The notes under the pieces: generated by a model | Database searches by the model: none | What the model saw: only the letters and a program-made list of their open reading frames with translations | What the model was told of the DNA's origin: nothing | DNA from: Syntrophobacterales bacterium | Lineage (GTDB): Bacteria; Desulfobacterota; Syntrophia; Syntrophales; UBA5619 | Reading direction: 5' to 3' | Assembly: GCA_019429105.1 (NCBI GenBank) | Contig: JAHYJE010000026.1 | Coordinates: 1 to 48,753, forward strand | DNA length: 48,753 nt | Made by a program: the position numbers and the translations under genes | Shown here: piece after piece, positions 1 to 48,753 of the stretch | How the letters are laid out: each line of letters starts with the position of its first letter | Position numbering within the stretch: position 1 is the stretch's first letter

Positions 1-127
1 AATTGCAAAACTCTCACATTCTGTCATTCCCGCAATGATTTTAAGCGGGAATCTGGTTCTAACTGCTTGAAAAACCGTATTCCCGATAGAAGCATTCGGG
101 AATGACAAATAGTTTTGCAATTGGCTC
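1..127. repeat. Palindromic repeat, copy 1 (MITE-like)
   Basis: The element begins with AATTGCAAAACTC at the window edge and ends with AGTTTTGCAATTGGCTC at 111-127, so its ends are inverted repeats. Inside are two hairpins: TCATTCCCG (24-32) with CGGGAAT (46-52), and ATTCCCG (79-85) with CGGGAATGAC (97-106). The same layout occurs at 12074-12205. No transposase is encoded, so it would have to be a non-autonomous element or an extragenic palindrome. The left end may extend beyond the window. The 3' end of the HD-GYP reading frame lies inside it. Confidence 0.8.
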
Positions 128-797
128 CTTTTACCCGAAATAATCTGAGACAAGCATCTGCGACGGCATTGTCGTAAAATATTCCCCTGTTATTCTCGAT
201 CTCCGCCAAAGCTGCATCGATGCCCAAGGCGGGACGATAGGGCCTATGTGAGGCCATGGCTTCCACTACGTCGGCAACAGAAAGAATACGGGCCTCGATG
301 AGTATTTCCTCTCCTTTCAGCTTTCCCGGATAGCCGGAGCCGTCCATCCGCTCATGGTGCTGGAGGACAATCTCCGCCAGCGGCCAGGGAGATTCCACGT
401 CTTTCAACAGCTCGAATCCTCTTTGGGCATGTTCCTTAATCATGGCAAATTCGATGTCTGTAAGTTTTGTCGGCTTGGACAATATCTCGGCAGGTATGGA
501 TATCTTCCCAATATCATGAATGGAACCGGCCATGCGGATGCCTTGAATTTTCTCTTCGGGTAATCCCATTTCCGTGGCGATGGCACGGGCCAGATCCGCA
601 GACCGAATCTGGTGGCCCGCCGTATAGGGATCTCTTGCTTCCACGGCCGACACCATGACCTGTATGGTCGTATTCACTGCTTCCTGAGACTTTCGAGGGT
701 AATTTCGAGATGTTTCTCTGCTTTTTTGCGCTCGGTAATGTCGCTGATAAAATTTAACGTTGCCGGATTCTTCCATAAAGAAAATCATATCGATCAC
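24..797 (-). CDS. HD-GYP domain protein (3' part of a decayed signalling gene)
   Basis: The centre of this 257-residue frame is a complete HD-GYP domain, the family that hydrolyses cyclic di-GMP. Visible motifs are HDIGKISIP, HHERMDGSGYPGKLKG and the following EARILSVADV segment. The N-terminal part is damaged. The frame opens with GTG directly after a TAG that interrupts the upstream substrate-binding domain. About 23 residues before the HD-GYP domain are read out of frame: the alternative frame gives ISDITERKKAEKHLEI, a typical PAS/HD-GYP linker. This implies one extra base near 749-752 and one missing base near 680-685. The last ~34 codons are supplied by the repeat at 1-127. The HD-GYP fold might still be made, but the original receptor cannot be. 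Best read as a pseudogene remnant together with 798-1121. Confidence 0.7.
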   Translation of the reverse strand: MIDMIFFMEESGNVKFYQRHYRAQKSRETSRNYPRKSQEAVNTTIQVMVSAVEARDPYTAGHQIRSADLARAIATEMGLPEEKIQGIRMAGSIHDIGKISIPAEILSKPTKLTDIEFAMIKEHAQRGFELLKDVESPWPLAEIVLQHHERMDGSGYPGKLKGEEILIEARILSVADVVEAMASHRPYRPALGIDAALAEIENNRGIFYDNAVADACLRLFRVKGANCKTICHSRMLLSGIRFFKQLEPDSRLKSLRE

Positions 798-1121
798 CTA
801 GGCATTTCCTTCGGTCATCGTCTTTTGGGCCTTATCCCAGTCCATCCCCCGCAGGTCTGCTTTGCTTCCCGTTTTTTCTTCCCAGAGACGCCATTCATCC
901 ACCAGAATGCCCTGAAGATGACCTTTCTCATCGCGAAAAATAAAAGGCGGATAATTGTCATCCGAGACGACCGTAATTTCTTTCAGCGAGGTGGTATTCG
1001 CAGCCATGCCGGCGATGGCCGGAAAATAAAAAATAAGAAACAGGAGTGCAAAAAGGAGGTAATGAGCGGCCTGTGTTTTTTGACTTTTATAAGAGGGATT
1101 GTGTTTCTTGACAATGGACAT
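798..1121 (-). pseudogene. N-terminal fragment of periplasmic solute-binding (SBP_bac_3) sensor
   Basis: The 107 residues start with a basic stretch and a hydrophobic signal or anchor segment (about residues 21-40). They continue as the first lobe of a family 3 extracellular solute-binding domain, with VVSDDNYPPFIFRDEKG followed by GMDWDKAQKTMTEGNA. The frame stops at TAG (798-800), where family members normally continue GNAD-VID. The next codons do read VIDMIFF in the same frame, so this is an in-frame nonsense change. The rest of the binding domain is missing: the sequence jumps to the end of a PAS-like linker and then the HD-GYP domain. The original gene was probably an SBP-PAS-HD-GYP receptor. 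I treat 24-1121 as one degraded gene. Confidence 0.7.
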
Positions 1122-1558
1122 CGCTGATGCATCTCGATCATTGAATGAATGGTTTCGTCATCCGAACGGTTGGCGCCCTGTCAGATGCCCTTTCCGGAAC
1201 CGATCAAAAACTGCAATTAAGTTTGTGCTCCGTTTGCTGCTTGGTTTCCCGGCAGTACCACAAGATTTCATGTTTAATCAAGCCCCTTCAAGTTTAAAAC
1301 CTCGTTTTTTGGCTGGAGTTTATTTTGGAGTCACCCCGCTTTCATCACACACTTAAACAGACTTTTATCAGTGAATCAGAATCCTTATCGATTCTCCTCC
1401 CATGAACTGGGCCAGTTTATGGATTGTCGTAGATATGCCTAAACGATATTGCTGCTTGTGTACAGAAACTTATGACGTGACTTTCGGAATTATCCTTCAA
1501 AATCTCCGCCGTCTAGGCCAAAGACTGATTAACGTTCAAATGGCAAACACCACGCAGA
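1122..1558. other. Intergenic spacer without recognised gene
   Basis: This stretch of about 440 bases lies between the decayed receptor gene and the tRNA terminator. Short open frames exist on both strands, but none has a family-like sequence or a convincing ribosome binding site. I see no RNA gene or repeat in it. It would hold the promoter of the minus-strand receptor gene, but I could not pick a clear one. Confidence 0.5.
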
Positions 1559-1604
1559 GCAAAAAAACAAAGGGATTAACAGATTCAATCTCTGCAAATC
1601 CCTG
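1559..1604 (-). terminator. Rho-independent terminator of tRNA-Leu
   Basis: On the minus strand, just past the tRNA CCA end, AGGGATT and CAGA pair with TCTG and AATCCCT around a short loop (plus-strand arms 1571-1577 and 1597-1603). A T-rich run follows. A second T-run lies on the other side, so the hairpin could work in both directions. Confidence 0.8.
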
Positions 1605-1611
1605 ATTTTTT

Positions 1612-1699
1612 TGGTGCCTAGGGAGGGGGTCGAACCCTCACAGCGACAAGCGCCGAGGGATTTTAAGTCCCTTGCGTCTACCAGTTCCGCCACCCAGGC
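1612..1699 (-). tRNA. tRNA-Leu (anticodon UAA)
   Basis: Read on the minus strand, the acceptor stem GCCTGGG pairs with CCTAGGC, followed by discriminator A and an encoded CCA (1612-1614). The anticodon stem-loop is AGGGA-CTTAAAA-TCCCT, giving anticodon TAA. The T-arm contains GGTTCGACCCC. The long variable arm after the anticodon stem is that of a class II tRNA, as expected for leucine. Length is 88 bases with CCA and 85 without. A strong promoter and a terminator flank it, so it appears to be a single-gene unit. Confidence 0.97.
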
Positions 1700-1718
1700 A
1701 ATAACTTGAAGGGTGTTG

Positions 1719-1747
1719 TCTATATTCTTTCTTGAAAATGGTGTCAA
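1719..1747 (-). promoter_or_regulatory. Sigma70-type promoter of tRNA-Leu
   Basis: On the minus strand a perfect TTGACA (-35, 1742-1747) is followed after exactly 17 bases by TATAGA (-10, 1719-1724). The -10 ends about 19 bases before the tRNA 5' end at 1699, leaving room for a short leader. Confidence 0.8.
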
Positions 1748-1822
1748 GAATTTCATTCTCAATGCATTTTGATTGATTTTTCCGCTTGCCTGTGCCAAAG
1801 GCAGCGGCGGGAGGCGCTTTTT

Positions 1823-3142
1823 ATGACAATCGTTGATACAATTATTCTGGGAGGACGGGTTCTCCCGATGGACGATATGAACACCGTTCTGACCGAGGGA
1901 GCGGTTGCGATAGAGGGCGAAAATATCGTCGCCGTTGCCTCGGTTGCGGAGATAAAAAGCCGTTTTACGGGACATTTGGAGATTGACGCCCGGGATTCGC
2001 TGATCATGCCGGGGCTGATAAACTCTCACACCCACGCCGCCATGACCTGCTTCCGCGGAATCGCCGACGACATGGAGTTGATGGAATGGTTGAACCGCTA
2101 CATCTTCCCGGCGGAGGCGAGAAATGTTGATCCGGAGCTGGCCTATCGGGGAAGCATGCTGGCCTGTGCGGAAATGATCCGTTCCGGGACGACAACATTT
2201 TGCGATATGTACATATTCGAGGATGAGACGGCCCGTGCAGCCAAGGAAGCGGGCGTGCGCTGTCTGGTCGGAGAGGTTCTTTTCGATTTTCCTTCGCCGA
2301 ATTTTCAGACGCCGGCAGAAGGGTTGTCATACACGCGGAAATTACTTGAGAAATGGGCAGGCGATTCACTGGTGCAGATCGTTGTCGAACCGCACGCACT
2401 TTACACCTGCTCCCCTTCCCTGCTCAAGGATGCCAAGGCGCTGGCCGATGAATTCAGAGCGCCTTATGCAACGCATCTGCTTGAAAATAAAATGGAAGCT
2501 AATCAACTCCAGGAGAAATTCGGCAAACCGGCAATGAAATTTCTCGAAGAGATCGGTTTTCTGAGCGAGCGTTTTACCGCCTTTCACTGTGTGGCAATGA
2601 CCGACGAAGATATCCGGATTTTTGCAGATCATGGTTGCCGGGCGGTGCATAATCCGGAAAGCAACATGAAGCTGGCCTCCGGCATCGCCCCTGTATCGGC
2701 GATGCGGAAACAGGGAATCCCTGTTGGCCTGGGTACTGACGGCTGCGCAAGCAACAACGATCTGAATATGTTCGGGGAAATGGATACAGCGGCAAAGCTG
2801 GCCAAGGTCGCCTCTCTTGATCCAACCGCTCTGCCGGCGCTCGACGTGATAAGAATGGCAACCTGCGAAGGCGCCCGCGCCCTGGGTTTGGAGCATGAAA
2901 CCGGCTCGCTGGAGGTCGGTAAAAAGGCTGACATCATTATAATCGGGCTCAAAGAGCCTCACCTTACCCCGCTCTACAATGAATATTCACAGATCGTCTA
3001 TGCGGCGGCAGGCGCCGATGTGGATACGGTATTCATTAACGGCAAGATGGTCATGCAGAATAGAAAATTGCTGACAATCGACGAGAAGGAGGCGATGGAG
3101 CGGGTAAGAGAAATCGCGGTACGGGTCAGAAAAAGTCTGTAA
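1823..3142 (+). CDS. mtaD: 5-methylthioadenosine/S-adenosylhomocysteine deaminase
   Basis: This is a 440-residue amidohydrolase of the MTA/SAH deaminase (TRZ/ATZ) family. It deaminates methylthioadenosine or S-adenosylhomocysteine to the inosine forms, in the methionine-salvage branch. Metal ligands are visible: the HTH of NSHTHAAMTCFRG, the His of EPHALYTCS, the His of FHCVAMTDED and the Asp of GLGTDGCASNN. The C-terminus has the usual composite beta-sandwich part (LEVGKKADIIII, VFINGKMV). I chose the ATG at 1823 because GGGAGG sits about 8 bases upstream; an upstream in-frame start at 1769 would add 18 poorly conserved residues. Related amidohydrolases act on guanine or chlorinated triazines, but motif spacing and length favour MTA/SAH deaminase. 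It stands alone between a tRNA and a convergent gene. Confidence 0.9.
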   Translation: MTIVDTIILGGRVLPMDDMNTVLTEGAVAIEGENIVAVASVAEIKSRFTGHLEIDARDSLIMPGLINSHTHAAMTCFRGIADDMELMEWLNRYIFPAEARNVDPELAYRGSMLACAEMIRSGTTTFCDMYIFEDETARAAKEAGVRCLVGEVLFDFPSPNFQTPAEGLSYTRKLLEKWAGDSLVQIVVEPHALYTCSPSLLKDAKALADEFRAPYATHLLENKMEANQLQEKFGKPAMKFLEEIGFLSERFTAFHCVAMTDEDIRIFADHGCRAVHNPESNMKLASGIAPVSAMRKQGIPVGLGTDGCASNNDLNMFGEMDTAAKLAKVASLDPTALPALDVIRMATCEGARALGLEHETGSLEVGKKADIIIIGLKEPHLTPLYNEYSQIVYAAAGADVDTVFINGKMVMQNRKLLTIDEKEAMERVREIAVRVRKSL

Positions 3143-3173
3143 ACCGTAGGACCCGTCAGGTTTTCCATCACCG

Positions 3174-5876
3174 CTAAACGAGCGGACGCCCGCCGTTGAG
3201 CTTTTCGTAAATGGCTATATATTCGGCGATCATGTGTCCGAGGCTGTAGCGCTCCCGCGCATATCGCATAATTGTCACGATATGCCGCCTGCGCACTTCC
3301 GCTGGATGCCGGTGAAATGCGACGCATTTTTCCAGACCGTGCCACAATCCGCCGGCATCATAATCATGGAAAAGAAAGCCGTTGCCGAAATCAAACGAAG
3401 TTCCGTCTTCCTGAAGCCGCAATTCATGTATTTTGTCATGGTAGCCCCCGGTGTCGCGGTTAGTGGCTGTCGCTCCGAAGATGTTTCCAACCTGGTCAAT
3501 CTGTCCACACGGCTCATACAACGACGCCCCGAATACATCATGTGCGGCGGCATAACCCAGAAGGGACAAGGCCTCATCAAAGGGTTGATAAGCGATCCGT
3601 CCTCCGGAAGCGCAGGCAATTCCCCCTAAAATATCCACATGCGTCCGATCGGCGCCGATTCCGTCGCCAACAAAGGCAAATTGCACATCTTGATGCGTTT
3701 CGGCAAATTTCTGAACAATCTGTTCGATAAGCTCCACCCCTTTTTGAAAGGCATCCAGGCGGGAAGGCCAGTAAAGGAGGATCGCCTCCGGGTCAACTCT
3801 CAATCCCATTCTCCGTTGGAATTCGAGCATATTTTCCCGTTTGGCCTCTATTACATCGTCGTCAGGGCCATATTTTCGGACCAGCGCTTCGCAATGTTCG
3901 GGATACATAAGCGAGGAAGGGGCATTGATGATAGAACGTACGACGCCATGCCGGAACTTCTCCTTAACCTCGTTGCGGACGCTTTGCGGCACCAGCTCCC
4001 TGTCTAAAAAATAATCCTCCACGACCTCCTGCAAAAACCGCTCGCCCACGAAATTGATCATCGTCGCGTTTTTTATTGCCGTTGCCTGGGCGTCTATACA
4101 GGCCTTTCCGTCCTTCTCGGAGCGGTACATCAGGTCACCGATGCGATCCATATCGATTCCCTCAAAAAGATCAAATGGAATGAGCGAAGTAAAGATGTTA
4201 TGCACAGTGTGCAGAACGGGCAGGCCGGTTGCTTTGGCATAGGCAACTATTGCGCCTCCCGCCATCCAGTCGTGCGTGTGGAGGAGCAGGCGGTTGCCGC
4301 TCTGGGCGCGTACGGTTTTTATTATGTTCTTTACCGTTTCCTTCTGGAATTCTGCCGCCGTGGCAATCGGATCGCCGGAATAGGCGCTCAGGTTATCGGC
4401 AAAGAGCGAGGAACTGATCAAGTGGATATTTTCCGGATCAATTCGATAGCGCGCCTCCCGCCATTGAACCTCGCTCATCTGTAATTCGCGCTGAAATCTC
4501 TTTTTGAGATTCAGGATGGCAAGGTGAACCTCCAAACCCCGTTCGGTAAGCCCTTCGCACAAGGCGGAAACAACCTCGCCCTGGCCGCCGCTTTTCCCGG
4601 AGATGAAACGGGCGAGGTTTCCCATATCCTCCGGCAGTCTGCCAGTTTCCGGAGAGATAATCAGTATTGCAGTTTTTTCCCGTTTCTTGATCACATCAAA
4701 GCGCTTTACGGCAACCTCAAGTTTATCGATCTTCCTGGTGAGAATATGGGTGGGCTGAGCTATCGAACCGCCGTAAGGGTTGAAGTAGGCATGGACGGCA
4801 TGGTCCTCCCCTACCCGCTCATGCAGAAAATAAACGTGATCCGAGGTTGTCAAATGCCGCCAACGCTTGAGAAGATCTCCCCCCGCTCTTTTGGCGTGAT
4901 TCTCCAGCCTTTCAATATCCTTAAAGAGTTCATACTGAGTCGGGTTTCCGAGCCAGCCGAAGGTGTCGCGGCCGGCATCCGCCCAAGAGGAGGTGGAAAG
5001 TCCGTGGATGTCGACAATCGGACAGGAAACATCATGAAATTTAACAGCAATTTCGGTAGGAGTCGCGGGCACGATATTGGAATAATCCTTGAGCGCCTCA
5101 GGCAGACCCTTCCAGAAATCAAAAATCCCGGACTCCTCCCAGATATGCTCGCCAATATGTTCAAAATCATATCCGAGCAGCACCACTTCGCCGTCAATCA
5201 GGGACAGGTATCGCGCGTACTGAGCAGGGGTGAGCGGATTGTGAGGAAACCGGAAGGCAATATCGTCGCTCAATTCCCGATTGCGCGGAATAACGATCAT
5301 ATTGGTATTTTGAGCGCGGAAAACCGTATTGGGAGAGATCACTTCACCATCGCTTCGGTACATGTCATCGCGCTTTTCGCACAGCATCGCCTTGTAGCCC
5401 ATCTCGGCCACGACCCCGGCGATGTCGTTGTTGTACATGAGTTCGGTATTGCGAAACGAGGTCGGAAAAATACCGAAGACCCTTTTTATCATCTCCCGGT
5501 GCAGCAGGATCTGCGCCAGAAACTCCTTTTTTTTCGGGTCTTCGAACAGACTGGTCAGTGAGTGGTAATAGGTCTCATCGAGTATTTCCACCTGGCTTCC
5601 GCTGGCGCCCGCATCCCTTAATTCCTGAAGCGCGCCGACCACATCCGGACGGTACTGTTCGGCCTGCTCAAGGAAGGTTCCCGACAACCCCAGGGCGATC
5701 TTGAACGAGGGATTTTCTTTAATAAGCTGCACGAACATCCGTACGGCGGGAAGATAGCACTTGTCGGCTACCTTGATGAATACCTCCCGGTTCTTCTCCT
5801 CCCAGAGGAATTTATCGCCGTCGGGATGGAGACGAAAAGGCTGGTGAAGCTGAAAATAAAAAGCGACAAGCGGCAT
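3174..5876 (-). CDS. GH57 glycoside hydrolase fused to starch-synthase-like glycosyltransferase
   Basis: This 900-residue protein has two domains. Residues 1 to about 390 are a family 57 glycoside hydrolase. The HQPF motif is at 11-14, the likely nucleophile Glu97 is in QVEILDETYYH, and the likely acid Asp237 is in GYDFEHIGEH. Residues from about 403 to 890 are a GT5/GT4-type glucosyltransferase with SGKSGGQGEVV (428-431, the K-x-G-G nucleotide-sugar motif), HTHDWMAGG and a C-terminal SLYEPCGQIDQ. The hydrolase probably cleaves or transfers alpha-1,4-glucans, while the other domain resembles glycogen synthase. The protein has no signal peptide and is likely cytosolic. The start is well supported: GGGAGG lies about 7 bases before the ATG, and a promoter lies upstream. 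It belongs functionally with the glucan genes at 41402-47724, though it is not adjacent to them. Confidence 0.88.
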   Translation of the reverse strand: MPLVAFYFQLHQPFRLHPDGDKFLWEEKNREVFIKVADKCYLPAVRMFVQLIKENPSFKIALGLSGTFLEQAEQYRPDVVGALQELRDAGASGSQVEILDETYYHSLTSLFEDPKKKEFLAQILLHREMIKRVFGIFPTSFRNTELMYNNDIAGVVAEMGYKAMLCEKRDDMYRSDGEVISPNTVFRAQNTNMIVIPRNRELSDDIAFRFPHNPLTPAQYARYLSLIDGEVVLLGYDFEHIGEHIWEESGIFDFWKGLPEALKDYSNIVPATPTEIAVKFHDVSCPIVDIHGLSTSSWADAGRDTFGWLGNPTQYELFKDIERLENHAKRAGGDLLKRWRHLTTSDHVYFLHERVGEDHAVHAYFNPYGGSIAQPTHILTRKIDKLEVAVKRFDVIKKREKTAILIISPETGRLPEDMGNLARFISGKSGGQGEVVSALCEGLTERGLEVHLAILNLKKRFQRELQMSEVQWREARYRIDPENIHLISSSLFADNLSAYSGDPIATAAEFQKETVKNIIKTVRAQSGNRLLLHTHDWMAGGAIVAYAKATGLPVLHTVHNIFTSLIPFDLFEGIDMDRIGDLMYRSEKDGKACIDAQATAIKNATMINFVGERFLQEVVEDYFLDRELVPQSVRNEVKEKFRHGVVRSIINAPSSLMYPEHCEALVRKYGPDDDVIEAKRENMLEFQRRMGLRVDPEAILLYWPSRLDAFQKGVELIEQIVQKFAETHQDVQFAFVGDGIGADRTHVDILGGIACASGGRIAYQPFDEALSLLGYAAAHDVFGASLYEPCGQIDQVGNIFGATATNRDTGGYHDKIHELRLQEDGTSFDFGNGFLFHDYDAGGLWHGLEKCVAFHRHPAEVRRRHIVTIMRYARERYSLGHMIAEYIAIYEKLNGGRPLV

Positions 5877-5924
5877 GTCAAGCCTCCCCGAGAATTATGA
5901 CGATTGAATAGAGGACTGTTTAGA

Positions 5925-5953
5925 CTTATAGAAGAATCTCCGGTTAAAATCAA
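5925..5953 (-). promoter_or_regulatory. Candidate promoter of the GH57-GT gene
   Basis: On the minus strand TTGATT (5948-5953) and TATAAG (5925-5930) are separated by 17 bases. They lie about 50 bases upstream of the start codon at 5876. Confidence 0.6.
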
Positions 5954-6067
5954 CAGATAAGAAACATGAATCCCGGCATGTTTACTGTTGTCTCCAGCAA
6001 GCTTGTTGTGTTATGGGGGCCGTGCCAATTTCATCTGAATTGTTCAGGCGAAAATCAAGGAGAAATT

Positions 6068-6886
6068 ATGCAGACAAAAAGCGATTATCTGATGGAAAAC
6101 AGTGAAGAGGCCCTGCGCCTCAGTCAGAAAACTGATCCGGACGCGGTGCGCAAACAGGCCGCCTGGTGCGGCATCAAGGCCGGTCTGCGGGTACTCGATT
6201 TTGGCTGCGGGCCGGGAGTGACAACGGATATTTTCCGCGAAATGGTCCAGCCGGGAGGAAGTGTTGTCGGCGTGGATATTTCCGAGGAGCGCATTGCCGG
6301 CGCCATCAGCAGTTATGGTGGAAAGTCGGGAATCGCTTTTGTCCTCCGCGACCTCAGACAACCTATACGGGATATCGGTACATTTGATATAATTTGGGTA
6401 CGCTTCGTACTTGAATATTTTCGCAAAGAAAGCAAAGCGATCGTTGAAAATTTAAAATCTCTGCTTAACCCAGGCGGATGGCTTTGCCTGCTCGATCTCG
6501 ATTGCAACTGTCTCAATCATTACGAACTTCCCGAGCCGATGCAAGACATTTTACCCAAACTGATGGCGCTGCTCGATGAAAAATACAATTTCGACACCTT
6601 CTCCGGGCGAAAGCTCTATTCTTATCTTTTTGACGGGCAATATGAAAACTTACAGGTGGAATTGATGGCACATCACCTCATTTACGGTAAGGCCAAGGAA
6701 ACGGATGTATTCAACTGGACAAAAAAGATTGAAGTCACCGCGGATCGTCTGCAACCCCTTTTCAGGGCTTATCCGGGCGGAATTGAACAATTTAAAGATG
6801 ATTTCAGAAGATTTTTTGTCGATCCCCGGCGTTTTACCTATACTTCGCTTATCATGTGCAAAGGGATGAAACCCTACAGAAATTAA
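6068..6886 (+). CDS. Class I SAM-dependent methyltransferase
   Basis: The 272-residue protein has the Rossmann methyltransferase signature. Motif I is VLDFGCGPGVTTDIF, followed by GVDISEERI (acidic residue for the ribose) and then FDIIWVRFVLEYF and LNPGGWLCLLDLD in the later strands. The substrate cannot be read from the sequence; the general fold is that of small-molecule methyltransferases of the UbiE/Methyltransf_11-25 type. The ATG at 6068 follows AAGGAGAA at good spacing. An upstream in-frame ATG at 5966 would add 34 residues unlike the family. The stop codon overlaps the stop of the converging kinase gene in the palindrome TTAA (6883-6886), so there is no room for a separate terminator between them. 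Confidence 0.85.
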   Translation: MQTKSDYLMENSEEALRLSQKTDPDAVRKQAAWCGIKAGLRVLDFGCGPGVTTDIFREMVQPGGSVVGVDISEERIAGAISSYGGKSGIAFVLRDLRQPIRDIGTFDIIWVRFVLEYFRKESKAIVENLKSLLNPGGWLCLLDLDCNCLNHYELPEPMQDILPKLMALLDEKYNFDTFSGRKLYSYLFDGQYENLQVELMAHHLIYGKAKETDVFNWTKKIEVTADRLQPLFRAYPGGIEQFKDDFRRFFVDPRRFTYTSLIMCKGMKPYRN

Positions 6887-9744
6887 ACTCGAACATCAAG
6901 CAATTCTCTGATTTTTTGATTCAGTTCATCGATTCTGTATGGCTTGCGAATAAACGCAGTTGCTCCTGAATCCATAATTTCTTTCTTTTTTTTGTCCTCA
7001 ATAAACCCGCTTGCCATGATCACCTTCATATCCGGATATGTTTTCAGCACCTCCTGGAGGCACTTGCCTCCCCCCATTCCGGGCATCATCACATCCATAA
7101 TAATCAGCTCTATTTCCCCTCGTTTCTCCAGCAGCACATCCAGCGCTTCTTCCCCGGAGGAAGCGGTAAGAATGTCGTACCCGGCAAGGGAAAGGAGTTC
7201 CTGTCCTGTTTCAAGCAGGGAAGTCTCATCATCAACGAGGAGAATTGTCTCTCCTCCCCCCATCTTCTCGCTAGAAAGATGATTGTCTTCTTTTTCATCA
7301 GGCGCAACGGCAGCTTCAATGACTGGCAGATAAAATTCAAAAGTCGTCCCCTTGCCTGTTTCACTGTGACAGAAGATATAGCCGCCGTGGTTTTTGATGA
7401 CTCCGTAAACAACGGCGAGCCCAATCCCCGTTCCTTTGCCTACCGCCTTGGTGGTATAAAAGGGTTCAAAAATGTGTTCGAGCACATTTGGTTCGATCCC
7501 GGAACCGGTGTCAGAAACACGCGAAACGACATAACTTCCGGGGATCACCCTTACCGAAGAAGATTCAAAAGGTTTTTTCAGATCAACATTTGCCGTTTCG
7601 ATTTTCAGCGTTCCGCCCCCGGGCATGGCATCTTTCGCGTTTACCGCAAGATTGAGGATTACCTGTCCGATCTGCCCCGCATCGCCATTGACAGTCCGCA
7701 GGTTGTCGGCAAGATCGTAGTCTATATTGATATTCTTTGGAAAAGTGCCAAACAGAAGTTCTGCACTATTTTTGATCTCCCTGTTCAAATCGAGAGGACG
7801 CAAACTGATTTCGATCTTTCTGCCGAAAATCATCATCTGCCTGACAAGATCGGCGCCCCGGCCTGTTAATTCATGAATGCTGCGCAGATACTTCCAATCC
7901 GCGTCAGTTTCCTGCTTCCCGCGCTTCAAAATTTCGGCGTAAGAACCGATAGCCTGCAATATGTTGTTAAAATCATGGGCAATTCCCCCGGTAAGCTTGC
8001 CGATGGCATTCATTTTCGAGGTATGGCGGAGCTGCTCCTCAAGGCGGCGCTGTTCGGTGACATCCTTAAGAGTGCCGGTTATTCCCGTAATTTCTCCTGT
8101 TACATTAATGTTGGACGCGGCACTGATCGTGAACAACCGCTCCTCGCCGCCCCTTGTCAAGAGCTTTCCGTTAAAATATTTTATGGTTTCATGGCCATGG
8201 ATGATGTTTTTAAAAAGTTCAGTAAAGATGCCGACATCCTCTTTGCGGATAATGTCGGCAAACGGCTTTCCTACAATATCCTCCGGGGAATAGCGCAGGC
8301 TTTCCTTCACCGCCGGGTTGACGTAGGTAATCACAGCTCTGTTGTCAACCGTATAGATGATATCCGGGGAGTTTTCACTCAGGGCGCGGAAACGTTCCTC
8401 GCTTTCCTTGAGTTTGCGGTGACTCCTGGCGTTATTGAGACTGATCGCTATTTGCGTTGCGACCCCCATCAGCATGTTGACACCGCTTTGTCCGAGCGGC
8501 CGGCTTGACTTGTAATTGTCAACCGCGAGAACCCCCTCCGAAATGCCCTCATAGACGATGGGAACGCAGATAAACGAACTTGCGCCCAGTTTTTCGGCAA
8601 ATTCAATTCCCCGCGGGGAGAAGTTATGTTTGATGTCATTTATGTCGCTGACAAGGATAGGGGTTTGTTTGACGAAGGAGGCTACGAACGGCCCCCGGGA
8701 ATCGGGGTTGTTGAGATGGAAGTTCGTATTGCGCATAACGTCAGTCAGTTCAGGCGCGTATCCGTATCCGGTCGCATAGACGAGATTCGTCCTGGCTGAG
8801 TCGGCAAGCATGATCATGCCCCGGTCGAAGTTTAGTCTTTTTCCCAGGGTTTCTCCAATCACTTCGAGTAGCCTGTCGATATCGAGGGTGTTTGATACAG
8901 CTTGACCAATCTCCTGAACGAGCAAGGAATTTTCATAACTCTCCGTTATCTGGTCGAGAAATCGGTTGGCGGTGTCCCCCTGGCGTTCTATTTTTTCATA
9001 GAGCTCCCTTTTTTCAGTGATCTGGCTGTAATAGGATAAACCAACCAGAATTCCGGCGAGGATGACGGCGCATTCGGCAAATTGCAGCGGGGAGTAGAGA
9101 AAACCGCAGACGATAGCGAGCGCTATCGCAGGAATGGCCAGATAATTCCTGGCCCGCCTCAGTTTAAGATAAGCGGGCTCCTCCCAGCTTATTGTATAAA
9201 CACAACTGTTTCCTCCTTTGTGGACGCAGACGGGATGCTCTACCAAAGGCAGTTTCCCGGTGAACAGCTTGGCAATAGCCTCAAAACTGCCGACCCTGTT
9301 ATCGCATTGGTAGAGTTTGTCTTTCACGCCGTTCAAAATTTTTACTACTATCTCCACCTTGTTGCGACCTGTTTTTTCCACTGCGTAAGAAGTTGCCCTG
9401 TTCATGTAAGCGGCAACCTTGGGGACTCTCAGATAGGCTTGCGTCGGGGTAATGAACCCGAGCAGAAACTGCCGGATTATACCAAAAGACTGGGAGGTCG
9501 ACATGTACCTCCCCGCCTTCCTGAACAGCGAGGGGTCGTTGGCCTGCAGCATTAGGGCGTCATGAAAGGAATCCACCTGCCTCTGTGTCAGCCAGTGGCC
9601 TTCATCCTCGAGTTCATAGGACTCAATTCCGGAATCGGAGATCAGCTTCTGGATATCAACCTCTGGTCGGAATTTAATTAGATATTCGAGATAAGTGTAA
9701 ATAATCCTACTGTTATAAAGCCGTGGTTCACCCATACCGACCAT
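6883..9744 (-). CDS. Hybrid sensor histidine kinase (TM-GAF-PAS-HisKA-HATPase-REC)
   Basis: The 953-residue protein is a membrane-anchored hybrid kinase. Residues 1-190 form a sensor region ending in HPVCVHKGGNSCVYTISW, reminiscent of V4R or heme-NO-associated sensor modules. Two membrane helices follow at about 201-240. A GAF domain lies at ~285-440 and a PAS domain at ~447-570. The HisKA phosphoacceptor is His590 in GGIAHDFNN. The ATPase domain has NLAVNAKDA and GTGIGLAVV. A C-terminal receiver carries Asp884 in IIMDVMMPGMGG. It most likely autophosphorylates and passes phosphate to its own receiver; the downstream partner is unknown. The start follows AAGGGA. It lies 12 bases after the PilZ gene and is probably co-transcribed with it. 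Confidence 0.92.
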   Translation of the reverse strand: MVGMGEPRLYNSRIIYTYLEYLIKFRPEVDIQKLISDSGIESYELEDEGHWLTQRQVDSFHDALMLQANDPSLFRKAGRYMSTSQSFGIIRQFLLGFITPTQAYLRVPKVAAYMNRATSYAVEKTGRNKVEIVVKILNGVKDKLYQCDNRVGSFEAIAKLFTGKLPLVEHPVCVHKGGNSCVYTISWEEPAYLKLRRARNYLAIPAIALAIVCGFLYSPLQFAECAVILAGILVGLSYYSQITEKRELYEKIERQGDTANRFLDQITESYENSLLVQEIGQAVSNTLDIDRLLEVIGETLGKRLNFDRGMIMLADSARTNLVYATGYGYAPELTDVMRNTNFHLNNPDSRGPFVASFVKQTPILVSDINDIKHNFSPRGIEFAEKLGASSFICVPIVYEGISEGVLAVDNYKSSRPLGQSGVNMLMGVATQIAISLNNARSHRKLKESEERFRALSENSPDIIYTVDNRAVITYVNPAVKESLRYSPEDIVGKPFADIIRKEDVGIFTELFKNIIHGHETIKYFNGKLLTRGGEERLFTISAASNINVTGEITGITGTLKDVTEQRRLEEQLRHTSKMNAIGKLTGGIAHDFNNILQAIGSYAEILKRGKQETDADWKYLRSIHELTGRGADLVRQMMIFGRKIEISLRPLDLNREIKNSAELLFGTFPKNINIDYDLADNLRTVNGDAGQIGQVILNLAVNAKDAMPGGGTLKIETANVDLKKPFESSSVRVIPGSYVVSRVSDTGSGIEPNVLEHIFEPFYTTKAVGKGTGIGLAVVYGVIKNHGGYIFCHSETGKGTTFEFYLPVIEAAVAPDEKEDNHLSSEKMGGGETILLVDDETSLLETGQELLSLAGYDILTASSGEEALDVLLEKRGEIELIIMDVMMPGMGGGKCLQEVLKTYPDMKVIMASGFIEDKKKKEIMDSGATAFIRKPYRIDELNQKIRELLDVRV

Positions 9745-9756
9745 ACTTTCCCTTCA

Positions 9757-11859
9757 TTACAGCCTTATTCTGAATTTACGACCAAGATATTCGATAAATT
9801 CGTTCCCATATTGCATATCAAGTATCCACAAGACGTACTCTTTAGTATGCAAGCCTAAATTGTTTTTATAAGCGTATTCTGCCGGATAAATCATCAACGA
9901 TAGGGCTTCATCAGGTTTAATATTTCTGATTTGTGATACAGCGGCAAAAATTATTTTGGGGTTAACATTTTCGTCCGCAACAAAAATTTTTAGTCCATTC
10001 AAGAGATTCGACAAGTTTAATCCCATATCCGATTTTTCGTCAATGATAAAAGCTTTGGGGGCGTTTATATGGTACAAAATATACATTTTCCATCCGCGCG
10101 TAAACCCGGATACCGAAAAAGTTTCCTCAAGAGATGGAGATTCTGTGGTTTTTAGACGTTTAACGATGGAGGGAAACAGACCGCCTGAATTATTCCGGTT
10201 AAACTGCTGAAAATCGAAAGAATCACAATCATCGCATTCTTTCAGAAACCAGTCAGAGGGAAGTTCCCAAAGAGTTTTCCCAACCGGGTATGTCATGTAA
10301 GCAAACCGGTTAACAGAGCAATGCCGGAAATTGCCGTGATAATCGGCAAACCCGCCGAATATTTTCTCGGGAAATTTGTTGCCTGGACGAAAATACGTCA
10401 TGACAAAGTCCATATTTGCCGACGGCAAATGGCTAACATCATTCAAATAATATATCATCTGTTTCAACACTGCCAGACCTATCGGTCTTCCTCCCATCGG
10501 CCGAGCGGCCAAGTGGTGAATCATCCAGGTCCTTTCGTATGCCCTCAGCATGGATATATGTCCGTAAATATGTCCGTTTTTCTGGTAGGTAAAATAACTG
10601 GCGATATCCGGAGTCTCTTCATAAAGCCTTTTGTAGATATCCTTAAACTCATCCTTAAAGGTTTGAATTAATGTATATTTTTGAGGGTAAATAAAATCGG
10701 TATCGAAAAAGAATTCCCATAGTTCATCCAAGCTTACCTTATTCAACATGCCTTCGTCAGCGCTATTGGCGTTATTCAAAATCTGAAAAAGCTTTCTATA
10801 GTTTGTCAGATCCATATCAAGAATGGCTATTCCGAAACGAACGCCATCGCTTTCAGTGCTGCGATAGATAACCTGAACCTTGCAGCGTATATCCAGAATG
10901 CCGGCATAAGAAATTGACATTTGGGGAATGATCATGCCTGTAAACAGGACAATCTCCGAAGATTGGTCGAATAGGGAAAAACCGGATGTGGATACATCGA
11001 AAATTGGATGTTGGATTGTTTTCTTTGTAAAGGGATGCTCAAAAATCGCATGAAGGGGCGGGGAACCTTGCCTTCGGGGAGTTCGCAGGGCTTTCGGGCT
11101 GAATCTCTGGATCATGTTATCAATGATTGAGAAAACTATTTCCCTGTCTGCACCCTCCTGTTTTTCGTATAGTGACTTACAATTGCCTGAATAAAAAATG
11201 TCTTTCCCTTCGTACAAACGGATCTGCGACGGAACCGTGCTGTTGAACCAACGAAACGAAGAAGGAGGGGCAGCACAGACACGGACGCGAAATGCATTGG
11301 GGGTAAAATCTATCAATGAACCGGAAGCTTGGAAACCGTTTTGCCACAAATCTGCCTTGACGCCCTTACTTATGAAACGTGGATACAGCCTGTCGCTTAT
11401 GAGAAAACTGGCCTCGGGCAATGCTATTGATAGCCCCTGCTCCAGAGCCTCAACTCTTTCAACTGGGACAAGAATAACTGACTGGTCATAAGAAACAACA
11501 AGATAGCTAAATTTATACTGGTCGAAATTAGATAAAGTCAAAGTATTCTGACTCCACCTGAATACCAAAATCTCCCCTAAACAAGCTTCCGAAAACAGTT
11601 TGACAAGGATTTCATCCTGGAAAGATGGATGGCTAATCATCAGATTAAGATGTTCACCCTTGAAATGTTTGTAGTTGAGAATATTAGTGAGCTTTTTCTG
11701 ATCGATTTTTACCGCTGTTGATATAGCTTTTAGCAGCTCATTGTGTTTGAATAACCATGGTTGCAACTCTTCTTTTTCGCCAATATTGCCATCCACGTTA
11801 TCTTTTTTAATGTCAGTCATCATCTTCTCACTATTGTGATGCTTGTTGATTTTCCGCAT
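9757..11859 (-). CDS. PilZ domain protein with acyltransferase-like C-terminal region
   Basis: In this 700-residue protein the middle part shows a PilZ cyclic-di-GMP site: R259-TPR-R263 (RxxxR) followed by DVSTSG at 288-293 (DxSxxG). An earlier segment, SLIDFTPNAFRV (~181-192), looks like a second, degenerate PilZ-like barrel. The C-terminal ~300 residues contain YERTWMIHHLAARPMGG and later MDFVMTYFRPGN, suggestive of a GNAT-type acyltransferase fold; I cannot name a substrate. No signal peptide or membrane helix is obvious. The gene precedes the hybrid kinase by 12 bases, which suggests one transcript and a shared signalling pathway. An in-frame ATG about 12 residues into the frame could be the real start. 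Confidence 0.75.
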   Translation of the reverse strand: MRKINKHHNSEKMMTDIKKDNVDGNIGEKEELQPWLFKHNELLKAISTAVKIDQKKLTNILNYKHFKGEHLNLMISHPSFQDEILVKLFSEACLGEILVFRWSQNTLTLSNFDQYKFSYLVVSYDQSVILVPVERVEALEQGLSIALPEASFLISDRLYPRFISKGVKADLWQNGFQASGSLIDFTPNAFRVRVCAAPPSSFRWFNSTVPSQIRLYEGKDIFYSGNCKSLYEKQEGADREIVFSIIDNMIQRFSPKALRTPRRQGSPPLHAIFEHPFTKKTIQHPIFDVSTSGFSLFDQSSEIVLFTGMIIPQMSISYAGILDIRCKVQVIYRSTESDGVRFGIAILDMDLTNYRKLFQILNNANSADEGMLNKVSLDELWEFFFDTDFIYPQKYTLIQTFKDEFKDIYKRLYEETPDIASYFTYQKNGHIYGHISMLRAYERTWMIHHLAARPMGGRPIGLAVLKQMIYYLNDVSHLPSANMDFVMTYFRPGNKFPEKIFGGFADYHGNFRHCSVNRFAYMTYPVGKTLWELPSDWFLKECDDCDSFDFQQFNRNNSGGLFPSIVKRLKTTESPSLEETFSVSGFTRGWKMYILYHINAPKAFIIDEKSDMGLNLSNLLNGLKIFVADENVNPKIIFAAVSQIRNIKPDEALSLMIYPAEYAYKNNLGLHTKEYVLWILDMQYGNEFIEYLGRKFRIRL

Positions 11860-11886
11860 ATAGAAACTCGTTAGATCGTTTCGGGT

Positions 11887-12073
11887 TTATAAAGGGTGTC
11901 CCGATCCTTTGCAAGTGAAAATTTGCTTTATCCATGAGCGGACAACCTTGCCATCTGCAAGGGGAATGAAACCGCGCTGGGCGAAAGGTTGCTTTAAACA
12001 TAAATCGGCTTTGAGTTTCTTGTCAGAAACAGGTATGAGATCGTTGCGAAAAGGATCAACCGATAAAAGGAAT
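11887..12073 (-). pseudogene. Possible gene fragment cut by repeat copy 2
   Basis: An open minus-strand frame reads from the repeat into about 60 residues of protein-like composition (DLIPVSDKKLKADL, then QPFAQRGFIPLADGKVV) and stops at 11887. Its first 17 residues come from the repeat, so no native start is left. I do not recognise the family. It could be the 3' end of a gene whose 5' part was lost when the repeat arrived, or a chance open frame. Confidence 0.3.
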
Positions 12074-12205
12074 GAGGTAATTGCAAAACTCCGTGTCATG
12101 CCCGAGTGCTTTTGTCGGGCATCCATGATTTCAAATGGTTAAAAAATTGATTCCCGCCCAGAAGCGTTGCGGGAATGACAGCGTTGGGAGTTTTGCAATT
12201 GGCTC
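12074..12205. repeat. Palindromic repeat, copy 2 (MITE-like)
   Basis: The element runs from GAGGTAATTGCAAAACT (12074-12090) to AGTTTTGCAATTGGCTC (12189-12205). These ends are inverted repeats matching at 15 of 17 positions. The internal hairpins are TCATGCCCG (12096-12104) with CGGGCAT (12116-12122), and ATTCCCG (12150-12156) with CGGGAATGAC (12170-12179). Compared with copy 1, the first hairpin carries a changed base pair on both arms. The element ends just before the hrpA start region. Confidence 0.85.
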
Positions 12206-12213
12206 GGAATGGA

Positions 12214-15200
12214 ATGATTTTGCAAACAGACAGAGAATCAACCCGGTCAAAAGAACACCGAAGACCGTTTGCGGCCCGCCGCGTTGTTATGCCGCGGCTC
12301 TTATACCCGCTGGAGCTGCCGATCCTGGAGCGGAAGGATGAGATTATCGCCGCTCTCAAAAAAAATCCGGCGATTGTGGTAACTGGGGAAACCGGTTCCG
12401 GCAAGACAACCCAGATACCCAAATTCTGCATCGAAGCGGGCCGGGGGCGAACCGGCATGATCGCCTGCACGCAGCCGCGGCGCATTGCCGCGATTGCCGT
12501 TGCCCGGAGAATCGCCGAGGAGATGGGAGAAGAGGTTGGCCGTTCGGTTGGCTACAAGATACGCTTCGACGATCGCACCTCCCCTGGCGCCGCAATCAAG
12601 ATAATGACCGATGGCGTCCTGCTGATGGAGACGCATAGGGATCCGCTGCTCCGAAGATATGACACGATCATCGTCGATGAGGCGCATGAAAGAAGCCTCA
12701 ACATCGACTTTGTGCTCGGCATTTTAAAAAATATCCTGATGAAACGGGATGACCTGCGCGTCATCATCACCTCGGCGACGATCGACACCGAAAAGTTCTC
12801 CGAGGCGTTTGACAAGGCGCCGATCATCGAAGTTTCCGGAAGGGTGTACCCGGTACAGGTACGCTACTCGCCCCCAGACCGCGATTCCGAAGAGCAGGGC
12901 GAGGGAAATTACATCGAGGGTGCGGTGCAGGCGGTTGATGATCTGGTGCAGAAAAAGGAACGGGGCGATATCCTTATTTTCATGCCGACAGAACAGGATA
13001 TCCGGGAAACCTGTGAACTGCTGCAGGGACATCTGGGCGAAGATGCCGTTATCCTGCCGCTTTTTTCCCGACTCAGCCGCGTGGAACAGCAACGGGTCTT
13101 TCAGCAGACAATCCAAAGACGAATCGTTGTTGCGACGAACGTTGCGGAAACATCCCTCACCATTCCCGGCATCCGGTTTGTCATCGATACCGGGCTCGCC
13201 AGGATCTCCACCTATAACCCTCGCTCCCGCACCGCGGGGCTTCCCGTCCGGTCGATTTCCAAAAGCAGCGCCGATCAGCGCCAAGGCCGCTGCGGACGGG
13301 TCGCAAGTGGCGTCTGCATCCGTCTTTACTCGGAAGAGGAGTACCTGGCCAAGCCCCTTTATACCCCCCCCGAAATCCTCCGCGCGAATCTCGCCGGGGT
13401 TATTCTCCGGATGCTCGCCCTGGGGCTCGGAGACATCAGCGCCTTTCCTTTTATCGACAAGCCCGCCCCGAAGAGCATCAAGGACGGATTGGAGACGCTC
13501 CAGGAACTCAAGGCGGTGGAGCATTTGATGGGGCCGCAGGGCAATGGGGAGCCCTGGCATTTAACAAAAATGGGGAAAATCATGGCCAGTTTGCCGATCG
13601 ATCCCCGTATCGCCAGGATCATTATCGAGGCGAAAAAAGAGAATTGCCTCCGGGAGGTCATTGTAATCGCCGCCGCCCTGACCATTCAGGACCCGCGGGA
13701 AAGACCGCTGGAAAAGGAAAAGGATGCCGATCGGGCCCATGCCCCGTACAAGGACCCTGCCTCGGATTTCATTTCGCTCTTGAAGATATATGATCATGTT
13801 TACGACGCCGCCGATGGCGGAAAGTCACAAAACCGGCTCCGCAAATTATGCCGCGACAACTTCCTCTCCTGGCGCCGCATTCGGGAATGGCGAGATATTT
13901 ACACTCAGCTCACGACCATCCTTACGGAAAACAAATTTCTCACTCCCTTGGAAACGGGCGAAGGGATAGGAAAAATATCCCCCGACAAAAAAACCGGCTC
14001 CCCCAAAAACCGCCTCGCATCTGAAAATCGCAGCGGCGCTGCTGCTTACATGGCCATTCACCGCTCGATACTTAGCGGTTTTCTTGGACATATCGCCTTT
14101 AAAAAGGAAAAAAACCTCTACACGGCAACTCAGGGAAGGCAGGCGATGCTCTTCCCCGGCTCCGGTCTTTTCAACCATGGCGGAAACTGGATAGTTGCAG
14201 CAGAATTAATCGAAACATCAAGACTTTTTGCCAGAATCGTTGCCAATATAGACAGTGCGTGGATTGAAGAGTTGGCCGGAGACCTCTGCCGCCATACATA
14301 TTTTGCCCCGCATTGGGAGAAGAAGCGCGGCGAGGTTGTAGCTACACAGCAGGTTACCCTTTTCGGCCTGACAATCGTCGCCGGCAGACCGGTTTCTTAC
14401 GGAAAAATCGATCCTGCAGAGGCATCCCGAATATTCATCCGCGGCGCTCTTGTTGAGGGAGAGGTAAATTCTCCCCTCCCCTTCCTGATCCGCAACCAGG
14501 CGTTGATCAAGAAAATATCCGACATGGAAGAAAAAATCCGCCGTCACGACCTGCTCGTCGGCGAGGAGGAAATTGCCCGCTTTTATGAAGATCGCCTGCC
14601 GGGGATTTTCGATATCAGAACGCTCCAGCGGCTGGTGCGCGACCGTGGGGATGACTCCTTCCTGCTGATGAAGGAGGAAGACCTGCTGGTCAAGGAACCG
14701 GATTCCCACGAAATCGGGCTCTATCCCGATTCAGTTTCCGCAGCGGGCTGGAAACTTGAGTGCAACTATCGTTTTGCCCCCGGGAAACCCGAGGACGGCA
14801 TAACTCTGAAAATTCCGGTGCAATCCGTCTCTTCCTTGCCGGCAGCCGCTCTTGACTGGGGGGTGCCCGGCCTTCTACAGGAAAAAATTGCCGCCCTGCT
14901 GCGCGCGCTGCCAAAGGAATACCGCAAAAAACTCATGCCGTTGACTAATACGGCAGGCATAGTTTTACGAGAGATACCCCGCGAGGGTCGCCTGCTTTCA
15001 ACCCTTAGCCGCTTTCTCCATGACCGGTTCGGGGTGGATGTCCCCGCCTCATGCTGGCAGCTTGCCAACGTCGAAGAAAGGCTCAACCTACGGTTTTCCG
15101 TCGTCGATGCCAAGGGTCGGGAAGTCGCGGCAGGCAGAGACCTCTCTCTCTTTGAAAGACAGTATGACGATTCTGAAGGTGATAGGGCTTTAGCCAGGGC

Positions 15201-16098
15201 ACGCGCGGTCTGGGAAAAAACGGGACTGATTACATGGGATTTCGGGGATATTCCGGAAAATATTGTCATCGAGGAACAAGGCGGCAAACCATTCGTCCTC
15301 TACCCTGCCCTGGAGGCTGAAGGCGATGCGGCTTCACTGCGCCTCTTCAATAGTGCCCGGGAGGCAAATGCCCTTCACCTTTCGGGTGTTGAAGCACTTT
15401 TTACCCTGCATTTTCCGAAGGAGCTGCGCGCCCTGCACAAGTCCCTCTCCCCCGGCGGAGAGCTTAAAATGCCCGCTGCCGCCTTCGGAGGGACGAAAAG
15501 TCTGGAAAACGCCCTCTATGAAAAGGTGCTGAATGATCTTTTTGCAGTTGACATCCGCACAGAGCGAGCTTTCTATTCGCATGCGCAAAAAGTCCAACCC
15601 CTTATTCTGCCAAAGGGGGAGGAGATAATCAAGCTTGCTGCACCCGTCATAAAGGCGCTCTACGAGGCTGCTGAAAAATTTCGCAAGCTGGAAGCCGCCA
15701 ATGGCTCCAACCGCCCTTTTCTCAATTTTCTTGCTGGTTTGCGCAATGAACTTAATCGCCTTGTCCCCACCGACTTTCTGATCAAATACGATGAAAAGCG
15801 GCTTGTACAGATCGTCCGTTATCTCCGTGCGCTGATTATTCGTGCGGAAAAGGGCGCTGTTCATCTGGAAAAGGCCCTCAGCCGAGGGGGTGAAATACGG
15901 ACGCTGGAGGATATTTCAAGGGAGCTATCGGCTATGCCGCAATCCTCTGCAGAAGAAAAGCTCACCGCCCTCGAAGAACTCCGCTGGATGATCGAAGAAT
16001 ACAAAGTATCGGTTTTTGCGCAGGAATTAAAAACACCATTCCCCATCTCCCGAAAACGTCTGGATGCCCGAATCGAAGAAATACGGAGAATGGTTTGA
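12214..16098 (+). CDS. hrpA: ATP-dependent RNA helicase HrpA
   Basis: This DEAH-box helicase of about 1294 residues has the full length of the HrpA family (E. coli HrpA is about 1300). Walker A is GETGSGKTT (58-66 from this start), followed by TQPRRIAA, DEAH at 155-158 and SATIDTEKF. Motif V/VI elements are TNVAETSLTIPG and QRQGRCGRV. The helicase-associated and OB-type domains and the long HrpA-specific C-terminus follow. HrpA proteins remodel RNA or rescue stalled ribosomes. The start is uncertain. The open frame extends back into the repeat (12175), where codons are unlikely to be native. ATG 12214 lacks a clear ribosome site, and ATG 12289 (MPRLLYPLELPI) matches where homologues begin. 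The repeat may have replaced the original upstream region. Confidence 0.93.
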   Translation: MILQTDRESTRSKEHRRPFAARRVVMPRLLYPLELPILERKDEIIAALKKNPAIVVTGETGSGKTTQIPKFCIEAGRGRTGMIACTQPRRIAAIAVARRIAEEMGEEVGRSVGYKIRFDDRTSPGAAIKIMTDGVLLMETHRDPLLRRYDTIIVDEAHERSLNIDFVLGILKNILMKRDDLRVIITSATIDTEKFSEAFDKAPIIEVSGRVYPVQVRYSPPDRDSEEQGEGNYIEGAVQAVDDLVQKKERGDILIFMPTEQDIRETCELLQGHLGEDAVILPLFSRLSRVEQQRVFQQTIQRRIVVATNVAETSLTIPGIRFVIDTGLARISTYNPRSRTAGLPVRSISKSSADQRQGRCGRVASGVCIRLYSEEEYLAKPLYTPPEILRANLAGVILRMLALGLGDISAFPFIDKPAPKSIKDGLETLQELKAVEHLMGPQGNGEPWHLTKMGKIMASLPIDPRIARIIIEAKKENCLREVIVIAAALTIQDPRERPLEKEKDADRAHAPYKDPASDFISLLKIYDHVYDAADGGKSQNRLRKLCRDNFLSWRRIREWRDIYTQLTTILTENKFLTPLETGEGIGKISPDKKTGSPKNRLASENRSGAAAYMAIHRSILSGFLGHIAFKKEKNLYTATQGRQAMLFPGSGLFNHGGNWIVAAELIETSRLFARIVANIDSAWIEELAGDLCRHTYFAPHWEKKRGEVVATQQVTLFGLTIVAGRPVSYGKIDPAEASRIFIRGALVEGEVNSPLPFLIRNQALIKKISDMEEKIRRHDLLVGEEEIARFYEDRLPGIFDIRTLQRLVRDRGDDSFLLMKEEDLLVKEPDSHEIGLYPDSVSAAGWKLECNYRFAPGKPEDGITLKIPVQSVSSLPAAALDWGVPGLLQEKIAALLRALPKEYRKKLMPLTNTAGIVLREIPREGRLLSTLSRFLHDRFGVDVPASCWQLANVEERLNLRFSVVDAKGREVAAGRDLSLFERQYDDSEGDRALARARAVWEKTGLITWDFGDIPENIVIEEQGGKPFVLYPALEAEGDAASLRLFNSAREANALHLSGVEALFTLHFPKELRALHKSLSPGGELKMPAAAFGGTKSLENALYEKVLNDLFAVDIRTERAFYSHAQKVQPLILPKGEEIIKLAAPVIKALYEAAEKFRKLEAANGSNRPFLNFLAGLRNELNRLVPTDFLIKYDEKRLVQIVRYLRALIIRAEKGAVHLEKALSRGGEIRTLEDISRELSAMPQSSAEEKLTALEELRWMIEEYKVSVFAQELKTPFPISRKRLDARIEEIRRMV

Positions 16099-16154
16099 CA
16101 AGCGCCAACTTTGCGGTTAGAAGCATCAATATGAAAAAATAGGAGAAGTTGCTT

Positions 16155-17198
16155 ATGAAGAGCGCCCTGCCGTTTTCCGGCAATCTTATGACAACGGGAA
16201 TGGGAATCCTCCCGCATAAATATCTTGACGACGCCCTGGAACTTGTGATGAGCCTTGACATCCCCTTCTGGCCGCAACTACCGAAGATTAATTATTACGA
16301 GGACATGTATGTTCAGGCCACGGAAAAATTCCCGGGCATTATCGTAGAGCAGGAAGCCGCAAAAATTTATTTCAATACGGAAAAGTTTTATCTTGAGCTT
16401 GAGGATGTGCTGAACAATTTTGAAAACGAGAGTTTCTTCCGTATTACTCCTCAATATTCGGCAACTTATCACCGCTTTCTCGCAGCGGATTTGTCATCTT
16501 ACAAGGCGATTCGCGGGCAAATAGAAGGCCCGGTCAGCGTCGGCCTGGCGATTCTCGATGAAAACAGACAATCCATTATTTACAATGATGAGGTCCGCTC
16601 CCTGCTCTTCGATTTCATGGCGCGCAAGGCGAACTGCCAGCTTCACGAACTGAAGGAAAAGAACCCCAATGCCTTTCTTTTCATCGATGAACCGGGGCTA
16701 CAGTACATCTTCAGCGCGATGTCGGGCTATTCGAATGACCACGCCAAAGAGGACATGAATGGATTTTTTGCGCAGATCGAACACCCCCGCGGGGTGCACC
16801 TCTGCGGCAACCCTGATTGGGATTTTCTTCTTAACCTTGATATCGATATCCTCTCCTTCAACTCCTACAATTTAGGTGAGATATTTGTAAAATACCGTGC
16901 TGGGATAAAGAGATTTCTCGATTCCGGGAAAATGTTGGGATGGGGAATTGTGCCGGCCAACCGTGAAGAGTTCGATATCGAAACGGAGGAAGGTCTCTTC
17001 CATCGGATCGAAAAACTATGGGCTGAGCTTCAGAAATCGGGGTTCGACTTGGAACAGATCCTTTCCCAGAGCATTCTGATGCCGGCGACCTGCTCCCTGA
17101 TCAATCCCGACGGGGCAAAAACAGTTGATAAATCTTACAGTTCTTTAAGGAAGCTCTCCGGTCTGCTCCGGGAAAAGTATCTTGGAGAGCATAAATGA
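16155..17198 (+). CDS. MetE-like / UROD-fold methyltransferase (core methionine synthase type)
   Basis: The 347-residue protein resembles the C-terminal catalytic barrel of cobalamin-independent methionine synthase without the N-terminal half. Candidate zinc ligands are HxC in GVHLCGNPDW and a late cysteine in MPATCSL. IDEPGL lies at the end of a barrel strand, as in MetE. Short 'core' MetE proteins of this size are known and take the methyl group from a corrinoid protein rather than methyl-folate. That role is inferred; uroporphyrinogen-decarboxylase-like methyltransferases share the fold. ATG 16155 follows AGGAG at 9 bases. The gene lies 56 bases after hrpA and 32 before the next gene, so the three may be co-transcribed. 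Confidence 0.75.
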   Translation: MKSALPFSGNLMTTGMGILPHKYLDDALELVMSLDIPFWPQLPKINYYEDMYVQATEKFPGIIVEQEAAKIYFNTEKFYLELEDVLNNFENESFFRITPQYSATYHRFLAADLSSYKAIRGQIEGPVSVGLAILDENRQSIIYNDEVRSLLFDFMARKANCQLHELKEKNPNAFLFIDEPGLQYIFSAMSGYSNDHAKEDMNGFFAQIEHPRGVHLCGNPDWDFLLNLDIDILSFNSYNLGEIFVKYRAGIKRFLDSGKMLGWGIVPANREEFDIETEEGLFHRIEKLWAELQKSGFDLEQILSQSILMPATCSLINPDGAKTVDKSYSSLRKLSGLLREKYLGEHK

Positions 17199-17230
17199 GC
17201 AGGATGCTCGCTTAAAAAAAGGAGATAAAA

Positions 17231-17524
17231 ATGGTTACGTTGATCGCAAAGATGAAAATAAAAGAGGGAAAAATGGATGAGGCCGCTGAATTATTCAAGG
17301 AGCTCGTAAAAAAGGTTCGAGAAGAAAAGGGAACGGTAAGCTACGCCGTCTGCCGCAACGCTGCAGAACCGGATACCCTCACCATTTCCGAGCGATACCA
17401 GGACATGGAAGCAATCCAGGCACACTCATCTTCGTCTTATTTCAAGGAGTTTTCCCGAACGATAGCCCCGTTTCTGGACGGAAAGCCCGCGATATCACTG
17501 CTCGAAGAGATTGCATCCATATAG
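17231..17524 (+). CDS. Antibiotic-biosynthesis-monooxygenase (ABM/YgiN-like) fold protein
   Basis: The 97-residue protein has the ferredoxin-like ABM fold: VTLIAKMKIKEGKMDEAAELFKELV, then GTVSYAVCRNAAEPDTLTISERY, then FKEFSRTIAPFLDG. Family members include quinol monooxygenases and heme- or aldehyde-related enzymes; many have no known substrate. AAAGGAG lies about 7 bases before the ATG. No partner gene points to a pathway. Confidence 0.8.
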   Translation: MVTLIAKMKIKEGKMDEAAELFKELVKKVREEKGTVSYAVCRNAAEPDTLTISERYQDMEAIQAHSSSSYFKEFSRTIAPFLDGKPAISLLEEIASI

Positions 17525-17542
17525 GAAACAACCATTGCAAAA

Positions 17543-17570
17543 GACAGGGGAAACGCCCTGTTCCCTGTCA
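17543..17570 (-). terminator. Hairpin terminator at the end of pyrD
   Basis: GACAGGG (17543-17549) and CCCTGTC (17563-17569) are perfect inverted repeats. On the minus strand the hairpin is followed by TTTTGC. It overlaps the pyrD stop codon (17568-17570) and would end the long minus-strand transcript. Confidence 0.65.
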
Positions 17571-18506
17571 AGTACGCAGAGAACCAATAACTTCGCTGAT
17601 ATCCTCGATATTATGCCGAACAAGATAGTCCTCGAGGCCGTTTAATACATCCATCGTCGCCAGGGGGTTGATAAAATTGGCCGTGCCGATTTGAACTGCC
17701 TGCGCCCCCGCGATCAGGAATTCCAGGGCATCAGAGGCGGTCATAATTCCGCCGATGCCGATTACCGGAATCTTGACGGCGCGAACAACCTGCCAAACCA
17801 TCCGTAAAGCCACCGGCTTCAGAGCCGGTCCGGAGAGGCCGCCGGTGATATTTGCCAGATGAGGACGTCTGGATTCAATATCCACAGACATCCCCGTCAG
17901 GGTGTTGATCAGCGAAAGCGCGTCTGCGCCTGCATTTTCGACGGCCAGGGCGATTTGCGTTATATCGGTCACGTTCGGCGTCAGTTTGACAATGACGGGA
18001 AGGTCTGTTTCCGCTGCCACCGCTTTTGTCACCGAGGCGGCCACAGCGGGGTCCGTTCCAAAAGCCACCCCCCCTTTTTTGACGTTCGGACACGAAATGT
18101 TGACCTCGATTGCATGCACGCCCTCAGCCTGCGCCAGAATTGCTGAAATTTTCTGATATTCTTCGATGGTTTCGCCAAAGATGTTGGCAATCACCTTGAC
18201 ATCAAATTGCCTCAAAAAGTGAAGTTTTTCCGAGATAAACGCCTCGACGCCGACATTCTGCAAGCCGATCGCGTTGAGCATCCCGGACGGGGTTTCGATT
18301 ATCCGGGGAGGCGGGTTTCCCGCTCTCGGGCGCAGGGAAAGCCCCTTTACCACAACCGCTCCCAGTCGGCTCAGATCAAAAAAAGGTGAATATTCCTCAC
18401 CGTATCCAAATGTTCCCGAAGCGGTCATGACCGGGTTCTTCAAGAAGAGCCTGCCGATATTCACTCCCATTTTTACCCGCCTACTGTCGATTGTATTGTC
18501 CGTCAT
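17568..18506 (-). CDS. pyrD: Dihydroorotate dehydrogenase B, catalytic subunit
   Basis: The 312-residue FMN-binding barrel enzyme oxidises dihydroorotate to orotate in pyrimidine synthesis. Class 1B features are [19 protein letters not shown] near the N-terminus and [13 protein letters not shown], which carries the catalytic Cys loop of class 1. [20 protein letters not shown] and [14 protein letters not shown] follow in the FMN site. It works with PyrK, encoded 38 bases upstream, which passes electrons to NAD. The frame opens at 18506 with a weak ribosome site. A second ATG 12 codons in (MGVNIG) has GGCGGG upstream and may be the true start. Confidence 0.95.
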
Positions 18507-18544
18507 CAGTCAAGTTTCCGCGATTAATTTCCTGGCGTTAACCA

Positions 18545-19381
18545 TTAAAAGGGGTGATTCCATACGATTTCCCGGATATCGAAAACAGGTCCGTCCTTGC
18601 AGACCCTTTTGTAGATCATCTCCCCGTAAGCGTCTTTTGTTGCGACGACACATCCGATGCAGGCGCCCACACCGCAGGCCATCCTCTCTTCAAGGGAAAC
18701 CTGGCAGCGTATCGGTTTATCCCCAAGAAGACGGGCAAGCGCCCTTGTCATTGCCGTCGGTCCGCAAGCCAAGATCTGCGTGCTTTCATAATCACAGGTT
18801 TGCAGTTCCTCACTGAGCATATCCGTTACAGCTCCATGATATCCGGCGCTTCCGTCGTCGGTCGCCAAGTGGGTAACGCTTAAACCGGTAAAACGCGCCT
18901 GCAGCATGGTCGCAATCTCTGATGTTTTCGCGCCCAAAAAGGCAGTCACCGGCAGGGGAGACACTCTCCGAACATGCTCCTGCAGAAAAAAGGCGAGAGG
19001 CGCGGCGCCAACCCCGCCAGCAAGAAGGATTATCCTTTTGACGGCAGCATCAACTGTAAAGCCATGCCCGAGGGGACCCAGCACTCCGACCCTCCCTCCG
19101 GCGCCAAGGCGCGACAGCAACCGTGTGCCTCGGCCGGCAACGCGGCATAAAAGCTCAAGAATCGTCTGCCCGTTCTCTGTTCGGAATCCATAAACGCTGA
19201 ACGGACGGGACAGCAGGGTTTCGCCATTTTCAAGGTTGCGCAGCATGACGAACTGCCCGGGAACCGGCGCCGAAAAAGAGCCCGGCAGTTTAATCGAAAG
19301 CAGGAAATGGCCGGGGGCAACGTCGCAGATGCCGATTATCTGTCCCGCGCTGATTGTGACATTTTTTGCATTTTCGTTCAT
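18545..19381 (-). CDS. pyrK: Dihydroorotate dehydrogenase B, electron transfer subunit
   Basis: The 278-residue flavoprotein of the ferredoxin-NADP reductase fold carries electrons from PyrD through FAD and a [2Fe-2S] cluster to NAD. It shows SRPFSVYG (FAD-binding RPFS motif), LAGGVGAAPLAFFL (NAD-binding loop) and the cysteine-rich cluster end EERMACGVGACIGCVV with a later VCKDGPVF. All four cluster cysteines appear present. The ribosome site is weak. It precedes pyrD by 38 bases. Confidence 0.95.
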   Translation of the reverse strand: MNENAKNVTISAGQIIGICDVAPGHFLLSIKLPGSFSAPVPGQFVMLRNLENGETLLSRPFSVYGFRTENGQTILELLCRVAGRGTRLLSRLGAGGRVGVLGPLGHGFTVDAAVKRIILLAGGVGAAPLAFFLQEHVRRVSPLPVTAFLGAKTSEIATMLQARFTGLSVTHLATDDGSAGYHGAVTDMLSEELQTCDYESTQILACGPTAMTRALARLLGDKPIRCQVSLEERMACGVGACIGCVVATKDAYGEMIYKRVCKDGPVFDIREIVWNHPF

Positions 19382-19480
19382 TATTATTACTCAAGCCTTG
19401 ATTCAACTGCAAAACACCGTCTGGATTGCCGAAAATATCTAAAAATCACCTTTTATTATGGTGCGTTGCGCTTCTTGCAT

Positions 19481-19948
19481 CTAATCTTGCAGATCAGCCC
19501 ACATGATTAACGCATCTTCTTTGGTATCACCGTAATATCGGGGTCTGACCCCTTTTACCGAAAAGCCGAACTTGTCGTACAGTTTAAGGGCCGGAAGGTT
19601 GGAACCGCGCACCTCAAGCGTTGCCCGCTGCGTATTTGCCGCTGCTGAAGACTTTATCGCCTCTTGGAGCAAGCGGGAAGCAAATCCATGCCGCCGCAAA
19701 TCCCGGTGGATCGCTATTTTCTGCAGATGCAATTCATCAGCCACCAGCCAGTAAACGATATAACCGACAATGTTTCTTGCGCCTTCGCCGACAAGCCTGG
19801 CAACAAGGACTCGGGAAACGGGGTTTGCCAGTTCCTGCCGAAAAAGAGGCGCCGACCAGGGGCTGGAGAAAGAATCCCTTTCGATGACCATTATTTCGTC
19901 AATATCCTTTGCCAGACAGCCGTCTATTTCAATCGTCTCTGCTGCCAT
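19481..19948 (-). CDS. rimI: Ribosomal protein S18-alanine N-acetyltransferase
   Basis: The 155-residue GNAT enzyme has the RimI pattern: ERDSFSSPWSAPLFRQELA at the start, LQKIAIHRDLRRHGFASRLL in the acetyl-CoA site (R-x-x-G-x-A), and LEVRGSNLPALKLYDKFGF with RPRYYGDTKEDALIM at the end. It acetylates the N-terminal alanine of ribosomal protein S18. The gene begins 3 bases after the PTS IIC gene and lies 99 bases ahead of pyrK. Confidence 0.93.
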   Translation of the reverse strand: MAAETIEIDGCLAKDIDEIMVIERDSFSSPWSAPLFRQELANPVSRVLVARLVGEGARNIVGYIVYWLVADELHLQKIAIHRDLRRHGFASRLLQEAIKSSAAANTQRATLEVRGSNLPALKLYDKFGFSVKGVRPRYYGDTKEDALIMWADLQD

Positions 19949-19951
19949 ACC

Positions 19952-20650
19952 TCAGATAATTCCCTTAAAATAGTAAAATACAATGCCGGCAAAAAGAAAA
20001 ACCCCGCAAAAAATGGGGAGAACCCCGCGAACATGGACGGAGTTAATGGCGACGGCGGTGCCGATTAACGGCAGCAGCGGATAGAGAAGACCAAGCCCCC
20101 GGATCGTCCAGCCCGGCAAGGATGGATATAAAAAAGCAATAAACGGAATCCCGACCAATAGGGCAAGCAAGATGAACCCGGTGGAAAAAAACCATGTCTT
20201 GAGCAGTGCAAAGAGATGCTTGCGGGAAAGGGATTTGACATTCCCGTCAAGGACGTCTTTCCGGACGTCGCTTGCCAGTTTTTCATTTCCTTTGACTATC
20301 CAGAGATCCATTTTCTGCGCAACATGGCCAAATGGCACATAAACAAGAACGGTAAGGGCAAGCAGTCCGTGAGGCATGGAGCCAAGAATCCGGGCCGCTT
20401 CGATTGAGGATGCGGCAATCAGGATCGCAGTTATCGTGTCGTTGGGGGGGATATACATCCCTATCGGCAGCCGGTCTATCCAGAAAAGTTCGGTAAAGGC
20501 GCCGGCGATGAGCCCGGTATATGGATCTCCCAGCAGAAAGCCGATTGCCGGTGCGGCGATTATCGGGCGCGAGATCATAAGCAGCAGGAAAACTCGATCC
20601 AGACAGAGAAAACCGCCCACTATCGCTGTAATAAAAACATTCGCAATCAT
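19952..20650 (-). CDS. PTS mannose/sorbose-family IIC component
   Basis: The 232-residue polytopic membrane protein resembles the EIIC (sorbose/mannose) family: LLMISRPIIAAPAIGFLLGD, LIAGAFTELFWIDRLPIGMYIPPND and several later helices. In complete transporters IIC forms the membrane channel together with IID. No IID gene is present in the window, so transport activity is doubtful. It is 64 bases downstream of the IIB gene and 3 bases ahead of rimI. No strong ribosome site is seen at the ATG. Confidence 0.85.
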   Translation of the reverse strand: MIANVFITAIVGGFLCLDRVFLLLMISRPIIAAPAIGFLLGDPYTGLIAGAFTELFWIDRLPIGMYIPPNDTITAILIAASSIEAARILGSMPHGLLALTVLVYVPFGHVAQKMDLWIVKGNEKLASDVRKDVLDGNVKSLSRKHLFALLKTWFFSTGFILLALLVGIPFIAFLYPSLPGWTIRGLGLLYPLLPLIGTAVAINSVHVRGVLPIFCGVFLFAGIVFYYFKGII

Positions 20651-20714
20651 TTAAACCGCTTCATCAGTTAAAAAAATCGGATAGTCTGCGCTTGTGCAAC
20701 GCCGTTGTTGTTTT

Positions 20715-21215
20715 TCAGGTTTTGATACTGCGGACGACGTCAAAAAAATCAAGCGGCTTTTCCCGGGGAACGCGCCGCAGCTCTATTCGGACACCGGCAT
20801 CACGAAGCAACGTTATGTCGTGAATATCATTCTCGCTGAGAAGCACCGAGGGGGTGCAGCAGATGGTGTAGGAGTCGTTGTAAATATTTCCGATATTGAG
20901 TTTATCGAACCGGAACCCCAGTTCGAAGGCCTTGCGAGCCGGGGCGACCGCACCGAACAGGACAATGGTTTTATGGCCGCTGCCCGTCTGGAAGGGGGTT
21001 GTCTTCACAAAATCTTCCACATTGCATACTATTACGGCTATTTCCCTGGGAACTGCCATCCGGATAACCGTTTCCCGGAACATATCAGAGGCGGTCAAGT
21101 CATCAACTACAACAATGCAGTCCGCCTTGATATAGGGAATCCAGGCTTCCAGAATCTGACCATGAACCAGACGATTATCCACCCTGACCAGGGCTATGTC
21201 CAAAGAATGATGCAA
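20715..21215 (-). CDS. PTS mannose/sorbose-family IIB component
   Basis: The 166-residue protein belongs to the mannose-class EIIB family. The phosphorylated histidine is His18 in RVDNRLVHGQ. It would accept phosphate from IIA (next gene upstream, 6 bases away) and pass it to a sugar or a regulatory target. The length is normal for the family. Confidence 0.92.
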   Translation of the reverse strand: MHHSLDIALVRVDNRLVHGQILEAWIPYIKADCIVVVDDLTASDMFRETVIRMAVPREIAVIVCNVEDFVKTTPFQTGSGHKTIVLFGAVAPARKAFELGFRFDKLNIGNIYNDSYTICCTPSVLLSENDIHDITLLRDAGVRIELRRVPREKPLDFFDVVRSIKT

Positions 21216-21221
21216 GTTTCG

Positions 21222-21635
21222 CTATCCGGAAAACTTTTTGCCGAGGATTTCACTCGCCAGGGAAATATTCTTTATGCCGTACTCCTTGAGAGAATGGGCA
21301 AATTCTTCAAGCGTCGTACCTTCCTGAACTTCGTTGAGTTTAAGGAGCATCGGGAGATTAACTCCGGTTACCACCTCAACCTTTCCCGCCTTCAGAAACG
21401 ACAGTGAGAGATTGGAAGGCGTGCCGCCGAAGAGATCGGTGAGGATAAGAACCCCCTTCCCCTGATCGAGCTTTTTGATTCCGGCGCTGATTTCCTTTTT
21501 TATCTCTTCGACCCCCTTATCCTGATCAACGGCGACATGGGCAACTAATTTCATGCTGCCGTGAATCATTTCCGCCGCTTTGATGAGCTCACTCCCCAGG
21601 TTTCCGTGGGTGGCGATCAGCACACCTATCATCAT
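21222..21635 (-). CDS. PTS mannose-family IIA component
   Basis: This EIIA-Man-like protein of about 137 residues starts MMIGVLIATHGNLG; the phosphorylated histidine is the one in ATHG. GVLILTDLFGGTPSN is the second family motif. GGAGG lies 3 bases before the first ATG and 6 before the second (21632), so translation may begin at either. A TTG start at 21683 would add 16 residues unlike the family. In many proteobacteria such IIA proteins serve regulation rather than uptake. HPr and enzyme I are not in the window. Confidence 0.92.
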   Translation of the reverse strand: MMIGVLIATHGNLGSELIKAAEMIHGSMKLVAHVAVDQDKGVEEIKKEISAGIKKLDQGKGVLILTDLFGGTPSNLSLSFLKAGKVEVVTGVNLPMLLKLNEVQEGTTLEEFAHSLKEYGIKNISLASEILGKKFSG

Positions 21636-21771
21636 AATCCTCCCGTCTCGGTAATATAGGGAAGCTAATGGATTAACCTCCAATTGTCAAGTTTAATTGA
21701 TAACGAACGATCTGCGGAAATCCTGCCCTCAGACCGGAGAATTGAAAGAATCACGCGAGAGTAAAGAAAGA

Positions 21772-23694
21772 TTAACCATCAAGAAGCTGGTCGCGCAAGC
21801 CGGAGGAACGTCTTATGCGACGCGCAACAGCCCTGAGGAAAATATCCTCATTCCCACTTATTGCAATGGTTTTTCTTGATCTTGTCACAGCGGTGTAGAG
21901 CAATTCGCTGGTCAGTACGGACGCGTCTTGATCAGGCAGAATCAGCAGCAAATTATCGAATTCCGATCCCTGACTTTTGTGAACCGTCATCGCATAAGCC
22001 GTTTCGTGCGGGGGCAGACGAAGCGGGGGGAAACTTCGCAGCTTTCCTCCGTCATTGCTCTGGAAAAACGCCTTCAGGCCGCCATCTGCTTCCATATCCG
22101 GAAGGATGAAACCTATGTCGCCGTTAAAGAGCTTCATCCCGTAATCGTTTTTCGTAATCATTACCGGACGTCCCGAATAAAAGATTTCCCGGCCGGAAAC
22201 ACCCCTCTTCCGTAAAATCATCTGCTCACAGAGGCGATTGACCTCAAGGGCGCCATAAGGGCCGCGGCGCAGCGCGCAGAGTATTCTGAAACGAGCAAAA
22301 ACATCTAATATCATATGGTATTTACTTTTGTTATCAATATGTTCAAAATATTCATTAAAGTTGATTATTATGTCCTGGAGCAATCGCGGCATTTCCGAGG
22401 GAGGGGGAATGCGCGACCAGCAACAAGAAACATCGCCAATATCTTGGAGAATGCCAAGCGCCGCGGCGCCGTCCCCATTCTTTATGGCGCGACTCAGGGC
22501 GGAAATTCCACTGTCATCGGAAAACCGGTAATTACGCTGGAGTTCAACCAGGGAATTCCGGAGCGGCACCGGTGGCGGCGCTAAAGAAGGCGATTCCGTG
22601 CCGGCAGTTTCCGTCAGCGAAGCAAGAATTGAGATAAAATCAGCGGAAAAATCATTGAGCGCCCGATAGCCGCAAATGTCGCCGAGAACCGCCCCGGCCT
22701 CAACAGAGGCAAGCTGTTCCCGGTCTCCAAGGAGTATCAGCCGGGCCTGAACCGGCAAGGCGCTGATCAGTTTTGCCATGAGCGGAAGGTCAATCATCGA
22801 TGCTTCATCAATTATTACAATGTCATAAGGCAAAGGGTTGCTGCTGTTCCAGCGAAAATTGGATGAATGGGGGGTGCTGCCAATAAGGCGATGGATTGTC
22901 ATTGCCCGCCTCGGCAAGCCCTCCTTAATTTGGCCCTCTTCTCCCAAAACGTCAGCCGCAACCGCCAGGATCGCCTCCTGCAGTCGCAAGGCGGCCTTTC
23001 CGGTGGGAGCGGCAACGGCAATCCGCGGCAATTTCCCCTGGGCAAATTCGAGAAGAAGAATAATCGCTCGGGCGATTGTCGCCGTCTTGCCGGTGCCTGG
23101 TCCACCGGTTATCACGGTCAGATTGTTGAAAAGCACGCAAAGCGCCGCAACCTTCTGCCAATTAACTGTATTTTTTGGTTCACTGCCAGCCGCAGGACAG
23201 CCAGGAGAATTGACGTCAGCAAAAAGGACGTCGAGCCTTTGCCGGAGTTTTTTTCTTTCCTGTTCGTTTTGGCTGATAGAAGTTTGAAGTGGTGATTTTT
23301 CCTGCCCTTTTTTTATCAGGAAGGAAGCTATCCGCTGCTCGTAATCCCAATAACGGTAAAGGTAAAGGCGTGCCGCTCCGTCAATGATGAGAGGTTTTAC
23401 CTCACCGGGACGCCCGACTACAGAACATTTTCGCAGCTCCTCCGGCCAGCTTTGCAAATTGATTGTTGGTAAGACTAAATCCGGCGGAAAAAAAGATTGA
23501 GAGACAGCGGTTAGATCAAGGCAGACATTGCCTTCCCTGACGCTGCGGCTGACGAGGGCGGCCGCAGCAAAAAGCAAAGGATTTTCGCCCCCATCAATTT
23601 TTTCGAGAAAACGGCCGAAACTGACGTCAATGGCGGGGGAAACTCCCCGTTCCTTATCGACCTGTAAACCTGCAAAATCGGAAGGGAAAGGCAT
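21772..23694 (-). CDS. recD: Exodeoxyribonuclease V alpha subunit (RecD)
   Basis: The 640-residue superfamily 1 helicase matches RecD: Walker A ITGGPGTGKTATIARAI, IIDEASMID (Walker B), GDREQLASVEAGAVLGD, and the late YAMTVHKSQGSEFD and YTAVTRSRK motifs. The N-terminal FLEKIDGGENPLLFAAAALVSR and CLDL segments are typical of RecD that works with RecBC (RecD1) rather than the longer stand-alone RecD2. The partners recB and recC are not in the window. The gene lies 96 bases downstream of pyrG. Confidence 0.92.
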   Translation of the reverse strand: MPFPSDFAGLQVDKERGVSPAIDVSFGRFLEKIDGGENPLLFAAAALVSRSVREGNVCLDLTAVSQSFFPPDLVLPTINLQSWPEELRKCSVVGRPGEVKPLIIDGAARLYLYRYWDYEQRIASFLIKKGQEKSPLQTSISQNEQERKKLRQRLDVLFADVNSPGCPAAGSEPKNTVNWQKVAALCVLFNNLTVITGGPGTGKTATIARAIILLLEFAQGKLPRIAVAAPTGKAALRLQEAILAVAADVLGEEGQIKEGLPRRAMTIHRLIGSTPHSSNFRWNSSNPLPYDIVIIDEASMIDLPLMAKLISALPVQARLILLGDREQLASVEAGAVLGDICGYRALNDFSADFISILASLTETAGTESPSLAPPPVPLRNSLVELQRNYRFSDDSGISALSRAIKNGDGAAALGILQDIGDVSCCWSRIPPPSEMPRLLQDIIINFNEYFEHIDNKSKYHMILDVFARFRILCALRRGPYGALEVNRLCEQMILRKRGVSGREIFYSGRPVMITKNDYGMKLFNGDIGFILPDMEADGGLKAFFQSNDGGKLRSFPPLRLPPHETAYAMTVHKSQGSEFDNLLLILPDQDASVLTSELLYTAVTRSRKTIAISGNEDIFLRAVARRIRRSSGLRDQLLDG

Positions 23695-23790
23695 AGCCCT
23701 TTAAAAACCCGTATGGAGATTGGCGAAACACTTCTTTTCGCTGTAATAACCGGCCCTGCTGCCTGAGACAAAATCTGAAATGTAATTGCG

Positions 23791-29167
<5,377 letters not shown>

Positions 29168-29237
29168 TTAAGTGTCCCTTCGACAATATAAAAAACAACG
29201 GCTGGCGCTCGGCAATCAGAGAGCTTCTGTGCCGTCA

Positions 29238-30491
29238 TTAGCGAAAAGAGGGTATTATCGAAAGCGCCCGTTCGACAACGTCATCTACTGTACACTGCAT
29301 CCACTTGGCGCCCGTTGAGGAAACTTCCTTGTCAAGAGCCGCCATGACTCCCAAATAGTCTTTGCCTGCACCATTTGGGGAAGCGAAAAATGAGGTGAGA
29401 AATTGCTCACGCATGCTTTTTCCGGCATCCGCTTCCCTTTGCCCGGCAATGCCTTTCTCTAGTTCTCCCCAGCGATCGCGAAATTCGCCCTGTCGGCGGA
29501 GAATTTTTTCACGAACATGCTCCGGCAAAAGTTTTTGTCCCAGCGCAATCGAGCTGTCCATATTTTCGGCCAAGGCCCGGAAACGCGAGAGCCTTTCGGA
29601 TGCCGCCGCGTCTATAACCTCCAAAGCCCCCTCGATGAGGGCGTCTCCATATTCCGCATCCCTGAAAAACCGGGCGCGAATGTGGATGTACCACTGCCTC
29701 AACGCCAGCAGATTCGCATAGTAGATGATATTGTTGATTACCCGCCTTTTGATGTCGCCGTAAAGTCCAGGATGAAATCCCTTTTCAATAGCCGGTTTTC
29801 TTCCGCTGCGGAGCAATTTCCCGCCCTCGGGACAATCCCCGCTCCATACCTCGCCTGCGGCAATTACCGTTCCGAAGCCGATCCTGGCCGGCCCGATCAG
29901 CCCCCCCTGCCCGCCCAGAAAAATCGGCGCCTCCTTCAACATAACCCCCCGGGGCACGTCTCCCAAAAGCGAGGCGGTAGCCTTGTCCTGGTTGGGCGTA
30001 TAATTAAAATGAATATATGAACTTCCCACTTCGCTATGATTTTTGCGGCTGGTTCCCCCGGCCATCAAGACATCGCAGAAATTTATCAGACTCCCGAGGG
30101 TGACAAAGGGAAAGAGGATTGTCTGTTTGAGCCCCACCGTGTGTCCCGTTTTAGCCTCTTCTTCAAGCAGGCAGCCAGCGCGAATATGCGCGCCAGAAGC
30201 CATGCTTACCCGCTCCAAAAAGACAGAATCGGAAAAAAAACCCCCTTTTAGTTCGACATTTTCTCCCAAGCTGCAATTATCAAGGACAACCGGCGCCTCT
30301 TCGCCCAGTTTCACGCCCGCACTGAGCAACGTCTTTTTGCCGGTTATTCTTGTTCCGCCGAAGAGCACAACGCCATTTGCGGCAATACGTTCCGGGTCCA
30401 CCTCTGCGCCGATTTCCACCAAACCGGGATTCGGCATGGTGACCCCTTTTTCCCGCAGTCTAATCACGGTTTCCGGTATTTTCATGTCCAT
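29238..30491 (-). CDS. Left-handed beta-helix (hexapeptide repeat) protein, sugar-nucleotide related
   Basis: The 417-residue protein has a left-handed beta-helix core of hexapeptide turns (about residues 35-220, e.g. VVLFGGTRITGKKTLLSAGVK and NCSLGENVELKGGFF). A mostly helical C-terminal domain follows. The helix resembles that of GlmU-type acyl- and nucleotidyltransferases, but no nucleotidyltransferase domain or GxGTR loop is present. Located 70 bases ahead of the giant GlmS-like gene, it may act on, or scaffold, the same amino-sugar pathway; that is inference from position. Confidence 0.6.
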   Translation of the reverse strand: MDMKIPETVIRLREKGVTMPNPGLVEIGAEVDPERIAANGVVLFGGTRITGKKTLLSAGVKLGEEAPVVLDNCSLGENVELKGGFFSDSVFLERVSMASGAHIRAGCLLEEEAKTGHTVGLKQTILFPFVTLGSLINFCDVLMAGGTSRKNHSEVGSSYIHFNYTPNQDKATASLLGDVPRGVMLKEAPIFLGGQGGLIGPARIGFGTVIAAGEVWSGDCPEGGKLLRSGRKPAIEKGFHPGLYGDIKRRVINNIIYYANLLALRQWYIHIRARFFRDAEYGDALIEGALEVIDAAASERLSRFRALAENMDSSIALGQKLLPEHVREKILRRQGEFRDRWGELEKGIAGQREADAGKSMREQFLTSFFASPNGAGKDYLGVMAALDKEVSSTGAKWMQCTVDDVVERALSIIPSFR

Positions 30492-30594
30492 AAGAGAAAC
30501 CCGCTGCTGGAAGTCCGTGCCGCGTGCCGGAATTTAATTTCCACCAAAATCCCTTGCCTGCATAGCCGCAACAGCACCCTGGAGATCGGTAAAT

Positions 30595-30897
30595 TCATTC
30601 CCCTTCGTCGCCAAGTTGCAGCTTAATTAGCTTCTTCTGAAGCGTGTTGCGATTTATTCCGAGATAGGATGCCGCCGCGCTCTTGACCTGGTTTGTCCGC
30701 CGCAGGGAAATGCGCAGTAGCGACCGGTCCACCATCTCCATTACCTCATCGTAGATACGGCTTTTATTTATACCCGGTTGGAACAAGATAGCGGTTATAT
30801 CATCAAGATTTTTTTCCAAAATCCTTTCCGCCACATCCTTCGGAGTTGTCTGCGTTGAACGCAGCGCCAACCCGTTTCCATTTTTCTTCGCTGCCAT
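30595..30897 (-). CDS. Fis-family DNA-binding protein
   Basis: From the first ATG (30897) the protein has 100 residues, close to the ~98 of E. coli Fis. The C-terminal helix-turn-helix reads VKSAAASYLGINRNTLQKKLIKL, the Fis/NtrC-type DNA-binding motif. The N-terminal half lacks an AAA domain or receiver, so this is a stand-alone Fis-like protein and not a truncated enhancer-binding protein. The open frame extends to a GTG at 30957, but those 20 residues are poorly protein-like. It may act as a nucleoid or regulatory factor. The stop codon overlaps an ATGA. Confidence 0.75.
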   Translation of the reverse strand: MAAKKNGNGLALRSTQTTPKDVAERILEKNLDDITAILFQPGINKSRIYDEVMEMVDRSLLRISLRRTNQVKSAAASYLGINRNTLQKKLIKLQLGDEGE

Positions 30898-30975
30898 AAT
30901 CACACTCAACCACCCTCTCTTGCCGGATAGGAGGACATCCCGCCACAGACGAACCACCTGAATAATTGCCTAAAC

Positions 30976-31494
30976 TCATAAAATAAAAGGGTACATCTTC
31001 AAGACGATAATACCGGTTAGCAAAACAGCGGCCACCCAGACTAAAGCAACTCCGGCCACCCCCACCGGTTTTTCTTCAACCAGAAAACGCGCTGCGTCTT
31101 CAACCCTGTCGGTTTCGACATGAGACAGGAGATCTTCCGCCAAAAGGTTAAATTTTTCATAATAATTTGAAATTATGAAGAAACCGACGGCAGTTGTGAG
31201 CAAGATATAAGACTTGTTTTTTATCGTCAAGCCTCCCACATGGGTTATCGCTTCCCATGGCAGTTTTTTCTGGTTCAGAAGCCTGCGGAGAAAGAGGCCG
31301 TTTTCGTCAATGGTCACTCTGCGCCAGAGTGATTCCCAAAACAGATATGCCGTCCCGATAAAAAAAACTGTGAATAATGCCTTTTCAAGCGCAGAACCTA
31401 CCACCATGAGCGATATCATCACTAAACACAGCAACAACAAGGCATCGATGCCGAGTGAGAAGCGCAACTCAATCTTTATTCTATAATTACGCAT
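30976..31494 (-). CDS. Membrane protein with bacterial PH-like domain
   Basis: The 172-residue protein has two N-terminal membrane helices (about 13-52) and a C-terminal helix (about 147-168). Between them is a cytosolic segment with VTIDENGLFLRRLLNQKKLPWEAITHVG, which looks like a bacterial PH-type domain. Function unknown. It lies 35 bases after moaC and 78 before the Fis-like gene. Confidence 0.65.
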   Translation of the reverse strand: MRNYRIKIELRFSLGIDALLLLCLVMISLMVVGSALEKALFTVFFIGTAYLFWESLWRRVTIDENGLFLRRLLNQKKLPWEAITHVGGLTIKNKSYILLTTAVGFFIISNYYEKFNLLAEDLLSHVETDRVEDAARFLVEEKPVGVAGVALVWVAAVLLTGIIVLKMYPFIL

Positions 31495-31529
31495 GATTCA
31501 TACTAATCTGCGGAATAATGGCAGTTTCT

Positions 31530-32018
31530 TCAAGCCTTTGCCTCAGGTCTGACAAAAACCCCGCTCTTGCCGCCTTCCTTTCTGATAAGCTTGATGTCGG
31601 TCAAAATAATTTCCCGATCAACTGCCTTGCACATATCATAAATAGTCAGCGCCGCGACCGCAACCGCGGTCATGACTTCCATCTCGATACCCGTCCGGCC
31701 AATCATCCCGGCTTTCGCCTCGATCACAATCTCCCCTGCGGAAACATCGGTCAAAAAGGAAAGTTCAATCGCCGTCATTTCCAGGGGATGACACATCGGT
31801 ATCAGCTCCGGCGTCTTTTTGGCCGCCATAATGCCAGCGATGCGCGCCGTGGAGAAAACATCCCCCTTCGGCATCCCTCCCTCCTGAATCAGCGCCGCTG
31901 TTTCCGGGCGCATCAGCACCCTTCCCCTGGCGGTTGCCTGACGATGGGTTGCGGGTTTGGCCGTTACGTCAACCATGCGTGCCTGGCCTTTTTCGTCGAG
32001 ATGGGACAGCTCTTTCAT
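31530..32018 (-). CDS. moaC: Cyclic pyranopterin monophosphate synthase (MoaC)
   Basis: The 162-residue enzyme makes cyclic pyranopterin monophosphate in molybdenum cofactor synthesis, acting on the MoaA product. Family motifs are ARMVDVTAKPATHRQATARG, GDVFSTARIAGIMAAKKTPELIPMCHPL and TGIEMEVMTAVAVAALTIYDMCKAVDR. The ATG at 32018 follows AAAGGG. An upstream in-frame start (32066) would add 16 residues not found in the family. moaA and other cofactor genes are not in the window. Confidence 0.96.
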   Translation of the reverse strand: MKELSHLDEKGQARMVDVTAKPATHRQATARGRVLMRPETAALIQEGGMPKGDVFSTARIAGIMAAKKTPELIPMCHPLEMTAIELSFLTDVSAGEIVIEAKAGMIGRTGIEMEVMTAVAVAALTIYDMCKAVDREIILTDIKLIRKEGGKSGVFVRPEAKA

Positions 32019-32193
32019 TGTTACCCTTTCCATGCTGCGCAACTGAGAGTTTGGACGGCTTAACACAGCAGGCTAACGCCGTCAAGAAGGACAATCTTTA
32101 CCCCGGTACGTCATTGCCCTTGATGCCGGAGCACAATGGGCCCCGCGGTTCACAAAGCAACTGCCAATCGCCGCCATTCCGAGCAGGGAATAG

Positions 32194-32895
32194 CTAAAGA
32201 TGGTTGATGCCGTCATCCTGCTGTTCCTTGTTTTCTTTGAGTTTTTTTTCAAGGAACTCCTTCGCTATGTCTTTGCCTCCCAGTCCAAAGGCCAATGAGA
32301 GCGCTAAAACCATGCCGCTAAACACGACGGCAAAGGCAATTTCTACCGTTTCCTTTCCGATGCCGACATGTTCCAGAGCCATTGTCACGGATAGCGCTAC
32401 AATTATATACTTTACGAAAGCCGCCACAAAACGGGAAAAAGTTATCCCGGCGTTCACCGCCGCTATCAGAACCGTTCGTCCCAGAAAATTGCCGAGCAGC
32501 CAGCCGGACAGCAGTATCAGGAGGGCAATAACAATATTAGGGAGATAGAAAAGGAATTTTTCCACCAACCTAACCAGGATATCTATTTCCAGGGCTCTCA
32601 TGGCAAGCAGGGTAAAGATCAGAAAGATCACGCCTCCGAAAAATTTTGCCAGCAGCAAAGAAAGGGCATCCTTAACACCGCCTTTCTTCAACAATTCCTG
32701 GAATCCCAGACGTCTCGAAAAGCTGTTGAGACCGATGGCTTTAAAAAGCCATTCCAAACAAAATTTTATAGCCAGCGAGATGACAAGGCCTGTTAGAAAT
32801 ATAAATAACGAAGTCAGAATATTGGGCAGAAAGACCAGAATACTCTCTACGCTTTTTGCAGCTGGTTCAAGAATTATCCTATCCATTAAATTCAT
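32194..32895 (-). CDS. Small-conductance mechanosensitive-channel-like membrane protein
   Basis: The 233-residue protein has about five membrane helices in two related halves (FLPNILTSLFIFLTGLVIS and YLPNIVIALLILLSGWLLG are near repeats). This is the 'conserved TM helix' repeat found beside and within MscS-family channels. It lacks the large cytosolic MscS cage but ends with the VFSGMVLALSLAFGLGGKDIAKEF pore-like segment. AAGGAG precedes the ATG by 6 bases, and the gene begins 12 bases after the glycosyltransferase. In an osmolyte operon its natural role would be release of solute on hypo-osmotic shock, which is inference. Confidence 0.8.
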   Translation of the reverse strand: MNLMDRIILEPAAKSVESILVFLPNILTSLFIFLTGLVISLAIKFCLEWLFKAIGLNSFSRRLGFQELLKKGGVKDALSLLLAKFFGGVIFLIFTLLAMRALEIDILVRLVEKFLFYLPNIVIALLILLSGWLLGNFLGRTVLIAAVNAGITFSRFVAAFVKYIIVALSVTMALEHVGIGKETVEIAFAVVFSGMVLALSLAFGLGGKDIAKEFLEKKLKENKEQQDDGINHL

Positions 32896-32907
32896 CGGCT
32901 TCTCCTT

Positions 32908-34170
32908 TCATATCTGCCAGTTTTCGGAGAGAATATGTTTCTTTCTCTCAAACAGCCGGCACAATTCCTCGATCTTCTCTTCAACCTCCGCCGCGTCGCT
33001 TTCTATGGTTTCTTTTACAAAGGAAGCCGTTCTGCCGATGTACAGAGGGGTAAGCGCTTTGAGAAGATGTTCACGGTTTATCATCCGGGTATGAGCCGCC
33101 AGGGCAAAGCTGTAGATGATCCCAGCCCAGGCTTCGTCAGAAAAAGAGAATTCTGCTTCAGGAAGTTCCGCTACCCGCAAAAGATATCCAATTACCTTAC
33201 GGGGAAGAAATTTTCCCCATATATCGACGAGTTCCCTGACTCCGAGTCTGAATCTTTCAATCATTCTCTGAATATTCACGGAAACAGGCTCCAACCCGAC
33301 GGCATACCTGAAGCCAAACGTGGGTATCGGTTTTGAGGCTGTAACAGTTTCCCATTCTTTTGCATAATCTTCCATAAGGTCAAAGGCGGCGCCCACAACC
33401 TGATACAGCATCGCACTCAAATCGGCGCCGGGATCCTTGGCGTCGTGAATCTTTGCACCGAGGAATGATTGACATATTCTGTAATCGTTCGCGATAGCGG
33501 TTGTCGTCATCCATATGTCGATCCCGTATCTAGCCACATCCGTATCCCAGACATCTTTTGCGAGATAGAATGAGGCAAGCTCTCCGGAGAAACCAAAATC
33601 CCCTCCAATGGGCTGCCGCACCTGCTTTCCGTAGAGCGCCCTGGTTAAGGGATAAACAATGCTGTTGGTTATGGTTCCGTCATATTTATGTCTGTGGTAT
33701 AAAGGGGCGACAAAATCGAAATCGCCCCTCAAGACGGGCTTGACAAGCAGTTCAACCCATTCGGGGGTAATGCTTCGGAGATCGGAATCAACCACAATGC
33801 AGGCCTTGGCCTGGAGCAGTTCCGCCACGCTGAAGATGGTTCTGAAGGCGCTGCCTTTTCCGGGAATACCGTGATACGGGGTGGTAATTTTCAGCGCCGG
33901 TTCCTTGCGATGCGTTAAAAGTATAGAATCAAAATCGTCAATTGCAGCGTCCTGGACGGTCTTGACCGTACTGTCGGTTGAACCTCCATCGGAATTGACA
34001 ATCACGGCCTTGCACTCGGGAAAATATTTGGACAGTCCCGCTTGAACAGCGCGAACGACATGCCCGATGGTCGCTGCATTATTGAAACTGGGGATGCCGA
34101 CAAGAATGTCCGTTTTTTTCAGGTCATGAATCTTGTTAAGCACATCATCTTTGAGAACGGTGTTTTTCAT
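32908..34170 (-). CDS. GT-A glycosyltransferase, candidate second enzyme of glycosylglycerate synthesis
   Basis: The 420-residue protein has a GT-A (family 2-like) fold: ILVGIPSFNNAATIGHVVRAV, then IVNSDGGSTDST, then the metal-binding CIVVDSDLRS. GDFGFSGELASFYL and the RYGIDIWMTTTAIAN acceptor-site region follow. It is related to glucosyl- and mannosyl-glycerate synthases. Lying directly between the GpgS-like gene (51 bases) and the channel gene (12 bases), it probably adds a second sugar, as the mannosyltransferase does in mannosylglucosylglycerate synthesis. The donor and acceptor cannot be read from the sequence. AAGGG precedes the ATG. Confidence 0.75.
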   Translation of the reverse strand: MKNTVLKDDVLNKIHDLKKTDILVGIPSFNNAATIGHVVRAVQAGLSKYFPECKAVIVNSDGGSTDSTVKTVQDAAIDDFDSILLTHRKEPALKITTPYHGIPGKGSAFRTIFSVAELLQAKACIVVDSDLRSITPEWVELLVKPVLRGDFDFVAPLYHRHKYDGTITNSIVYPLTRALYGKQVRQPIGGDFGFSGELASFYLAKDVWDTDVARYGIDIWMTTTAIANDYRICQSFLGAKIHDAKDPGADLSAMLYQVVGAAFDLMEDYAKEWETVTASKPIPTFGFRYAVGLEPVSVNIQRMIERFRLGVRELVDIWGKFLPRKVIGYLLRVAELPEAEFSFSDEAWAGIIYSFALAAHTRMINREHLLKALTPLYIGRTASFVKETIESDAAEVEEKIEELCRLFERKKHILSENWQI

Positions 34171-34221
34171 GAAATGCCCTTTTATCCGAAAATTGCCCCT
34201 CCGTTATTCACTGAGCTTGCA

Positions 34222-35430
34222 CTAGCGATTTTCCTCTTCCACCACAGCATATAGCCTGTCGGAAAAATCCGGGATTGCCGCCCATACTCGTTTCCAGGCG
34301 GCAAGCATGGGACAACCGACTGGATCGTTCACGAATTCGTCCATTGCCATTTTCAGCGAAGTGACGAAGGCCTCCACCGCCTCCACTTCCTGATGCCGGT
34401 CATATTCAAGGCCGTTGAGCAGCGCCAGCGCATTGTATTTTTCGATCGCAATTCGGGATTCCTGCATATATGCGGTAAGCAGGGTTCGAAAAAACGCCTC
34501 GCTCATAACCAGTCCATCCTCGCTCAAGACCCGAAACAGGGCGTTGCCGATGTCGGTCGCCATTCTGATTAACCCTTGCGTCGCATGAGCTTTATCCAGT
34601 TTTTGATGTTTGTGTTCATAGGATTCAATGACTTCGACCTGACATATTCGATTAACGGAGGTCTTCTGGTAAACCTCGCTTAGCATCGAAACCTCCAGCC
34701 CCCAGGTTGGGGAGATGCGGATGCCCTTCGCCAAATGGGTGTCAAAAGCAAACTCCCCGGACAGGGCATAACGAAAATTGCCCAGATATTCGATGAAGGC
34801 GTTGTAACCGAGCATTCTCCTGAGCGTCTGAATAAGCGGCGTGTAGAATAGTCTCGTAACCCTTCCATAGAGTCTGTCTGTCACCCGCGCGTAGTACCCC
34901 TTGCTGAACTCGAAATCCAGACCGGGATGCACGACCGGGTAGAGCAGTCGCGAAACTATCTCCCGCTGATAGTTTACGATATCGCAATCGTGCAAGGCAA
35001 TCGCGTAAACATCGCTGTGAGCGAGGATATAACCGATCGACATCCATACCGAACGGCCTTTGCCGGGAATTTCCATTTGGAAATCGGCAGACGCCAGCTC
35101 ACCCAGCAAACGCTTCATCCGGGGGCCATCATGCCAGATAACCCGCACCTCGACCGGCAGCGAAGCCATCATATTTTTGGCCTGCAAAAACTGCGCTTCG
35201 TCGGCTCTGTCAAGTGATAAAACTATCCGGTGGAGATAATCTATTCCCTTCAGTTCTTTGATGATTTTGGGCATCGCCGGCCCTTTAAACTCCGAAAAAA
35301 GCGCCGGCAGCAAAAGAACCATTTTCCGCTCGTCGGAAACCTTCTTCAGTTCGAGATCGATCTCGCCGGCTGATCTATTCCCAAGTTTTTGCAGTGTCGT
35401 AATTACACCGTTCTGACAAAAGTCAGCCAT
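34222..35430 (-). CDS. gpgS: Glucosyl-3-phosphoglycerate synthase-like glycosyltransferase (GT81)
   Basis: The 402-residue protein resembles glucosyl-3-phosphoglycerate synthase, which joins glucose from NDP-glucose to 3-phosphoglycerate. Features in order are VLLLPALFSEF, PGKGRSVWMSIGY, the metal site IALHDCDIV, LSGEFAFDTHLAKG, GLEVSMLSEVYQ and a late metal histidine in YEHKHQKLD. These match the GpgS order of PGKG, DSD, SGE, GxE and HxH elements. TAAGGAGGT, a near-perfect ribosome site, precedes the ATG by 7 bases. It lies 32 bases after the phosphatase gene, so both steps of glycosylglycerate synthesis are adjacent. Mannosyl-phosphoglycerate synthase is a less likely alternative. Confidence 0.8.
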   Translation of the reverse strand: MADFCQNGVITTLQKLGNRSAGEIDLELKKVSDERKMVLLLPALFSEFKGPAMPKIIKELKGIDYLHRIVLSLDRADEAQFLQAKNMMASLPVEVRVIWHDGPRMKRLLGELASADFQMEIPGKGRSVWMSIGYILAHSDVYAIALHDCDIVNYQREIVSRLLYPVVHPGLDFEFSKGYYARVTDRLYGRVTRLFYTPLIQTLRRMLGYNAFIEYLGNFRYALSGEFAFDTHLAKGIRISPTWGLEVSMLSEVYQKTSVNRICQVEVIESYEHKHQKLDKAHATQGLIRMATDIGNALFRVLSEDGLVMSEAFFRTLLTAYMQESRIAIEKYNALALLNGLEYDRHQEVEAVEAFVTSLKMAMDEFVNDPVGCPMLAAWKRVWAAIPDFSDRLYAVVEEENR

Positions 35431-35462
35431 TTTATTACCTCCTTAGTAAACAATTTTTTCCC

Positions 35463-36308
35463 CTAAGGGCGGGCAAACACTTTCCCGGGGAAATCACCAC
35501 CAGCGAGATCATTCAGTATCGCTCCGACAGCGCTGTTCCATCCGCGGCATCCGGGTTCACCCGCCCGAACAAGCCCCGGCAATTCAATATTCAGAAACCC
35601 CTGCTGTGGACGGGGAATCAGAACCGGGATATCAACCTGCTGGAGCATCGGCAGATCATTCTCGCTGTCGCCGATCCCGACGGTCACTAACGCCGTTTCC
35701 ATTCCATCTTTACGGTAGATATCGATTAATCTATTCACCGCGACGCCCTTGTCCTGTCCGGCGCCAAGCAGATGAAAGAAACGGCCGCCTTTCGTTATCT
35801 TAAATCCCTCCCGGCGGGCCATCCTTTCTATTTCACGAATATCCTCGTCATTTTCCGCCAGGAAAGGCTCCGTAAATTCTCTGCGCCTGGCCCGCCCGAC
35901 GTCAATATCAGACATGCCGGTCAACTCGGCAATCTCGGCGGTCTTCATGTCGCCGAAACCCCTTATCGCAAAACGGGAAGCCGCTTTTACGAAAAACGTT
36001 CGGATATTCCCATACGATGCACCCAAACGGATAAAGGTATATTTGCCTTTTTTCTCACCACCCGCCAGGTTTTTCATCCCCAGCGAATCCGGGAAAAAAA
36101 TTCCGCCGCCGTTCTCTGTGATAAAAGGATCGGCAATATTCATTTTCGTTTGCAGATGTTCCACCTCGGTTCTGGTTTTGCTGGTCACCATAACCAAAGG
36201 AATGCCGGCTGCCTTGATCTTTTCCAAGGTCGGCACGGCCTCCGCATACAGATAATCTTCCTGGTTAAGGAGGCTTCCGTCAAGATCTGTAAAAATTAAA
36301 ATACGCAC
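35463..36308 (-). CDS. Mannosyl/glucosyl-3-phosphoglycerate phosphatase (HAD family)
   Basis: The 281-residue HAD phosphatase belongs to the MpgP-type, Cof-like group: ILIFTDLDGSLLNQEDY carries the nucleophile Asp, VMVTSKTRTEVEHL the second motif, and ITENGGGIFFP plus VGIGDSENDLPML the last metal site. Family members remove the phosphate from mannosyl- or glucosyl-3-phosphoglycerate to yield the compatible solute. It is the first gene of the osmolyte operon. It starts at GTG (36308) with a poor ribosome site, which may keep its expression low. Confidence 0.85.
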   Translation of the reverse strand: MRILIFTDLDGSLLNQEDYLYAEAVPTLEKIKAAGIPLVMVTSKTRTEVEHLQTKMNIADPFITENGGGIFFPDSLGMKNLAGGEKKGKYTFIRLGASYGNIRTFFVKAASRFAIRGFGDMKTAEIAELTGMSDIDVGRARRREFTEPFLAENDEDIREIERMARREGFKITKGGRFFHLLGAGQDKGVAVNRLIDIYRKDGMETALVTVGIGDSENDLPMLQQVDIPVLIPRPQQGFLNIELPGLVRAGEPGCRGWNSAVGAILNDLAGGDFPGKVFARP

Positions 36309-36504
36309 CAGAAATGTCTCACTGCGGGCATGATTGCCCTGCTGATGGCAAATTGCTGTTAGTAAACCTCAATGCTGCTGCAAGAAGTGTTTCCCGGTTT
36401 TTTAAGACCTTGGTCGTACTTATCAGAAATCAGCAGCAGATTCAACCAGCAAAGCCGATAAAATTTCCTCACCGGCTGGCGCCGCCCCTGAAATAAATAA
36501 TCTT

Positions 36505-36533
36505 TTGACATTCGCTGTATTTTTATGTAAGAG
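36505..36533 (+). promoter_or_regulatory. Candidate promoter of the small lipoprotein gene
   Basis: A perfect TTGACA (36505-36510) is followed after 17 bases by TAAGAG, a weak -10. It lies about 45 bases upstream of the start codon at 36576, with no other gene in between. Confidence 0.45.
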
Positions 36534-36575
36534 ACTCTATTATGTTGTCAATGTCATTTAATAAAGGAGGAATGC

Positions 36576-36794
36576 ATGAAGAAATTATTTTTGGTCGCCA
36601 TGGCAGCGCTTTTTCTCGCCGGGTGCGGCGCCGCCGCAAGAGAATCGGGCTTCTACGAACACGACACTATGTACAAAGACTGGGAACATTTGAAATTCAG
36701 TATTTGCGGTTATCCCAGTGCGGATAAAAAGGACGCCCAGGTATCAAAAACCGGAAATTGGTGGGGTAAGGAAATTGACGTAACCGGGAAATAG
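36576..36794 (+). CDS. Small lipoprotein
   Basis: The 72-residue protein has a lipoprotein signal: KKLFLVAMAALFLAGC, with the lipidated cysteine at position 17. The mature part is ~55 residues, hydrophilic, with a DWEHLKFSICGYPSADKKD stretch that hints at a short conserved domain. Function unknown. AAAGGAGG precedes the ATG by about 6 bases. A large hairpin follows 14 bases after the stop. Confidence 0.85.
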   Translation: MKKLFLVAMAALFLAGCGAAARESGFYEHDTMYKDWEHLKFSICGYPSADKKDAQVSKTGNWWGKEIDVTGK

Positions 36795-36807
36795 TTGTTT
36801 GAATTAA

Positions 36808-36855
36808 GCAGGCTTATTGTTACAAATTTTCTGTATCTGGATACAATAAGCCTGC
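36808..36855 (+). terminator. Large inverted repeat after the lipoprotein gene
   Basis: GCAGGCTTATTGT (36808-36820) and ACAATAAGCCTGC (36843-36855) are perfect 13-base inverted repeats. TACA and TGTA can extend the stem inside. No T-run follows, so it may act as a terminator with help, as an RNA-stabilising hairpin, or as a protein site. Confidence 0.5.
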
Positions 36856-37080
36856 CGCTGTAATTGCCCTGTCCAGTTTTCTCGGCTTTACCATACGCAC
36901 GCACAGAAGAATGCTACGTCCTGTATTTGATGCCTTTCTGCGACACGCTTCATTTTCCCCGAGATATATTTTTCATATAAATTCTAATCTCGAAAAATAT
37001 AATCATTCGGCAAGAGCCTGTTGCAGAAAGGAATTTTAAAAATACTTCCTTGTTCAACATTGAGATTAAGGATAAAAGCT

Positions 37081-37554
37081 ATGACTATAAAAACGTTTGC
37101 CTTAATGCTTGTTTTTGCGGTTTTGGCCCTCTTTGCCATCGTCAACTGGAATTCGTTTATGGCCCCCACCAGCCTGTGGCTTCTGATTACATCGATCAAT
37201 GCGCCGCTGGGATTGATCATGCTTGGCTTCATTGCGCTGATCACCCTGTTGTTTTTAATCTATATCGCCTATCTCCAATCTGCCCAACTGTCAGAATCAA
37301 GGCGTTTCAACAAAGATTTGAACTCCCTGCGCGAACTGGCCGAGAAGGCGGAAGCATCGAGGCTCACCGGGTTGCAAGGATTTCTGCAGACTGAATTGTC
37401 AAAAATGGAGGGAAAAACCGTTGCTTCGGATGAGGCATTGCAAAAACGTTTGACTCAACTTGATCAGGCTCTGCGCAGCGCAGTAGAACAGACGGGAAAT
37501 ACCCTGGCCGCATACATAGGGGAACTGGAAGATCGCCTGATGCAAAAACGCTAA
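37081..37554 (+). CDS. LapA-domain inner-membrane protein
   Basis: The 157-residue protein has two N-terminal membrane helices (about 5-23 and 34-60) around an NWNSFMAPTSLWLL loop, the LapA/DUF1049 pattern. A coiled-coil cytosolic tail follows (~70-155). In E. coli LapA works with LapB in lipopolysaccharide control; here no lapB is visible. AAGGA precedes the ATG at 37081 by 8 bases. An upstream in-frame start (37021) is less likely. Confidence 0.75.
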   Translation: MTIKTFALMLVFAVLALFAIVNWNSFMAPTSLWLLITSINAPLGLIMLGFIALITLLFLIYIAYLQSAQLSESRRFNKDLNSLRELAEKAEASRLTGLQGFLQTELSKMEGKTVASDEALQKRLTQLDQALRSAVEQTGNTLAAYIGELEDRLMQKR

Positions 37555-37596
37555 TAATTTCGCACTTTTCATCTGACTCGCCAACAGGAAGTTTGC

Positions 37597-39126
37597 ATGA
37601 TCGTCAAAACATTGAGTTCCGCAATCATCGGCATCGATTCCTTCCCAGTTGAAGTTGAGGTAGATATAACCGCCGGCCTTCCCCAGTTTTCCACGGTTGG
37701 CCTGCCCGATGCTTCCGTCCGGGAAAGCAAGGATCGCATCAAGGCCGCGATCAACAATTCCGGCTATAAATTCCCTGCTCATCATGTCACCATCAATCTC
37801 GCCCCTGCCGACATAAAAAAAGAAGGCACCTCTTTCGACCTGCCGATCGCGATGGCGATACTGGCCGCGCAGGGGATGGTTTCCCTGGGGCCGCTTACGC
37901 AGTATCTTCTTATCGGCGAGCTTTCCCTCGATGGCAGCGTCAAAGGTGTGCATGGGGCTCTTTCCTCCGCTTTTACGGCACTCTCTCTCGGCGTTCGGGG
38001 CATAGTTCTCCCGAAAGAAAACGCCAGCGAAGCGGCGTTGGTCGAAGGAATCGATGTCATTCCGGTGGATCACCTCTCCGACGTTGTCGAATTTTTTGCA
38101 GAGCGCCGGGAAATCAATCCATTCCACGTCGATATCGAGGCGCTCTTCCGGCAAAACAGCGACTATCCATTTGATTTCAGTGATATTAAAGGACAAGAAC
38201 AGGCCAAACGAGCAATCGAGGTTGCCACTGCTGGCGGGCATAACATCCTGATGATCGGTCCGCCCGGTTCGGGAAAAAGTATGCTTGCTCAGAGAATCGT
38301 TACCATAATTCCGGACTTTTCCTTGAGTGAGGCCATCGAAACAACGCAAATCTATTCCGTAGCGGGAATATTGGACCGAAAAGAGGCGCTGATCGCGACG
38401 AGGCCGTTTCGCGCAGTGCATCATACCATCTCCGACGCAGGATTGGTCGGCGGAGGCCATATCCCGCGACCGGGGGAGATAAGTCTGGCTCATCATGGGG
38501 TCCTTTTTCTCGACGAACTGCCCGAGTTCCGAAAAAACGTTCTGGAGACGCTGCGTCAACCCCTGGAGGACGGCAAAATAACCATAACGCGTTCAGCGCA
38601 AACGGCAACCTACCCTGCCCGCTTCGCGCTGGTTGCGTCGATGAATCCCTGTCCCTGCGGTTATTACGGTGACAGCAGCAATCGCTGTCATTGCACTCCG
38701 CAGCAGATCCGCCAGTACCAAGGTCGGGTATCCGGTCCTCTTCTCGACCGGATCGACATCCATATTGAGGTGCCCTCCGTCCGCTATCGCGATTTGACGG
38801 CGCGGGGAGCAGGAGAAGCCTCGTCGGCAATCAAAAACCGCATAGAAAAAGCCCGGGCGATTCAACAAAAGCGTTTTAGCGGGGAGCAAACCATCTGCAA
38901 CGCCCGGATGAGCGAAGCCCAGATTCGCGCTTTTTGCCTGATTGACGATGAATCTCATAAACTTATCGAGATGGCGATCGACAAGCTGGGATTGAGCGCC
39001 CGCGCCTACACCAGGATACTGAAGGTAGCCAGAACTATTGCTGATCTTGACAACAGCGCTTGTCTAACCTCCTCCCATATTGCCGAGGCTATCCAGTATA
39101 GAAGTCTTGATCGCCATCTGATTTAG
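37597..39126 (+). CDS. comM: YifB/ComM-family Mg-chelatase-like AAA+ ATPase
   Basis: The 509-residue protein has an N-terminal Lon-protease-like fold segment (VKTLSSAIIGIDSFPVEVEVDI, then GLPDASVRESKDRIKAAINNSG). An AAA+ domain follows, with Walker A GPPGSGKSML at about residue 221, Walker B VLFLDELPEF and an arginine finger region. The C-terminal Mg-chelatase-like helix bundle ends DLDNSACLTSSHIAEAIQYRSLDR. It is full length. ComM is a branch-migration helicase in natural transformation; the role in non-competent species is less clear. Confidence 0.93.
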   Translation: MIVKTLSSAIIGIDSFPVEVEVDITAGLPQFSTVGLPDASVRESKDRIKAAINNSGYKFPAHHVTINLAPADIKKEGTSFDLPIAMAILAAQGMVSLGPLTQYLLIGELSLDGSVKGVHGALSSAFTALSLGVRGIVLPKENASEAALVEGIDVIPVDHLSDVVEFFAERREINPFHVDIEALFRQNSDYPFDFSDIKGQEQAKRAIEVATAGGHNILMIGPPGSGKSMLAQRIVTIIPDFSLSEAIETTQIYSVAGILDRKEALIATRPFRAVHHTISDAGLVGGGHIPRPGEISLAHHGVLFLDELPEFRKNVLETLRQPLEDGKITITRSAQTATYPARFALVASMNPCPCGYYGDSSNRCHCTPQQIRQYQGRVSGPLLDRIDIHIEVPSVRYRDLTARGAGEASSAIKNRIEKARAIQQKRFSGEQTICNARMSEAQIRAFCLIDDESHKLIEMAIDKLGLSARAYTRILKVARTIADLDNSACLTSSHIAEAIQYRSLDRHLI

Positions 39127-39189
39127 TGGTAAGGGTGTAACCGTAACCCTGTTATCACCGATATCAACTGAAATAAAAGGAGACTATCA

Positions 39190-40266
39190 ATGGAAATAAA
39201 ATTTGTTCAGGCTGTGCCTGAAAAAAGAAAGGCCAAACCACAGGACGAATCGCAGTTGGGATTTGGCAAGATCTTTACCGATCATTTTTTTACAATGACC
39301 TGGAGCAGCGGCCGCGGCTGGCACGATGGTGCAGTCGAACCGTATCGTCCGCTTCAACTTGACCCGACAGCCATGTGCCTGCATTATGGCCAGGAGATTT
39401 TCGAGGGGATGAAGGCCTATCGGGGAGAAAATGGCGGCGTTTTCCTTTTTCGGCCAGCGGAAAACATAAAACGGATGAACAACTCGGCGGAGAGACTCTG
39501 CATGCCGAAGATTGAGGAGCCTCTTTTTATGGAAGCGCTGGAAAAGCTGCTGGCGGCGGATAAAGACTGGATACCTCGTACGGAAGGATCCTCATTGTAT
39601 ATACGACCAACCATGATTGCCACCGAGCATGCCTTGGGGGTGCACCCGGCAAACGAGTATCTGTTCTTCATCATAATGAGCCCCGTCGGGGCCTATTATG
39701 CCGAGGGCTTCAGCCCGACGAAGATCTTCGTCACCGAGGATTACATTCGTTCGGCCCCCGGCGGAATCGGCAACTGCAAGGCAGCAGGGAATTACGCAGC
39801 CAGCCTCTACGCAGGGGAAATCGCAAAAAAAATGGGATATACGCAGGTGCTATGGCTCGATGCAATCGAACGGAAGTATGTAGAGGAAGTGGGAACAAGC
39901 AATATCTTCTTCGTAATCGATAACGAGTTGATAACCCCTCCCCTTTCGGGAAGCATCCTCCCCGGCGTTACCAGAAACTCGGTGCTTCAGCTTGCCAAAA
40001 GCTGGGGAATAAAGGTTTCCGAAAGACGGCTCTCGATGGATGAAATAATTAACGCAATCAATAACGGCAAGTTGCAGGAGGCTTTTGCCTCGGGAACAGC
40101 CGCTGTTGTTTCACCTGTCGGTTGGATTTACTACCGAAACAGGGAGTACGCCATTGCCGGTGGTAAAATTGGCGAACTTACCGCCCGGTTGTATAACGAT
40201 ATTCTCAATATCCAGTATGGGAATAAAGACGATGCCTTCGGTTGGCGCATTAAGATATTGGCTTAA
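39190..40266 (+). CDS. ilvE: Branched-chain amino acid aminotransferase
   Basis: The 358-residue fold-type IV PLP enzyme transfers the amino group in the last step of valine, leucine and isoleucine synthesis. Lys197 in GNCKAAGNYAASL is the expected PLP lysine, and EEVGTSNIFFV and GITRNSVLQLA-like segments (here LPGVTRNSVLQLAKSWG) bind cofactor and substrate. The long form (~358) matches IlvE of the BCAT type II subgroup. AAGGAG precedes the ATG. Confidence 0.95.
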   Translation: MEIKFVQAVPEKRKAKPQDESQLGFGKIFTDHFFTMTWSSGRGWHDGAVEPYRPLQLDPTAMCLHYGQEIFEGMKAYRGENGGVFLFRPAENIKRMNNSAERLCMPKIEEPLFMEALEKLLAADKDWIPRTEGSSLYIRPTMIATEHALGVHPANEYLFFIIMSPVGAYYAEGFSPTKIFVTEDYIRSAPGGIGNCKAAGNYAASLYAGEIAKKMGYTQVLWLDAIERKYVEEVGTSNIFFVIDNELITPPLSGSILPGVTRNSVLQLAKSWGIKVSERRLSMDEIINAINNGKLQEAFASGTAAVVSPVGWIYYRNREYAIAGGKIGELTARLYNDILNIQYGNKDDAFGWRIKILA

Positions 40267-40322
40267 CTAAGAAAGCACAAAACAAACCCCTTGCGGGTAG
40301 CTTTCGCATGAATCAACAGCAG

Positions 40323-40358
40323 TGTGGAAAGGGTTGTTGATAAAAGTGTTGATAACTA
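40323..40358 (+). repeat. Three 12-base units resembling DnaA boxes
   Basis: TGTGGAAAGGGT, TGTTGATAAAAG and TGTTGATAACTA follow each other without a gap. The first nine bases of units 2 and 3 differ from TGTGGATAA (reverse complement of a DnaA box) by one base, and unit 1 by two. The site is in the spacer between ilvE and the LolA-like gene. Confidence 0.4.
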
Positions 40359-40417
40359 TCGCAACCATTCAAATGTTACTATTTTTTACCGGTTTGCATA
40401 AGGTTTAGGCAATAAAT

Positions 40418-41239
40418 ATGCTAAGTAATAACAGTATTTTAGAAAATTACAGCGCTATCCCTGATAGTTATGAGCCACCTTTTGGACCCGGCAGACTGCG
40501 AGGGTCCAAAGGGCTGTTCCGCGGATGCCGGCCTACATGGTCGTTTTTCCCCGGGACTCGCCCTTGCAAGCCCAGCACCCTTTTATTTATAGGTATTTTA
40601 CTAACTGTTTTATGGTTGGGGTTGCCCTCTTTGGGTCACGCGGAATTTCGCACCGTCGAAGAATTGACCGCCCGGATTCAGGATGTTTACGAAAAGACAG
40701 GCGATTTGAAGGCTCATTTTATTCAGGAAGTAACCATCAAATCCATGAAAAAGACGGATCGTGAAGAAGGAACAGTCTGGATCAAGAACCCGAAAATGAT
40801 GTATTGGGATTATACAAAGCCCAAAGTAAAGAAACTGATCATAGACTCTCGCAAAGCATGGCTTTATGTAGCAGAGGATCGGATGGCGTACCTCCAGAGC
40901 GCCGATGACGTTTACCGCTCACGACTCGCTGTAAAATTCCTGTCGGGAATCGGGAAGCTTTCTGAAGACTTTTCCGTTCGTTTTCCCAAGGATGGACATG
41001 CCGACATAAACGGGAATTATCTTCTGAAATTAACGGCGAAAGAAAAGGGAAACGGCATTGAGCGCATTGATTTGACGATCGACAAAAAAACCTTTCAGAT
41101 CATTCAATGCCGTTTCGATGATGAATATGGCAATACCACCCGCCTCAACTTCACAAATATTCAAACTAATAAAGGCGTTTCCAGATCTTTTTTCACCTTT
41201 ACGCCGCCTGCGGACGTTGAAATAGTCAAGATGCCATAG
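40418..41239 (+). CDS. LolA-like outer-membrane lipoprotein carrier protein
   Basis: The mature part matches LolA, the periplasmic chaperone that carries lipoproteins to the outer membrane: TVEELTARIQDVYEKTGDLKAHFIQE, then GTVWIKNPKMMYWDYTKPK and FLSGIGKLSEDF. The signal peptide (STLLFIGILLTVLWLGLPSLGHA) starts only at about residue 53. The ~50 residues before it are unlike the family and include a 9-base inverted repeat at 40481-40510. No later in-frame ATG precedes the signal peptide, so the start at 40418 is used with doubt. The 5' end may have been changed by an insertion. Confidence 0.75.
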   Translation: MLSNNSILENYSAIPDSYEPPFGPGRLRGSKGLFRGCRPTWSFFPGTRPCKPSTLLFIGILLTVLWLGLPSLGHAEFRTVEELTARIQDVYEKTGDLKAHFIQEVTIKSMKKTDREEGTVWIKNPKMMYWDYTKPKVKKLIIDSRKAWLYVAEDRMAYLQSADDVYRSRLAVKFLSGIGKLSEDFSVRFPKDGHADINGNYLLKLTAKEKGNGIERIDLTIDKKTFQIIQCRFDDEYGNTTRLNFTNIQTNKGVSRSFFTFTPPADVEIVKMP

Positions 41240-41290
41240 CTGATTTACGCTAACGAATCATCATTGCTTTGCTTGCATATAATAATAAAG

Positions 41291-41320
41291 AAGCGTACAT
41301 AGATAGCGCGTACGTTTTTA
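41291..41320 (+). terminator. Candidate terminator of the LolA-like gene
   Basis: AAGCGTAC (41291-41298) can pair with GTACGTTT (41310-41317), with one G-T pair, and is followed by a run of T. It lies 50 bases after the stop codon. Confidence 0.5.
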
Positions 41321-41401
41321 ATCATTGCGCGTTGCGCTACTTCTAGGCGTCATAAGACTATCTGTTGCTTAGGAGATTGATTAGACCAAGGAGGCTTTAT
41401 C

Positions 41402-43378
41402 ATGATAAAAATCGATCTCGCAGGATTTCACGATTTGTCCATTTCCCGGGAATGGCTGGAAACAGATGGCCGGGGGGGATATGCGACCAGCACGCTCGAA
41501 AATCGGCACACACGCAAATATCACGGGTTGTTTGTCGCCAATCTCCCCAAACCGGCAGGGCGCTGCGTTTTGCTGTCCAAGATAGAGGATTCATTAATCA
41601 ACAGGCAGGAAGAACATTTTTTCACTTCCCATCTCTATCCGGGTCTTGTCTTCCCTCCTGAACACACGCCGCTTGCCGATTTTAGCTTCGATCATTTTCC
41701 CAGTTTCACCTACCGAATCGGCTCGATAACCATTAAGAAATCGCTATTATTGCCGGCGGACAAATCCGTCCTGCTTGTCCGTTACGATCTTGACAAATGT
41801 CCCCGGGGGGGCATTTTACGACTGAAACCGCTCCTTGCCTTCCGCGGCTATCACGAATTGTCCAAAGAAAACGGATATCTCCAAAACAGGTTGGAAATGT
41901 TGACAAACGGTTTTAGTTTATCACCCTACGAGGGAATGCCGGCGATTGTCTTTCAGACATCACGGGGTTCAGGGTTTATCCCCGTGGGGGCATGGTATAG
42001 GCGCTTTCAATACAACGAGGAGATAAACCGCGGTTTCGCCGGCGAAGAGGACCTCTTTATGCCCGGCATTATTGATATCCCCGTGGAAAGAAAATGCACC
42101 GTCATTCTTTCCGTTGCTCTTGATAAATCACTGAAGAATTCTCCGGCGGCATGGCAGACCGAAACGGTGCGACGCGGGCGTGAAAGAACAATCGATAAAA
42201 AGCACGCCGCCGGTCTGGAGGATGAGGACGGGAAACTCTATCTGTCCTTGCTCCAGGCCGGACGTCAGTTTCTAATCAAAACCCCGTCCGGAAAGTCCGC
42301 AATCATTGCCGGATATCCATGGTTTGACAGTTGGGGCAGAGACACGCTGATATCCCTCTCGGGGCTTTGCTTTCACGCCGGGCGATTGCCGGAAGGGATC
42401 GAAGTGCTCAAGGAGATCAGTCTGCACGAAAAGGACGGCCTCTTCCCCAATTTTTTTACCGCAGATGGCACCCCGGATGCTTACAACACCGTGGACAGCT
42501 CCCTGTGGTATTTCTGGACCGTTCAGGAACTGCTTCAGGCGACGAGCGATACGGAGCTTATCCGCACCTACTTCTGGCCGGTAATGAAACGGATCATCCG
42601 TTCCTTTCTCGCCGGGACCAGATTCGAAACCGGAATTGATAATTCCGGACTGCTGCATGCGGGCAATCCGGGGATTGCGCTTACCTGGATGGATGCCATG
42701 GTCAATAACAAACCCGTCACCTCCCGCCACGGACGTCCCGTCGAGATAAACGCCCTCTGGTACAATGCCCTGTGTTTTTCCCGGGAGCTGGCCGACCAAT
42801 TCGGCGAGTCCGAGCTTGTTGACCCCGGCTTTATCCCGCATCTGCGGACAGCTTTTCAGGAAACATTTTGGAACCGTGAGGATAACTGCCTCGGCGATGT
42901 GTGGAATAACGGGATTCTGGATCGTGCCATCCGTCCCAATCAGCTTTTTGCCGTTTCGCTGCCCTTTTCCCCGCTCGACGATGAGGAACAGAAAGCCGTT
43001 GTACAAGCCGCACGAGAACATCTTCTGACACCCTTCGGTTTGCGGACCCTCTCCCCCTCCGACCCTGAATATCGCGGACTCTACATCGGAAATCCCGCCG
43101 AACGGGATAGCGCATATCATCAGGGGACCGTCTGGCCATGGCTTCTCGGCGCCTTCGGGCAGGCGGCGCTTAAGACCGCGGCAGACAAGGAACAGGAAAG
43201 GGAAAACCTCAAGAAATATTTGCGCGCATTTCTCAAAAAACATCTGTCGGAGGCGGGAATAGGCAGCATTTCCGAGGTATTTGACGGAAACGAACCTCAC
43301 AATCCCGGCGGCTGCATCGCCCAGGCCTGGAGCGTTGCCGAATTGACAAGGCTGTACTCACTGCTCATAAGGGCTTGA
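41402..43378 (+). CDS. Glycogen debranching enzyme
   Basis: The 658-residue protein is of the archaeal/bacterial debranching type (N-terminal GDE_N domain plus (alpha/alpha)6 glucosidase domain, GH133-like). The N-terminus has SREWLETDGRGGYATSTLENRHTRKYHGLF. The catalytic domain has AGYPWFDSWGRDTLISLSGL with likely acidic catalytic residues, YNTVDSSLWYFWTV, and the late YHQGTVWPWLLGAF and EVFDGNEPHNPGGCIAQAWS motifs. It removes alpha-1,6 branches of glycogen. CAAGGAGG precedes the ATG. The gene lies 92 bases ahead of the synthase-phosphorylase fusion, so both probably serve glycogen turnover. Confidence 0.93.
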   Translation: MIKIDLAGFHDLSISREWLETDGRGGYATSTLENRHTRKYHGLFVANLPKPAGRCVLLSKIEDSLINRQEEHFFTSHLYPGLVFPPEHTPLADFSFDHFPSFTYRIGSITIKKSLLLPADKSVLLVRYDLDKCPRGGILRLKPLLAFRGYHELSKENGYLQNRLEMLTNGFSLSPYEGMPAIVFQTSRGSGFIPVGAWYRRFQYNEEINRGFAGEEDLFMPGIIDIPVERKCTVILSVALDKSLKNSPAAWQTETVRRGRERTIDKKHAAGLEDEDGKLYLSLLQAGRQFLIKTPSGKSAIIAGYPWFDSWGRDTLISLSGLCFHAGRLPEGIEVLKEISLHEKDGLFPNFFTADGTPDAYNTVDSSLWYFWTVQELLQATSDTELIRTYFWPVMKRIIRSFLAGTRFETGIDNSGLLHAGNPGIALTWMDAMVNNKPVTSRHGRPVEINALWYNALCFSRELADQFGESELVDPGFIPHLRTAFQETFWNREDNCLGDVWNNGILDRAIRPNQLFAVSLPFSPLDDEEQKAVVQAAREHLLTPFGLRTLSPSDPEYRGLYIGNPAERDSAYHQGTVWPWLLGAFGQAALKTAADKEQERENLKKYLRAFLKKHLSEAGIGSISEVFDGNEPHNPGGCIAQAWSVAELTRLYSLLIRA

Positions 43379-43470
43379 TCTGCTTAAGGTCAATCAATTC
43401 AAAATCTTGTACCGGGAGCGCCGCCGCGACAAGATTTTCACTACGAAATCAATAATGAAGGAGAGTTGTC

Positions 43471-46400
43471 ATGATACAGGAACGGGAACACTTTCTATTT
43501 GAAGTAAGCTGGGAGGTCTGCAACAAGGTTGGCGGCATTTATACGGTTATAACAAGCAAACTTCCCGAGGCTTCGCGAGTATTCGGCGAGCGATATTTTG
43601 TCCTCGGTCCTGATTTAAAGACAAACGCGGAATTCGAGGAAACGGACGAGGATATCTGGAACGACATTCGGGAAGGGGTGGCCATCAAGGAGATACCCTG
43701 CCGCTTCGGCCGCTGGAATGTACCGGGAAGACCAAAGGCCATTCTTGTGGGGTTCGGTGAAAAATACGACAAGCATCAGCTCCTCTTTAAGCTCTGGGAG
43801 GATTATGGGGTAGATTCCATAGCCGGAGGGTGGGACTATGTGGAGCCGGTCATGTTCAGTTACGCGGCAAGCGAGGTGATCGAAACCATCCATAATCTGC
43901 TTGTTCGCCCCCAGCAGCTAAAAAGCGTCGCCCAGTTCCACGAATGGATGACCGGGGCGGGGCTGCTCGGCCTGAAGAAACAGGCGCCGGAAATCGGAAC
44001 CGTCTTTACAACCCATGCCACGATGCTGGGACGAACGCTCGCCTCGTCAGGCGTTGACATCTATTCTTCGATGGACCATATATCTCCGCAGCAGGAGGCA
44101 AGCGCCCACAATATTACCGCCAAATGTTCAATGGAAACAGCCTCGGCCCGGGAAGCCGACTGTTTTACCACGGTAAGCGAAATAACTGCTTTGGAAGCCA
44201 AAAACTTTCTCGGTCGCGCCCCCGATCTGATTACCCCGAACGGTCTCGATATCGCCAGTATTCCTGATTTCGCCGCAGACAATGCCGCCGCGCTTTTCTC
44301 CCGCAAAAAGCTTCTTGCCGCCGCGAGCCGCTTCATGAACAGGGATTTACCGGAAAATACGAGAATTATCCTGACGTCAGGGCGCGGGGAATTCCATAAT
44401 AAGGGCATTGACATCCTGCTTGCGGCGCTCGGCCGCCTGAACAAGGAACTCACCGAGGATAACACCATCCTTGTCTTTATTTTTGTCCTTGGCGGCTACA
44501 CGGATCTTATCCCTTCCCTGAAAAACGACGATGTCAAACCAGATCCGAACAATCCCCCCATCTCCACCCACCGCATGCAAAACGAAGCCTCCGATCCCAT
44601 TCTGCAGACATGCGAGCGCCTCGGCCTGCGAAACTTTCCTCAGAACAGGGTTCAGACAATCTATGTCCCGGCCTATTTGAACGGTCACGATGGCCTGATA
44701 AACATGTCCTATTACGAAGCGCTGTCCGGCTGCGATCTGGGGGTTTTCACCTCCAACTATGAGCCATGGGGATACACGCCGCTCGAAAGCGCGGCCTACG
44801 CGGTTCCGACAATCACCACGGATCAGGCCGGCTTCGGACTTTGGGCGCGACAATACCTGAACGGCAACAAGGGAATCATTATCATCAACAGAATGGGGCA
44901 GCCGGATGCCGTAATAGAAGACGATCTCCACGAAATACTGAGGAAATTTGTCGGACTGACAAACGAGGAACTCCACGAGATGCGCGTTGGGGCGCGATCC
45001 GTGGCGGCCAAGGCAAACTGGAATGATTTTTTCAGCTATTATTCCCAGGCGTTTGGGCTTGCCCTCTCCGTATCTCAGATTCGCACAGAGGCACTCAAAG
45101 ACGACGAACTGCTGGCAGGTATAAAGCACACGTTTGCCGGGACCGCTTCGGTTTCTCCCCACTTCCGCACCTTTACAGCAGTGGCTAACCTTCCACTGAA
45201 GATAGCGAGGCTCCGGGAGCTTTCCTATAATCTCTGGTGGTCCTGGAACCCGCGCACGCTCGAACTCTTTTCGGCACTGGACCCCAAGCTATGGGAAGGG
45301 ATGGGCAACAACCCCGTGCGGATGCTGGAGACCGTCTCTTCCGGACGTCTCCTCGAAGCTTCTGAAAACACAAGCTATCTGAACCTCTACACCCATATTT
45401 TGAAACAATTTGACGACTACATGGACGATAAAAGTCTGCATCCTCTGCTCGAACAGCACGAAGGGCTCAAACGTCTGTCGCCCGTTGCCTACTTCAGCGC
45501 CGAATACGGCTTGCATGAGTCGCTGCCGATATATTCCGGCGGTTTGGGGACGCTTTCCGGCGATCACCTGAAGACGGCGAGCGACCTCAACATACCCTTG
45601 GTCGGTGTCGGTCTTCTCTACAAGAGCGGTTTTTTCATGCAGATCATCGATAAAAACGGCGCCCAGAAAGAGGAATATCCCCATAACGATTTTTCCAGCA
45701 TGCCCCTCGAAATTGTCCAGGACGACCGCGGCAATGCGGTTCAGATATCCATGGAATTCCCGGGGCGTACCCTTTTTGCCAACATCTGGCAGGTTCATGT
45801 CGGTCGTATCCAGCTTTATCTGCTGGACACCGATATCCCCAGAAACACCCCCCAGGATCGGAAAATCACCGAAAGGCTGTACTGCTCTGACACCCGGGTC
45901 CGTATAGAGCAGGAAATACTCCTCGGGATGGGTGGGGTAAAGCTGCTCAAAAAGCTCGGGATTCGTCCCCGCGTTTACCATATCAACGAAGGACACTCGG
46001 CATTTCTCGTCTTTGAGAGGATTGCCTCTTTGATGACCGAAGAAAAACTGTCGTTCTACGAGGCGCTCGAGATCGTCCGCGGCGCGATCGTATTTACCAC
46101 GCACACCCCGGTGGAGGCCGGGAATGAGCGGTTCAGCCAGGAATTGCTTGAACACTATTTTGCCAATTTCGTGAAACGCACCGGGATTTCCTGGTCGCAG
46201 TTCTGGCAGTTGGGACGGAGGGAAGCGGGAGAAGGCAAGCCCTTCTTCATGACGATCCTGGCGCTGAATATGGCCCACAAAAGCAACGCCGTAAGCAAAC
46301 TGCACGAAGAGGTCTCCCGGAGGATGTGGCGCGATGTGTGGAAGGGTTTCGATGAATCGGACATCCCGATCACCCATGTTACCAACGGCGCCCATACCCT

Positions 46401-47724
46401 TTCCTATATCGCCCCGCGGATGAAAACGGTGTTCAACACCTTCCTCGGCATGGACTGGGAAAAGCACCTGTCCGATCCGGAATACTGGGCGCGGGTGCAG
46501 GAAATTCCCGACAACATCCTGTGGCGGGCCAGATACGAACTAAGGCAGAAACTGGTCTATTTCCTCCGGGATGAAATTGCCCGCAACTGGAGCAAATACG
46601 GCTATACAAAGACATGGCAGGAAGAGCTTTTCTCCAGACTGAATCCGACGACGCTGACAATTGGGTTTGCCCGCCGCTTCGCGCCTTACAAGCGGGCGGA
46701 TATGATCCTTTCCGACCTCGATCGGCTCGACCGAATCTTGAACCATCCCACCCGGCCGGTGCAAATAGTGTTTTCCGGAAAATCTCACCCGATGGATGAC
46801 ATGGGAAAAGAATTGATCAAAAAGGTAATAGGCGTCTGCAAGGATCCCCGCTTCCGGGGAAGAATATTTTTTGTGGAGGGTTACGGAATTGGCGTTGCCC
46901 GGCAGCTCGTTCAGGGGGTGGACGTCTGGCTGAACAATCCCCGCCGCCCAATGGAGGCCTCCGGCACCAGCGGCGAAAAGGTGGTTGCCAATGGCGTTCT
47001 TAACCTCAGCATCTCCGATGGCTGGTGGGTTGAGGGCTATGACGGGACCAACGGCTGGACAATCGGTCCCGTCGTCAATGAGTACCGGGATGAACCAGGA
47101 AATCCCGATCAGGAGGACAGCGAGTCGCTCTATTCACTGCTGGAAAACTCGGTGGTTCCCATGTTCTATGAAAGGGAAATATCCGGTCTTCCGGAGCGAT
47201 GGATCGCCATGGTCAAGCGTTCCATGCAGACTCTTATCCCTATGTTTAATACTAACCGCATGCTGATAGATTACTATCACGACCTCTACCTGCCTACGGC
47301 GCTGCGTGAACATGACATCTATCTCGACAACTACAAAATGGCCCGCGAACTGGCCGATTGGAAACAGAAACTGCCGATGCGTTTCTCCTCGCTGCACATT
47401 ATTGAGGTTGTTGTTGCGGGAATTCAGGGCGATACCATCCGGGTGGAGGAACCTCTCGAGGTAAGCGTCCGGATCGACCCCGGCAAGATGGCCCCGGAAG
47501 AGATTCTGGTAGAGATGGTAATTGGCAGGAGCGATCCCGGCGCTGTCTGGCAGCCGGAATGTGTTCAGCTGCCGCTGGAGGGCAGGGATTCCGTGGGCAT
47601 TCTCAAATTCTTCATTTCCTATCGGGTCAAAAAGAATGGCGCCCACAACTACGGGATCCGCGTCTTGCCGAACCATCCGCACCTGGCCGCCAAGCAGGAG
47701 ACCAATCTGGTTTACTGGGGGTAA
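43471..47724 (+). CDS. Glycogen synthase (GT3-type) fused to alpha-glucan phosphorylase (GT35)
   Basis: The 1417-residue protein combines opposing activities. Residues 1 to about 530 resemble eukaryotic-type glycogen synthase: FEVSWEVCNKVGGIYTVI (UDP-glucose loop), VFTTHATMLGR and SGRGEFHNKGIDILLAAL. Residues from about 560 to 1417 resemble bacterial/archaeal glucan phosphorylase: LRELSYNLWWSWNPRTLELF near its start, NEGHSAF and EASGTSGEK, in which Lys1170 is the expected PLP lysine. The last ~100 residues look like a beta-rich C-terminal extension (VRIDPGKMAPEEILVEMV). Synthesis and phosphorolysis on one chain would need regulation; none is visible in the sequence. GGAGAG precedes the ATG. 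Confidence 0.9.
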   Translation: MIQEREHFLFEVSWEVCNKVGGIYTVITSKLPEASRVFGERYFVLGPDLKTNAEFEETDEDIWNDIREGVAIKEIPCRFGRWNVPGRPKAILVGFGEKYDKHQLLFKLWEDYGVDSIAGGWDYVEPVMFSYAASEVIETIHNLLVRPQQLKSVAQFHEWMTGAGLLGLKKQAPEIGTVFTTHATMLGRTLASSGVDIYSSMDHISPQQEASAHNITAKCSMETASAREADCFTTVSEITALEAKNFLGRAPDLITPNGLDIASIPDFAADNAAALFSRKKLLAAASRFMNRDLPENTRIILTSGRGEFHNKGIDILLAALGRLNKELTEDNTILVFIFVLGGYTDLIPSLKNDDVKPDPNNPPISTHRMQNEASDPILQTCERLGLRNFPQNRVQTIYVPAYLNGHDGLINMSYYEALSGCDLGVFTSNYEPWGYTPLESAAYAVPTITTDQAGFGLWARQYLNGNKGIIIINRMGQPDAVIEDDLHEILRKFVGLTNEELHEMRVGARSVAAKANWNDFFSYYSQAFGLALSVSQIRTEALKDDELLAGIKHTFAGTASVSPHFRTFTAVANLPLKIARLRELSYNLWWSWNPRTLELFSALDPKLWEGMGNNPVRMLETVSSGRLLEASENTSYLNLYTHILKQFDDYMDDKSLHPLLEQHEGLKRLSPVAYFSAEYGLHESLPIYSGGLGTLSGDHLKTASDLNIPLVGVGLLYKSGFFMQIIDKNGAQKEEYPHNDFSSMPLEIVQDDRGNAVQISMEFPGRTLFANIWQVHVGRIQLYLLDTDIPRNTPQDRKITERLYCSDTRVRIEQEILLGMGGVKLLKKLGIRPRVYHINEGHSAFLVFERIASLMTEEKLSFYEALEIVRGAIVFTTHTPVEAGNERFSQELLEHYFANFVKRTGISWSQFWQLGRREAGEGKPFFMTILALNMAHKSNAVSKLHEEVSRRMWRDVWKGFDESDIPITHVTNGAHTLSYIAPRMKTVFNTFLGMDWEKHLSDPEYWARVQEIPDNILWRARYELRQKLVYFLRDEIARNWSKYGYTKTWQEELFSRLNPTTLTIGFARRFAPYKRADMILSDLDRLDRILNHPTRPVQIVFSGKSHPMDDMGKELIKKVIGVCKDPRFRGRIFFVEGYGIGVARQLVQGVDVWLNNPRRPMEASGTSGEKVVANGVLNLSISDGWWVEGYDGTNGWTIGPVVNEYRDEPGNPDQEDSESLYSLLENSVVPMFYEREISGLPERWIAMVKRSMQTLIPMFNTNRMLIDYYHDLYLPTALREHDIYLDNYKMARELADWKQKLPMRFSSLHIIEVVVAGIQGDTIRVEEPLEVSVRIDPGKMAPEEILVEMVIGRSDPGAVWQPECVQLPLEGRDSVGILKFFISYRVKKNGAHNYGIRVLPNHPHLAAKQETNLVYWG

Positions 47725-47771
47725 AAAACCATTTCCCGGTCATTCCGTATAATTCAGGATTGACCGGGAAA
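47723..47771 (-). terminator. Terminator between convergent genes
   Basis: TTTCCCGGTCA (47732-47742) and TGACCGGGAAA (47761-47771) are perfect 11-base inverted repeats. On the minus strand a run of six T follows shortly (47723-47728), so it ends the DUF488 transcript. It may also stop the fusion gene from the other side. Confidence 0.75.
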
Positions 47772-47774
47772 GGT

Positions 47775-48236
47775 TTATAGGTGAATGATCCGCACGTTTC
47801 CCCATTTTGAACGCAAATATTCGGCGACGAGCCGGCGATGGCAATGCAGGGGCTTATCCTCACTGCACAGGAGGCAGCCCTCATTCAGCAGTTCCGGGGT
47901 TATGTTCATTTCTGCCTGTCTTTCGACAAGCAATTGTTGGAAGTCCCGCTCGTAATCAACCAAGCTTCCCTTGTTTTTCTTGAAGGCATCCAGTATCTGC
48001 TGAGTCGGCGCCAGATCCGGGCGATGAAGATAATCAATTTCGCCGATCGCCCGCAGAAAATAGCGCAAATCATCCCGCTTGGCAAACCCGGCCAGTTGAG
48101 AGACATTGTTGAGCCGGATATCGATCACCCGCTTGACTCCCGCTTTCTTCAGAATTGTAAAGAATTCCTCTGCCGTCTTTTTGGTGAAACCAATGGTGAA
48201 TACCTTTATTTTATTCATGATCTCAGGCTTTTTCAA
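47775..48236 (-). CDS. DUF488 family protein
   Basis: The 153-residue protein has the DUF488 pattern: VFTIGFTKKTAEEFFTILKKAGVKRVIDIRLNN at the start, YLHRPDLAPT in the middle and LLCSEDKPLHCHRRLVAEYL at the end, with the conserved Cys and His. Function unknown. The start overlaps the end of the neighbouring DUF488 frame by 14 bases, so the pair is probably translated together. Confidence 0.85.
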   Translation of the reverse strand: MKKPEIMNKIKVFTIGFTKKTAEEFFTILKKAGVKRVIDIRLNNVSQLAGFAKRDDLRYFLRAIGEIDYLHRPDLAPTQQILDAFKKNKGSLVDYERDFQQLLVERQAEMNITPELLNEGCLLCSEDKPLHCHRRLVAEYLRSKWGNVRIIHL

Positions 48237-48591
48237 TCAGACTATAGGCCACTTTTTCACTTTGGAGATTATAGGCAAGTTCGATCAGCTCTTCTTTGGA
48301 GCAAAAAAGGTCGTCCGAATCAAGTTTCAATAATCTCATCAGACGCATTTCCGTATCCCGATTATCCTCCAAGGCGCCGTCCTCAAGAATATGACTGATA
48401 ACAACATCATCAGCGCGTAAATAGCGGCAGATCAGCAGCATACGATGACATGTGAGCGGGTCTTTTTCGGCGCATAACAGCGCAACAGCAGAATAATCAG
48501 GATTGTGCACCCAATTTGTTGCGGGATGGACTGGCGCGAAGCGCCAGAACAAAAGCGGATGGCAATCAGCGGAATTGAGCGTCCGGACCAT
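48223..48591 (-). pseudogene. 5'-truncated DUF488 gene
   Basis: Only the C-terminal half of a DUF488 protein is recognisable: VALLCAEKDPLTCHRMLLICRYL, then DVVISHILEDG and a tail. The first ~27 residues (ATG 48591 to about 48510) do not match the family, and the N-terminal TIGxS/T region is absent. The start overlaps the end of the hicB-like gene by 26 bases. Either a deletion joined the two, or a chimeric protein is made. Confidence 0.65.
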
Positions 48592-48753
48592 TCTTCATCC
48601 GGCCTGCGGCTTGATAGATAACCGGTCGGTACTTTGGAGGAGGAATCGGTTTTTTCTCAGCCCGGGCAGCCTGCAACCAAAGCTCTTTGGCTTTTTGAAC
48701 CTCTTGAAGAGCCTTGTCAGGAGTCTGGCCAAACGCAGAACATGCCTCCAAAT
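48566..48753 (-). CDS. hicB: HicB-like antitoxin, C-terminal part (runs off the window)
   Basis: The frame is open to the window edge; the upstream start is not visible. The visible ~61 residues (EACSAFGQTPDKALQEVQKA, then KPIPPPKYRPV) match the HicB antitoxin pattern, in which a G-C-x-A/S-x-G-x-T-P-x-E/D-A-L segment is followed by an amphipathic helix and a P-I-P-x-P turn. HicB neutralises the HicA ribonuclease; hicA would lie beyond the window. Confidence 0.7.
   Translation of the reverse strand, partial: LEACSAFGQTPDKALQEVQKAKELWLQAARAEKKPIPPPKYRPVIYQAAGRMKNGPDAQFR

Follow-up and report, generated by a model that had tools for sequence, protein, structure and literature searches.

Short palindromic and miniature mobile elements

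The miniature transposons (MITEs) of bacterial insertion sequences, such as NEMIS, ERIC, RUP and Nezha, are short, non-coding elements of high copy number, which hold terminal inverted repeats (TIRs), produce target duplications and share their ends with a partner insertion sequence (IS). Other short repeats have been described as REPs. Those tagged with CGTC or GTAG (PMC3733652) are short palindromic hairpins, paired in opposite orientations, that in several species also lie inside genes, where they encode 20-30 residues. The same survey mentions CGTC elements that have no dedicated transposase, as well as REPs lying within repair genes. Insertion in frame into protein-coding genes is characteristic of the Rickettsia palindromic elements (RPEs; cited in PMC3733652), and very short mobile hairpin-forming DNA is represented by the mitochondrial GC clusters and repetitive hairpin elements (PMC4478555, PMC2800124).

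The window analyzed in this work is the whole of contig C26 (48,753 nucleotides) from a draft genome of 3.1 Mb in 95 contigs, which is Syntrophaceae-like and related to Syntrophus MAGs. Two palindromes of this window are copies of an ordinary non-coding transposon (MITE) family, present in about 90-120 copies in the genome. Contrary to NEMIS, ERIC, RUP and Nezha, the hairpins of this MITE, which constitutes its own sequence family, host an inserted 21-nt unit. This unit is also found outside the MITE, both in other palindromes and in frame in genes. It is probable that the MITE has been moved by a DDE transposase and that its hairpins host a second mobile unit, of 21 nt, which is recognized as a folded strand.

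The unit lies in frame in genes, like a Rickettsia-type palindromic element (in ispD, rpiB, rimI, uvrC, DUF1015 and others), but it is not a long palindrome of at least 20 residues. It comprises 21 nt with a 4-bp stem, it appears mainly after start codons, and it encodes 7 residues per copy, in contrast to the RPEs and intragenic REPs. It differs from the mitochondrial hairpin elements in its location in a bacterial chromosome, its fixed length of 21 nt, its G^AA site and its tandem arrays. Unlike the tagged REPs, the MITE hairpins mostly show TGTC, and the unit lacks either tag. Nothing on the sequences of the unit, or on a short in-frame repeat of such a kind, was found by full-text searches in an open-licence library. 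MITEs, REPs and in-frame palindromes are already known. We rate the MITE as a newly seen member of its class and the unit as a variant of REP-like elements, there being a fair chance that the latter is more than this.

A MITE family and its partner insertion sequence

A first-pass annotation had noticed a pair of related elements at positions 1-127 and 12074-12205, each of them with inverted ends and containing two hairpins, and their likeness is indeed far beyond chance. Both copies, which are inverted relative to each other, correspond to the insert-free form, one or two 21-nt inserts being present in most copies of the family. Their features are the following:

1-127, minus strand: MITE copy 1, subfamily A, insert-free 132-bp class, with 5 bp absent at the contig start
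26-52, no strand: hairpin ATTCCCGC/GCGGGAAT of copy 1, homologous to 12150-12176, with an empty 21-nt-unit site at 49^50 (GCGGG^AATC)
79-103, no strand: hairpin ATTCCCG/CGGGAAT of copy 1, homologous to 12098-12122, with an empty 21-nt-unit site at 96^97
111-127, minus strand: terminal inverted repeat AGTTTTGCAATTGGCTC of copy 1
12069-12073, plus strand: target duplication GGAAT, left of copy 2
12074-12205, plus strand: MITE copy 2, complete, subfamily C, insert-free 132-bp class
12074-12090, plus strand: terminal inverted repeat GAGGTAATTGCAAAACT of copy 2
12098-12122, no strand: hairpin ATGCCCG/CGGGCAT of copy 2, carrying the compensatory pair, with an empty 21-nt-unit site at 12104^12105
12150-12176, no strand: hairpin ATTCCCGC/GCGGGAAT of copy 2, with an empty 21-nt-unit site at 12152^12153
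12189-12205, minus strand: terminal inverted repeat AGTTTTGCAATTGGCTC of copy 2
12206-12210, plus strand: target duplication GGAAT, right of copy 2

Comparison with the family reveals that copy 1, truncated by the contig start, is without 5 bp (GAGNN). An Rfam scan of the window matched a tRNA alone.

A single element used as query gave 77 BLAST matches in its own genome, and the 17-bp end motif GAGNNAATTGCAAAACT gave 170 exact matches, versus none for the reversed control. A total of 92 copies with 17-bp inverted ends were resolved, a few of these entries being overlapping readings of one copy, and around 27 more are cut at contig ends, as would be expected of a short-read assembly that breaks in a repeat. 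Among the 88 copies with both flanks, 63 exhibit a perfect 4-bp target duplication directly outside GAG/CTC (about 0.3 would be expected), and six further copies, including copy 2 of the window (GGAAT), exhibit a 5-bp duplication. The consensus of the target is AAC-NNNN-GTT. The MITE is a 132-bp non-autonomous element whose interior consists of two REP-like hairpins facing each other. At one locus of the same genome (L083:350-582, in contig C21), one copy is nested in or abuts another, forming a 233-nt composite.

An insertion sequence of 1,510 bp with ends matching those of the MITE and a TGTT target duplication is found in a relative (genome G004, L379:6-1515), and pieces of this type of element appear in another (G005). 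It encodes a protein of 365 aa that matches DUF772 (PF05598) and DDE_Tnp_1 (PF01609). TIRs and 4-bp duplications are common to this element and to the DDE insertion sequences of the IS5/IS1182 type, but its transposase matched the NCBIfam models for IS1182 and IS5 below cut-off, and no named IS family reaches the cut-off. Neither an autonomous copy nor the IS transposase was found in the assembled genome of the window, where contigs that read as N (small ones such as C87 and C89, for example) could hide this transposase or small collapsed repeats.

These data agree with the earlier prediction of a mobile palindrome with target duplications and a transposase with matching ends. The additional proposal that this transposase recognizes hairpins is not supported for the MITE, since linear TIRs and a DDE transposase characterize the matching element and the 4-bp target duplications are perfect in 63/88 copies. 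As a DDE transposase is found together with the same ends in the insertion sequence of a relative, the mobility of the MITE needs no hairpin-recognizing enzyme. The MITE is probably mobilized in double-stranded form, as in ordinary transposition, by the DDE enzyme of an insertion sequence similar to IS5/IS1182, and the transposase identified in the relative would have moved the copies described here.

A 21-nt unit in hairpins and genes

The size classes of the MITE (132, 153 and 174) are separated by steps of exactly 21 nt, and the difference is a unit of this length, which may occupy hairpin 1, hairpin 2 or the two together. Backgrounds A and B show all four insert states and C shows three, and the insert-free copies of the three backgrounds represent empty sites. 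The sequence of the unit is AAAXCGNAGX'TTAATGTTCAT, also written AAAXCGNAGX'TTAATGTTCA[TC] (the orientation used here). At up to 2 mismatches, 252 sites were detected in the genome of the window, versus none for the reversed control, and 225 and 156 unit sites were counted in two species of the genus. Since many of these copies hitch-hike in repeats, there have been fewer insertion events than copies. Distinct arrays contain one unit (155), two (25) or three (5).

Beyond the genome of the window, the unit is abundant in the only other species of this genus that was examined. It is sparse in a few genera related to this one, and most of the order lacks it. In a scan of 84,980 species, it appeared mainly in MAGs labelled Syntrophus, Syntrophaceae or Deltaproteobacteria, and the scattered single hits in other taxa look like chance. 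Viral carriers were also considered and rejected, as the four matches were all chance-like and without the flank signature. With respect to replication, 60 versus 39 units favor the G-rich strand, a bias confounded by gene direction.

Several other arrangements of the unit have been observed. Three tandem copies near 708-728 of L067, on the minus strand, all carry the T-A stem variant (AAATCG..GATT), which suggests tandem growth from one copy. Arrays of the unit in the genome of the window often have a separate palindrome family (GGACGCGAC..GCGCGTCCCTCC) at their border (L297, L319, L168 and similar loci). An IS-like terminus ending in TTGACAACGCTACCA, with a variable flank, holds the unit approximately 30 bp inside (L185:91-111, L199, L219, L267, L272, L274, L277). 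This terminus, which often ends contigs in a Syntrophaceae MAG and carries the unit in several Syntrophaceae-type MAGs, could be a carrier of the unit between genomes; no transposase for it could be read in the latter MAGs.

Insertion of the unit is recurrent and precise and occurs after the G of G^AA, which can be read as a 21-nt unit without duplication or as 19 nt plus a 2-bp AA duplication. Very lenient clustering yielded at least 44 flank families, with a G on the left in 34/44 and AA on the right in 37/44. The sites comprise REP-like palindromes (CCGG^AATCC, GCGGG^AATCC), start codons (ATG^AAA), and a few positions within genes. The MITE hairpins are probably among the landing sites of this second, much smaller mobile unit. 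Single units and tandem series of 2-3 insert behind the G, in genes as well as in REP hairpins.

In ispD, rpiB, rimI, skp, uvrC, DUF1015 and other genes, whose products are supported by Pfam/NCBIfam, the unit is in frame, often directly after the start codon. Its sense frame is open (KAKLNVH, 7 residues per unit) and its length of 21 nt is a multiple of three, which allows insertions in a linker or behind a start codon to survive. In IspD, RpiB, the IOR gamma subunit and the NifX-type protein, profile matches start directly behind the residues that the unit encodes; in OmpH/Skp and RimI they start further on. In UvrC the 7 residues are located between two domains. A PstS-like protein of another relative (G003) holds a reverse-oriented unit in its signal peptide, in which the frame-stopping TGA has been lost.

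Empty sites are found in relatives. Whereas iorG and rpiB hold one and two units, respectively, in G001, they hold none in its sister species G000, the genome of the window; uvrC and gfo hold one and two in G000 and none in other genera; the nifX orthologs of relatives lack exactly the unit; and ispD has two units in G000 versus one in G001. At the start codon of the G001 gfo gene (L359), decayed units are observed where G000 has two intact ones, so that this insertion may predate the split of the species.

A spread of the unit by gene conversion or recombination between repeats, together with local tandem duplication and no mobility of its own, would be compatible with an insert 2 that is identical in all MITE backgrounds, with the occurrence of the four insert states in both A and B, as recombination between copies would give, and with the tandem arrays of 2-3 units. 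However, ispD, rpiB, rimI, skp, uvrC, iorG and nifX have no flanking homology to the repeats, and the empty sites of relatives are precise. For iorG and rpiB, the gain of a unit by a gene without other flanking homology is nearly demonstrated. Recombination between repeats accounts for some of the MITE pattern but not for the single genes, and as a complete explanation it is unlikely.

Folding of the MITE hairpins and of the unit

In the first-pass annotation, a stem change compensated on both arms was taken as a sign that the folded form of the palindromes is under selection, unless other copies broke pairing as often as they kept it. Because the two copies are inverted relative to each other, the hairpins compared there (26-52 with 12098-12122) were not homologous. 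The compensatory change itself is real in the homologous hairpins 79-103 and 12098-12122 (T-A in copy 1, G-C in copy 2), and this single change separates subfamily C from A and B. Among the 18 private stem changes within subfamilies, 16 break pairing, 2 keep it by a one-sided wobble, and 0 compensate, so that, by the criterion which that annotation itself had set, selection on the fold is unsupported for the recent MITE copies. Substitutions in the stems are about half as frequent as at other positions (18/1680 versus 84/3811, Fisher p 0.003), which may be due to weak constraint or gene conversion.

This lower rate, the two REP-like hairpins with their inverted pairing, and the RAYT genes of the genome would be expected if the MITE hairpins were selected, enzyme-recognized structures similar to those of REP/RAYT systems, the TIRs being secondary. 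Nevertheless, both the target duplications and the ends of the IS are as expected for a DDE transposase, and stem changes of recent date disrupt pairing. The GTAG tag is absent from MITE and unit, and almost all MITE copies carry TGTC instead of CGTC, with CGTC present in one aberrant copy (L076:409-582). Such an origin is very improbable.

For the nested 21-nt unit, which had escaped the first-pass annotation, compensatory change has good support. Bases 2-5 of the unit pair with bases 9-12 around a G-N-A loop, forming a 4-bp stem in which the inner C-G pair and the G and A of the loop are nearly invariant, while N varies. The C-GNA-G of the unit is also the loop of d(GCGAAGC), a DNA minihairpin of unusual stability, although the fold energies predicted for the unit are weak (-0.3 to -1.7 kcal/mol). 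For X/X', nearly all units show G-C, A-T or T-A, and they do so without pairing being a condition of the search. Among 26 distinct units, it is G-C in 14, A-T in 7, T-A in 3, G-T in 1 and broken in 1, a covariation that was matched by 0/500 shuffles and lies above every slid register. Codon constraint does not explain it, since the changes at X and X' alter both encoded residues in the observed frame. Of the four stem pairs, a single one shows much variation, so the case for a structure depends on it.

This covarying stem of 4 bp, with its GNA loop, points to the recognition of a folded single strand at some step. The unit may move through such a strand by means of an HUH-type or other nuclease, and the likeliest agent, named here only tentatively, might be a single-strand nuclease (HUH/IS200-RAYT-like) or an equivalent enzyme. 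It could even be, although we would not lean that way, that the 21-nt minihairpin is mobile in its own right, copied via a folded single strand by a dedicated enzyme, in which case no smaller mobile DNA inserted in frame would have been described in bacteria, and its safe sites would be start codons and REP hairpins.

RAYT was evaluated as the partner of the unit. Four matches to RAYT-type genes are found in the genome of the window, and at the two of these loci that were read, no unit flanks the RAYT/Y1 gene. Moreover, RAYT-type genes occur in 72/100 relatives regardless of the presence of the unit. This candidate was rejected, given that the gene is present but neither linked to the unit at the two loci read nor correlated with it.

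That the unit is instead an immobile functional site kept by selection, either a regulatory hairpin or a translation-start element, as its strong sequence conservation and frequent place right after start codons might suggest, is hardly credible, because its presence varies between orthologs in one genus, it also lies within palindromes, a signal peptide and the uvrC linker, and its copy number in ispD orthologs is 2 versus 1.

Meaning of the unit for its hosts

Short palindromic repeats with no known transposase, such as the CGTC REPs, the Rickettsia elements and the mitochondrial hairpins, represent a long-standing puzzle. The 21-nt unit comes with filled sites and their exact empty counterparts, has a defined target and a covarying stem, and can be compared between closely related genomes, which makes its mobility directly testable. 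It further illustrates how essential proteins acquire 7-21 additional residues at the N-terminus.
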